64,000 nucleotides of DNA, from NCBI RefSeq assembly GCF_019649055.1, contig NW_026570232.1, forward strand, positions 1,612,001 to 1,676,000, written 5' to 3'. The notes below the pieces were generated by a model. The model was not told the origin of the DNA. It did no database searches and saw only the letters and a program-made list of their open reading frames with translations. This stretch comes from Paramacrobiotus metropolitanus. Lineage: Eukaryota > Tardigrada > Eutardigrada > Parachela > Macrobiotidae. Below, in pieces: positions 1 through 64,000 of the stretch. The first letter of the stretch is position 1; every line of letters starts with the position of its first letter. A program made the translations under genes and the position numbers.

Positions 1-457
1 TTAAAGGGTTTATCGGCAAACAGGGATTCTGCTGTAACGGAATGATTGAGTGTCGTAGAGCATTTACCAGTATTACCTATTAATGTATCTGTACTTTGAA
101 TAACCCAGTAGACACATTTCTGTTTATTTTATTTATGTGTGCACAGATAGATTCTGTTCTGTAATTATACTGGGTGCGTCATCTCGATCTGAAAATGAGA
201 GCCTGATCATTTATGTTGGATGGTTTGAAAAAATTGGTTACCAATCATCATGCTTGATGATTGTTAATAAAATTAATAGGCGACCGAACCGTTCCTTTTT
301 AACTGGACAAGAAGATTTGTGTTGTGGCAAGTATTTCTTCCGGATTTCTGGTTCACGAATATGGAATACAGTACAGATGATCTTCCGTTAAGTACTGGGA
401 GGTTTTTGTAGCACGTGCACAATTGTCACCATCGTCGTAGATGGATGTTCAGGTAGT
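1..457. other. 3' flank of the hemopexin-like gene; no supported gene
   Basis: This stretch lies beyond the stop codon of the minus-strand hemopexin-like gene. A short open frame on the plus strand (137-391) has no recognisable domain, no splice partner that I can see and no GC-rich third positions. I treat it as chance. Part of the stretch is probably the 3' UTR of the neighbouring gene. Confidence 0.5.
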
Positions 458-3400
458 TCAGAGGATGTTGACGTGGTGATTGAGAGCTGCCGCCGTCCAG
501 CCGCGGAAGTAGTCCTTCTCCGGGTCGAATTTCCGACCATAGGGTATCCTTAGCATTCTGGTTTTTGCACTCATCAGCGGTTCCAAGCATCCATACAAGC
601 TCTGCGTTGGAAACGAGGAAACCACCTAGTACATAACAATGTTAATGCACGGCCAAGTAATGAGAATCTAGTGGCCGTTTTTTTAGTTGAGCAAGCTTAA
701 AGCAGCCTTCGGTTAACCCATGCTACCGGCTCAGTGCAGCAGTCGCCAATAGAAAGGTCACTCCAGACGGCCACTTCCCTTATGTACCGTAGCTAGCATG
801 TTTATGTAATTTAGGTATCAACTTTAGTCAACTTCTTAAAATTTATATTCTGGAAGCCTATAATTAATAGCATGCTGCTCACATTATATATTGCTCGTCA
901 TCTACATAAGTATACTTCGGACCGATTCCAGTACAATTCACTTTTACAGTCAAAGCTCATGGTTATTTTGGTTAGTTACCTGTAGCGATATTGTGTCCAC
1001 TTGGTAAGCAGTTTTATCGATAACAATGTAGGCCAGACCATCAGACAAGTTGACTGCAGTCTCAACCGGAAGTGCCGGTAATCCCATATCCGCCTGTTGC
1101 AATATGACCATCAATTTGTAGACACTTATATTCGGTACATAACTCAACAGACGCACAATTAGACGCGCAGTAACAGGGTGCCGTATTAATAATGCCGTAC
1201 TAGCCTTAGCATATTTGATGTTCTTCAACGGATAAGGATATGTGAGAGTGCCCGTTTTAATACGGGCTTGGCTACTCGAAATTAAGTCAAATCAAATCAA
1301 ATTATACATAATTAAAACAATTACATGTAATAAAGATCTTCTCTTATATACCGAGTTAAAACGTACGGCATCACTATGTAATGCGACTACTGCAGGCCTT
1401 CTAAATCTTTATTATAGAGGCGGAAGTGCAATTTTATTTATATACTTGTCCTTATTATAAGCTCCTTAATTTCTCTTAATTATAAATCTGACCCCTTAAT
1501 GTAAAGCTGAGATATAACGTCTCCGAAATTACCAGATTTCCCCGTTGAACAAAGGGGAACTGCTCGATGCCGAAGACGTAGAAGCTGTCGCCTTTGACGA
1601 AGATGAGCGAGGTGTTGGTCATGAAGGCGGCGTCGAGGTTGGAGCGCGGGATCTGTGGGAAGGCCTGCTCAATGAGCCCGCTGTAGGGCTCGCGCGGAGA
1701 TTTATTCCAGAAGACGTAGAAGCGGTCGTCCTTAAAGAAGAGTGTCTGCCCGTCGGCCAGCGTGATGGCCGCGTCGGGCTTGTTGGGCAGACCGGACCAG
1801 TCGCGGCCGATGGGCTGACCGGCCAGTTGCCGGTTGTCCACCACGTTCCCCTCAAAGTCCATAATGTGCCAGTATACATCGTCTGCAATATAAATATACC
1901 GCCTACAGTAACGCGCGTGTACCACAATTTTATTTTCTGCGACGGCTTAACATGCACTTAAGGGAAATAAAAATATTAACTCATAATAAACAAATGATAA
2001 CAATTAATGATGTACCATGCGTTATTCGAGGGATTGTACGGCCTGTCCAGAAATGTTTCTTGTATTTTCAGATTAAGTAATTATTTCTGCAGGTGCACTC
2101 GTAAAACGTGCTAAAAGCCATGTTGCATTGGAACGTATGTACTGAATAATAAAATACAAGAAACGGATATATAGATATAGCAATTGGAAAATATTAAAAA
2201 CTAGATCGTTTTAATTTATTATTAGCTGACCAGCGAGACTGAGATCTCATAGTTAGTCATTGGGCTGACCCATGCATCCCATACTTAAAAGATCTGGCTC
2301 ATATACCCGTCCACTACGTTTACACCGCGTTTCGTATTGGTTGCAGTACACGCTACCACTTCCAATCGAAAAAAAACTGTTTCATTCAGCATACAAAAAT
2401 AAATACTAGCAAAAAATAGCAATTTCTTCGGTATTAAAATGTTTTATTTATGAAGTACTGTTACCGCGCTCGCACTCTTTTTGCTTTCTGGCAGACCATA
2501 TACAGTACAATATGTTAATGTCTAAAAGGATGTTTACAACATTAGTCCATAGCACCACGCAGTACAGTGTTTATTACTTACACCGGCGCATGTTGGTCTA
2601 CATTCAAATTTCAAGTGAATAGTGTATTCGAATACGATTTACAAAAAAAATTGTTTAAGTTTTCTCGTGTATATAAATTATTTGAAAATTATATTGAGAA
2701 AGCATTTTTGATATTCCTACAGATCAAGTTGCGCAAACTATTTAAACTGACTCAAGTATAAAAGCAGTTGCCTTACCGGCAAAAACGTAGGTGTTCCCAT
2801 CGCCAGTCTGCGCGAAGACGTCCGGCACGAAATCCGCGGAGCAGATGTGCGGCGACAAATGCCCGTCCGGACTGAGATGGGGTGCCACGGTGGCGCCGGC
2901 CACTGCGCTCAGAGTGTCATCCGGTAATGGGGCGCCCGCGTGGGGATGCTGCGGGAAAGAGGGGCGTAGTTGCGGCTGATATTGCACACCGATCCATACC
3001 ATGCCTGTCCACAGAACATAAGCACGATTTATTATAGATCATAAACTCGTGAACGTAGTAATTGTTTACCTACGTATACTTGTACATACAGTACACCGTG
3101 GTTTATATGTGTAAACTTATGTACGGCCGCAAAGCCAAGGTCCAGCACGAAACAATTACGTTGTACGGTATGCAGCAATACGTATGGTACAAAAGTTTTA
3201 ATGTACGTCGATGAAATAATAAAACTGACTTAAATCTTGTAAAATGATATGACCAGATTCAAACAGTTTCTTGGTTATCACTTACGCTTGTTTCTGCTAC
3301 GCGATTGACAGGAAATGCAATTCCATATTAAGCAGGACACGACGACGAAGGTCCACGATTGCAACCGATTGGAATACATTGTAGATATATCAATGGCGCA

Positions 3401-3734
3401 AAAAATTTATAGGACTGTATAATTTCATAAAATGCATGTAAATATTAAAATTATTTAGATAACCATGCAACGATGGCATGCGCTATAATAAAAATAGTCC
3501 ATAGAAGCGATGCAAAATCGGACAGTTTCTCGAGATAAACGATAATTGCATTTTTCTTAATTGTTGAAGTAGTGCAGATAAGAAATAAGAAGTTGTTTGC
3601 CACTTTGGGCTTTGAAAACAATGCTAAAAAATAATATTACCTTCCGAAGCTGCGGAAAATGTAGAAGAAGGAAAGTAAGTCAGCCGAATCGGTGTCGGCT
3701 GATGATATAGAATGGATTCGGCATGCGCCGGCAT
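458..3734 (-). CDS. Hemopexin-like repeat protein, five exons
   Basis: Spliced minus-strand model: 3734-3641, 3004-2777, 1882-1533, 1093-980 and 601-458 (stop TGA at 460-458), in frame throughout, 309 residues. The central part holds hemopexin-type blades of the form D-A-x-G-x-x-Y-x-F-K: TYVFADDVYWHIMDFEG (joined exactly across the second intron), LADGQTLFFKDDRFYVFW, NTSLIFVKGDSFYVFG and LSDGLAYIVIDKTAYQVD. Hemopexin propellers bind proteins or ligands outside the cell. No metalloprotease catalytic motif (HExxH) is present, so this is a stand-alone propeller, not an MMP. The N-terminus is low complexity and shows no clear signal peptide; the ATG at 3734 is the first in frame after a stop, but an unseen upstream exon could supply one. 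The gene is divergent from a similar-sized gene at 4613. The C-terminal exon is recognised only by its open frame, GC-rich third positions and matching splice phase. Confidence 0.6.
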
Positions 3735-4034
3735 CGTGTGGTCCAGACATGTGCAATCTGTTTATCCGTTGACCCGGTAGTGGACATTGTGGGCAATCGT
3801 ACCAACAACAACAGATTTGCATTCAAAGGGGAAAATAAAAACAATGGGCACCTCTTAGACAACGCACAGTCGGTGTGGACAACGCGTAACGGTGTTGATA
3901 GCAGCAGCCCACTCAACAGCCGGCATATGTCGTACTTCCGGTTGCGGTCTGATTTCTCGCTGTCCAGTAGCTGCTAATTATCAACCAATTGCAAGTTAAT
4001 GCGGCAGAGGTTTGCTTGTATATTTGATTACGCC

Positions 4035-4044
4035 TTTTTATATA
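4035..4044 (-). promoter_or_regulatory. Putative TATA box of the minus hemopexin-like gene
   Basis: On the minus strand this reads TATATAAAAA, about 290 bp upstream of the proposed ATG at 3734. That distance leaves room for an untranslated first exon or a missed signal-peptide exon. Confidence 0.35.
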
Positions 4045-4479
4045 ATTTATTTAACCAACCAACATATAACTGCACAAAATAGCAAACAGCATTGGTAACT
4101 AAATTTGTTAATGTTTACATATTAGACAAATTTATTTAAGATGCAATATGGATTTAAGTTTATTACTGTGCTCCCCGTAACTATCTATTCTGTAAATGTA
4201 TGATAAAATGCAGTTACGGAATATCAGGTTGGTTTAGTTAATGACAGTACACAGTACACATAATTACATTTGCATATATTACCCACAGATTTGAGTTGTT
4301 ACGCTATACGTGGCCTTACAATCTTTCATTCTTGCACGTAGCTTTTTATGAAGCCATTGTGCTCTCCATAACGTAAAATTCAGCTGTATTAGGTTAGTGC
4401 AGCAATCGTGTTTATATATTAACAAATTAACCAACACAGTTTCAAACTGAAAAGCTGCATTTGATTATGTTTCCATCGT

Positions 4480-4487
4480 ATAAAAGG
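4480..4487 (+). promoter_or_regulatory. Putative TATA box of the plus hemopexin-like gene
   Basis: TATAAAAG followed by G is a near-ideal TATA box. It lies about 130 bp upstream of the ATG at 4613, so transcription would start near 4510 and give a short 5' UTR of about 100 nt. Confidence 0.5.
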
Positions 4488-4612
4488 CCTGCAAAAAATT
4501 TTTATTTCTTTGAATTTGCTTGCACATCAAAGTAAGTTTGTGCACTGCTTAAGCTGTAATCTGTATAAAGTATACTCTGTAATTTTTTGCTATCGGAAGC
4601 ACTTCCGTCACG

Positions 4613-6188
4613 ATGACAAGTCTTGCGCCTATGGTGACGATGTTAGGTAAGTTACAAAAACTTATTACATCCAATTTTATTGCTGTTGAATTTGTAACAC
4701 TATGAGTGCAAACTGTGCAGGTAATGTATAAATATTTCATTTTAAGTTTTTGATTCTGAAGCTGTCAAATGCTGCATACGTAGATCTGTGCGAAAAGAAA
4801 CTATTGGTACATCAGTTACCTGTCATACTTCTGATTATAATAATTATTATACCTTCGCTAACTATAATCATATAATTGTGTACTTCTATAACACAGTTTC
4901 GGTTTCAGTACTACAAACCAACCAGCTTTTATTAATTTTACGATTTTTACAGTACTACAAAGTAGTACGGACGCTGCGAAAGCTTGTAGCCTTTGTAAAT
5001 ATCTTGTGAATTGCAGCGGTCTGCGGCGTATATGGATTGTCGTATCCACCGTACAGTAATACCGGCAAACAAGATTACAAACCCGCGTCCTATGGATCCA
5101 GCAACAACTATGCAACGAATTCCAAATACGGTCGCTCGTCTAACTACAGCAGCAACTATGCACCCACATCCGCTTCCTCCTCCACATCCATTTTGCTGCA
5201 GACCGGTAATGTCCTCTTCGCCACCGGTGAGACATCCGCCGTCAACGTGGCAGCTCCTCACGGGACGGAGTACTACGTCAACGGGCAGTATGACCTTATC
5301 CGCATGGATCCCGATGGTCTCTTCCAGTACAATCCCACTCGAGTGGCCACCAACGTTAAATACGCCTTCCACGGCTATGATAACTGTATATGGTTTATCG
5401 ATATGCAGAAGTACGGGAATATTTGGCGGATGGAGTATAAAGAAACCCCGGAACTGGTCAGTTAACGGTTTATTTGCAATAATTATTGTTTTATACAAAA
5501 TTAGCAAATTATTTGTAGAAGATAAAAACTATAATAATGTCCAAATATTTTTCCCTGTTGTATTAAGAGAATTTAGCACTGGCAGCTAATTTTGTATTGG
5601 TTTACTACGTGAACCGTTATTGTAGCGAAAAGGTTGCTTTGATTTTTCCCAGTTTTCTACTAAATAGTTTATCTAATCTTTTATGTATTATTGCAGAGTT
5701 TTTACTGTTACAGTTATTTAGCGGATGTATGATTACAGTGTGACCTTTGATTACAGATCCCCGGTCAGCCGAACCCGGTGAACATGGTGAAGGTCGCACC
5801 GCGCAGTTGCGACAACGGCTTGGCGGTGTCGGACGACGGCAGTTTGTGGTTGTATGCCGGTCATCAGTGGATTCGCGAGCGCGATGTAGACAACGCCATC
5901 GATGCCGGTTTCGGTAACGACGGCAGCCGGATGTACCTGAGCGACGACTACAAAGTGTACCAGTACAACTACGCCACCGGCGAGTGGGAAGTCATCCTCA
6001 ACGGGGTGGCAACGTTCGATATTTACGATATCGACACCATGGTCATCTGTGATCAGCAGTATTATTGCAAAAAGATGGATTACGGCAAGTTTGTCAGCAT
6101 TCCCGAATCGTGCAGCGGCGTGCATATACTGAAGGACTCGTTTTACTGTACGACACCACAGAACCAAGTCAAGCTGGTGGCTTATTAG
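4613..6188 (+). CDS. Secreted hemopexin-like propeller protein, three exons
   Basis: Exons 4613-4646, 5017-5456 and 5757-6188 join in frame to give 301 residues. Exon 1 plus the start of exon 2 form a signal peptide (MTSLAPMVTMLAVCGVYG), so the protein is predicted to be secreted. A Ser/Tyr/Asn-rich linker of about 50 residues follows, then a repeat-built domain. One blade, with IDAGFG followed by MYLSDDYKVYQYN, matches the hemopexin repeat pattern; others are more diverged. Six cysteines lie in the last 150 residues. Length (301 against 309) and architecture resemble the divergent neighbour on the minus strand, so they look like old duplicates; a pairwise profile alignment would be needed to show this. 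A candidate poly(A) signal AATAAA lies at 6506-6511. The exon 2 donor is GTCAGT, less usual but in phase. Function unknown. Confidence 0.7.
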
Positions 6189-6705
6189 TCTTTTTCGTTG
6201 ATAACTTTTTGTCGTTTTTTTGCAATATTTAATGCACGCGGTAATTTATTTATTTTGCATAAGAAGCGCATAATGTGTGCCATCACTGCGTAATTTATTA
6301 CTGTTACGTATGTGAATAACATAACGAAAATGAAATATCGTATCTTTATAATGCAATCCTTGCAGCCGGACAAAAATCTCCCGTGCATTGCATTTAATTT
6401 TTGAAATTTAACTGACGTTTTTTCTTAAAAAATAATTAAATTAAATAACATGTACAAGCTATCTGTAGTGACACATCAAATCAATGCATAAACAACAAGT
6501 TAAACAATAAAAGAAACAATGAATTCTAAAAAGTGCGGTAAAAAGCAGTTCTAGAACAGTTAAGCATTAAACAGTTATTACCCAGCTAAATTTGTTTACA
6601 TCCCAAGGTATACTATCATATATCGACCACGAGGAAAGATCAACAATATGCCAACAGCCGAAGTGCTGCCAAAATGTCAGATCACTGTTTTGTATATTGT
6701 TTGTC
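6189..6705. other. Intergenic, between convergent genes
   Basis: Contains the 3' UTR of the plus-strand gene, with AATAAA at 6506-6511, and probably the 3' UTR of the Ig-domain gene on the opposite strand. No other gene is visible. Confidence 0.5.
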
Positions 6706-7363
6706 CTAAAATCGACGCGTCCCCAGGAAATTATGAAGAGGGCGTGGCTGTCGCATCCTGACCACGAGCTCGATGACCTTTTGGGTTTTTTCTCCGCTAA
6801 CATCCGTTTGACAAGTATAAAATCCGGAGTCGGACAGTTTCGGAGTGATGATCAAATTTCCTTCCAATTGTCGAGCATCGCTCGGTAATTCACCGTTGAT
6901 CTTGGACCATTTGATTGCCTCTGGCTTTTCGTTTATGTCGCATGAGAGCACCGTAGGAATTCCCTGGTAGGCAAATTTTTTGGCAATATGAATGTCCACT
7001 TTTTCCGTGACTCGAGGCACTATAGAAACTGCATTTTTCAAATCACAAACAAACCATGAATTATGGATAGTTATGAGTATAACGTACTGTATTAGTAAGT
7101 TATGTTTTTAATTTAATGGGATTTATTTTTGAGGTTTTTACAATCAGTAGAAGCCGGCATATCCGTCGCTTCGTCATATGCATCGTTGTAACAAGGAAGT
7201 GCATCGACAGCTGATCCGGTAATACTGCATCCAGTGATTAAAGCCTGTAATTACAAGTCAATCGTAAGCCGCGGAATATACATGCAAAGGTCACCGCGAC
7301 AGCTTCGTATTTTCATGGACACCATTTTCTTACCAGAACGAGGCAAATCTTTAGCGTTTCCAT
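6706..7363 (-). CDS. Small secreted single Ig-domain protein
   Basis: Exons 7363-7334, 7244-7142 and 7028-6706 join in frame to 151 residues. Exon 1 and the start of exon 2 make a signal peptide (METLKICLVLALITGCSITG). A short acidic linker with one cysteine follows, then one I-set/V-like immunoglobulin domain with the hallmark residues: first Cys in VLSCDINEKP, Trp in AIKWSKING, and the DSGFYTC motif with the second Cys. There is no transmembrane segment or GPI-like tail, so it is probably extracellular and soluble. The last residues (RMRQP to TRRF) lie past a possible GT donor at 6768-6767, so a different 3' exon could replace this C-terminus. A strong TATA box sits about 150 bp upstream. 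Partner and role cannot be told from sequence. Confidence 0.7.
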
Positions 7364-7510
7364 TTTCACTCTATATATAGGAAACAAGGGTGCAGTTGAC
7401 AGTAAAAATTAATTACCGTAGTTAATGCAGACTCTAGTTTATGTTTCACGGGCTGCAGAACTCTTTGTTGTGAAACCACATAGAACATACGCAACTGAAC
7501 CGATGCCGGC

Positions 7511-7518
7511 TTTATATA
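7511..7518 (-). promoter_or_regulatory. TATA box of the Ig-domain gene
   Basis: Reads TATATAAA on the minus strand, about 150 bp upstream of the ATG at 7363, placing the expected start of transcription near 7480. A second TATA-like string at 7371-7380 is only 8 bp upstream of the ATG, too close to be the functional one. Confidence 0.5.
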
Positions 7519-8746
7519 CGCGCGTGGTCTTGTTCGTGTTGGAAGTGTCGGTAATCAGATGTATGATAAGAAATCTTTGAATGAGTAGTTTTCTTATCTC
7601 GACATTCATTCAGTTAATTCGCTAGATGTTTCTATGGATTTTAAAAAATCCACGTTGGTTTCAGCTGAGCAGTTGAAACTGCGCAATGTCGGAGAAATTC
7701 GTCATGTTTTCTGTTGCGGGTGTGGTTCACATCAGTTTTCTGCGGGAAGATTGGCTTGCGATACTTCAGTGCAGCTTCATTTTTCAAGGCACAGTAAAGC
7801 GTCTACTGAAACTACATACGTTGTCATAAGTTTATAAATTTTGCTGTTACTGCCTAAGCGGCTCAAATGGCTACTACTGTAAGCGTAATTTTGGCTATGA
7901 GACAGAGGAAAGAAATTACGAGTATGCACGATGGTTTTGTTTCGTTGTTAGCATTAATCGTGGGGAAAGTGAATCCAGAAACATATCCATTTTTTAATTG
8001 CATACTGTGACAAAGGCCTTTAATTCCGCTGGTGAACTAACTGCACGGCTTGAAGGAGCAAAATTAATCATTAATGGAAGCCATAATTTTTTATCTTTAA
8101 TATGTCGACTGTATACTAAGGTGCGTTTACCCATTTCTACACTGATTGCGATGCTTTTCCCGTTTACGCAAACGAGTTGCCTGCTCTAATTCGACTTAAA
8201 TTAAATATTCATTTTGATATTCTTCATGCTGCCGTGTAAGATTTTTGTTGAACAGTATCCACCGAAAAATGATATCATTCCGTTGACGAAATTTTGTTGA
8301 ATGTGCAAAAAGCTAGATGGCAAACGAACAGCGGCAAACTGCAAGTCTGCGTAACAATTGTTATCAGAATTTATTGAATTCACTAGGTAGACTCCAAAAA
8401 TACAGCAAAGAAAAACCGCATCAACCTTAATACAACGTTCCTTTACCAGATCCAACCGCTTTAAAAAATTAACACCGCGCATCACTTCGCTCCCCACAAA
8501 AAGAGATTAAAAATTCCCGCAAAGCTAAAAAAACTGAAGGCTGAAAATTCAGTATAAATTCTATTCTTCTATATACAGATTATTGCCAGTATAATACACA
8601 ATGCAGAGTCAAAATATCCGATGCAACGGCCACTTCAACACTGGAGGGATTCAACCGAAATCACTGCTAAAAATTAAAAATTTGATCCGCCATGCAAACA
8701 CTTCAGAAGGCAACAACAACGACGCGACGACGCAATAACAATTAAT
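7519..8746. other. Intergenic region and probable Notch 3' UTR
   Basis: No coding region can be supported. On the minus strand an AATAAA lies at 8375-8370, about 375 bp downstream of the Notch stop codon, a plausible end of the Notch transcript. Confidence 0.4.
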
Positions 8747-11700
8747 TCAGAGATAATTCAGCGGCTGAGAATCGGCCGGCATCCCGTTGGCCGTTATAAA
8801 GTAGGCGGGGTTGGAGGCCGTCGAAGCCACCATCGACTGTTGAGCCAGGCGCGACTGCGGACTCTGCATGCCGTCCGACCAGTCAGAGGACGCCGGTGAG
8901 CTGGACCAGTGGCCTAAATGAAAACAGAAAGATAGAAAAATCATCCTAGACTTAAAAATGTGCTCGACAGTTCTACAGTTCTGATAGAATAATCAGCAAT
9001 TTCGTTTCTCGCCCTCTCAATGCAAAAAATGGAGATCAAAGCCAAAAATATCAAGATTTCTTTGCCATAACCGGCGCACGCCACGCACTGCATGTAACAC
9101 ACCGGCTACGAGTACAATCGAACGCTCCTGGGAACCACGGAGCCTGTACACAACGTTTCGAAGTTACTCCCAAAAATAGTTATTGTTCAAATAGTGAGTA
9201 ACTCGAGATTCTTTTGTTCATCACTGGTTAGAAATATTTTTAGAAACCTGCGTTTACGATAAAATTAGTTCTAAACCATTTAACAATTGCCGAAACAACC
9301 AGCTGAAACCATACCGGGTGATTCCGGACTGGAATTCAGGTAGCCTTCATTGGCATTAACCGGCGTTGAGTATTTATTGTAGCCTGTCATGGGCACGCTG
9401 TTATGGGCATGCATGAGATGCGGCGGGTATTTGACATTCATCGGACCGGGCTGTCCGTAGAATTCGTGCTTCAGATCCGGAATGGAGTGCCCGAGATTCG
9501 CGGCGCCTTTCCAGTTCATCTCCGGCGCAAAGTGTCCGCCGGTGGCGCCGTACAACGCCGCATCGTGGTAGTGCGGCGGGGGCTGGACCAGGGAGAGGTC
9601 CAGGGGGGCACGCTTCATCCGCTTCCCCGTGTCGGGATGCTGCATGAGGGTCGTGCCGAAACCCTTCCGGCCCACGCCCTTCGGATGCGTATATTTCACC
9701 ACGGTGGCCAGATTGAGCGAATGGTAGTGTCCGAAGATATTCTTTTGGAAATTCTGTAAAAGTTAACAAGATACAATCTTATACGCAGATTTCAAAACTA
9801 CTTTAACTACCAAATATTTCGCTTGCAGCATTTTTTATCTAGCTTCGCAATGCTTCATTTCCCAGTTGTCTTCAAAAACGACCAAATTTCTAAATTTAAT
9901 TTTAATTTAGGGTTAAATGGAACCAAATTTCAACATCTCACTTTCCTATTTTATGATCTAAAAACCCAAAAAATTTCACCTGAATCCAAGTCTTCGATTC
10001 GCAAACTATGACCAGCGATTACTGTCAAATTACTCCTTTCGCAGAAAAACTGGTGACCTTTGCCACATCGGTCAAAGTCCACGCCACAAATTTTTGAGAG
10101 AAAATGTATCTCTCATAATATTTTTTTCTCGACATTAAAACTCTCTAAACACATAATCATCACAAAAATTACCACTGAGAAAGACAAAATGTATCAAAAA
10201 GCCCTGGTTTGCACACTCATCGCTTCTTGCGATAAGCAACCCTGACCTGGGGCGGACTGAGCGCGATCTCCTTGTGCGAGTCGAGCAGTTCGACGACCTT
10301 GAAGTGGTGTCGCTCCTGGGCGATATCCCGCGGCGTCTTCTCCATGTCGTCCGTCAGCTCCGGACTGGCTTTGTGATCCAGTAGCAGTTGGGCCGTCTCG
10401 TGACTGCCCTCTTTGGCGGCCAGATACAGCGGCGTCTGGCCGTTCTCGTCCTGGACGTCGACTTTGGCGTTCTTGTACAGCAGCTGTTTGCAGCCTTGGT
10501 GATTGTTAACGGAGGCGGCCCAGTGCAGCGCCGTGCGTTTGTTATCGTCCGCGGCGTTAATGTCAATGTGCTCGATCTTCAACAACTCGTCCAGCATATC
10601 TGCAGAAAAAAACGCAGCATTGTAATTATTTTTCTTTCAATAAAGCCATTTTAACGCTAACCCGGGTAAGAATGGGAAAATTTAAAAAAATAAACGGAAA
10701 AAGGAGAAACCGATCCTATGGAAAAAATAACTGACCGTTGCTTTCGAGGCGGACTGCAATGATCAACGCCGTGGTGCCGTCGTAGGCCCGCGCTGTCCAG
10801 TCGATTTTTCGGTGCTGCCTGAGAACAGCGAAGACGGGCATGGAATCTGCAGCTACTGCCGTGAGCAGCGGTGTCCGACCGGCGTTATCTCTGGCATTCA
10901 CATCGGCATTGTTATCCAGCAACAGCCTGGCCACATCCGGCCGAGAAAATCGAGCCGCCAGATGTAACGCGGTCTCGCCATCTTTTTCGCTCTGGGCGTC
11001 GATATCGGCGCCTTGATAGAGCAAATCCCGTATGATGTTGGATGCAGCCATGTCATCAGCTGAAAAAAGTCTTTATCATTGAAATTTCGATATGGACCAA
11101 AAACATAGTACAAAATAGACTAACCGCTAATTGCCTATTACTATTCAGCTTTCAACTGTCTCACAACTGACTTTTAAATAATTTCAATTAGTGCAATATC
11201 GTAAACTGACTTTTGAACGGGTGACTGCCGAATAAAACTATATATTCCCTTAATGCACAAGTTAAATTTAATAAAGATGAAGTCAATAATACGAAATAAT
11301 GTAATATAATATATGCAAAAATTACAAATGCGAGATCATACTTAATGTTTCTAACTTTCGAAACAGTGAGTACGTAAACCGCTCCACTACAAAATACTAC
11401 GCTAACACTGAAAGCACAGTCACAAGGAAATCTTACCAAGATGTTCCTCATCGTTGTCGGGCCCATTGCCCCGCATGGTCGCCAACATTAAGGGCGTCAA
11501 ACCACCGGGTCCCTTGGCATTGGCATCCACTCCACATCCGCCGTCTTCACCGTACTGCATCGGCGGTGTCAGCGCGTAAACATCGCTGCGTCCCTTCAAC
11601 TCACCGCCATCAAACCCGCTGTGCGTCCAGGACCGCTGCTGTAGATCATCGTTCCCTTTCCGCCGCTTATTGTGCACCGGCTCCGCTTCTTCACAGTACG

Positions 11701-14700
11701 AATTGACGGTGGAGGCGTCGGAAAAGTGAAAGCCCTGTTGCGGGGACTTTTTCAGATCCGCCTGCGACTTGGGCAAGGTAAGGTGTTCATTCAGCACGGC
11801 GGTGGAGCCGGTTTTGTTGTCAAAAAGTCCTTCCGGAAACCACGTGGCTGCACGCACACGCTTGCGCTGGTTGTGGTGGGTGACCACGCAGTAGCCGCCA
11901 AAGACGATGGCGATGACGAAGATCAGCAGCAGCCAGTACAGGTTCTGGTTGACTCCCGGGGGCTCGGTGACCATGCGGTCGGCTTGCGACTGGACCGAGT
12001 AGACAGGCAGGCCCAGGTTCAGTTCGCCGCGCTGCTCAGCGGCGGCTAGAAAGGCCGCAGCGGCGTCCGCGTTGGGCATGCAGTCGTTGGTGCATTTGCG
12101 GTTATCCAGTTGGATGTACACCGCCGTGCTAAAAGCATCACTATTAATCAGACGCAAACAAAAGATTCCATCAGTCGCAACTGAAATGTAAGAATACTAA
12201 ATTACTTAAATTAAGTGTTATTACAGTGTTCTGGCACAGTTTTAAAAAGCCATTAACAGACTTCGAACTAGTATAGTTTTCGGCTTCGTTTTTGCAGCAT
12301 CGTGATAAATGGTAATTGCTGAAGATCATCGCCACACACCTCACTACGATTTTTCGTCAGCTTAAACGGGAACACAGACTGCTTTCATTTCTTACGCTTG
12401 GTGTTAAATTTCGGTTACAGTACTGATCATTTCGAGAACGTCTTACAGAAAACAGAGTTTTATTAAACAACAATTTGTGTCTAAATAACCATGAAATTTT
12501 ACTATGAAAATTGTTAGCTTTTATGATTTAGGTACATGATTTACAGGCAACTATGAGTAAGTACACTACCGTCGAATACCTACCCCACTCCTCCAGCAGT
12601 AGTTTGCTCGGGGTTGATGGCAATGCCTCCGTTGAGACTCCACGGCATAATCTGATCATTTCCTTGTTCATCCTTCTTTATACTGGCGATGCTCCGCAAC
12701 GCCCGTCCCAATTTTCTCAAGAAGGCCGGCGAATTATTCCGGAAGGAATCAATGGATGTTTTGACGATAACGATTAAAATGCCCTCCACCGGCTTCGGTG
12801 GATCTTTGTCACAGTCCAGTCCATCGTAATCGCACGCCTCTGTATTGCAGCCTTCATCGCACTGGCCGTTGCCGTAATTCTTTGAGCAATACGCATCGTA
12901 CACCGGGCTGAAATCACATCAAATATTAATGCTAGACAAAAATCTAAATATTATCTAAAGCAACAAATAATCACACATTTACTAGAATTTCACAGCTAAG
13001 CTGCAAGACTAAAATTGTAAGGTAACGGAACTTACTCGCAGACACCCAGTGGTGCACCGCAATCAAAGCCGTCGAACATACACTCAGGAATGTTACATTC
13101 CTGGTCACAGCGTCCATTCCGGAAATAGTTCCAACAAGGCGCCCGAGTTTTCAGTGTACAGTTCAGCCACGGGTTAAGACGTAATGAACACTCTTGGCCA
13201 TCGTATTCGCAGTCAATGTTATTGCATTCCTCCTACAAAACGATGCGTGATGATACATACGTCTACGATTATGTTAATTACCGGCTTCACCGTCTACAAG
13301 TTTTACAAAAATATTTTCACAAGACTAAACTAACATAACATAACAGTCTCAAACAAATCCAAATTATGTAATGTCTAATTTATGGTCATAAAAAGATGAA
13401 CACTTCGCAAGATTGCAAGTTTCAACAATGCAGAAAAAAGAATGCGTTACACTATAGTTTACAGAAAACGAAGCGCAGATACATGAAACACTTAGCTATT
13501 TACCGGAAAGTGGAAACCATAAACTTACATCACATTTTCCATTCTGCCGTTTGGCGGCACAATCTGCTCTGGGACATTTAAACTCCGGCACTTTTGGTTG
13601 GATGTTTTCGCATACGCGTCCCGAAAATCCTTCCGGACACTGACAGCGAAACTCACCAGGCCGGTACGTATTGGGATCGATCAGACATTCCCCGTTATTC
13701 TTACAGGGATTCGGGCGACACGCCGATGCGGCTGGATCAGTCGCCCACGAGCGCTGTTCACACCGCTCGCCTACAACACCATGAGAATGAACCAGTGAAG
13801 CGCTTGACCACCCAAACAACCCATAATTACCACAAATTACCGGCGCAATTGAATTTCTAACCACCATCACGCAGCATAATATACCGTAATTCCCCTACAC
13901 TCACCGGTGAATCCGAGTGGACAGCGGCAGACGAATGTTCCCACGCGATCCTCACACTGTCCACTGTTCAAGCAGGGCGCATTGGCGCAGTCGCTCACGC
14001 GGTCCTGACAACGCGGACCCGTGTAACCGGCTTTGCAACTGCACGTGAAGTTGTTCACGCCGTCGATGCAGGTTCCGTGCACGCAGGGCTGCGATGCGCA
14101 GTCGTTCACGTTCTCTTCGCAATAATCGCCAGCGAAACCTGGGAACCGAAGAAAAACATATTTTGATTTACTGAAAAATGAGAAAAAATCGGCGCCGAGT
14201 AGATGCTGCTTACCCGCTGGACAGCGGCAGCGAACGAGACCGGAGGGCAGGCACGTGCCACCGTTGCGGCATGGCGATTCGTTGCAGTTGGTCTTTTTAA
14301 TCTGGCAGTTTTGACCGGCAAATCCGATCGGACATGTGCACTGTAAAAAATGCAACTAAAATTGATTTCTGCCACCAAACCAACATGAATCTTATCTAAC
14401 TCAGTGAAAACTGAAGCATCAAATTCAATCAAATTTCAAAATCATATTTATTCAATCAAATCCACGGTTTTACGGTAAAAACAATCCGCATTTACGCAAT
14501 TAACCGCAATTAATTCTGAAACATACCTTGTAACCGTTAACGGAATCCCGGCAGATTCCTCCGTTTAAACACGGGCTGCTTTTACACTCGTTGATTTCGA
14601 TTTCACAGTTGACACCCTTGAAGCCTGCCAAAATACACAAAAATAAACAACCAATAACCACACATCGGTTACCAAAGCATATAGTTATTTTGTGTTCTTA

Positions 14701-17700
14701 CCGGGCATACAAGCACATTTGTATTCGCCGATTTTATCCAAACATGTTCCATCATTTTGACAGGGATTCCCAGCACATTCGTTGATGTTTTCCTCGCAGC
14801 GGGAACCAGTGTAACCTTTGGCACAGTCACAAACGAAAGAGCCCAGTGTGTTGCGGCATTTACCTTTGTGCTCGCAAATGTTGTCCGCTAAAAAAGTGAT
14901 CGTTCACATTACGGTGCATGAAAAATAAATCCATGTTTAAAAAAGCCGGCAAAATTTTATCAAAAGTACTGTACATCAACAATCTTGCTGCTGCGCTAGC
15001 TGCCATTTCACTACAATCTCTGCGGAAACAGATTTCAACCTAAACATTCTTATGTATTCAGCCACCTTACCCATGGAGCATTCATCAATATCTTGATTAC
15101 AGTTCGTCCCATTGAACCCCCGGGGGCACGAGCACTCGTAAGTTCCATCGACGATATTGGTGGTGCACTCGGCCGCCCCGTGACACGGATTAGGTACGCA
15201 CGCATCATCCAGATGACAAAGCAAGCCCGTCTTCCCCACCGGGCACTCGCAGTAGTACGAGCTGATACGGTCATGACATGTGCCGCCGTTCAGGCACACG
15301 GTAGGCGAGCAGTCGTTGATGTTGGACTCGCAGTTGTCGCCCTGGAAGCCGTTGACGCAGATGCACGAGTAGCCACCGTGCCGATTCACACACGTCGCGC
15401 CGTTCTTGCACGGCGTCGGGATCTGCTGGCACTCGTCCACGTCTGACTCGCAGTAGAAGCCGGTGAACTGTGGGGGACACTGGCAGGTGTAGCTGTTCAC
15501 TCCGTCTGCGAAAAGAGAAGAATTAATTGTAAGTGTGTTCCTTTTCTGGTCAAGTGGACGACAGAGATTAGAGAGGGAATGTGTAGCTATGCGAAGAAAC
15601 AACAGGTGTCGGGGTAACGACGGAATTAGCTGAAATTACTTCCATTCATCTTGCCATGTTACCGACTGATGGATCGAACAGGGCCGATCACATTCAAATC
15701 TACAGATTTTCATACAATTTCGTATAGCGGTATAGGTAACCTTCATTGCAAGTCTATGAGTTTTTTTAGATACCGAGATAGTTTACCATGCTCCTTAGCA
15801 GCACATAAAGAGCGATGGATTGCAACTCACGCAAGGGAGACTCCAGACCATACAAAGAAAATTACTGATCTCATGCACGTTCTCTGCTGTACCAATTTTA
15901 TAAGTTAAAAAAGACAAACATCCAAGACGAAGAGCAGACACAATTATGTTGAAACTGTCTCGGCAGTCGACAGCAACCAGCAACAGGTAAGTTGCGCAAT
16001 AACATAACTACTTTATAAGCCAATAGCCCCTTAAAACCACTCATTTTCTGGCGCCGGTCATGCCTAATAAACCATGGAAAATCGCCCTTCTCGGCCGACC
16101 ATACAGTTTACCAATCTCATATTATGGAACACGAATTGCAGCGCCATGTGCAACATGCTTCATTTGCTAGAATTATCTGTTTTATAAACAATACCAGGCA
16201 CTCTACAGTTCATTATTATTTTGCCTAAAGAAAGTTGAAAAGAAGATTAAATTTCATGCAACTTTTTAAACCGAAGCGGAAATTCTATTGAAAACAAAGA
16301 CTATTCTACTGAAAACAAAGAAATATTGTTTTACCGTTAATAAATGTGAAATTGCTTCAGTAGTTAATGAAACAAGATAGGTCAGTACTTATCTATACAA
16401 ATTCAAAAGCACAAAATACCAACTTACCGATACATTTGCCTCCATTCCGGCACTGATTTGACACACAATCGTCGATATTCACCTCGCAGTACTTTCCAGT
16501 AAAGCCCGTTGGACATTCACAGCGCATGTTGTACCGATCCAACTGATCCACATAGCACCGGCCTCCGTTCTTACAGGGACTGGGCCGGCACGCCACAAAT
16601 ACCTGGTCGCAGTCCTGGCCGGTGTATCCTCTCGGACAGTTGCATCGGTAACTCCCGTAGGTGTTAACACACGCTGCTCCCTGTTGGCAGGGACTGATGC
16701 CGGCGCACTCGTTAATATCCTCTTCACATTTTACACCTTTATAACCCTTCCGACACTGGCACTGGAAGCCATCATCCAGGGATTTACAGGTGCCGCCGTT
16801 AGAGCAGGGGTACGAGGCGCAGTAATCCTCCTATAAGCGAAACAACGTATCATGAGAATCAGTTCAGACCTCAGTACCCAAAGCATTTTTACCAATTACA
16901 TAATATGCAAAACATTATTTGAAAATTTAGAAGTTTCCAGACACTTAAATCTCAACCGCAATTATTATCCCCGCTAGTAACTTTTTTAACACAAATAGAG
17001 TTTTTGCCTTATTGCAATTCGGTCCCCGATATCCATGCCGGCATTCGCATGTATAACTGGACAATGACAGCAGATTACATGTTCCGCCATTCTCACAGGG
17101 CGCCGCATCGCACACGTTCTGAATGGGAATCTCGCAGAGGGATGCCGAGAAACCGATCGGGCACTGGCAGCGGAAGCGCGGGTTGACTGCCGTCGATAGA
17201 TAAGAAGTCCCGGGAAATTCCACCGTGCAGTTTCCCCCGTTGAAGCAGCGCCGCGTGGTGGCCCTTCCGGTGTAACAAGGATTCACGTGCTGACAATATT
17301 GACCTACGTGGCTCTCCGGGCATCTGCACAAAGAACATAAATCAAGTTAATCAACTGCCAATTTCCGTTTCCGCATAACATAATTATTCAATGGAGCAAA
17401 CTATTCAATTTTCAGTTTCTAACTTTTTACCATAGCCCTACAAATCGATACGTGTACCACTGTACCGGTCTTGCTCAACGAACAAAAGTCTAAAGCAGAA
17501 TGCATAAAACCAAAAACAGCTTTATAATTGCTCAAAGCAATCGACCATTTATACTGCATGCCAGCGCCTTTATTTAATCAATTTTTATTTAAATTGCAGT
17601 TTTATAGACGTTATATGATTGTATGCTTTGTAAGTAGTGTAAAAATAGATTATTTTTCGAATCGTTCCAACACTTTCAAGTTTCCAGTAATGAATTCGTT

Positions 17701-20700
17701 CACGGCGCTAGAAAACTATTCATCGGAAAAATAATCACAATTTAATTGAACAATTATTACGTCCGCATCACTCGCCTACGACCCATAATAATTAATTACG
17801 CTCATAATCGCTTTCCAGTTGACAACACCCAGACAAACAACCGCACGTCTGAATAGAGCACATTCAACTAAATTTCCAGCATAACCCCATTTTTCAATAA
17901 GGCGCATGGCATGTCGAGAAACACGTTTCACCTTGGTCCGGGGTCAGTGCAATTGGAGTCTTATGCGCACTTGAGCCAGCATACTGGAGGAAGAAAATTC
18001 GGTATATTATTATGGTATTTATTCCTTTTGGCGATCAACCACTGTATTATAATGCCTGCCACCAAATATGAAAAGCCATTTTCACTCTCTTTCTCTTCTT
18101 CTGCTTTCTCAGCTGGAAAGGAAAAAGGAAACCCCTCCGTTCTCTCTTTCTCTGTCGACTCAACAGGCAAACAGCGTGCACTACGTGGGAATCATGCCAC
18201 CTAAACGATTGGCAGCCGGCCGTTCGTCTGTATGTTCACCATTAAATTTCCACATTTTCTCAAGAGATTTTCCAATTAAATTACAGACTGTGCCGGCTAT
18301 TACAAGGGGGCGGATTGGCGGAGGGACGTTATGGGTGTTTTTATAGGGAATTTTAAAATCGCAACGGGCTTATGAATTTTAAGGGACAACACTGCTCTTT
18401 GTCGCGTTACATGTCATCGTCAATGCAAGAGAGCGAGGAGCGATTATCACAGCTTTAAGTTCGCTTTAACCAAACACCTGTTGGCGCGGCATGGAGTCGT
18501 CCGATCACTTGTTTAGAGATGCCTTATTAAATGATGATGCTTTGGCTGTTGTTGATTGAAAACTGGTGGAAGTGATTATGCTATGCGGACAGGACATGAA
18601 AACTTTAAAATAATAAAACGTGCACATATGAGCATTACGAGCTTTGAGTAGCTAAAGGTCATGCATGAGATTTCATCAAATTAGACTCAAAGACTAAGTC
18701 TGCAGCCATAACTTTAACTAACAGTTTTTTCTAACAAACTATTAATGTTACTTATAAGCGGCTGTAGACAGTAAATTAGAACCAGTAAGCGGATTTTTAA
18801 ATAAATCGCAGCTTCTGTCACAATTCCGATCGCTCCTATTTGCTGGCCGAAACTGCAAACATTACAGTACGAGTTCGGCTTCAGTAACATGAAGTACGTA
18901 TTTAAAATAAAACCGAAACTACAATAGCCCTGATGGTTTGAGAAAATAACCATTTACGAAATTTCAACTACGAATCGGAACAGACAGCTGTAGGTAGCAC
19001 AGTTAAATACGGCATCTTTTATTACAGCCATATTTCACTTACGCTCTCAGGATATGTATTACAGCATAATTCGCAACTTACTGGCAGTATTTACTCCCAT
19101 TTCTCACATCCGTCACACATGCCCCGCCATTCTTGCACGGATTGGCATCGCACGATAACAAGGCACCTGTAAGAAGAAAGAAACATTGCAGACATATCAT
19201 GAGAACCCGCATGGCACAGCTCATAATCAGGCGGACAGCGGTCATCTTAAGGAAGCGCCCTCGCGTCGACGTAACAGCTGCTGGTCAGCTAGGGTCATCT
19301 TCTCATGATCCCGCTGTCACGGCGGAGAGAGACATCAACATAACGCAGAGCGTATCGAGAGACACAAGGCCAATTGCGAGCATGAACAAATAAACAACTA
19401 AATTGGCTCTGGCCGCGTCTCAAATGGCCGGCTGAGGGTTAAAACGACAGGAAATGCTCTTTGGATTTGCTTGCGATCATCTCGGCGTCTTATGTTCGGA
19501 TTTACACTACTGAGATAATGAGCAGCATCACTGGTATGAATATCCAGTTGATAGGAAAATATTTCCTTTTGTCAAAATGTCTGAATCATGATAAATTAAG
19601 AAACAAAAACGTCTCATTTCAAGAAATGTTAATCAATGCTAGTTCACAAATTATAATTAAGAAGACTAGCACGGAACACAAAGGTTTCAGCCCGGTATAA
19701 CTAGGTATGTTTTAATCCTCGGTGATGTTTGTGCTTTTATTAAAAGCATTTGTGCAGTTTTAGGCGCCAAATTCCGCATTTCTTTATAATTTTTATTGCA
19801 TTTCCTGGATAAAAATTTTGGTCGCGTTATTCAGCAGTCACATTCACTGATTCACATATAATATAGCAATTACTCAACTGTAATAAATCACGGAATAAAT
19901 TCCTCTACCACCATGAAATCATGAACAGGCCTATCTGTACTTGAAGCTTTGTCCTGTCACGTTCTGAGCGACCCACAAAATTTACATCCGCATTTACATT
20001 TTTTACCACCACCAATTCAGAAATCGATCAGTAAGCCCCGGCACACTCTCCGTCTACTGCCGAGCGCTGACCACATTCGTGGGCGCATGCTTGATTTTTT
20101 TATTGGATATCCAGCCGGAATGACAAACATCACGTAAGCAGTTCAATAAATAAGTGCGCACTAAAAGGCTTATTTAGAGTACTTCTGGACTTGGCCACTA
20201 TTACAAGCGGCACGTTCCAATCAACACGAAATCTTTAGATTTTATTAATAATCGCCCAAGCCTGTCGTTGTGCGATAAGAGACGCCAAAGTTCACTGATC
20301 AGCATTTAGCGGAGAAAGGTCAAGCATTACGAGAAACCATATTTTAACATTCTTCCAATGGCGAAGAATTATCGCAGTAAATTTGTGCAAATAATGCAGT
20401 GCAAATAAAACACTATTTCTATTTTTAACGATAAGTACGTCACGCAAGTTCATTAATTAATAATGTCAAGAAATTCCTTACTTACTCGGTAACGCTGCAC
20501 ATAGTAATTAATTAACAAAACAGACAAACTTTCACAATTTCCTGATATTAATACACTGATAACGGTGCTTAATTTACAGCTGTCCAGAATCAGGACCGCT
20601 CAAGAACAATTTTTTTCTAACTTCACAACAAGAGAAAGATATAGCAGATTTTCAAAAACAAGAAATTTTTTGCAATTTCAGCATCTCTTCCATCCTCCGA

Positions 20701-23700
20701 TTTTTGTGTTAAAAATTTTACGCGTACGCGATGAATTGCCGAATCATGATCATACAGTCAGCGAGGAAAAAACAGCGATTTCGGCCAAAAGTCAAAGGTC
20801 AGCGATTAACTATCAAAAAGGTCAATGTATGTTTCACTGTTTTTTGCCTTTGTCCACGTCGAATGTGTAAAAGCCCAGGAAAATTAGCTGATAATTGGCC
20901 AGCTCGGCAAAAAATTGCCCAAGGGATGCGCCGCACCGCGTATTCATCTTGGTGATTAATGTCAAGAAATACATGTCGCAACAAGTGTCAAATCAGTCAA
21001 GTGTAGAAAAGAATCTACGACCGACATGGTTCCGTCGACCAGGCTTTTGCCAAAAGAAAGACAGCTGGACGGTTTTTGACGGCAAGCTTAAGCAACTAGC
21101 TGGACTAGACGACTCATGTTGAGTTGTTAACATACATCTTTAAGAATGCTTGTCAAGATGCATTTTCTGTAAGAGCAATCAATCAAACATAACTTGATTT
21201 TACAAATTATTTTTCCTGGTTTAATATCCAAACATATTTTTTCTTAAAACACTCAAACCGATGCCGGCAACTGGAGAAGAGTGCTTGAAATAGGATAGTG
21301 CTCGCAAATAACACTCCAAATAATTGAATAAAGGAAGCGATTATCGAGCTCAAATTGCTTGTGTTATTTTTCTAAAAGTCTTTCCCTCTCAGATATACTC
21401 TTTGGCTGATTTCAGAACTTGAATACTTCATTCATTTTATGGTAGATTTCTCACGGTTTATAATTCGTATCAATTGCAGCGGCAACTGAACAACTACAAA
21501 TTTGTAGTGATGGCAGAAGCAAAATACTGTATTACAGAGCACTGTACATACCAGGAACGACTACTACAAATTACAACTTCAACTAAAAAAAGGTAATTAT
21601 TTTAGATAAGGGTGCTGCAGAAATTATGGCAAAATAAATTAAGACGTCTCTTTCTATATTCGATTCTGATATTTAAAAAAAACTATCCAAATAATAGTTT
21701 TTGCTCGTTTCGGCGGTATTACCTTTACTATGAGGGAATATCGCCAAACTTTAATGGAAAAAATTAGACCAATGAGATTTTGTTGTTGTGAATCGTGACT
21801 AACTATTTTTGATCTGTGATGTATCTGTATCTTATGAAATAAAAATGGCCAAGTTGGCAGTACGAAAGCATGGAAATTCACCTAATTATTAAAACTGCCC
21901 AATTCCAAAGCGAAAAAAGCGAAATTTAACGGGCAAGGAAATACGGGAAAAATTGTAGAAAGCTGGTACTAAAAGAATACTGCACATTCGTATCCGTGAT
22001 GCGTGACTTGCCAGCCGGAAGGAAGGCGATAAGTTCAATTAACTTCTAACTAATGAAGCAATGAGCTGGTCCATGTTCCGCAGAACAGAAACAGAAAAAC
22101 ACTAGTCTCATCGCCGGTGACGCTCAATAACGAAAAAAGTTTTACCACGACCATGCACCCAGCCATGACTGCAATAAAATCATCATCCACTGCTTCTGGA
22201 TATAAACTGTTTCATACAAATATTCATCGTTACAAGTTACAACCAAACAGTTACGCCATTTTCTTGACTTCAAATTCGCCGATGTAGTATTATAATGCAA
22301 AGGACCAGTTAAAAATAGTAAGATACGGATTCCCTTTTTCACAGTTTGAGCACGCTGTTTGCTTGTACAGATCACGAGTAGTATAAGTTTAGTTGTTGCT
22401 CAGTTGCTGAAAAAAAGCATTTTGAATCTTTATTCTGTATATTAAAATATCGAATCCGTAAAACGAAGGTATATTTTCTGCGAGAACATGTCATGCAGCG
22501 CTTCGATAAAACTTTTGAAGGAGCTATCGAAAATTCACAAACTACACTCACAACAGAAATGTTTCTTTTAAGTTTTTTTAACAAGCAGATCCGTTAACTC
22601 TTGAATACCACTTTCTGTCGTTCCCACGCACATAACAATCGGCATAACGCAATCGCTGCACAGCAGAGTGTAGTTGTAAGTAGCGAAACCTTTCATCGTA
22701 TTAATTGGAATAACAAATACATTCAACATTTATCCGGTTAAACAACACAGACAGACTGTTGCAGAAAGCGCGACCCTTCGGTCAACATTCAAAACACCTA
22801 GAAATACTGGAAACATAGCAAATGACAAAACTACAAGAACCACACCAAAAGGTAAAAGGCACTCGAACAAATTTAAAAAATATACTATAGGGAATAAAAA
22901 TTAATTTCGCTCAGCGTTTCGACTGGTATTTAAAATCGTTATCAAAAAAGAAAGAAACTTTAAATCCGAAAGTGGAAAAGCGATATGCAGTTTACATTTT
23001 ACAGTGCTTTATATTTCCGATGGTTGTACTATGATTCGACGATATTCAACAAGTTGTCAAAGAAACATTTATGAATGACTCGAAAGACCCGGTAATGGAT
23101 AAATATGGTGAAATATGCAAATGATTCATAGCGAAGAAAGGGAGCAGCACGGGAATGTCTTGAAAGAGCGCATTGTCATGGTCAAATGATAATTAGATCC
23201 TTTAGACAGACTGAAAGGGCAACCACATGCTGGTTGGCATCTTTTCCCAGTGCAGTGGAGCGTGGAAGAAATTTCGGGGTGTGATGACTGTTCGGAAGGG
23301 AAGGTGTATATGAAGTAGCTGAACATGAAAGAGAGCTTATGGAAATTTGACCCCAAGAAGGGATTCCCGATAACGGTCAGGTAGAAATTTGTCGATGTCT
23401 ACAGCGCACCACTGACCATTGGGCTCTGATTGTAAGGGAATGCGCATATATTTTGTTCGCTATTGACCATGCAACGGTCTTTCTGAATCTTGGTGTTCAA
23501 CCAGCCTGAATTTCGCTGCTTCCATAAGATCATGGAGAGAATAAAACAAACAATGAGTTTCAAATCATAATTTTGAAAAATTAAATTTCATATAAACCCT
23601 ACTAGAGTAGTTTAGGTAGAAATCGCTGCTTTTAAAATCGCAAACGGCACAAATGCTAATAAAGCTATTTTTATATCGTGTAAACGTGTATTACGTCAAA

Positions 23701-25206
23701 ATCAAAATCATTTTCTCAATAAGATCAACAAATCGTTTCAGTCAGATCGATCGTAAAAAAACGACAATCACCCATGCTCAAACAAGAGGTCACTCATAAA
23801 TTATTCCTCATACACTTGACAAATTCAATGCACGCAGCGAAATGTAAACTATTTTATTACCGGCATCAAGCATTAAAAACTATCGTTACAGATAGCGGCG
23901 TATCAAAACGATCGCATTTCCAGCCCGAATGCATCATTCATCGGTAATTTTTCTAAATTTAGACTACTTTCCTGTCTTCCGCTTCTACTTTTTTTGTTAT
24001 GCAAGCTGCTTTAATTTTCTTTACGCTCCTTGGCTCATTTTTGTTTAACGAATGCAGCCGTCCACGACGACAACTAAAACTGCCAAAAATTTGCGTAAGA
24101 ATGGCAAAAGTCTGTAAATAAAAAACCGGAGAAAATTATCAGGCAGCTGTATTTGTTCGGGAATAGAAGGGCAAACATTAAGATTCCAACGGATCACTAA
24201 CAGTCACTCTCTTCGAGACAACGGCTAGAAGCGCTCCGTTTCGGAATGTGCAAGAATAAATTCATGGCGCCGGTCAAGAGCAGCAACCGGCATGAGACTG
24301 CATGCTCGGGAGAAGTAACGCACTTGTTTTCGCCCTTGTCTAGCGAACAGAACTTTGGAAAGGGAAAGTTAAAGAAGGCAATTAGCACATGGCTGCTAAC
24401 CGTGAATTCAGTGCCCCGATTCATTAACAATGACTTGAAAGAAAAGTACTTAAATAATGGAGAAATCTGCGATGTCAGGATACTGCAGGCAATTAAGCCT
24501 TTCAAGCGCAAAATATTTTTCGATTTTTTTCTGAAATATTATGATCAGAATAAAATCTATCATAAATTTCCCGATGCCGGCTGGCTCAACCCCATCACGC
24601 AGTAACACACAACCAACAATTTACTTAGAATAAATAAAATAACTGATTATTTTCACCATAAATACGCAAAATTGGAGCACCAATTACTGAATTTATTATT
24701 CCATCTGCCTGACGCTTTCTGTATTTTTGCGTTTCCGGTTTCTGAACTCACGATGACTACAGTACATATTTGATATTGTAGCTGCAAGTTAATATTACTA
24801 TACATATCTTACGATTTAATATTTAAAGTTGTATGTTAATACATATCTTAAGATTTTAAAGGATTTACCTTATTTTGTCAATAACAGTTCTACTTTATCC
24901 AATGTAACCAGTGATAATTAGCAGCAAGAAAGACGAACGCGCTTTCTACTGATAATAATTATTAGCAGCAGATATTTTTGGCTGTAAATGTGTGATGTCA
25001 TTCTCCAGGCCGTGTTCCTCTGTATCGCACAACGCATCGTCCGGATATCCGGTCGTACGATGCCAAATTCGGCCAAAACACTGCTCGAAGAAAGCGCACT
25101 TTCTCTTACCTGTTGCTTGATTGAGCATCTGCCCAGATGCACCGTAAAATCCCACAAACAACACGGCGATCCACTGGATGGCCCACATTGTCCGTGTTTT
25201 TCGCAT
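8747..25206 (-). CDS. Notch: Notch receptor, complete, 17 exons
   Basis: Exons: 25206-25110, 19166-19082, 17323-17008, 16830-16428, 15505-15071, 14887-14702, 14624-14527, 14340-14214, 14138-13905, 13770-13529, 13232-13036, 12907-12584, 12128-11437, 11059-10736, 10599-10247, 9753-9315, 8913-8747; 4719 nt, 1572 residues. Order: signal peptide, 17 EGF repeats, three Lin12-Notch repeats (exons 10-12), NOD-like heterodimerisation region, membrane helix near residue 980, RAM motif TWFPEG just inside, ankyrin repeats from about 1100 to 1370, and a PEST-type tail with SPESPGHWSSSP as in fly Notch. Ligand binding leads to proteolysis and nuclear entry of the intracellular part with CSL. Repeats 11-12 match the canonical ligand-binding EGF11-12 ([25 protein letters not shown]). 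An ATG 13 codons upstream (25245) could also be used; 25206 gives the cleaner signal peptide. The intron after 17008 seems to use a GC donor. Confidence 0.96.
17324..19081 (-). other. Notch intron 2
   Basis: A 1.76 kb intron between the first and second extracellular exons. I find no coding exon or repeat in it. Short open frames over 17911-18346 lie in a pyrimidine-rich stretch and look like chance. Confidence 0.7.
19167..25109 (-). other. Notch intron 1, 5.9 kb
   Basis: This long intron separates the signal-peptide exon from the rest of Notch. I find no second gene in it. A 119-codon frame on the plus strand (24246-24605) overlaps a 104-codon frame on the minus strand, has no domain and no splice context, and is not called. 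First introns of developmental genes often hold enhancers, but no specific site is visible here. Confidence 0.65.
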
Positions 25207-25245
25207 CTTCGACAGGTGGTTGTTGCAGCTGGAGGACAGCCACAC

Positions 25246-28200
25246 GAGGAAGCTACAAGCTTTTAAAACTGATCACAATTCCGCGTTTACGATTAGGTCA
25301 TCGTGGCGGTGTGTAAAAACATCAATTTGGAACGACCATAACGGATAAAAACGACGCTTAATGGTTGGAATAAAATCGGTCAGTTCAGTTCCAACATGGC
25401 GAGATGGAATAAAATTGATAAATTTAAATATCGGTCAGTCACAAATTCACAATGCTGATCAGAAAATGGCCCGCTTCTACACAAGGACGATATGTACACA
25501 CAGCATACGTGCATTCAACAGTTTTCCTCTGCCAGTCAGTCGCTCGCAGTCGTGCTGGAGAAAGTAATCCAAGCCACTGGCTGCGCTGATGCGAACTTCG
25601 AACTAGGCTTGGCTGCGCCTTTGCTTTGATCCGATGGCTAGCGCGATTTATGGCGCAGAGTCAGACAAAGCGGGCGGAGAGAGAAAGCCACTCACAAAGT
25701 AGCAGATGGTCAAAATATTGCCATGCGTGCAACACCGGGTACTGGCCATATCCCGGACACAACAAGGACTCAGTCAACCGCGCATAGTTATATTCGATTC
25801 CCACAATATTATTACAAACGGTAACTATTTTCTGCCGGTACGAAAACATACAGGGGCAGCTTTTGCGCCAGATTCCCGTGGATGAGATTTGGTGGTCGGC
25901 CTATTTGAATTTCACTGCGCTATTCGGATATATCGCACACAGTGAAAACAACCTGTGCGAACCAACGCCGCGGCCGGTCACACTCGAAGCCGCCGCTTGG
26001 AGGCGCCGTGAGACGAGATGATTGCTTGTACGACTACGGATGTGTACGAGGGATGTATGATTGTATGTGTACTAGTACACTGTGCGTTGCTTTACCTATT
26101 AATAAATTGGGCCAAATATTATTGCAGAAAAAACATGTACCGTAATTGTATGTTCAGATTATTAAATTGTCGAAAGCTGCGAAACCCATGCCTAAGCGGC
26201 AAATGTGTGTGCATTATGTACTCGTACTAAGAGTTGCCAATATTGGCGCTGTATTGTAGTATGTATTCTATGTCTAATCTATATAAGTACTTATAATTTA
26301 TTATGGTTATGGTACTGTATAAATTATAATCTGCACGGCTGCAGTGCATATGTGAGTAGAAATATTATAGTAAATTAATAATTTTATTATTTAAAAGTTT
26401 ATACTGCTTCATATTGTTGGCCTTCATCGCATTTGCGGCACTGACCACGGCCGCCCGGTGGTCCCTGGTGGCATAAGGCTCTACCATTTCCGCTTCTCCC
26501 AATTCATCGTTATTACATCACAGATCGTTGTTGTCCATAAAAGACACTCCCGGTACTATTAGTGGGCTCACAATCAGTCCTGGTTTCACCTTACAACCGG
26601 CAGTTTTTCAACGCAGGCAAATTAGCAATCGTCATTCGTCCATGCAGAATTTTATGAGGTTGTGAACAACTGCTACCCTAGTGAGCCGCTGGCGTTCTAA
26701 AATGGGAGCATCATCCCGTGCTCCCGCTTCCAGTTCGCCGACGGTGCCGCACAACGCGCGGATAAGTATGTCTGTTTTATGGCGATATTTACGTTCTTAA
26801 TTTATCACGATTTATAAAGACAAAGTGGAACATATCGTCGTGGTGACTGGACATTTCACAAAATAATAATGAAGTATTTACGATTACTACTCACAAACCA
26901 GTTAACTCCTCACGGCGGCAGTTGCATTGGTTTCCTTTCCTACTCACCACAGTTTTCTGTTTTTCTAATTTTTTTACAACTGAAATTACTTACAGTACAA
27001 GTTTTTAATTTTCAGATATACCTAAACTAGCTTTTCCAGTAATCTTTTTCTGTTTTTCTTCGACTCTTCGTACGATATGATCGATAGACGTTTGTTAGAG
27101 CGAGTGTTTGTTGTCCGAAGTTAGAACTGGAAAGTATTCCACTCGGGACATTTTGGCCATCGTATTCGCTCGATGCAGATATATCGGGGAAAGACACGTA
27201 CGGGTGCTGGAATACTCTGGTTGTTCTTGATGCCTTATGGTCGGTTTGGATCATTTATTTGGACTTTGTGATAAATTAATAACCAGGAATGCGTCGTTTG
27301 TGGTTGACTTCGATGATTACTGAATGGTCTTGAAACGCTGGATTCCAGTGGGAAATCCGGAGACTCTTTCCAAGTCACTGCATCCAGTGAGTTAAAAAGT
27401 GTACATTTTGCAAAACTACGCAGTGGACACAGTCAGGGAATAAACATTAATGATCGTCCAATGCATAATAATAAATTATAAACCGTCTATAAACGATAAA
27501 CTCGTAAAACAGAACTATACTTATTACTTACTGATTACTGACTGAATTTACAGTTAAAGTAGAAAAAACAACTAGTTACTAGTATTGTGCTGTTGAACGA
27601 TATGCTCGCGTGTATTTATATGAAAGTACTTGAGCCGGAGCGGAAATTTGCTGATCTGCAATTTCAGAACCCTTTTAACCTGTTTAAGTATATTGTCAAA
27701 AAATATTGCTTTGCTGGTACGTAACAGATAACAGGAGAAAACCCCGGCTGGCCCGGCAGAATGAAAAAGTTGCTTCATTTTCGCGTTTCTCCAGTGTTAA
27801 ATGCTATTTTGCTACTGTTGAGAAGCACCGATACAGCAAACATATGTAAAATGAAACCGGAAATGAAAATTGATTTCAATATTTTCCCCTTTGAAAAATT
27901 TTTCATTAGAGAACCATCCTTCCTATTGAACTGTTTGCACTCTGTGACGATAATGGTACGTACTTTAACGGTATTTAATCCGAAAGATTTTTCTTGGGAA
28001 ATTTTCGTGATGTCAGAAATACAAAATCTTCATGAAAAAATACAACTTGTTGTCGCATCTTTTTGTTTCGTTGGCTACTTCTATTATTTTGCTGTTGCCA
28101 GCCTACCCGGGTTTATTATATGCCTGTTTGGGTTTCAGGTTGTTTGCTTATTTTCTTAATTTTCTATGATTCAATTTTAGTGTTTCATTAATTTTTTCGT

Positions 28201-28855
28201 ACTACAGTGTTGACGTTCTGGCAGTGCCGATGTCGACGATTTTGCCTGGCGCTGCTGATCGTAGTGAATACATTTTTGAATTTTTTCGCAGTTATTTGGA
28301 TTCCAATTGACGTCGAAAGCGGTCTTTGCTCGTCAGCTGGCTCTGACGGCAACCAGAGAAAACTACGTCGCGAAATCCTCGGAGTTCCTGTCGTTTCCCG
28401 TAGAGATACTTTCTACGAAATCGAATGTTAATTGGCTGACATTCATCCAGCAACGCGGTTTTTCGACGACTCCATCTCCGATCGCTCAACGTGCCCAGTG
28501 CGTAACAGAAGTTCCACCCAGTCACTTTATACTGGAAAATGTTTTATATTCTTTTTCCTCGTTGGTTAACATTTTGGATTTAGAATTTTCAAAAGTAATA
28601 TTGCTTGAAATGTTAGTTACATATTACAGTAATCTGTTTTTTTGGCTGGCCGTTGCGACACTCTGAAAGGCGAATAGTTAATAATTTACTCGTATTTTCG
28701 TTCTTTTACTGTGGCGTGGCTGGTGTAAAATTATAGGTGAATAATTACTGCATTTGCATTGTACAGTTGTACTTGATTTTAGGCCCGAACCAATGCTGCA
28801 TTCATTTCAGCCTTTAATACTTCCCTTCGGTTTTTAATTTTTATTGTATTTCAGA
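25246..28855. other. Intergenic region upstream of Notch and acylphosphatase
   Basis: About 3.6 kb between divergent genes, so it should hold both promoters. Small frames exist (minus 27254-27027, 75 codons, starting with ATG; plus 27761-28159; plus 28307-28666) but none shows a known domain or clear splice sites. A pyrimidine-rich AG acceptor ends at 28854, directly before the acylphosphatase ATG, so a non-coding 5' exon probably lies in this region. Confidence 0.45.
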
Positions 28856-29422
28856 ATGCCAGACAATACTGAAACACCTGTGGTATACAACGTCGAATTC
28901 GAGGTTAGTACAGATGGTTTTGGAAGCATAATTATTGTATGCTGCAGTTTATTTGCAATAAGTACAGAGACGAGCATCGCTCACAAAAATACGTTCAGAG
29001 GAAAAATTTGTCCCAGCTGGCACGAGAAGGGACCACGAAGGGAGATAATTATTCTAAACTGACTATGTAGTAATGTACATTCGCAAAGATAGAAATATTC
29101 AAATAATAATTATTTCGGTCTGTTGTTTGTGCACACCGTTTTGAATGCATCAGTATTGCAGGTCTTCGGATTAGTGCAGGGTGTTTTCTTTCGGAAATAC
29201 ACCCAACGCCACGCACAGGAGTTGGGTCTGACGGGATGGGTGCAGAACACACCGCGCGACACCGTGATCGGTCAGCTGCAGGGCAGCAAAGAAGCGGTGG
29301 AGAAGATGAAGGAGTGGCTGTCGCGCACGGGGAGTCCGCACAGCAAGATCGACAAGTGCGAATTCCGCGGGGAAGGTCCCGTTAGCAAGAAAAGCTTCAC
29401 GACCTTCGATGTGCGCCACTGA
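28856..29422 (+). CDS. Acylphosphatase
   Basis: Two exons, 28856-28903 and 29162-29422, joined in phase 0, give 102 residues, the normal size for the family (about 95-100). The enzyme hydrolyses the carboxyl-phosphate bond of acylphosphates in the cytosol. The signature GLVQGVFFRKYTQ carries the catalytic Arg, and LGLTGWVQNTPRDTV carries the catalytic Asn and the typical GxVxN loop. The C-terminal part with FRGEG and a final strand SFTTFDVRH also fits. The ATG is directly preceded by a good 3' splice site (TTTCAG ending at 28854), so the 5' UTR is probably split by an intron just before the start codon. The gene converges on Argonaute. Confidence 0.92.
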
Positions 29423-30305
29423 TTGAGAGCGACCGCTGGCCAGTGTCCGGCCGTACCTCATATAAAGGAGTATTTCAAACCTGAACTGTGTTTCCTGTCA
29501 TTAGTTGAGTGGGCTTGTTGTAAATCAAAGTTCCGGTGTCTTCTTCGCAGAATTCTGACAGTAGCAAAATTGCTTTGTGATGTTCATGTGTGCATATATA
29601 TATGAACACAATTTCTGCAGCTTATCACGCGGAGACAAAAAGTAATAGTGTGAAGAAAGATCCTGCATCAGTATTTCTACATGTAACTGCTCTGTCTAGA
29701 CCCCTAGAGTCGTTTTTTAAATCAGGGAGAAGTGTAAAATCCAAAGCAGTTTTTCTGACTGCTGACGATGGTAGCGGGTTTAATATCCAGTTGCAAAACG
29801 ATCAGTAATTGTGACGGTAACTACTAACCAAGACCACCGGCCAGATTGTTTTTTGGTCGGGTGATTTACCAAAGAATTGATAGGCTTTCTTAACTCTATT
29901 AGATATTTACTAGCATCCAGAAAAAGAAAAAATTCGTGCTACAAAACATCGATCGCAAAATTCAAATGCAGAAAATCGCACAGAAATCGAAAGCAAAAGA
30001 TTAGCACACTCACTTGTCAGATAGAGCATCCCAGTAAGACGTGCAAGGCACACATTAGGAACCGGTTTAGAAAGAAAAATGGAGCAGAAATATCAGCGTT
30101 GAAGAAAGACTAAATTTAAGGTACAAACTGAAGTGTAATAACATCAAACCCGCCACCAAAAAGCGAGAAACTGAAGACTAAACTAATTTCTAATATTCTT
30201 TTTAACATTACAACTACTATCTCGATGTATTAACGAATAAAAAATACATTTCAATAAAAAAATCGTAAATGAAGGCCCTGTCCAACAGGATTGGCAAATC
30301 CATCA
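29423..30305. other. Convergent 3' region between acylphosphatase and Argonaute
   Basis: No gene is supported. Two plus-strand AATAAA signals near 30233 and 30253 could end the acylphosphatase transcript; if used, its 3' UTR would run to within about 50 bp of the Argonaute stop codon. Open frames here (29590-29808, 29877-30113) have no recognisable content. Confidence 0.45.
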
Positions 30306-33300
30306 CTAAACGAAATACATGTTGCTCTTTTCCTTTGGATTCATAATGTTGTCGTGCACTTTGATTTTTTTGTTTAACTGTTGAATGTCAATGGATGGAT
30401 CCGATCCCGAACCCAAAGAGACGGTGCTGATCCTGTAAAGTGCAAACATTTGCAAGAATACGTCACGGAAATTATCATATCTACGATCGTACGCTTCAAT
30501 TCCATCATCGGAGAGATGGTGACGCGCGCGGAAAGCCACGTGATGAGCGTAATACGCAGGGGCCGGAATAGACACACTGCGGCTGCAGCGGGCATAACAG
30601 TATGTCAAGTAATAGGAGAATAATTCGATTTCGTCTGCACTGAAATCCGAATCGTCATACAGCATGTTGTAATGTCCCGGTCGCGATGTTCCCTACAAAA
30701 AATAAGGCTGATGAGATTACGATACTAAATCCAACAATACAAAAATTTTATACGACTGTACAGCAGGAAAACATCCGCACCTTTGCAAAAGTGACAGAAA
30801 AGCGTTAAGAAAATCACTGCGGTTAAGCAAATCGTATTAACGAAAACGACGTTTTTGTAAGCTCGCAACCGACCTGCAAACCTCCATGGCTGCAGAGGAA
30901 ATAATCCAGCTCCGAAAAGTGACAAATTCCTTTATCCACCACAGTGCCTAATAACCAATAATTATCAGTCAACTAATCTCGCGACAAATTCTGTTTTACC
31001 GGAAAGTATTACCAGCGGGTATATTTTCGCCACGCCCGACTTCATCCCTCTTGTTCTGACAGAACATTCGTGTATGATGGCGTTTCCCAACAATAATGTA
31101 AGTAATATGCGGCTGGTAGCCTGGCTCCAGTTTCCGGCAAGCTGCCTGCAGTGCGTGGACTTCCTGTAGCATAACCTGTTTACAAATACAACCGAGTTAC
31201 AAATTATGCAGCACAAAGATCCCGACATCCACCTAGTACGTGCCTGTTCAAATTGTCCCTCAGACACCCCGTCACGATAGAAGATTATCTTCTGCGGTTT
31301 ATGGTTATTATTGCGAACGCGAAATTCGATCAATAATTCAGCAATCATATCTCGCAGACAATCTTCCATAACTTCTACGCGATGACCCTGAGCGCCTACG
31401 CGGGCACTGTACGCCGTAAACGTCTTATTATGACTCGCAACAACAGCGGCGACCGACGGCTTATCTTTAGATTCTCCTGGAGACGGATGGGTGACATCGG
31501 CGCCGAACACGATGGTTGGCTAAAATGTCATCACAAATGTTGCATATAAATGACTTCCACCGAGCTCGCAAATAACAAAATGCAAAACTTATCCAAGGTA
31601 ACTTGAAGCCAAAAATACAAAGTGCCGGAAAGAAATAACCGGAAAGACTGAAGATCAGTCCATGCGAAAAACCGAGTTGAAAGAGTTATCAAAATTCGAA
31701 GATTCAGACTTGTAATGCGCAAACTGAATAAAACTAGGCTTCGGATTTAATAATAAAACACATTTAGCGTTAGCGTTTCTTGCATAGTAAAAGTGACTTA
31801 AAACAAAACACACAATCAAGCACTCACCTGCGCAACAAATCGTTTCAGATGTTCAAAGAATTTCGGGACAGGTTGATCTTTGACGCTAATAAAGTTGGCC
31901 ACCTGAACATTGATACCGCCGACTTTCGTGTTAATTTTCAGCAGCAAATTCCCGACCAACTGCCCCAGTTTCGGTCCAACATTTTTCTGTATCGTATATC
32001 CTTTCACGCACTGCGTCGGGACTCCCACAATCACGTCACCCGCTTTCTTAACTTCGGCATAATGAAAATCCTGACTGATTAGCACCATAATCAAATCCAC
32101 TTTGTTAGTCCCGAAATTCTTGACAATCTCTTTCATAATCTGCACGAAATCCGGATTTCGCCAGTCAAACTTTTTCGGCAAGGTATCCTGATTCGGGTAA
32201 TCAATCGTCATCCCCTGGAAGCGCCCAGATATGTTATTGTAAACCTTGCTAGTGAATAAAAGCAGCAACTAGCGCCTGATCTCTTTACCTTCTGTTTGCC
32301 CATCATGACCAGTGATTCAACGAACGGCCTAACACCAATACGATTTTCGTCCACCAAGCTAATAATAGCCCAGTTTTTTAGCGTCCCAGGCACTGCAAAC
32401 TTGATACTTCGCGAATCGTATGTTCCTGCAAAAAAGCAAAAAATTATCATTTTTTTTTGTTCATCAAGTCTTTTTGCCTAGATTATAACCGGCTTTCTAA
32501 TCTGTATTTTGAAATCGGATAATAATCATTATATCAGACCAAGTTTTAAACTCCATTGCTGCTAGCGGTATAACTTTTCCGCCAGTTATTAGATCGGAAT
32601 TTTATACCGTCGCTCTTTTTGACCATTACGGTCTTTTTATCCCCGACTGCCAAAGTTGGCGCATCCAACTGCCTGCCTTCCACTTTAACCATCTCTTTAT
32701 CGACCGAAATGCCAAATTCCTTCAGTGTCGGATCACTATCGTAACTGACGCCATTTCTCCGAGTGTTTTCCACAAACCTTTTGCGCTCATTTGCTAAAGA
32801 AAACAATTACACTGAAGTTATTCGGAACGTCCTCCAGTTTTAAAGTGACAATTAGCGATGCGTTTATCAGGATGCGGTCATACCTGTTTGCGTGCATTTT
32901 CTCACCATGTCTGCAGTCTGCTCGGATGTCAACCGCTTGTCGCATTTCTGTTCGATCAGGGTGCAGACTTCCAGAGGCAACAGACTCCCTTTTGTACCAA
33001 CCTGCAATTGTGTGGATTAAAATTCTGAATATCCGCTAATTTCTGCTGTAAGTTGTAGCGACCGACAACAAGAAGCACTGTTTTTAGGATACAGAAACGG
33101 AAAACTAACCTTTAAACAAGGCAAACCGCGCTGACGCAGATCCAAGTTATATTCTGTTTTGAAATAATTCGTCACACTTTTCTTCTGTCCATTTTGCTCG
33201 AAAAACAGGTTATCGGGGGTCTGGTCAGTGATACCAGTTATGCGAACTCGGCGAATGCCGCCGCCGTGGTTGGTCTCCACTTTCAAGCCTTTGAGTTCTT

Positions 33301-35164
33301 TTTCCAGTGTTTTACGCTGGCTGACGTTCAGGCTGGCGGGCGAACTGTTCAGAAACTGAGACACGAATTCAAGCAATTTTTGACGGCCGTAGAACACTGT
33401 ATGGGATTTGTCCAGGTTCAGCAAAACCTTCCACTGTGTCGGTCGAGCACTCTAAATAAACACACGGCTCGTTTAATTACTGTTTACGAGTTATCATCTA
33501 ATCACCGTTCCCTGTTATTACTCTGTATCTAATCGCCGGTTCTAAATAATGATGTAAATTTAGATGATATTCTTACTCGAATCCGATTACAACGATTATT
33601 ATGGTTCGTAAGCATTTATTAAAATATGTGATAAGACCCTTCTCCTCACAAAAAAATGATGTCATCAGGACAAATGCCAAACGTAAAAACCACACCAAAT
33701 AAACTGGAATGGATAACAACTACATTCGCACTTTTTAGTAACCTTTTAATAAGTCTAAATCACAGGATAAGCGATTCTGCGCCTACCGAGTAGTATCCGG
33801 TCCACATAAATCGGCCCTGTCCGAGCTCAACGGGAGGGGCCAAATTGCGGGAGAAGTATGATCGCCGGATAGCGATGTTGGTGGCGGTCGACAACGCTGC
33901 CTGCCGAAACACGGTGTTGATGCATTGGAACACCTGTAACCCACAATATACGCTGTGATTCAATTGCAGCAGGAGGTAAACACGAAACAGCGCTGCACTT
34001 ACAACGATGGGTACTGCATCGCGCCGTCCGGCCATGCATTCGCTCAATTCCGCCCACGCTATCGCCAGGGGTTTACAGGGCTTCAGTGTAACCTACAGAT
34101 CAGAATGTAACGTTCAGCAATGTGCACAAATTTGATTAATAAAATTACCCCGAACTTTCAAAACCTCAAGTCTTTTCATTTTGCTTAGTGCACCCAGTTT
34201 TAACCAATTTTCCAGTACATATGGCGCAGCTGCTTACGCAATATTTCGTTAAACATTTTTATCAATAATACTGTTATTATTACTAAAACGCCGTAGTACT
34301 CATCCTACTACTTTTTTCTTTTGAAACAGCTTAAGCTTTTTCCATCCTGTTTGTTATATAAATCGCCGAATGCTTGTTTTATTTTGCCACACTGAGTCGA
34401 AAACCGAATACATAAAATCATCATTTTGATATACTCCATCCATATCATCCATATTTTAAGGGCTCGCTGTACCTATTTTGCTTGTGCGAATTTTTCAGTG
34501 GCCGTGTGTCAGGCAAACCAAACAAATGTTAAAATACCGTAACATTACTTTAATAATTTTAATGCCGTCCGATGTTGATTTATCTTAGACTGACGAGTGC
34601 CAATAAAAAAAGTAGAAAGAACCGTTTCCGGGTCATTTTTTATTTCCTTCTTCACACGACCTGCAATCTACGACGCACCTTAACCCGTCGTTCGCCTCCT
34701 TCTTCATCCTTGGGAACCGTCAACACTTCGGAGAAGTCCTGATCCGGTGCAATCTTCAACTCGCGGATGGTGTAGAGGTTCTTCTCTCCATCGTACGCGG
34801 GTCTGCATCCGTTGAGGATCTTCTGCGTATTAGGTGCACCCAGAAACAGGGCCATAATCTTCTGCTTCAGCGCTCTGGGGACGGCGTTGGGATCTCTTGT
34901 GCCCTGCTTCTTGCCCTTTCCCTTCTGGTCTCCTGCGGCAGGAGCAGGAGTGCCGCGTTCAAAAACCATATCCACATCGTAATGGTAAAAGTAGCCAGAA
35001 GTGGGGATTTTCACCATGTAGTGGTTGGCCGACAGCGCAATGGGTGTTCCCAGAGTCCCGAAGCCCCTGGTCGGATGACGCTTCACCCCCACCAGCTTTT
35101 GGCCCCCTGCATCGCCTCCTCCTTTCTCCGACGTTGCCATTTCTTTTTCCTCGTCGATCGTCAA
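30306..35164 (-). CDS. Argonaute protein, complete, 12 exons
   Basis: Exons: 35164-34661, 34092-34003, 33933-33787, 33451-33110, 33001-32884, 32793-32575, 32425-32289, 32244-31828, 31519-31244, 31175-31013, 30947-30874, 30692-30306; 957 residues in frame. It would load small RNAs and silence matching transcripts. Domains in order: N domain ([24 protein letters not shown]), L1, PAZ, L2, MID and PIWI. MID keeps the 5'-phosphate pocket ([15 protein letters not shown]). PIWI keeps all four slicer residues: Asp in [11 protein letters not shown], Glu in VEVMED, Asp in [11 protein letters not shown] and His in [14 protein letters not shown]; the protein ends in YFV. The N domain has a Gly/Ala/Lys-rich insertion after MVFERG. 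It is an AGO-clade member rather than a Piwi-clade one by these motifs, but rather diverged, so miRNA versus siRNA role is open. The exon ending at 31244 is followed by GC, not GT; the acceptor at 32245 is AAG. Confidence 0.94.
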
Positions 35165-35359
35165 GCCAAAGAATCACGTGCAGTGTAGAATCACTTCATC
35201 ACAACCTGTCCTAGTATCCAGATTCGCTACACTGCTTACAACCCAATTTGACGGAAGTTTATGTGAAACTGTTAGGTATCTTGCTGACGATGAATTAAAA
35301 TTTGTTGAGTTAACACTTAAAAGTCGTTGTTCAACTGAAATTAATACAGGGTACAATTA
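35165..35359. other. Argonaute upstream region
   Basis: Short unique sequence between the Argonaute ATG and the repeat block. The Argonaute promoter and 5' UTR must lie here or extend into the repeats. No TATA box is obvious. Confidence 0.4.
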
Positions 35360-35515
35360 TCAAGCGAGCGAGCGAAGCGAGCGAGCGTTTTTAATCTGCG
35401 GTGCGACATGCGGAGAGCTGGGTCCCCGGGGTCCAGGGGCGAAGCCCCTGGCCGGGGTTTGGGGCGGAGCCCCAATAAGCAGGGGGTGCGGGGGGCGCAG
35501 CCCCCCGCTGAAACA
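35360..35515. repeat. Cluster of GC-rich mini-hairpins
   Basis: Starts with tandem GCGAGCGA-type words around 35363-35387. Three perfect hairpins follow, each closed by a three-base GNA loop: 35433-35451 (8 bp stem, loop GAA), 35459-35475 (7 bp stem, loop GGA) and 35488-35508 (9 bp stem, loop GCA). The block is far more GC-rich than its surroundings and directly precedes the 122 bp tandem array. Confidence 0.8.
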
Positions 35516-35573
35516 ATTGAGAAGGTAGTCAAAAAAAATTGAAAAACTAACCGGGTTATTTTTGACGGACCTG

Positions 35574-37766
35574 CTGCAGTTAATGTATTCGGGTCCGTTT
35601 TTTAGAACCCGGTCCGGGAATTTTGCCCGCCCTGGGTGGATCGTTTTTGAGGAACCGACATGCGGGGAACCACCGGGGCATTTTTCACGAACCCGCCATA
35701 CAAACAGTATGGAGGGTCCGTTTTTTAGAACCCGGTCCGGGAATTTTGCCCGCCCTGGGTGGTTCGTTTTTGAGAAACCGACATGCGGGGAACCACCGGG
35801 GCATTTTTCACGAACCCGCCATACAAACAGTATGGAGGGTCCGTTTTTTAAAATCCGGTCCGGGAATTTTGCCCGCCCTGGGTGGATCGTTTTTGAGGAA
35901 CCGACATGCAGGGAACCACCGGGGCATTTTTCACGAACTCGCCATACAAACAGCATGGAGGGTCCGTTTTTTAGAACCCGGTCCGGGAATTTTGCCCGCC
36001 CTGGGTGTTCGTTTTTTAGAAACCGACATGCGGGGAACCACAGGGGCATTTTTCACGAACCCGCCATACAAACAGTATGGAGGGTCCGTTTTTTAGATCC
36101 CGGTCCGGGAATTTTGCCCGCCTGGTTGGTGCGTTTTTGGGGAACCGACAAGCGGGGAACCACCGGGGCATTTTTCACGAACGCGCCATACAAACAGTAT
36201 GGAGGGTCCGTTTTTTAGAACCCGGTCCGGGAATTTTGCCCGCCCTGGGTGGTTCGTTTTGAAACCGACATGCGGGGAACCACCGGGGCATTTTCACGAA
36301 CCCGCCATACAAACAGTATGGAGGGTCCGTTTTTTAGATCCCGGTCCGGGAATTTTGCCCGCCTGGTTGGTGCGTTTTTGGGGAACCGACATGCGGGGAA
36401 CCACCGGGGCATTTTTCACGAACCCGCCATACAAACAGTATGGAGGGTCCGTTTTTTAGAACCCGGTCCGGGAATTTCGCCCGCCCTGGGTGGTTCGTTT
36501 TTGAGAAACCGACATGCGGGGAACCACCGGGGCATTTTTCACGAACCCGCGATACAAACAGTATGGAGGGTCCGTTTTTTAGATCCCGGTCCGGGAATTT
36601 TGCCCGCCTGGTTGGTGCGTTTTTGGGGAACCGACATGCGGGGAACCACCAGGGCATTTTCACGAACCCGCCATACAAACAGTATGGAGGGTCCGTTTAG
36701 ATCCCGGTCCGGGAATTTTGCCCGCCTGGTTGGTGCGTTTTGGGGAACCGACATGCGGGGAACCACCAGGGCATTTTCACGAACCCGCCATACAAACAGT
36801 ATGGAGGGTCCGTTTTAGAACCCGGTCGGGAATTTTGCCCGCCCTGGGTGGATCGTTTTTGACGAACCGACATGCGGGGAACCACCGAGGCATTTTCACG
36901 AACCCGCCATACAAACAGTATGGAGGGTCCGTTTTTTAGATCCCGGTCCGGGAATTTTGCCCGCCTGGTTGGTGCGTTTTGGGAACCGACATGCGGGGAA
37001 CCACCGAGACATTTTCACGAACCCGCCATACAAACAGTATGGAGGTCCGTTTTTTAGAACCCGGTCCGGGAATTTTGCCCGCCCTGGGTGGATCGTTTTT
37101 GACGAACCGACATGCGGGGAACCACCGGGGCATTTTTCACGAACCCGCCATACAAACAGTATGGAGGGTCCGTTTTTTAGATCCCGGTCCGGGAATTTTG
37201 CCCGCCTGGTTGGTGCGTTTTTGGGGAACCGACATGCGGGGAACCACCGGGGCATTTTTCACGAACCCGCAATTCAAATAGTATGGAGGGTCCGTTTTTT
37301 AGATCCCGGTCCGGGAATTTTGCCCGCCTGGTTGGTGCGTTTTTGGGAACCGACATGCGGGAACCACCAGGCATTTTTCACGAACCCGCCATATGAACAG
37401 TATGGAGGGTCCGTTTTGGATCCGGTCCGGAAATTTTGCCCGCCTGGTTAATGCGTTTTTGGGGAACCGACATGCGGGGAACCACCGGGGCATTTTTCAC
37501 GAACCCGCAATTCAAATAGTATGGAGGGTCCGTTTTTTAGATCCCGGTCCGGGAATTTTGCCCGCCTGGTTGGTGCGTTTTTGGGGAACCGACATGCGGG
37601 GAACCACCGGGGCATTTTTCACGAACCCGCCATATGAACAGTATGGAGGGTCCGTTTTTTTGGATCCCGGTCCGGAAATTTTGCCCGCCTGGTTAATGCG
37701 TTTTTGGGGAACCGACATGCGGGGAACCACCGGGGCATTTTTCACGAACCCGCCATACAAACAGCG
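35574..37766. repeat. Tandem array of ~122 bp satellite, about 18 copies
   Basis: About 18 head-to-tail copies of a 118-124 bp unit. Each begins near GGGTCCGTTTTTTAGA and contains CCCGGTCCGGGAATTTTGCC, CCGACATGCGGGGAACCACC and a hairpin CCATAC-AAACA-GTATGG at the unit boundary. Two variants are mixed: one with GAACCC and CCCTGGGTGG, the other with GATCCC and CCTGGTTGGTGCG. The first copies are mostly the first type; the second type dominates to the right. Unit length is not a steady multiple of three and small indels abound, so the long open frames crossing it on both strands (up to 229 codons) are repeat artefacts, not proteins. The array ends inside a unit at about 37766. Confidence 0.95.
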
Positions 37767-38195
37767 AAATTTTGTAACATGATTCACAAATTATAAGGCT
37801 TTGTTTGAGTAAATGTGGAAATACTCGAAGGTCTTCAACAAGTATATAACTTTGTAGACCAGTTGCGTTCGGTCATTCAAGCCAAACGTCACCATAAGGT
37901 CATAACGTAGCATTACCTTGAAAGGATGACGTAGCAAACCATGCTAATCGAAGTCAGGAAGCGGTACCATCGTTAGCAATTTCACCTACATTTGCACTTA
38001 CTTTACAGGATCAACTGAGCTGCATTCATTTTGCAATGACTCATGGTAACGCGTTACCAGCTTTCACCACTCTAATTAAGCGTTGCCAATAATAAATATT
38101 ACGCTGCCATAACTATAACATATTACCGTAACCGTCTTAGTTTCTGTCGCGGTAAGTGTTACCGTAACTATTGTTAACGGATTGCCGTCACCCTT
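37767..38195. other. Unique spacer between two satellites
   Basis: AT-rich sequence with no recognisable gene or repeat. Confidence 0.5.
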
Positions 38196-38845
38196 GCTGT
38201 TGAAACTGAAAGCGTTGCGAAAGCAACGCCGAGCTGCAGCCCAAGCAAGCGCAGTGTAGCGAGCGGAGCAGCAAGTAAAACCAAAGAGTTCGATTTTTCT
38301 TTTCCAAAAGAAATTTTTAACGGTGTAGTTCAAACTTTCCATTATCGCGATGATACAGAAGCGAATAACCGTTTCTACGGAAACCGAAGGCGAAGCCGAA
38401 GGCGACGCCGAGCTGCGGCGTGAGCAAGCGCAGCGCAGCGAGCGGAGCAGCAAGTAAAACCAAATGGTTCGATTTTTCTTTTTCCAGAAGAAATTTTTAA
38501 CGGTGTAGTTCAAAAACGTTCCATTATCGCGATGCTACAGAAGCGAATAACCGTTTCTTCGGAAATCGAAGGCGGAGCCGAAGGCGACATAAAGTGCGGC
38601 GTGAGCAAGCGCAGCGCAGCGAAGCAGCAAAGTAAAACCAAAGAATTATTTATTCATTATTATATCTTTTGCTTCGGAAATGGTTTTGTTAACGGTTCAA
38701 TTTAAACGTTCACTTTTCGTGATGATACTGTACAGTAGCGAGTAACTGTTTCTAAAGAAATCGAAAGCGGAGCCGAAGCGACTCTGAGCTGCGGCGAGAG
38801 TAAGCGCAGTGAAGCGAGCAAAGCAGCAATTAGAACGGAACGACT
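38196..38845. repeat. Second satellite, ~185 bp unit, about 3.5 copies
   Basis: Units start near 38210, 38398, 38580 and 38776. Each has a GC-rich half, with words such as GGCGAAGCC, GGCGACGCC, GGCGGAGCC, GCGCAGCGCAGCG and GAGCGGAGCAGC, and an AT-rich half containing GAAATTTTTAACGGTG followed by TTCCATTATCGCGATG. Copies diverge left to right, with the last clearly degraded. A 145-codon minus-strand frame (38513-38076) is just the repeat read through and is not called as a gene. Confidence 0.8.
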
Positions 38846-40412
38846 TTTTTCGCTTTCAAAGTTTCTTGAGCTAGACCATTACGACTTCTAACATGAGCTC
38901 ATTTATAGTTTCATATCAATTTAGTTTGAAAAATAATAAGATAAACCTAATTGATAAACATTTCTGTTTCTTTACGGGGAAAAATTATAGAGATCCATGC
39001 CAAGGGTTTTTATTATTACAGAAACGGTATTCATGACAGGTGAATTTCGGTGTGTTGCTTTACAAGCGTCGTATTTAATAGTCACTTTTCACGGAAACAG
39101 AAAATTTGATAAAACTTTCTTTCCTGGATTATTGCCACCAAGCACTGAATGAAGTAATGAAACGATAAATCGTTTTCGCAGCAAATTAGTGGAAAATTAT
39201 TGGACACTGAAATTTGAAATCTCCGTCGGTGTGTTTCAGAACCAGTGCGGTTCCATCGGCATTAGCGTTTCATTTTGTAAATCGTTGTGCAATTGCATCC
39301 GCAGCAAAAAAAGGGCTCTAAATTGCGGATGCATTTAAAAAATATCTTCAGTAAGTAATTCATCGTTTTTGTCTTCGCAAGCGGTTGCTTTCAGATTTCA
39401 GTCGTGAAAACGATTGATCTGAACTGACAATGGCCGGGATTGGGGTTCTTAAACGGGCTTGAACAATTCGCAACCAATATAAACGGACAAGCTGAGCGTA
39501 GCCACTGAATTGGCTCCGCCGGTAAACTGTATAAGTTTTATCGGTTTTGGGAATAAAATATCGGTACTGGGAATGAGAAACTGAAGAAATGAGATCAGTA
39601 TCCCAATGTAAAGGATTTAGTGCGGCGGAGAAAAGCGGAATGGTGGGCAATGTGCGGTAAAGCATTAGCAGTGCCCGCGCCGTAGTTGCTGAAAGAACCG
39701 TTTTAAAATTAATATACCGTATCGGCTCGATTCCGTAAAACGTCATAAAAATGATGGTATCGCGTCGGCATCGCAGCGGTGGCAAAAACAAACTGATATC
39801 TGAGCAGATCTGTTGATAACTCAGCATATGCAAAAGATACAGAAAGCTAGGTAGACTCTCAACTACTTGGTTAGGTTGCTGTCTCACCGTGCCAAGTCTT
39901 TTACAACAAAAAAACTTACATGCTCGATCGCTTGCACTAAGGGCGGTTACGACCTTCTATACTAGTTACTGTTAAAGTGTACTGAAAGTCCGATGGCATG
40001 CCTGATTGCTTGCCTGTTCTGTCACGAAGCAGGCAGCACGTGCGCCGGTTTATCAATTATGACAACAAATTTCGAATCGTCAATACGAAAACTACACCGC
40101 AGCCCGTAGGGCGGTTGGTTACGCGGCAAAATTAGGAAGCCAGCAACCGCCCCGTACGGCATTCTGTGAAAGCATTATGTGAATCAGCACTGAATGGCTG
40201 AAACTTGAAAGGATGCCAGAAAAATTAGATTTTTATTTAGCTTTTAAAAACAACTCATTCACATGATTCACGATGAAAATGCACTTTTAATACAGTTATA
40301 AGAAAGGTAGAAAAGCTAAAAGTTACTGTAATTTCAACTTTTGCGGTTACGGATAAACAACAGTGAAGACCACAGGATCTGTAAGAAGCAAATTCTCCTC
40401 AAAAAGCAGGCT
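38846..40412. other. Gene-poor region with one orphan ORF
   Basis: Mostly AT-rich with no gene that I can support. The only notable feature is a 175-codon minus-strand open frame, listed separately. The 5' end of the transposase-derived gene may begin in the last 100 bp. Confidence 0.4.
39360..39887 (-). CDS. Orphan open reading frame, 175 codons, doubtful
   Basis: An uninterrupted ATG-to-stop frame of 175 codons, long for this AT-rich background. The N-terminal half is hydrophobic and rich in Leu, Phe, Ser and Tyr, perhaps with one or two membrane segments; the C-terminus is strongly basic (SRLKSESNRLRRQKR). No family is recognised and third positions are not clearly GC-rich, unlike the real genes here. 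It could be a fragment of a mobile element, given the repeats around it, or chance. Confidence 0.2.
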   Translation of the reverse strand: MRQQPNQVVESLPSFLYLLHMLSYQQICSDISLFLPPLRCRRDTIIFMTFYGIEPIRYINFKTVLSATTARALLMLYRTLPTIPLFSAALNPLHWDTDLISSVSHSQYRYFIPKTDKTYTVYRRSQFSGYAQLVRLYWLRIVQARLRTPIPAIVSSDQSFSRLKSESNRLRRQKR

Positions 40413-43400
40413 ATGGAATATCATTCGCTTATCAACAAAGACACCATTCAGTCCAGTAGTGCGAAAGATGAACCGTGCGTGAAAAGGAGAAAAACTGCTC
40501 ATGTTGACGATCAAGGTACGTAACTCCGGAATTTTATCGCGAAAATGTCAAGGAGCATAATTTCCCATACTTTGTTATTTCGGTGTTTGCAGCTGTTTCG
40601 TCTTCTGAAAATGGTGTGGTAGCGGATAGTATTTTATGGCCATGTAAATTGTAAAGTATTCGATGTTGACGAGATGAGTGTTAAGTGGCGTACGTAGTAC
40701 GTACTTAATAGTAGTATCGTACTGGTGGCCGCTGTCTTGTGTAATTTAAGATTATCATTTTAATGTTTCAGGGAACAATGTTGTGGACGAGATTGCGAGC
40801 CATGCGGACGATTTCGAGGCTGACGACCTCGAGGAACCCTTGGCAGATCCTGATGAGCCCCTCTTGGATTCCTTGATTCCGGGAGTAATTTCCATTAGCT
40901 CAGACGTTATTGAAAGCGACCATAAACGACAGTGGACTATCCCTCCACTCTCAGTGCAAGATGAACTTGTTGTTATGGACTTTCTGCAAACCTGTGCCTT
41001 GTTTGATATTCCGCAAACGCGGGCTGGATTGCGACCTGCGCTTCAGGCTGCTGCCAACTGCAAAGGTTTGGCCACATCTAGATTTAACAAAGAACGCAAT
41101 TGCTTATTTTATTATTATTCGCACTTGGCCGATAGTTCCCGGTGTGCTTTTGCGCATTTTATTAGTGGCTTTATTTATTTCGCTGTTACAGTAATTTTAT
41201 AATTTTAGACTTTTTATTAGATTTAATTTTGTTTATTTATTCATCTATTTTTTATTTATTATGGTCTCGATAAGAATTGTTGTGCGCTGATCAGCAATTG
41301 TTGGATATTCAGTTTTTTTCCAGGAATTAACTGTTTGTTTGGCGATCACTGGATGCAGCAGTTTCTGCAGCGTCATCCGCAAATTGGCCGGATCCGCAAC
41401 GAAGCGCGCGACCGGCGTTTATCCCCGACGTGGAGCACTGGGCACTTTTCCAGTTTTCTCAGGCTGCTCTCTGCGCTGCATGAACGGTGCTACTTGCTGG
41501 ACGCCCAGCGTGTGATCTATGCTGACTTTTCCATGCTCCTCATTGGAGGAAATCAAATGAAAATGAGCTTCGAGGAAGGTGAGCGAGGAATGCGTTTACA
41601 GTACAACCGTTTTCTTGTTCAGCAGCTGCGAATGAAAGCTGAAATTTTTCCACGGGCACGATCTTGAGTTGGTGGCGTTGAAAATGTTTTTGTGTGCTTG
41701 GTAAAAAATTTTGTGAATCATAAGCTTATGCTACGAGTATCATTGCTAATTGCTTTGCTTGTGGGATACGCTACCATTAACTTGTCAATTTTGTTTCAAG
41801 CCACCGTTCTACGAAATCACTCATTGGTAACGGTTTAGGTGGACCAGCATACGGCGTTTCGGTATTGAGCTTCGGTGCGGCCTCTGGGGGCGTCCTGAAG
41901 CCTCTCTTGATCAGCGATAAGGAGTTGATCAACGAGGAAGACTGGGACTTGCCACCCGATGACGAACCAAAACGCAAACCCATCAAGAAAAAACTGACTC
42001 CTGCTAGCAGTTCTAAATTCAAAAAGGGGAATTCGGACGCGAGCGAAGAGAATGTAGACTTTCCCATTACTCAAGCTGTGTTCAACGCCTACATTCTCAA
42101 CGAACTGATTCCATATTTGAACAGCTTACCAGCAGATACCTCGTGTAAGGTGCGCCTTAAAAAAAGATTCATTTTACATGAAGTACGAGTTAAAGAATGG
42201 AGTTAACTCTATCTAAGGCGGACAAAGTTTTGTTCCCGGGAGGAGGCTTTTCGCCCTTGCACTGCGATACCCCGTATTATCCATGTGTTTTAGATTTTGT
42301 ACTTCCATTTCTGCTTGACCACATTTCTGCTTAAACTCTACTTCAAAATTATTAAATTTTACATCTTCGGTGGTTTTTTTGGATCACGTGTGAAGTATAA
42401 TATTATGGCCTTTGTTCGAAACTATTTGCTAACGCTGTTTGCTACCTTTATTAGCTGTGCCTCTTTTGTAGAATGTACTGTATTTGAATCGTGGATTCTG
42501 GCATTTAATGACGGATTCTCTGTTGAATGTTGCTCTGGAGGTAAGCTCAGCTTTTGATGTTAAATAATGCGCCCCTTTATATAGCAATAAGGTATACTTC
42601 CCTTTAACAATTACGGGATGCGTAGCCCCGAAGTACGGTTGTACTTCTTCAGAGTTGTCTAATGGTTTGACATTGTACTGAAAGTTGAAACCTTTGCAGA
42701 ACGACATTGTCGTGGTACCAATTGCACCGGGAGTGCAAATGGATTTGAAGCCGTGGGAAGTGTATGATTTCAGCCCAATCCGGTGGGACCAGCGCATATC
42801 GTTTAAAGATGCCAAATTCACACTGCAGCTGGTGAGTATTTATCAAAAGTACAAGTATTGCTCACGATCGTCGCGGGTTGGATTTTCAGTTGGGTAGCAT
42901 CGTTATTCTGGGTATTCAAAAACTTTAAGTACCGGCATATCTATATTTAGTGTATGTCATGCATAGAGAAAAAAATTTAGTAATTACGAGTTTTTGTACA
43001 CTCGTTTTTGTATCCTTTTGTTTGTTTTGCTTTCGTACTTAAATTTTTTTCTAGAAAATGCTGTCGTGGAGTGTTTGTGTTTTGGTGATCTGATCGATAC
43101 GGTTCCATATGGTGCCTAAACTTGTAAATTTTGATTCCCGTCGATATTTTTAGTTGCGGCTGCATGGATTCGCCCGGCATCTGTGGGAAGTAGCGGTGCA
43201 GTGCTATTATGACCGCAATCTACCGGCGGAGTTCAGTCGACTGGGCCTGTTCCCATATCCGCCTAGCCTGGAAACTCTAATTGCGTCAGGAATGCCGCGC
43301 AAGACGCGTTATTTGTACGGTAGTTTTGTCGAAGTGGACCGGAATATGGGATGGTTTAAGGAAGTCCACGAGAAGCTCCTGCGCCGGTTCGGCATCACAA

Positions 43401-43822
43401 ACGAAGAAGCGGCCCTGGCTTTGCAGGGTGTTATCGACAGTACGAATGGTGAGTCAGTCGTGTATTGCACGGCCGTTGCGCTATTGCCAAAAAATGCTTG
43501 CTAAAATTGACGTTAATAGACTGTAAAGAACCCCGTTTTATACTTAATGGCGGCTAGGTCCTTGTTAATAATTCTGCAAAGCTTGTTGCTGATTTGTGGT
43601 AATGACGTAGGAATATTTGTGTTATCACAACATAATTGGAAACAACAATGTTGTTATTGACAAATATCGCTAATAAGCACTTAGAATATTCAGTGCAGAT
43701 TGTAAAGTAATGTGAAATGGATAGATGCCTCCTGGTCTGAAACATATCCCTGCTTTACAGAAATTCTTTCCGCTCGAAATTCGGGGGAGGTGGTAGCACG
43801 GGTGGAAAATGGCGACGACTAA
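40413..43822 (+). CDS. Domesticated pogo/Tigger-like transposase-derived protein, eight exons
   Basis: Exons: 40413-40515, 40772-41065, 41324-41578, 41839-42149, 42472-42540, 42700-42831, 43154-43448, 43761-43822; all phases match, 506 residues. Residues about 100-165 form a CENPB-type helix-turn-helix (IPQTRAGLRPALQA, then FGDHWMQQFLQRHPQIG). A DDE_1-type nuclease fold follows: RVIYADFSMLL (first Asp, D200), YGVSVLSFGAASGGVLKPLLI, an acidic/Lys-rich insert, VLYLNRGFWHL, and VVVPIAPGVQMDLKPWEVYD. In active pogo-type enzymes the second block reads LDNxxxH and the third QPLD; here they are LNRGFWH (N327) and KPWE (E364), so the metal-binding triad is broken. The frame is intact over eight exons, which argues for a host gene under selection rather than a dying copy. 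Likely a nuclear DNA-binding protein. The ATG at 40413 is the first seen; an upstream exon is possible. AATAAA at 44070-44075. Confidence 0.75.
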
Positions 43823-45295
43823 CCTGTGCAGCATTATAGGCTTGGACGCCGCTTGGTGCTGCGGATCAGTGTGTGGACAGTGTGGTGTATGGTAATTTGT
43901 AGTTCAGCTGTACTTGCATGGATTGGACAGTATTATCTAGATTTTGGTTTGTATTTTGATGAAAGTAGGTTGCATGATGAAAACGAACCACATGTAATTT
44001 TGGGATGTGAAACGTCTGTTGACAATGATTTCTCGTAAAACGAATTGCTGTTAAATTTTACTTTGTCACAATAAACGTAATTTCGCGATGCGATGTAATT
44101 TCATGGGTGAAACACTACGATAGTTGAACTGAAGTAGTAGTCATCAAAATTGCGCACCTGTACTACGCTTTATTCAGCGCTCAACGTAAAATTTATTGGG
44201 CAAGGTTAATTCAGGAAATAATAAGGGTCTGAGCTCTTTTGTACCAGTTAAAAAATTTAATTTTAAGTTCTCCAGCTAAATTCGAACCATCAAACTTGAG
44301 ACGTCGTCTTGCGAAATCTAGACTTGGGAATCAGTTTGAAATTCGGAAATGCCTTTTTTATATTTTACATGTATGTTTCACTTAACCTTTTTTTGCAGAA
44401 ATTCTTCGTCATGACGCTGATAATTGTTTAAACGGTGCATGCCACGTATGTGCTACGCATCGAGTCATTAATCTGGTAATATCCTGTTACTTCCGGCTGT
44501 TTATTTAAAGTCCTCTCACATGACGAATCTTTAGCGGCAAGAAGGAAATCAGCTGATTCAGCACTGGTGTACAAGGAGTGCACTTAAAAGAGAAACCGGT
44601 TCTCTCCTGTTTTTCATGAATATTTTCAGCATCCTGTCACTCGATTTAACTTGGCAAATCATCACTGTTTACCCACTACGCCAATTGAGAATGGCATCAG
44701 GCCGAAGACTCACAAATTAATCAGTGTGTTTGTCAAAATATTCCACTTTTGTCGTCTATCCAAAAAGACCAGTAATCCACGAACGTAATCCAAACCTCCA
44801 TATCATTTTTTACCATTAAGGGCGAAAATTTCGGAGGGGAGCAAAGTGAATCGAAGAAACTGTTGCATGAGTACTTAATTAAAATTGCTCGGATTAATTT
44901 GTGTAAGAGTGTAAATTTTACTGTTACGCAAAAACAATGAAAACTTTCTTGTTTAATATGAGTACTATTCGGATTTCGGACTTAGCGGAAAGCCGGAAAC
45001 TACTTAATGGCAGTGTCACTGTTTGTGCCGTTATACTACGCTTACTTGTCAATCAGTGTCGCTATCAGGCGAAATTGACAAACTGAGTAGTAGTGCCAGG
45101 AATAGTATATATTTATAAATTTGTTCCAGAATGTTGTACGCTGCGGCAAAATCGTACCTAAATTAAATACGCGCCACGGATGTGTTAATCTCCTACTCTG
45201 AACCAGTTTAATCTCCCAGTTTTCATGATTCGTAGTCATGCTGCTGATGGTGACCTTTACGCGCGAGCACCTGGACTGGGACAGCGAACACTGTA
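43823..45295. other. Intergenic region
   Basis: Carries the 3' UTR of the transposase-derived gene (poly(A) signal 44070-44075) and then about 1.2 kb of AT-rich sequence in which I see no gene or repeat. Confidence 0.5.
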
Positions 45296-45304
45296 ATATG
45301 TATT
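45296..45304. repeat. Left 9 bp target-site duplication
   Basis: ATATGTATT immediately left of the element, identical to 46374-46382 on the right. The perfect match suggests a fairly recent insertion. Confidence 0.85.
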
Positions 45305-45387
45305 GGGGAAGGCTCCGCACACCACGTTTCACCACCAAAGTCTCCGCACACCACGAAACACCACCGCCAGGCTCCGCACACCACTTT
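45305..45387 (+). repeat. Left terminal inverted repeat
   Basis: Pairs with 46293-46373 on the other strand. Built of CTCCGCACACCAC and CACCACC words. Includes the shared core CACCACCAAAGTCTCCGCAC, which is identical in both arms. Confidence 0.8.
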
Positions 45388-45492
45388 TTATTATTTTTAA
45401 TTTTTTTTAAAAAACCACCTTAATCTCCTAACACCATTAGGAGCATATGGCACACCACCAGAGTCTCTGCACACCACTATTTTGGATGAAAA

Positions 45493-46125
45493 TTAAGCAA
45501 TTGTTATTACGGGCGGAAAAAAGACAGCTCTTTCGTCTCGCGGTCTGGCTCCTCTTTTTTGGTACCACTCGTTAGCCTCCGCTTCCGTTATAGTTAGCGA
45601 TTTTTTCGGTTTTACTCGCTCGGCCGCCCTGCCAGGACGGTGTTTGAGTTTTTGCCGTGGGAGACCTTCTTTTCTCAATTTAGTCACATGCTCTTGGTCG
45701 GACTTTGATAGTATACGGTTTTTTGGGTATAATTGCCACAGGTCTTTTGAGCGTTCATGATTATGTTCCGCCAAAGAGTCTAATCGCTGGACTACCAACT
45801 GTCTGTTCTTTTTCTGAATGGAGACGTGGAGCATCACAGGGCATTCCAAGTCCTTGCTGTGGGTGACTGGTCGTGACCCTTTGCCTCTTGGGACATAACT
45901 GATGTTGTGTGCGCAGTGCCATTTGATGTATTTGTATTGCAAATTTTTCGCATAATTGTCGGCTGCTGGTAACCTTTCGGAGCGATGAGTTTGGAAGACC
46001 GTAAAAGTCTCTTTCTCGTATCCGGCAAGAGCAGCCTCCAAGGCTGCATAAGAGGCGAAACTCATTCCCACATGCAGGTGTATTGTACACCGTATGTTAA
46101 ATAAAGTACTGTTCTTTGTACGCAC
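45493..46125 (-). CDS. FAR1/ZSWIM3-like DNA-binding protein of the MULE element
   Basis: One open frame of 210 codons inside the inverted repeats. Residues about 20-140 resemble the FAR1-type (WRKY-GCM1) zinc-binding domain in the N-terminus of ZSWIM3-like and MULE transposase proteins: SYAALEAALAGYEKETF, a Cys in KWHCAHN, a second Cys in LECPVML, and the closing LAEHNHERSKDLW. After this comes a basic region (KLRKEGLPRQKLKHRPG) and a short tail. The DDE nuclease and SWIM finger of complete family members are absent. The frame may start at 46125 or at the internal ATG at 46065. It could bind the element's own inverted repeats or be a captured fragment. Confidence 0.7.
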   Translation of the reverse strand: MRTKNSTLFNIRCTIHLHVGMSFASYAALEAALAGYEKETFTVFQTHRSERLPAADNYAKNLQYKYIKWHCAHNISYVPRGKGSRPVTHSKDLECPVMLHVSIQKKNRQLVVQRLDSLAEHNHERSKDLWQLYPKNRILSKSDQEHVTKLRKEGLPRQKLKHRPGRAAERVKPKKSLTITEAEANEWYQKRGARPRDERAVFFPPVITIA

Positions 46126-46292
46126 ACAGAATTTACTCGTTAATTACATAGCCCATATTAGTCGTATATTCGACCGACTACTGCATATCTTCGAAACTAC
46201 GAGTAAAATGTGGTGTCCCGAGACTACCGACGTTTCAGATACTTATAGTGGTGGCGTAAAAATGGTGGCCCGAGACAAAACGTGGTGCGAAT

Positions 46293-46373
46293 AGTGGTGT
46301 GCGCAGCCTGGTGGTGGTGAAAGGTGGTGTGCGGAGACTTTGGTGGTAAAACGTGGTGTGCGCAGCTTTCTCC
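46293..46373 (-). repeat. Right terminal inverted repeat
   Basis: Inverted copy of the left arm, with GCTGCGCACACCAC in place of GCTCCGCACACCAC at the outer and inner subrepeats. Confidence 0.8.
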
Positions 46374-46382
46374 ATATGTATT
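46374..46382. repeat. Right 9 bp target-site duplication
   Basis: ATATGTATT immediately right of the element, identical to the copy at 45296-45304. Confidence 0.85.
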
Positions 46383-46996
46383 TTGCGACAATTCTGAACA
46401 AATCTTGAAACATCAATCTTCGAGAGGTGATAAAACATTTCGGAATGTGTGCTTTCACCGCTAACAAGACCCAAAGATACCCGTAAAACGTAGATAATTC
46501 AAACAAAACAAACAAGATTTCCCTTTAAAGAACACGGATAGGATAAAAAAGAAGAAAAACACACAGGACAACCGTGTATATAATATGCAGGAACATCAAT
46601 CTGAGCCACGCGAAGGGGAAATTTACAGAGAATTTCTTGGTGAGATTAGCACTCCTCCAGCCGACAGAAAATAAATGAGCCAAAAAAGATGAACTGTATA
46701 TTCCAAAAGGGCAATACGCATCGCAAGGAAAAGGAACGGGCGCAAAAATGCAAAAACGTAATTCCAAACAAACAACTAAAATCTCAAACCGCAAAATACT
46801 TTCCATATATTTTTTCTGCGTCGATAAAACACTTTTTAAAAACAATCTTATAAATTTTTCCACCGGGTAATGCAATCCTTAACGGTCTCTCTGCTTTAAA
46901 AATGAATTCCTAGATATTTAACGGGAAAGGTCACGCATTCTAAATTTTATAAAATTCCTCTTACTTCGTAAAATCATAAAAAAATCTCCAAAATAA
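46383..46996. other. Intergenic region and Maf 3' UTR
   Basis: About 0.6 kb of AT-rich sequence with no supported gene. The right part should be the 3' UTR of the Maf gene. Confidence 0.5.
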
Positions 46997-49900
46997 TTAT
47001 TCAGCGCTGGGATATTGAATGGGCGAATTATTGGCGGTATTCTCCCGCTCCCTCGTGGCTTCCACACCGTTATTATTATTATTATGACTCCGTGTCGTCC
47101 GCATGATGGCCCCGTTGGGCAGCTGGAGGGCGGCGTTGGTGGGCGTGATCGTGTTGACGTAGGCGTGTTTGGGCGGCGAGAGGCCGCCGTTCTGCAGATT
47201 CTCGCACTGGCGCTGATAGGCGTCCCGTTGTTTGCACACTTCATCCAGTTGCCGGCGCAGGTGGTTCATCTCGTTCTGTAGGATGCGGTTCTGCGTCTCC
47301 AGATCGTGTCGCTGCTGCATCCGCTTGGAGCGGCAGTTCTGCGCGTAGCCGCGATTTTTCAGTGTACGTCGCTTTTGTTTCAACCGGATGATCTCGTCGC
47401 GTTGGCAACCGTGGAGGCGCTTGTTGAGCTCGCGGACAGAAAGGGTCACCAGCTCCTGTTCCTCGATCATGTCCGACGGCAGCATCTTGCGCTCTTGAAT
47501 AACGGACTGAAAGTCAAACTAATTTTTTAATGGCAATTAGAAATCAGAAGCTAGAGTTGGCGCTGTAGTGCTGCTTATGTTGCTAGATATTATTTTATCC
47601 GTACTGTAATTTGTTTTTAAATGGTTAGTGGGAGATGCGAATGTATGCACCGCACCTGAAGCCGGGAATTAGCAGATCAGGTTAACCAAAAAGAGTACTT
47701 CTGACTATTAGTATTATTAAATCTATCGGTAACAACACAAAAAATTGCGTAGGGAAATGGTTACGGAACTACGCTGTGAATTTTCCCTGTCATTCGGTCT
47801 GTACGGTGAACATCTTGTTAAACTGCCGAAGCCTGTTTACTACGATAATTCCTAAACAATTGGTGTACCACAGTTGGTGGAGTGGTCATTGGTGTACAAC
47901 TGTACATCAATTCACACGGAAGTTCCACAGCAGCAAATCAAGAAAGTTGAGATTTTGAATTGCGTATACAAAATTGGTTTATGTAGTCTCCGATTTTGTT
48001 ATGGTAAAACCGTTGAAGAAAAACTGCCCGTGAAAAAGAAGTACTCGTAATCATCGGAACAAAAAATTTATCATTTACGGCAGATGCGAAATTTTTTCGA
48101 AACCGCGAGACAGCAACCCCATCAAATCGCGGCTTCATGAATTTGGTGCCGCCGCAATACATGTTTTCACTACGAGCTTTCAAAGCGACGCTGTATCTGT
48201 ACATGAGGAATTCGCACAGCACACAACGCGCCTGACACAAGGGGTTTCTCAATTTTCCCACACAACAATGCCAGCCCGTCCGTCAGCCCGCATTCTCTAA
48301 TTGCTCTAGAAAGACCCGGCACGGTGACAGCGGCCGGCTCGCAGTTGCTATAGAGCTGTCCACACCGCCGTGCTCGTGTGCCGGCACCACGTATTCACAC
48401 CAGTATAACAGTATCTGCATCCCGCGTAACCACGCCGTGTTGCATGGTGTTGGCCGCTCTCAAGAGACGCCAATGTGTAAACTGGCTGTTATATCTCCAT
48501 AACACTCAAGTGGCCAATTTCCAAACATTCTCATCTAACTCTTACTGACCAGTACAAACAGGTGACAGCGGGCCCATTGCGAAATATATATATGCGGTTA
48601 GCGGTGACGCGCTTACATCATCTCCTCTCACTCACGCTCTCACTCATCTCTCGCCGGATCATTACCGCATCCGTGTTGACACGGTGTAGACTTCGGTATT
48701 ATCATTACTGGCCGGGCCAGCTTATGCATTACCAATTACATCAAAAGCATTGTAGTTAAGCTGCTGTTTCAATTTACATTTCCATACTACCGCCATCATC
48801 CACTGTAGCCAATCCATCACGAAGAACTACACGATCGCCGCTACAGAGTGCACGGTGAAGAGCATCTCCGCGGCTAAGTGCGGTAATAAGAGGGACCTTC
48901 TTCAATAAAACGCTAAACGATGGGGGAGGCGGTTGGCGCGGAGAGAGAGATATTAAGGGCCGTTAACGCCGCATCAAGTATTGTTCATCGCTGCCACCTT
49001 TTATTAATAACACCAACATTGTTGGCACTCTTCGGCCCACTGTTGCAATGGGGCTTTTGTAATCGATATCATTCTGCATGGGTTGTTGAAAATTAGGCTA
49101 CTGCCGAAGAAATTCGCAATAAATTTACTCATTTTTCAAAGATAAGGTATAAAAAATTTGTAATAAAATACGAATTTCTGAAGCGTATATTCAGAATTTA
49201 ATTACACTGAGTTTATTGCACGACTCCTTTAAATATGCTGGATCATTCACTAACGACAGGATCCACTGCACTACGTAATGATATGCATCTGCTTATAACA
49301 AAAAGAGATATTTGAATACCGTAGCGCTGCATGTGGAGAGATTTGGTGCAATTAAAATGGTTGGTTTGCGCAAGAGCTGCTTGTTGTTTGAAAACATTTG
49401 TTTCCACTGACGGGGCAGTTTTCGTTTGTTGACAAAAGCCATGAGCGATCGCTTCACTGTGTGCGCACACAAAACTCTGGAACCTGCTAAAGAATGTTGT
49501 ACTTACATTGTACCGGTACTAGTTATAGGCAAAAGGTCAACTGCCAAGCGGCTTTTAAGAACTGGCAACACCTGCTAATCGCTTTCAGAACAAAACTGTT
49601 TGCACCTTTCTTAGCGGCATTGCTGCATCAAAATGCTGTAATGGACGCCGAATTACTATAGTGAAGAGAGCCAAAAAAGTTTAGTAGGAAGCTAACCAAA
49701 AGTAAGGGTGTTTAATGACAACTGTACGTGCAGGAATGGCTGGATTTACAAAGGCCCGTGTTTTCATTTAAATGTTTCATAAGAAACTTTTTGCCCGTTT
49801 AGATCAAATAAAAGATTCCAAAAATTAATAAACGAAATTGATCTGGAAAACAGAAGCCTGACCAAATGAAATATGCTTCAAATTTACCGCGACTGCCAGA

Positions 49901-52878
49901 ATTTTTCTAGTCTGCAACGCCCTATGCATATATACGAGTCGCATATATCGTAGTTGTTGGATTGCGACATGCACATGTAAAACTTTTTCACTAAGAAAAT
50001 ATTATAATAAACGTGTTAAACTGACTAACGTTATTTTTAAATACAGTACATAGACCGAAGCGTGATAATTAATGAGCAAGCAGCGTCACCGATTAAAGCG
50101 GACAAGGTTAGGACTCTGCGGTTGTTAGACCAAACATCTGCCTATGCGCATAAACACATCTGGTGCGAAAATGGATTTGCCAGGGGTCAGATGCGAACGA
50201 GCTTGATCAGACGAGATTCCACGGACTAGCGTACACACGCGCACGCATGTAGTGATGTAGCTGCCGCGGTCAGATCGGCTGGCCATGATCAACGTACTCC
50301 AGCAGTAGCACTGCCGGGTTCCGCATCGGCTCTGTCCAGTCTAGGTTAGTGGTGCCACTGGTTCCCGCGCAGCATCACTCGCGAGCAGCGCACGTGCCCT
50401 TTGCACTCTGACCACATAGGCACCCACTATCGCCGCTCACGGAAGCGGTGAAACGGCAGACACACCGTGCAACATCGGATGCGCGATAAATATCACGCCG
50501 GCACACTTAGCACCTCGTGGATATTATCACTGTTTTATACATGAGATGATTGGATGCACCTCTTCCGCTTCCGGAATTCTCCACTGCACCGACTGGACAG
50601 ACTTTCAGTTCCTTTTTAAGGGTTTCTTATTGAGGTGTTTCATGCCATACACAAAATAATGCTGAAATAACGAAAAAGCTAATATTAAAACGGCATAAAT
50701 TATATAAATCTCCTCTACGCATACGGTTGGGTTCCTGAATATGAATAAAAAAATTTAGGTTTCATAAGATTCCTTCTGTTGTTTAACTGACGGTCAGATT
50801 TTAACTTAGGGCTAAATAAAGATGATGGCCAGTTCACCACAAATCAGGAACGAGCCCTCGTTCTACAATGTCATCCTAATTTTGCCTTGCCTTGACTGTG
50901 TGACTGCATCTAAACAAAATTTGTTTCGGAATTTGTTATTGGTTATCATTGCGCTGTTATTTCCCAACTAAACTTTTCTCGTGTTTTCTGTAAACCTTTC
51001 AGACGGAAATACTGCAATGACATAAGTCGCGCATATGACCACGACATTGCAGTGTGGATAGAGTGAGAACATACCCGAAAGACAAAGCACACATGGGCAA
51101 GAACGCCGAGAATGTTTGATGGATTTTTAACATTTGTAAATGTTTAGAAATGAAAAATTGTTGCTAGACGGATATAGCGTAGCACCGCTGCAGTTAAAAG
51201 CTAGCCGAACCGTGAAAGAGAGAGACTAGAGAGAGGACCGCACAATTTCAGCGCTTCAAAAAGCGCTGCTTATGCAAGACGGCAAATTATGAAAGAGGAA
51301 ATGTCGAATATCACTTAAAGGTCACTCTCGGTAAACATTCGCGTTATCGGTCACGTAACGAACCAGCCGATCAGCAGTACACAAGTGCAGTAAGAGAGAA
51401 CTTCTAATCATTAAAAACGCTCATGAAACTTTTTGAAGATCGTACTTAATTAAAAGATTGGTTACCGGATTTTTGGTTAAAAAAAGGGGTTATAAAAAAA
51501 TTAAACTAACAGCACTGCTTTTTAAAAAATTGTTCCGTTATTTAAGCGACGGTACGTAATTCACATATTATAATATAATATAATATGTTTATATATAAAC
51601 AAAAACAGTTTTCGTTTAAGTAATATTTATTTGCGTTAAGTTGTGGACACGGAGACAATGTAAAAAGTGGGATACGAGACCCAAGAGAGCTGCTGCTTAT
51701 TAGTAGAAGCGCGCATATTCGTTATCGTGTCCACGTGCGGACTTTGGAATAATATTATCGGCTGTCTGTTGGCTTTTCCGCCGGTATATCGTCACTAAAC
51801 TAAACTAGTCCGCACACACATTAGCAAAAATAATCAACACGCTTCCGCAATCACACTTGACAAATTAGAAAAGCAACACAATTCCGACATTTCGGGATAA
51901 GCAAATAAATTTCGTAAGTCAGTTTCCAATATTTTCCTCACGTTAAAAATAAATCTATAGAATGCAGCCGGCAGTACATATCGGCTCGGAGAAATAACCT
52001 GGTGTTGTATTAACAGAAGTTTATTTTTGAAATGATATATGTAATTTATTTAACTCATAAGACGATACATTTCGTAACAAAAAAAATCAACTAAACTTCG
52101 CAAGACGTCCAAAAATTTTTCTCATGATAAACCCAAAAAGGCGAACAAGGCATTACCTACCTAATACGCGGAAAATGCTAGATATATCCGGGAGAATAAT
52201 TGCTTTTAATGTCTAATTTTAATGGAATGTCTAATTTTCTTAAATGTAATGGAATGTCTAATTTTCTTAAATACAATAATTGAATATTTAATGGATGAAA
52301 TAATAAAACGAAGTCGTTAATGTGGGACTTACAGTGTGATGCTGATTATCCTGGTGACTCTGCAACAGCTGTCCAGTGGAGACGGGCGAATAGGGTATTC
52401 CGCAGTTGGGAATATGAAAATTGCCCACCGGGTGCATGGAGCCGTGCAGCTGCGGGATGGCGCCGGCAAACTGCCAGGCCTCCTCCGGCATCAGTCCCTT
52501 GGTCAGCTCGATGGAGCCGTTGGAATGCAGGAGGAAATTCCCGGCGCCGATCTGCTGCACATGACAGTGATGGCTGTGCTCGTGGCCACCGCCCTCGGCG
52601 TCCACCCCGCCATTCTGCTGCTGCTGATAGTGGTCAGCCAGACTGATCGCCGCCAGCGGCGTGACCACGCCGGCATAATCGGCGCTGCTGTCCGGCAGCG
52701 GGTGCGGACTGGCCCCGTGGTCGTGCTCACTGACGCCCACGGGCTGCAGCTGCGGCGGCTGCTGTGTGCTGGATGTCAACTGCAGCCGATCGGAGAAGGA
52801 GCGATGTGCTGCGGCCGCCGCGAACACATAACTATCCATCGCCGTTAAGGGACTTAGTGCTGTGCTCTGCATCGGCAT
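46997..52878 (-). CDS. Large Maf bZIP transcription factor, two exons
   Basis: Exons 52878-52333 and 47506-46997 join in phase 0 to 351 residues. The second exon holds the Maf extended homology region ([16 protein letters not shown]), the basic region ([20 protein letters not shown] followed by [10 protein letters not shown]) and a leucine zipper of about four heptads. This combination is unique to Maf factors, which bind T-MARE or C-MARE sites as dimers. The long N-terminus (about 195 residues) makes it a large Maf (relative of fly traffic jam and vertebrate MAFB/c-MAF). It has a poly-Ala run, Gln runs, a His-rich stretch ([12 protein letters not shown]) and Ser/Pro/Thr-rich segments, but I do not see the usual acidic start. 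The C-terminal tail is Asn-rich. Another in-frame ATG follows at 52872. The 4.8 kb intron splits the N-terminal part from the DNA-binding domain. Confidence 0.9.
47507..52332 (-). other. Maf intron, 4.8 kb
   Basis: A single long intron with no coding sequence or transposon that I can recognise. It includes GC-richer islands near 48300-48480 and 50200-50480 that stand out from the AT-rich background and could be regulatory; this is only inference from composition. Confidence 0.6.
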
Positions 52879-54604
52879 GACCGTGCGCCGCCCCGGGCAC
52901 AACAGTACAACAAACGCTGATAGAGAATACGTCTAGATCCGATCCTCAGCAAGTTTTCTGTCGAACTTGGCAATTTTTTCTTTAGCCACCGGCTGAAAGG
53001 AATTGGCTGATCTGTGCGCTGTGCGGTCGACGCGCGCAGGGGAAAAAGTCGGGGCTGCAGGAAAAAAGAAGCAACTAAGCATCAGCTGGTTCGGCACATA
53101 TCCACACTGTTAGCGCTGATCAAAACTATAATTGTCGCGGTGTGTGTTGTACAGATACGGAAGGGTTAATGCGAAAGGTGCCGGATGATTTGGACAAGCG
53201 GTGGGGGGTGGGCACAAGCGGATGGCCGTCGCTGGTTGGAGCGAGCGACGCCGGAAAGTGGAAAGATCATCAAAACATCTGTTGCGCGTTACGTCGCTGC
53301 CCGGTTGTTGTATTTGTGAGTGACTGTGTGTGTGTGACGCTGCGGTGATGAGCCGATGCCGGACATTTAATTTACATGTGTAGCAAGCCGTGTAACGGTA
53401 CAAGTGGCCGGAAAACGATGGCTTGATTTACCGGGGCTTAGCGTAACATGTGCAACTGAAGACTAACGCCGGTTATGCCATATCGGTACACGGTTTCTGT
53501 TTGATTAGTGAGAATGATGTTATGCAGGAGAGAAAACACACACACACACGAGATGCTAAATCCTTCTTTAACAATTATGTCGCTTTTGGTTTTTTAATCG
53601 CCGCTGCTTTGCATAACACCAATTCGCACCGCTGCTGCATAATGTAGGATTTTGCATACGGGCTCTGCGTGCACGGTCAGAACGATGACCAATAATTACG
53701 TGATATCGTAGTGAAATGGCTCTGATATTTTCAATTTCATTAGCTCACGCCTATCACGGGGTGTTTGGCACTGTATTGGTACTTAATTAAACACTGAAAC
53801 TTTTTCAAATTAATCAAAGTAAATTCTTAGACTGTTAAACGCAAATTACTTTATTATTTTCGCATTGGGTAGATTGCTGTGGGTGTCTTTAAATTTCCCG
53901 AATGTTAGCCAGATGCTGGGAACAATGCATATTTCTCCCGGTACTACTTTGGAGTACTTGACTACGTGTCCAGCGACGTTAAGCCGTATTACAGGCCCTC
54001 CAAGTACATACTGTTGTACAGCTCCAGTGCTCCACGGGCCATCGGCGTGCCAAAAGCGGCAAACTGCTGACGCGTTTATATAGTATGTACCCTTATATTC
54101 ACGCACTTGACAAATCGCCCGCATCAGCACTTCTGCGCCGCTGGATGCAGAATCAACACCGGTACACACCGGAATTACTTTGGACACATGACGGTAAACC
54201 AGTCATGCCAACGTCTAATTACCAAGGATCCACTGCTGGATATTCCACATTCCGAAAATACATACTCGACATTGTCGACAATGTCATTTCGTACGCCGTA
54301 CACATCGCAGTATATCAGCTATATCTTGACCAATTTCCCAACAATTGGTGCAGGACTGGAACAAGTACTTAATTTCGCAAATACCTATATTTTATCAGTT
54401 TTATACGAAAAGTCCTAGGAAATACGGAGTGGTTATAGGAAACTCGCACAATGTAAAATTCTCCCGGCGGTATCGCACCGCAGCTGTGTTTCTGCACCTT
54501 AATTTCCGCCAGAAGCAATTACTATAAATATATTGCAGATTAGCAGTCCTATGCACACAAGGTGAAATATTCCACACGTTTATCTGAATATCCCGTAACA
54601 GAAA
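52879..54604. other. Maf upstream region
   Basis: The Maf promoter should be in the first several hundred bases. A short CA repeat is at 53527-53540. One minus-strand ORF is listed separately. Nothing else is supported. Confidence 0.45.
53846..54187 (-). CDS. Orphan open frame, about 113 codons, doubtful
   Basis: An open frame continuing a few codons upstream to a stop (TGA), with no ATG near its beginning; the first codon at 54187 is GTG, so it would need an upstream exon. Its composition is protein-like (KGTYYINASAVCRFWHADGP, LGGPVIRLNVAGHVVKYSKV) with three cysteines. Just upstream, a different frame is open too (GISSSGSLVIRRWHDWFTV), so this may be a decayed gene with a frameshift. No family recognised. 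Confidence 0.25.
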   Translation of the reverse strand: MSKVIPVCTGVDSASSGAEVLMRAICQVREYKGTYYINASAVCRFWHADGPWSTGAVQQYVLGGPVIRLNVAGHVVKYSKVVPGEICIVPSIWLTFGKFKDTHSNLPNAKIIK

Positions 54605-55125
54605 AGTGGAAAAGTTTGCTGTTTCAGAAGTCTTCTTTCTTTCATTATGACACACACCGGAACACTTTCAGTTGCAGCAGTGCCTTTCCGCGCGCAGCAG
54701 CATTGCAGTGCTAACAGTGCCTTGGCACGTCTGCCGGCAGCTGCCGCACTGTTGCCACAAGCAGCGCGTACTCCACACTACCGCTCCCGAAAGCGCGCCC
54801 GCCATGCGTCTGGAAGTCAAGTTTGTTTCTCTCGTCATCAACAGCTCGTTCGTAATGCGTGCCACTGCACTGCGTTACCACGTTTTTTTTAGAAGTTTCA
54901 TTGCTAACCTGTTGCACGCGATCCTTGCCGATTCACTTTTCTACCTTAAAAACGTGCTGTTAGTCGATAAGCCAGCAGGATAAAAAGGATAAAGATCAAA
55001 ATTCTCTTCAAAAGTATAAGGATGCATTAAAAATATTTCCTGCTGTTTACCGGAGCAGGATAACTACCTATAGAAGTATATGTAGTTGGCTTAACCGGCA
55101 TCTGATTTGAAGCGCCTGTGTGATT
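54605..55125. repeat. Diverged direct repeat, copy 1
   Basis: Shares many blocks in the same order with copy 2 (55575-56060): TTTCAGAAGTCTTC against TTTCAGACGTCTTG, GTTGCAGCAGT in both, CTACCGCTCCCGA against CTGCCGCTCCCGA, CGTAATGCGTGCCACTGCACTGC against CGTAACGCGTGCCACTGCACTGC (differing at one base), CTGTTGCACGCGAT against CTGCTGCACGCGAT, and GTAGTTGGCTTAACCGGCAT against GTAGCTGGCATAACCGGCAT. Copies are about 960 bp apart. Confidence 0.7.
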
Positions 55126-55212
55126 GTTGGCATTTGTGTTTTCCACAGCATTTTAATACCTAACAGAACACGAAAATTAATATAAACATGAAAAAATATG
55201 CATAAAGACGTA

Positions 55213-55277
55213 AAAAACATTAATTTTTTATGTAGATTACAAAAGATTACAAATCTACATAAAAAATTAATGTTTTT
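55213..55277. repeat. Perfect 26 bp hairpin with 13 nt loop
   Basis: Arms 55213-55238 and 55252-55277 are perfect inverted copies (AACATTAATTTTTTATGTAG within each arm), separated by 13 nt. It lies between the two direct repeats. It could be the end palindrome of a small transposon or a structured RNA element. Confidence 0.85.
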
Positions 55278-55574
55278 CTTTGTCCGTAAAGTGTGACCAC
55301 TATCGTGCGGCCTAGTGTGCGGCATCCGATTCGTAGCACTCGGTCAGACGTTAAAACATTGGAAATAATGACACTTTGCTCGATTTATCGATATCGCTTA
55401 GACGCTTACGAAAGCTTTCGTCTTGTAAATTATATAATATATTTTTAGGTACTTTTTTAGATAAAAATCAGTGTTCTTGTTTTTTGTTTACATCCATTAT
55501 GCCAATGTTGCATATGTCTTTTAGCAGTAATTCTGAATAGAATGTACATGGAATTAGAAAAGCGTAAACAGAAA

Positions 55575-56060
55575 AATTTGTGCTGTTTCAGACGTCTTGC
55601 CTCGTCAATCTCATCCATTATGCTGCACGCATGTCGGCTCACTTCCGGTTGCAGCAGTATGTTTCCGCGCCTGCAGTATTGGAGTCCCGACACATCCGCC
55701 GCAACTGCCATACCACGGGCGCGTATTTGACACTGCCGCTCCCGACTGTGCCACCTTCATACGTCAGCCCGTCAAGTGAGCACTTGTCATCATTAACAGC
55801 TCTTTCGTAACGCGTGCCACTGCACTGCATCATCACTGTTTTTTTCCACCGCTGCCTTACTTATCTGCTGCACGCGATGGTGGCCAAATTGATTTGCACC
55901 TAAAAAAATTACTATCCAACCTGATTGACCATGAACATAAAACTACCAAAGGTTGAAAATCTCTTACGAAGTGGTAGGATGTATTTCGCGCTTTGGAATT
56001 CTAGCAGTAGCTGGCATAACCGGCATTTACTTTGTAGCGCTTCCGTAAATCCAAGCAGCG
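55575..56060. repeat. Diverged direct repeat, copy 2
   Basis: Second copy of the duplicated block described at 54605-55125. Neither copy keeps a long open frame, so the ancestral sequence was probably non-coding or has decayed. Confidence 0.7.
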
Positions 56061-57082
56061 ACTCTGCTCTGAAGTGGGACGAACAACCAATACGACAACA
56101 TCGTTCAAGCAATTCTTTAATCGACACTTTAAATAATTAAGATCTGAAAGGTCACGATAATCCTTAGACCACCAGGCTGTCAGTAATAGCAGCTGCATTA
56201 AATGCTTTGTTACAGACCGAATCAACATCGTTAACAGACTTACATATGTTAACAGAAAATAAAACAGAAATAAAACGCTATAAAATCCTATGCAGAACGC
56301 AGAACGTCACACCAAATCGACGAAGAACACTTTGGGATCAAAAACAAGCAATACGCCCCTGTCGACAGGCCGCTATCACAATAATCAATTAAAAACAAAT
56401 AAGACAATAACATTCCACGACCAGGCGGCCAACTGGATCGCACCGCATCAAGCAGTTCCACGCTCAATTCAAAAATAACACAATCTGTTTCGTAGTACCC
56501 GGTCAGTCGTTGGAACCTTTACAAATAATAATCCTTTCACATGTTGTACGCAACGTAGATGGGATCCAACTGGTCCGCCTGCAAACACCATCACAAAGGT
56601 TACATTACAATCAAAAAACAGCACAATTATTCAGTCTTACCAGAAAACTATCACGTAAGTGCATTCTGCAAAACAAAAACACATTTCAAAATTATGCGAA
56701 GTCGATCAATAAGAATAACAATAAGAAATTACCGTTGTTTTTCGCCTCGAGAATTGATCGGGACAGTTCCAGGATCCACTGAAAAATGATTTCCGATTAA
56801 TATCAGGTAAAGCTTGTTAGTAGGAACTGAATTATCTCAAATTGTCCCTTTTCGAAATAAAATGCAAGAACGATAAAACCGAATTTTAAAGTGTGAGTTT
56901 ATCACTGATATATCGTACTCTGAAATCTCCTAAACAGACAGACATCCGATAACCAATGTTGTAAAACACAGAAAAAAAATCTTTTTAAAAGATCAAATAT
57001 TCAAAGTAACAAACTCCGTATGTCAATCCGCTGGTTAGTGTATGGCGCTACATAGGCTCTGATGCATCCTTTACTCTACGGT
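56061..57082. other. Intergenic region downstream of DIP2
   Basis: AT-rich, with no supported gene. The right end is the presumed 3' UTR of DIP2. Confidence 0.45.
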
Positions 57083-60000
57083 TCATCTCATTCCATTCTT
57101 GAGGAAGAATACGGTTAAATCAAGCTTACCAACGACAACAATCCCGACAATGAGATGATGATCCTCCAGGACGACATTGGTGACGATGGGCACCAGATCT
57201 AAGGCATCGCTCTCCGCCGCATCCAACTCCACCGTTACCACCAACAGATTGGTCCACGAAAACACCGCACTAAAAAGCACAACAGATTTAGCGACTTTGC
57301 TACCGGTTATCGTTGTAAATTTAAGAAAACGCGTAACGCTAATTTACGCGCCATGATTACCATTCACAGATTCGTTTGTCAGCTTTGAGAACCGAATTCT
57401 CCATATCAATGGGATGGAAACGCATCCCGCGCAACAACAGCGTCTCATCCAGAGATCCCACCACAAAGACGGCGTCATGCAGTTCTACAAACAATAAAAA
57501 TCAGCTTTACGTACTGCTTTTCACGTGCAAGATACCCCAAACGTGAAATTACGAAAAAGACACAATGCTGATTTCCAATTTCAACAAACCTCCTTCTGGT
57601 CCAATAGCCTCCGTCCGACGGAGGAAGCCGAGGTAGCCGGTGCGTGCAAAGACCGTTCGCGTGTCCCCAGTAATTAATCGTGCGTTGAAATGGTCATTGG
57701 TGATGGCGCTCTCGCCGTACGTGGTGAAATAGCCCGAAGCATTGAACGGACTACTGATCCAAATCTATTGCAACAAATGCACTTAACATCAGGAAAGCGG
57801 ATGGCAACAACAAGTTTCACTCACTTCGCCCAGATGGGAATCGCCACATTGACCTTTCGTGTCGGGATTGGCAATGACCACTTTGACACCGGGAAGCAGT
57901 TTGCCGGATTCCATCACACACAGACTATGTGGCGCTCCTACAAACATTAGCACGCTGCGTTGAAGAACCCACACTTGTCCCTCAGTCTGCCGCCTCTTAC
58001 CTCGCTCGACCAGTGTGACGCGGTCATTGCGCAGTGCGCGCATGTCGACATACAGTGTGCTGGGATCGGGACTCGCAGCACCCTGTAACAAATCGCAGCC
58101 TTCAGATTATATGCCTCAAGAACCCTGCCATCCCCAAGTCTCGGGTAGTCGGGACTCACGGGTTTGTTTCAAATTCAAAACCGGATTAAAATCAATTCGC
58201 AAACCATCATTCTAACCAACAACTACGGAGAATTCGTAGAAAATGGGCATTGAAGGTGTGACTACATTGACGCTTTTTAAGACTGTAAGGCCCCGATAAT
58301 ATAGGAAAGTACTCTGTTAAGTACTCTTATGGAAAGTATTACACACGAAAAAAATTATCAATATTTCACGAGCCGAGGCGCATATTGTGTTTTTCGCCGA
58401 TACACGTATTCTGACCAATGACGAGCGACTACTCACCTGCAGACAAATAGCCACGTTGACGCGGCACCCGAAACTTGTGCTGACGGCCATTGGCGAAAGA
58501 CTCAGGGTGGAAAACAACTTAGAAAACGATGTTGTTAAGGCAATGCGCGGACGTTCCTCCGCCACAACCACACATGTCCGCACGCAACTCAGATTCACTC
58601 CCCTCTCCTGGAAAACCTCACCGATAACACGATAAACCCAAAGAATTTAAAGTTTTTATTGATCACCTTTAGAAGCGCGATGGATGTAGCCAGGCCCCGG
58701 GTTGTTAAATCCATGACCTGGAAATGACGACACAGTATGAGTTATCATATGCACATACTATGACAGCAAACGAAATGCCGACATACCCCGTACGAACAGA
58801 ACGTATCCCGAACTCGATACTGGCTCACTACAGAGCAAAAACAGATGCTTGGAATAATTTGTGTCATGGAAAGCAGCAATTGAACGCACCGGTAGTTATC
58901 CATAGGGCCGGATTGAGCTCCACTTCGGCAGGAGCTGCAGAGAAAAATCCCCTTGTTATTAACTGAAACCCTGAAAACTTGTCCACGATTTTCTCTTACG
59001 TATTAGAATGGAATGGTGACCGGAATAAACACTGTAAAACAAAAAACAATCGCGATGGAAAATATTGCCATTTTTTTGTACGGACAGGTTATTTACCTGC
59101 TGAGCACCCATAAAACGAGGCCCAGTCCACTATACGGATCCAAACACACCGTTACGTGGCGCGACGGATACAACTCACACGCCAACTTCATGCTGCGGCA
59201 CAAGGCAGCCACAGCGGCATGGGAGACCTGCAATGGAACGTGTCAACTGAGTTGTCGTGATTCATTTTGTAAATCTGATCCATATCCATTGTTTGCCATT
59301 TACTCATTACTGTCCATCGTACACCGAGTAAATGGGGACCGAACGTAGTGTAGGGGTTCAAATGTGCAAATTGGCGAAAATTTTGTTACACAGTGAAACT
59401 ACTTATACAAACTAAAATCCAAAGAAACGAGGGCGCGCGTTTTTATTACCATTCTTTAATTATTATCATTATTTATTTCAAGTTTTCGTAATTGTATTAC
59501 ATGTTCTAACCTTAATTCCAGCGAGCACGCCGGTTGTGGACACACTGAAATCGATATAAGCCACCGAGTCCGGTGAGGGCGGTCGATAACCGACTAGTGA
59601 TTTCTTCCGCGGCTGTTCTTCACAGTCCAGCATTATCGGCCAAGTTTTAGCATCCACTGCAGCCGATCCCTCCTGAAAAACGAATCATGGAAGAAAATCT
59701 TAGCTACTGAAAAAATGGCACGGAACAAACCTTGGAGCGGATCATTTTGATGGTGGTACCTAGCGTCAACACGGCTTTGGCACGGCTGATATCGACGATC
59801 ATCTTCACCGTGGGCAGTGTCGTGGAAAGATTCTGCAACTGCGGCGGTCGAATTGTTACCGGGATCACACCGGCGTATAAACATCCATAGAAAGCGCAGA
59901 TTAGATCAATTCCTAGATAAACGGCGAATCAGTTATAACAGTTTCCTGATGCTTTTAAAAACAATGCCGCATACCAGGCGGAAAGAGCAGGGCAACGTTA

Positions 60001-63000
60001 TCACCGGGGTGGATCTGGGATTTATCCTGAAGAAGCATGGCGATCCTCTCCGCCCGCTTGTGCAGCTGCATGCAGGTCAACGATCCGGTGGGCAATCCTT
60101 TAGCATTGAGCAACGTGTGTACGACGTGATCCGGTGTGCTGGTAGAGCGCCATCGCAGCACTTCCGAAATGAACTGATACTACAAAAATACTAAATCATT
60201 AAGGAATTCCAGAAAAGCGGTGTGTGACTATTGTACCTTTTTGGTGCTTTCATTGTCATCTTCGAACACACTGAGATCTCGACCTCGGGCTTCCGCCGGG
60301 CGTACCCCTTGCACAATGCTGCCCACCATGACCGACGCCGGTCCAATGTCCGTCGGCGGCTCGCGGGGTTTGGGCAGATTGGTCACACAAGTGTGGGGAC
60401 ACATGAGCACGTTGGATGGGTGTAAAGCGCCGTCCAGGAAGCGTTTACGGGTCTCCGATAAATGAATGCCGCCCAACGATGTCTAGAGGAAATAGACATT
60501 TGTCGCTGTTAAAAACATCTCAAGACCATTTATTAATTTATTACAGAAGTAACAACACTTTTAAAAAACGCAAATAAAAAAAGGGATTTTCGTACACCAT
60601 TTCTAAAAACGGAATTTATCATAAAAAGGCTAAAAATGACTTACTTTATTATGGCTTTAAAGGTTTATTTTATTATTTTCTAATAAAGCATTTTTAAAAA
60701 CAACAAGTAAAAAAGACGGACCTCCCGTATTCCTTCACCAGTTTTTAAATTTAATTTTGTTATAAGAAGGCTTCAAATTATTGAAAAACCGGGTACTTTC
60801 TGCAGTTTCTAAATACCTTTGGGAGATGGTTGGGCAGAACCAGGGCCAGACAATAAATGCCCACTTGATGGATGCTGTCCACCGCCTGCAGCACGCGGCT
60901 CATCCACTGGAAACTCTCGTCTTCCGTGCAATCCGGCCGTTGCTCGGCCACCACACAGATGCGTTCATCACGCAGCACCTTGACGGCAAACACGGCGATC
61001 CTGCGCGTTGCAAAGCGACACACACGGCATCAGCATCGATCATTAATAAAGGCTGCCGCGACTGTCAGTCAGTAATTGTCAACTTACCGCCCTCGGTAAA
61101 TAAACTTCATGGGCTCAACGGCCAGAATGGTGGCAATCAGGTCGTCAATGTTGTGCTTCCGACCTGACACCTGCATCAGACCCTGCCGACTCCCGCACAC
61201 AAACACCAATCCACCCTGTAACAATTAATTTTTAGCTATAGTATGGCGTTCTGCAAATGAAAAAATACCGCAATTTCATTATTTCTTTACGCTGAATCTG
61301 AGGTTGTTGTTTGCGTTAATGTTTTTAATTTCAAACACCGTATTACTGTATATTACATCTGTCACTCGACCTATACACTGCACTACACAGATCTTCGACA
61401 AACTGTTTGGAATATGCCTTAACGGCAAACGAAGTAATAAATAACGACCTTTATGTATGTAATTTAATCAAATACTGGTGAGGATTCAACTAAATGCTTA
61501 TGACAAACAAAAAACGATTAAAGAATACACAACAAAATAATTATGACCCTCTTTCGCAACTGAGTTTTTCATTCACACGATTAATCGAAAAACAACAATC
61601 TTACCGGTCCCAAAAATCCAAGCAGTCCCGTTCGTACATATTGTTTTTCTTTATAAGGTGTGTCATCTGGTCTAAGCGGCTGAACCTGAAAAATATATTC
61701 CAGTTCGTATTTTCACTATCACCCTCGAAATCCGCCAGTCCACACAGACCTTAAACGTGGCGTTCGTCATCCCTTGCAATCCCCAGTACCCACTTCCACA
61801 GTACGGGGAATTCACGCAAATCTCCCCAATCTCATCGGTCCTGCACAAATACGCCGGTCCGTCGATCTTCAGCACCAACAATGAACCTGCAACGCACAAT
61901 GCCGTTCAAAACCGTGGCACATGAACCTGAAAAAGAAAACTCACTTTCAGGCAAAACCCTCCCACAATCCTGCAGCGTCAGCGAGGTGAGACTGTTCTCC
62001 TGATCCACTCGGATCACGCCATAGCTCAGCGCGCTCATGGACAGCACACCGCGCCCCGTACTGCTCCCGGGCACCGATCCCGTCCCCGGCCGCCGCAGCG
62101 CCACCGTCAAGGCTTCGGGGGAGGATGCACACGGGCATACGACTTCCGGTCGCAGGCCTTTGCACTGGAAGACGCTGACGAACTGATCGCACGATGTCAG
62201 CGACCCTATGCAACGAAGAAGCGTGTCATTGCCGGTGTCGGCGGAAGAGTGAAGGAGACTTACAAGGATTGCCGCCGTCCGCGACGAGGAGCATCCGCAG
62301 CGAGGATAGATTGACATCCCGATGATCCCGCTGCGCCAGGACGCCCCAGTGGAGATCGCGGGATTTCACCACGGCCACCGAGGCACGGAACTTGCTGATC
62401 ATCAACATCCACGAACCGGGGTTAACTTTCATCAGGGCGTATGGGATGAAGATCACATGCAGGCGGTTAGCTACACTCTGCAAAGCGAATCAATCCAGTA
62501 AAATTGCATTTTGCATTTTTACAATACTGTATGTATAAACACAAATGCAGCAGTAGTGAAAATACCTCAGAAAGGTAACTGGCAAATACTGTTTATGTTT
62601 AATTTTGCCATATCCTGTCACTGATGACGGATTATTACAAAATACAGATTACTCATGCACAAAACGTCGCTGAACACCACGAGAGACATAGAACCAACCA
62701 AAAAGCATTGCGAGCAATTTTCCAGCTACCGGTATTTTTATTGCAAAAACATTTAATCTGAGCAACATCTTATCACTGAAAATGTCCAAACGAAGGAAAA
62801 GATTCTCAGATTTAGTGGATGCAATTACAGCTGCCACAAGCCCTTTCGCTACGTTACGTTTGATATCCTGAGAGTCTTTCGTTAGAAGCTAGCGATACGC
62901 AGACCGGTACAAACAAATTTCCAATTCATTGCAAAATAATCACTTCAAAACACTAAAAACACTGCTACACGACTGCTTAAAACGAATTTCCACATGTTAC

Positions 63001-64000
63001 ATACCGCCAGAACGGAATGCCACAATCCCAGATCCCGTTTGAAATCCACCACACAGACCATCACTTCCCCGTCGGTGTATCCACACGTGGCCTTCAGTGC
63101 CCGACAGTGACTAACCATGGCGCCTCGCGATACCGTGACCCCCATGACACTTCCATCGCGATCCGAGGTGTATTCAATATACGCTGGCAGCTCATCCTGC
63201 AGCCGCGCGGGTGGATCCCAGTCTCGCGGCGGTTTCGCTAGATTATCCGTCAGAAACCACTGGAGCTTCGGCCAGCCTTTGAACGGTACAACTTCTCCGG
63301 TCGGCGTTTTAGGCAGACCCTTGAAGCACGCCTCGGATGTTACGGCCATCTGGACTCCGCAACTGCCCAGAAAGAATCCCACTTGCTGACAACCGGCGTC
63401 CTGCACGAGAAAAAATTCACTGCTGTTTATTCAACGTTCTTGACGAATACTGCAGCACGATCCAATAAGTGCGATTCAATCGTGGGTGTCAAAAATTATT
63501 AAACACTGCCAACACAACGTTTCTTATAAATAAATTATTAAAATAAACAATTAACAAATATTGCACAACACAACGCTAAAAAAATTTTATACATGGCCTA
63601 TAACAAGACAAAGCAAGGAAAGCTTCGCGTCAAATACCTTAATCGATTACAACGATAACTGTCAGAATATGTAAGGCATAAGGGAAGTAAGTATCTATCG
63701 ATTCGGTGACGCCCATATACTACGATTTGAAACAAATTGATAAAAGCAGGGTACAGCAACTTGCCCGTTTGGTCAGCGGAACTTCGATCATAACCGGCAC
63801 CACACCGGCCATCAAGCATCCATAAAACGCACTAATGAAAGAAATCGGATCCCCGTTGGGATACACTAGAACCACCTGCCAAAGCGAACACAAAACTTCT
63901 TCAGCTGAGACACAACATCATTTGCACTTCTGAAATTTACCCGATCTCCTGGTTTTATCTTCAATGTCCCGTCTCGCTGGCTTGTCTTATTGAGCAACGC
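57083..64000 (-). CDS. DIP2: DIP2 (disco-interacting protein 2), 5' part outside the window
   Basis: 24 exons, 1172 residues in frame, running off the right edge: 64000-63941, 63875-63765, 63400-63005, 62477-62264, 62205-61945, 61886-61750, 61685-61605, 61215-61088, 61000-60817, 60482-60237, 60179-59975, 59912-59731, 59672-59511, 59227-59097, 59031-59000, 58934-58890, 58827-58787, 58717-58667, 58607-58437, 58082-58001, 57937-57825, 57764-57590, 57484-57361, 57269-57083. DIP2 carries a DMAP1-binding N-terminus (missing here) and two adenylate-forming (fatty acyl-AMP ligase-like) domains; it acts in lipid handling and axon patterning. The first is marked by FFLGSCGV, FKGWPKLQWF and CRTDEIGEI; the second by SVSTTGVLAG, RTCVVVAEERPRIALT, STSFGCRVN and RTGYLGFLRRTE. 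A 32 bp micro-exon at 59031-59000 encodes VYSGHHSILI. The intron after 63765 starts with GC. The C-terminus stops soon after the VVVG motif, shorter than the family's usual ending. Confidence 0.95.

Follow-up and report, generated by a model that had tools for sequence, protein, structure and literature searches.

Partly deleted transposase genes are well documented in Mutator-like elements (MULEs) of plants, where transposase deletions were reported for 475 of 530 candidate coding-MULEs of maize and for 195 of 476 of rice (data given in PMC3903597). For MULE groups including animal ones, target-site duplications of 8-11 bp are listed, 9 bp in many groups, together with zinc-finger types for several of them (PMC6446971). 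Among arthropod MULEs, 17 of 322 types are given with intact ends and truncated transposases of 236-295 aa (PMC13359780). In the passages of PMC6446971 and PMC13359780 consulted on animal MULEs, no derivative that retains the ZSWIM3_N domain only is described. Outside the MULEs, interrupted transposases that have kept their binding domain can repress the Drosophila P element (as stated in PMC12393704 and PMC7776569), and binding as well as inhibition of the transposase by the KP protein were demonstrated by experiment, according to titles cited in PMC7776569.

Here, we analysed a stretch of 64,000 nucleotides from the tardigrade Paramacrobiotus metropolitanus (contig NW_026570232.1, positions 1,612,001 to 1,676,000; hereafter the window) and a short element within it. 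The element is very probably a non-autonomous MULE (Mutator superfamily) derivative that arose by internal deletion. Broken MULE copies like this one are a common and already known kind. As in the coding-MULEs of maize and rice, the transposase has been partly deleted, although that set comes from plant families and mixes deletions of binding, catalytic or other regions (PMC3903597).

The body of the element comprises 1,069 bp (window positions 45305-46373) and is flanked by two exact copies of the 9-bp sequence ATATGTATT, the left one at 45296-45304 and the right one at 46374-46382, which adjoin both ends. With even base composition, the probability of an exact 9-mer repeat at that single position would be about 5e-6 by hand estimate, and it is higher in AT-rich DNA. 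The inverted arms (45304-45388 and 46290-46374) measure 85 nt and are 87% complementary; without the base that belongs to the duplication, the left terminal inverted repeat spans 45305-45388 (plus strand) and the right one 46290-46373 (minus strand). The ends also contain repeats of CACACCAC, mostly spaced by 29-30 bp. Five are present on the left, three of them in the terminal repeat itself (45318, 45347 and 45377, with 29-30-bp spacing) and two further inside (45451 and 45470), and three inverted copies are present on the right (46294, 46324 and 46353). An earlier note on this DNA had described inverted repeats of about 80 bp, an exact duplication at both ends and borders defined to the base, all of which agrees with our measurements. 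Each of the flanks (705 and 707 bp) matched its own place only, so that the assembly yielded no empty site, whether allelic or duplicated.

The element belongs to a family. In the assembly of 169,799,020 bp (533 contigs), it matched at least 136 stretches with 40 of 83 candidates scored, and these were grouped by hand into at least 37 places, so that other copies of the terminal repeats, for which the earlier note had proposed to look, are indeed present. When the left end was used as the query, with 40 of 85 candidates scored, at least three more places came to light, on contigs C290, C139 and C111. We fetched 20 related places and recognised both ends in 17 of them, one end being unrecognised in L015, L017 and L018. 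An exact 9-bp duplication flanks 12 of the 17 two-ended relatives and is therefore a family trait. Four others show a duplication with one mismatch, in register in L020 and L021 and only with the border shifted by at least one base in L014 and L026, and one (L012) has no duplication. The 13 exact duplications, that of the window element among them, consist of 95% A+T, and their length of 9 bp falls within the 8-11 bp given for animal MULEs such as Phantom and others (PMC6446971). Bodies shorter than 1.3 kb were seen in 14 of the 17 two-ended relatives. The N-terminal coding stretch of the element (query positions 357-786) was matched over more than 100 bp at only four of the 37 listed places (the window, C61, C121 and C1); the other 33 had no such match.

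The open reading frame of the element occupies positions 45493-46125 on the minus strand and consists of 210 codons, opening with GTG; the first in-frame ATG, at 46065, would give a protein of 190 aa. The frame joins a remnant of the transposase N-terminus to a C-terminal tail. Among Pfam-A profiles, ZSWIM3_N alone exceeded its own cut-off (PF21599, 30.6 bits against 27.8, E = 5.1e-7; ORF residues 18-122, window 45760-46074, minus strand), and no catalytic domain was detected in the ORF. The FAR1 profile (PF03101) reached 10.3 bits against a cut-off of 28.1. Judged by these scores, the ORF is of ZSWIM3 type and FAR1 is merely a distant label, so that of the FAR1/ZSWIM3-type ORF of 210 codons announced previously, the second name is the right one; the profile match itself and the lack of a nuclease were both found as claimed. 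The Cys, Cys and His-x-His positions of the domain, which we take to be zinc ligands, are intact in the window ORF, as seen when it was aligned with 19 further ORFs from the same genome; in L035 and L057, the second Cys is displaced by about one residue. In the remaining leader, four ATGs opening frames of 1-7 codons precede the ATG at 46065. A search of PDB sequences returned a single match (3a03, E = 0.4), which was taken as chance.

The origin of this arrangement can be read from longer relatives. L009 (contig C121) is a copy of 2,650 bp with the same ends as the window element and the duplication ATAAATTAT, and its N-terminal stretch is 98% identical to the window copy at the DNA level. 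Its middle part matches PF21056 (118.4 bits) and PF10551, the MULE domain (65.6 bits), both above cut-off. This is the DDE-bearing relative that the earlier note had suggested looking for, although its coding region is split across several frames, presumably by mutations or introns. In the alignment, the window copy corresponds to positions 1-305, 547-976 and 2299-2650 of the 2,650 bp of L009, and its body aligns to L009 except for a few bases. Two pieces are thus absent. At junction 1 (45652-45655, minus strand, with the 4-bp microhomology GCAA), about 1.3 kb of L009 including the RNase-H/MULE domain is missing, and at junction 2 (46081-46086, minus strand), about 240 bp, so that the native ATG, the codons just after it and some of the leader are gone. 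The window copy is without a nuclease because of internal deletion. The earlier note had correctly recognised a MULE-like element, its 9-bp duplication and a binding-type ORF without nuclease, but it had missed that the element is an internally deleted form of a transposase element. Junction 1 occurs once in the assembly when up to three mismatches are allowed.

In a second long copy of 4,685 bp, L010 (contig C61), which is flanked by the duplication AATATTTTA, other sequence has taken the place of the middle part. From about 900 to 3620, this window-family copy contains a second mobile-looking unit with many repeats of the AAGGTGGATGACC type and inverted end sequences. The DDE piece of L009 matched 43 other stretches at 27-57% identity, and no other close DDE-bearing relative was seen. 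A larger relative, L035 (contig C139), was dropped as a candidate parent: it has one similar end (78.5% over 219 bp), a second end was not seen in the 6.8 kb fetched, and its transposase is split by other sequence.

The 9-bp duplication, the terminal inverted repeats and the MULE-type DDE domain of L009 place the family among MULEs. An autonomous MULE is ruled out, as the window ORF has no catalytic domain of its own above Pfam cut-off; a strict non-coding MITE is ruled out by the transposase-remnant ORF in the 1,069-bp body, and a Pack-MULE carrying a captured host gene by the alignment of nearly all of the body to L009. The earlier distinction from both full MULEs and typical non-coding MITEs is therefore retained.

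The following history is proposed. The inverted repeats and repeated motifs at the ends are what the family transposase would presumably bind, and since such ends are present, the element would have been inserted at this site by a transposase, producing the 9-bp duplication. The two losses, of about 1.3 kb including the catalytic domain and of about 240 bp including the native start, would have occurred before or after insertion; if deletion came first, the element would have been mobilised in trans by a transposase made elsewhere. The ORF would then be an inherited remainder of the transposase N-terminus without function, and its frame would have stayed open mainly owing to the youth of the copy, which in this part shares about 98% identity with its nearest relatives. 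L009 is split over frames, and the assembly, possibly an incomplete one, yielded no intact autonomous copy of the window family that could serve as a living helper.

No constraint on the window ORF was detectable. Over 143 shared codons, with the direction of change taken from L009 and L010, the window lineage has accumulated seven changes, five non-synonymous and two synonymous, where about 74% non-synonymous changes are expected under neutrality. The substitutions thus look neutral, and as they are few, weak constraint is possible. In simulations with seven random point changes and no indels, the stretch stayed free of stops in 69% of cases, so that an open frame does not in itself point to function. 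No measurement made here supports a job performed by the leftover protein.

The genome holds further ZSWIM3_N-like frames, among them those of two related families, B and C. Family B, a sister family, is represented by the reference L064 (contig C54), which has a DDE-domain match. Its copies L061 (C50), L062 (C242) and L063 (C130) still have their native ATG as well as a ZSWIM3_N domain scoring 43-54 bits, and the nuclease has been removed at one identical deletion junction with the 4-bp microhomology GATC. The left flanks (1.2 kb) of the three copies show no similarity to each other. This suggests, as the simplest reading of the sequences, that a single deletion occurred and that its product then transposed to three sites; nuclease-less derivatives of family B would thus apparently be transposable. 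The right end was seen in L063 only, L061 has parts of the right side, and in L062 nothing of the reference was found past the junction region, so that target duplications are not established for L061 and L062. Since the common deletion, the pairwise ratios of non-synonymous to synonymous differences among the three copies are 9:1, 6:1 and 7:0 (152 codons). Compared with L064, the ratios are 7:5, 8:4 and 3:4 for L061, L062 and L063, respectively, and 2:11 for L060, which represents a separate family B deletion. From these counts, constraint appears to have acted over the history of the transposase and to be absent after the family B deletion.

As for the remaining copies, L065 belongs to family C (reference L066) and has kept its binding domain. 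Four other domain-bearing copies of family B (L067-L070) have broken frames. In the deletion copies L071-L075 of the same family, the binding domain has been cut into or lost, and for this reason we do not claim any enrichment of domain retention. A protease-like identity considered for the C-terminal frames of L060 (418 aa) and L066 (179 aa) was dropped, there being no Pfam match. After the binding domain, L061 and L062 differ from the reference by an indel of +4 and L063 by indels of -5 and -9, at alignment-dependent positions; these different indels lead to the same alternative frame and a matching end, and a shared older event is possible. L068 (C3) and L069 (C203) have the same map, following the reference to 1235 and then again from 2511; what they keep is the binding domain along with the beginning of the DDE domain. 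In L064, a stretch of about 341 bp (about 3792-4132) recurs at 94-99% identity at 20 or more other listed places in the genome and is perhaps a recent short mobile element.

By itself, the window element represents ordinary decay, in which MULE families yield short dependent copies. More useful is the occurrence, in one animal genome, of three related MULE families with derivatives that keep the DNA-binding domain, one such derivative (of family B) being apparently present at three or more sites after nuclease loss. This raises the idea that binding-domain-only derivatives are a recurrent self-limiting class: the window family, family B with its three one-junction copies, and family C through L065 would each have shed the nuclease while retaining an open ZSWIM3_N frame, and these derivatives would jointly titrate or block the transposases of their families, in the manner of KP and the P element. 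We regard this as improbable. If repression by such proteins were true, the KP principle would be extended from P elements to animal MULEs.

For the window ORF in particular, a KP-like repressor would be a protein that occupies the end repeats of the family with its transposase DNA-binding domain, blocks active transposase and thereby limits its own family. The likeness lies in a short, internally deleted element with an ORF of about 200 aa and an N-terminal DNA-binding domain without catalysis (PMC7776569, PMC12393704); KP itself, the product of a small P element that is non-autonomous, has 207 aa (described in PMC7776569), and an interrupted transposase and a binding domain are two properties of P-element repressors (named in PMC12393704). 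Both of these marks seem to be present in the window ORF, to judge from its sequence, and the intact Cys/His positions are in line with such a role, as are the native ATG, well-scoring domain and three-site common deletion of the family B derivatives. However, KP belongs to the P superfamily and carries a THAP domain, and, unlike KP, the window ORF has lost its native ATG at junction 2, has four upstream ATGs before the next one and shows no sign of function. Two further points argue against repression: the window junction occurs a single time in the assembly, and substitutions look neutral both in the window copy and among the family B derivatives. In maize, MuDR deletion derivatives are reportedly not dominant-negative regulators, going by the title of Kim and Walbot 2003 (cited in PMC3903597), the only test of this kind in a Mutator element known to us. 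A copy moved in trans gains nothing from keeping its ORF, so that neutral decay is compatible with repression in trans. On balance, a KP-like role of the window ORF is possible but unsupported, and we consider it quite improbable. The role of competitor or of dispersal vehicle for binding sites, which the earlier note had suggested, finds no backing in a junction present once, neutral-looking substitutions and an N-terminal stretch unmatched at 33 of 37 listed places.

The relation between short and long copies could also be reversed: the large copies would be derived, and the short binding-domain element would be either the ancestral form or a kind of its own to which nucleases are added. That a single close nuclease-bearing relative was found fits this order of events. 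However, past junction 1, the window ORF runs for 13 codons out of the frame of the L010 tail ORF and then returns to it, and the lost start together with the 4-bp microhomology at the join looks like a deletion. Furthermore, in the related transposase of L035, a single frame runs from a part resembling ZSWIM3_N (27.0 bits, just under the cut-off of 27.8) into the RNase-H domain. We therefore hold a short ancestral form to be extremely improbable and adhere to internal deletion. The earlier reading of the ORF as an open frame with a binding-type domain was correct, but it had overlooked the loss of the native ATG and the change of frame past the junction. A host gene domesticated from a transposase fragment would agree with the open frame and intact Cys/His positions, but is hardly credible for an element whose inverted repeats and target duplication are intact, whose native start is missing and which shows no sign of constraint.

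Some features of the surroundings were also recorded. The GC content of the window is 40-45%, and NOTCH-protein, EGF and Piwi domains of animal type were detected in it. A long repetitive array lies at about 35360-37790; several of its frames, on both strands, translate into repeated units resembling GPFFRTRSGNFARPGW. An exon of a bZIP Maf transcription factor was found at 46997-47518 on the minus strand (PF03131, 103 bits). Since the end of the element lies about 0.6 kb past the stop of this exon and the ORF of the element is on the same strand, the element may be located within or close to the 3' end of the bZIP Maf gene.
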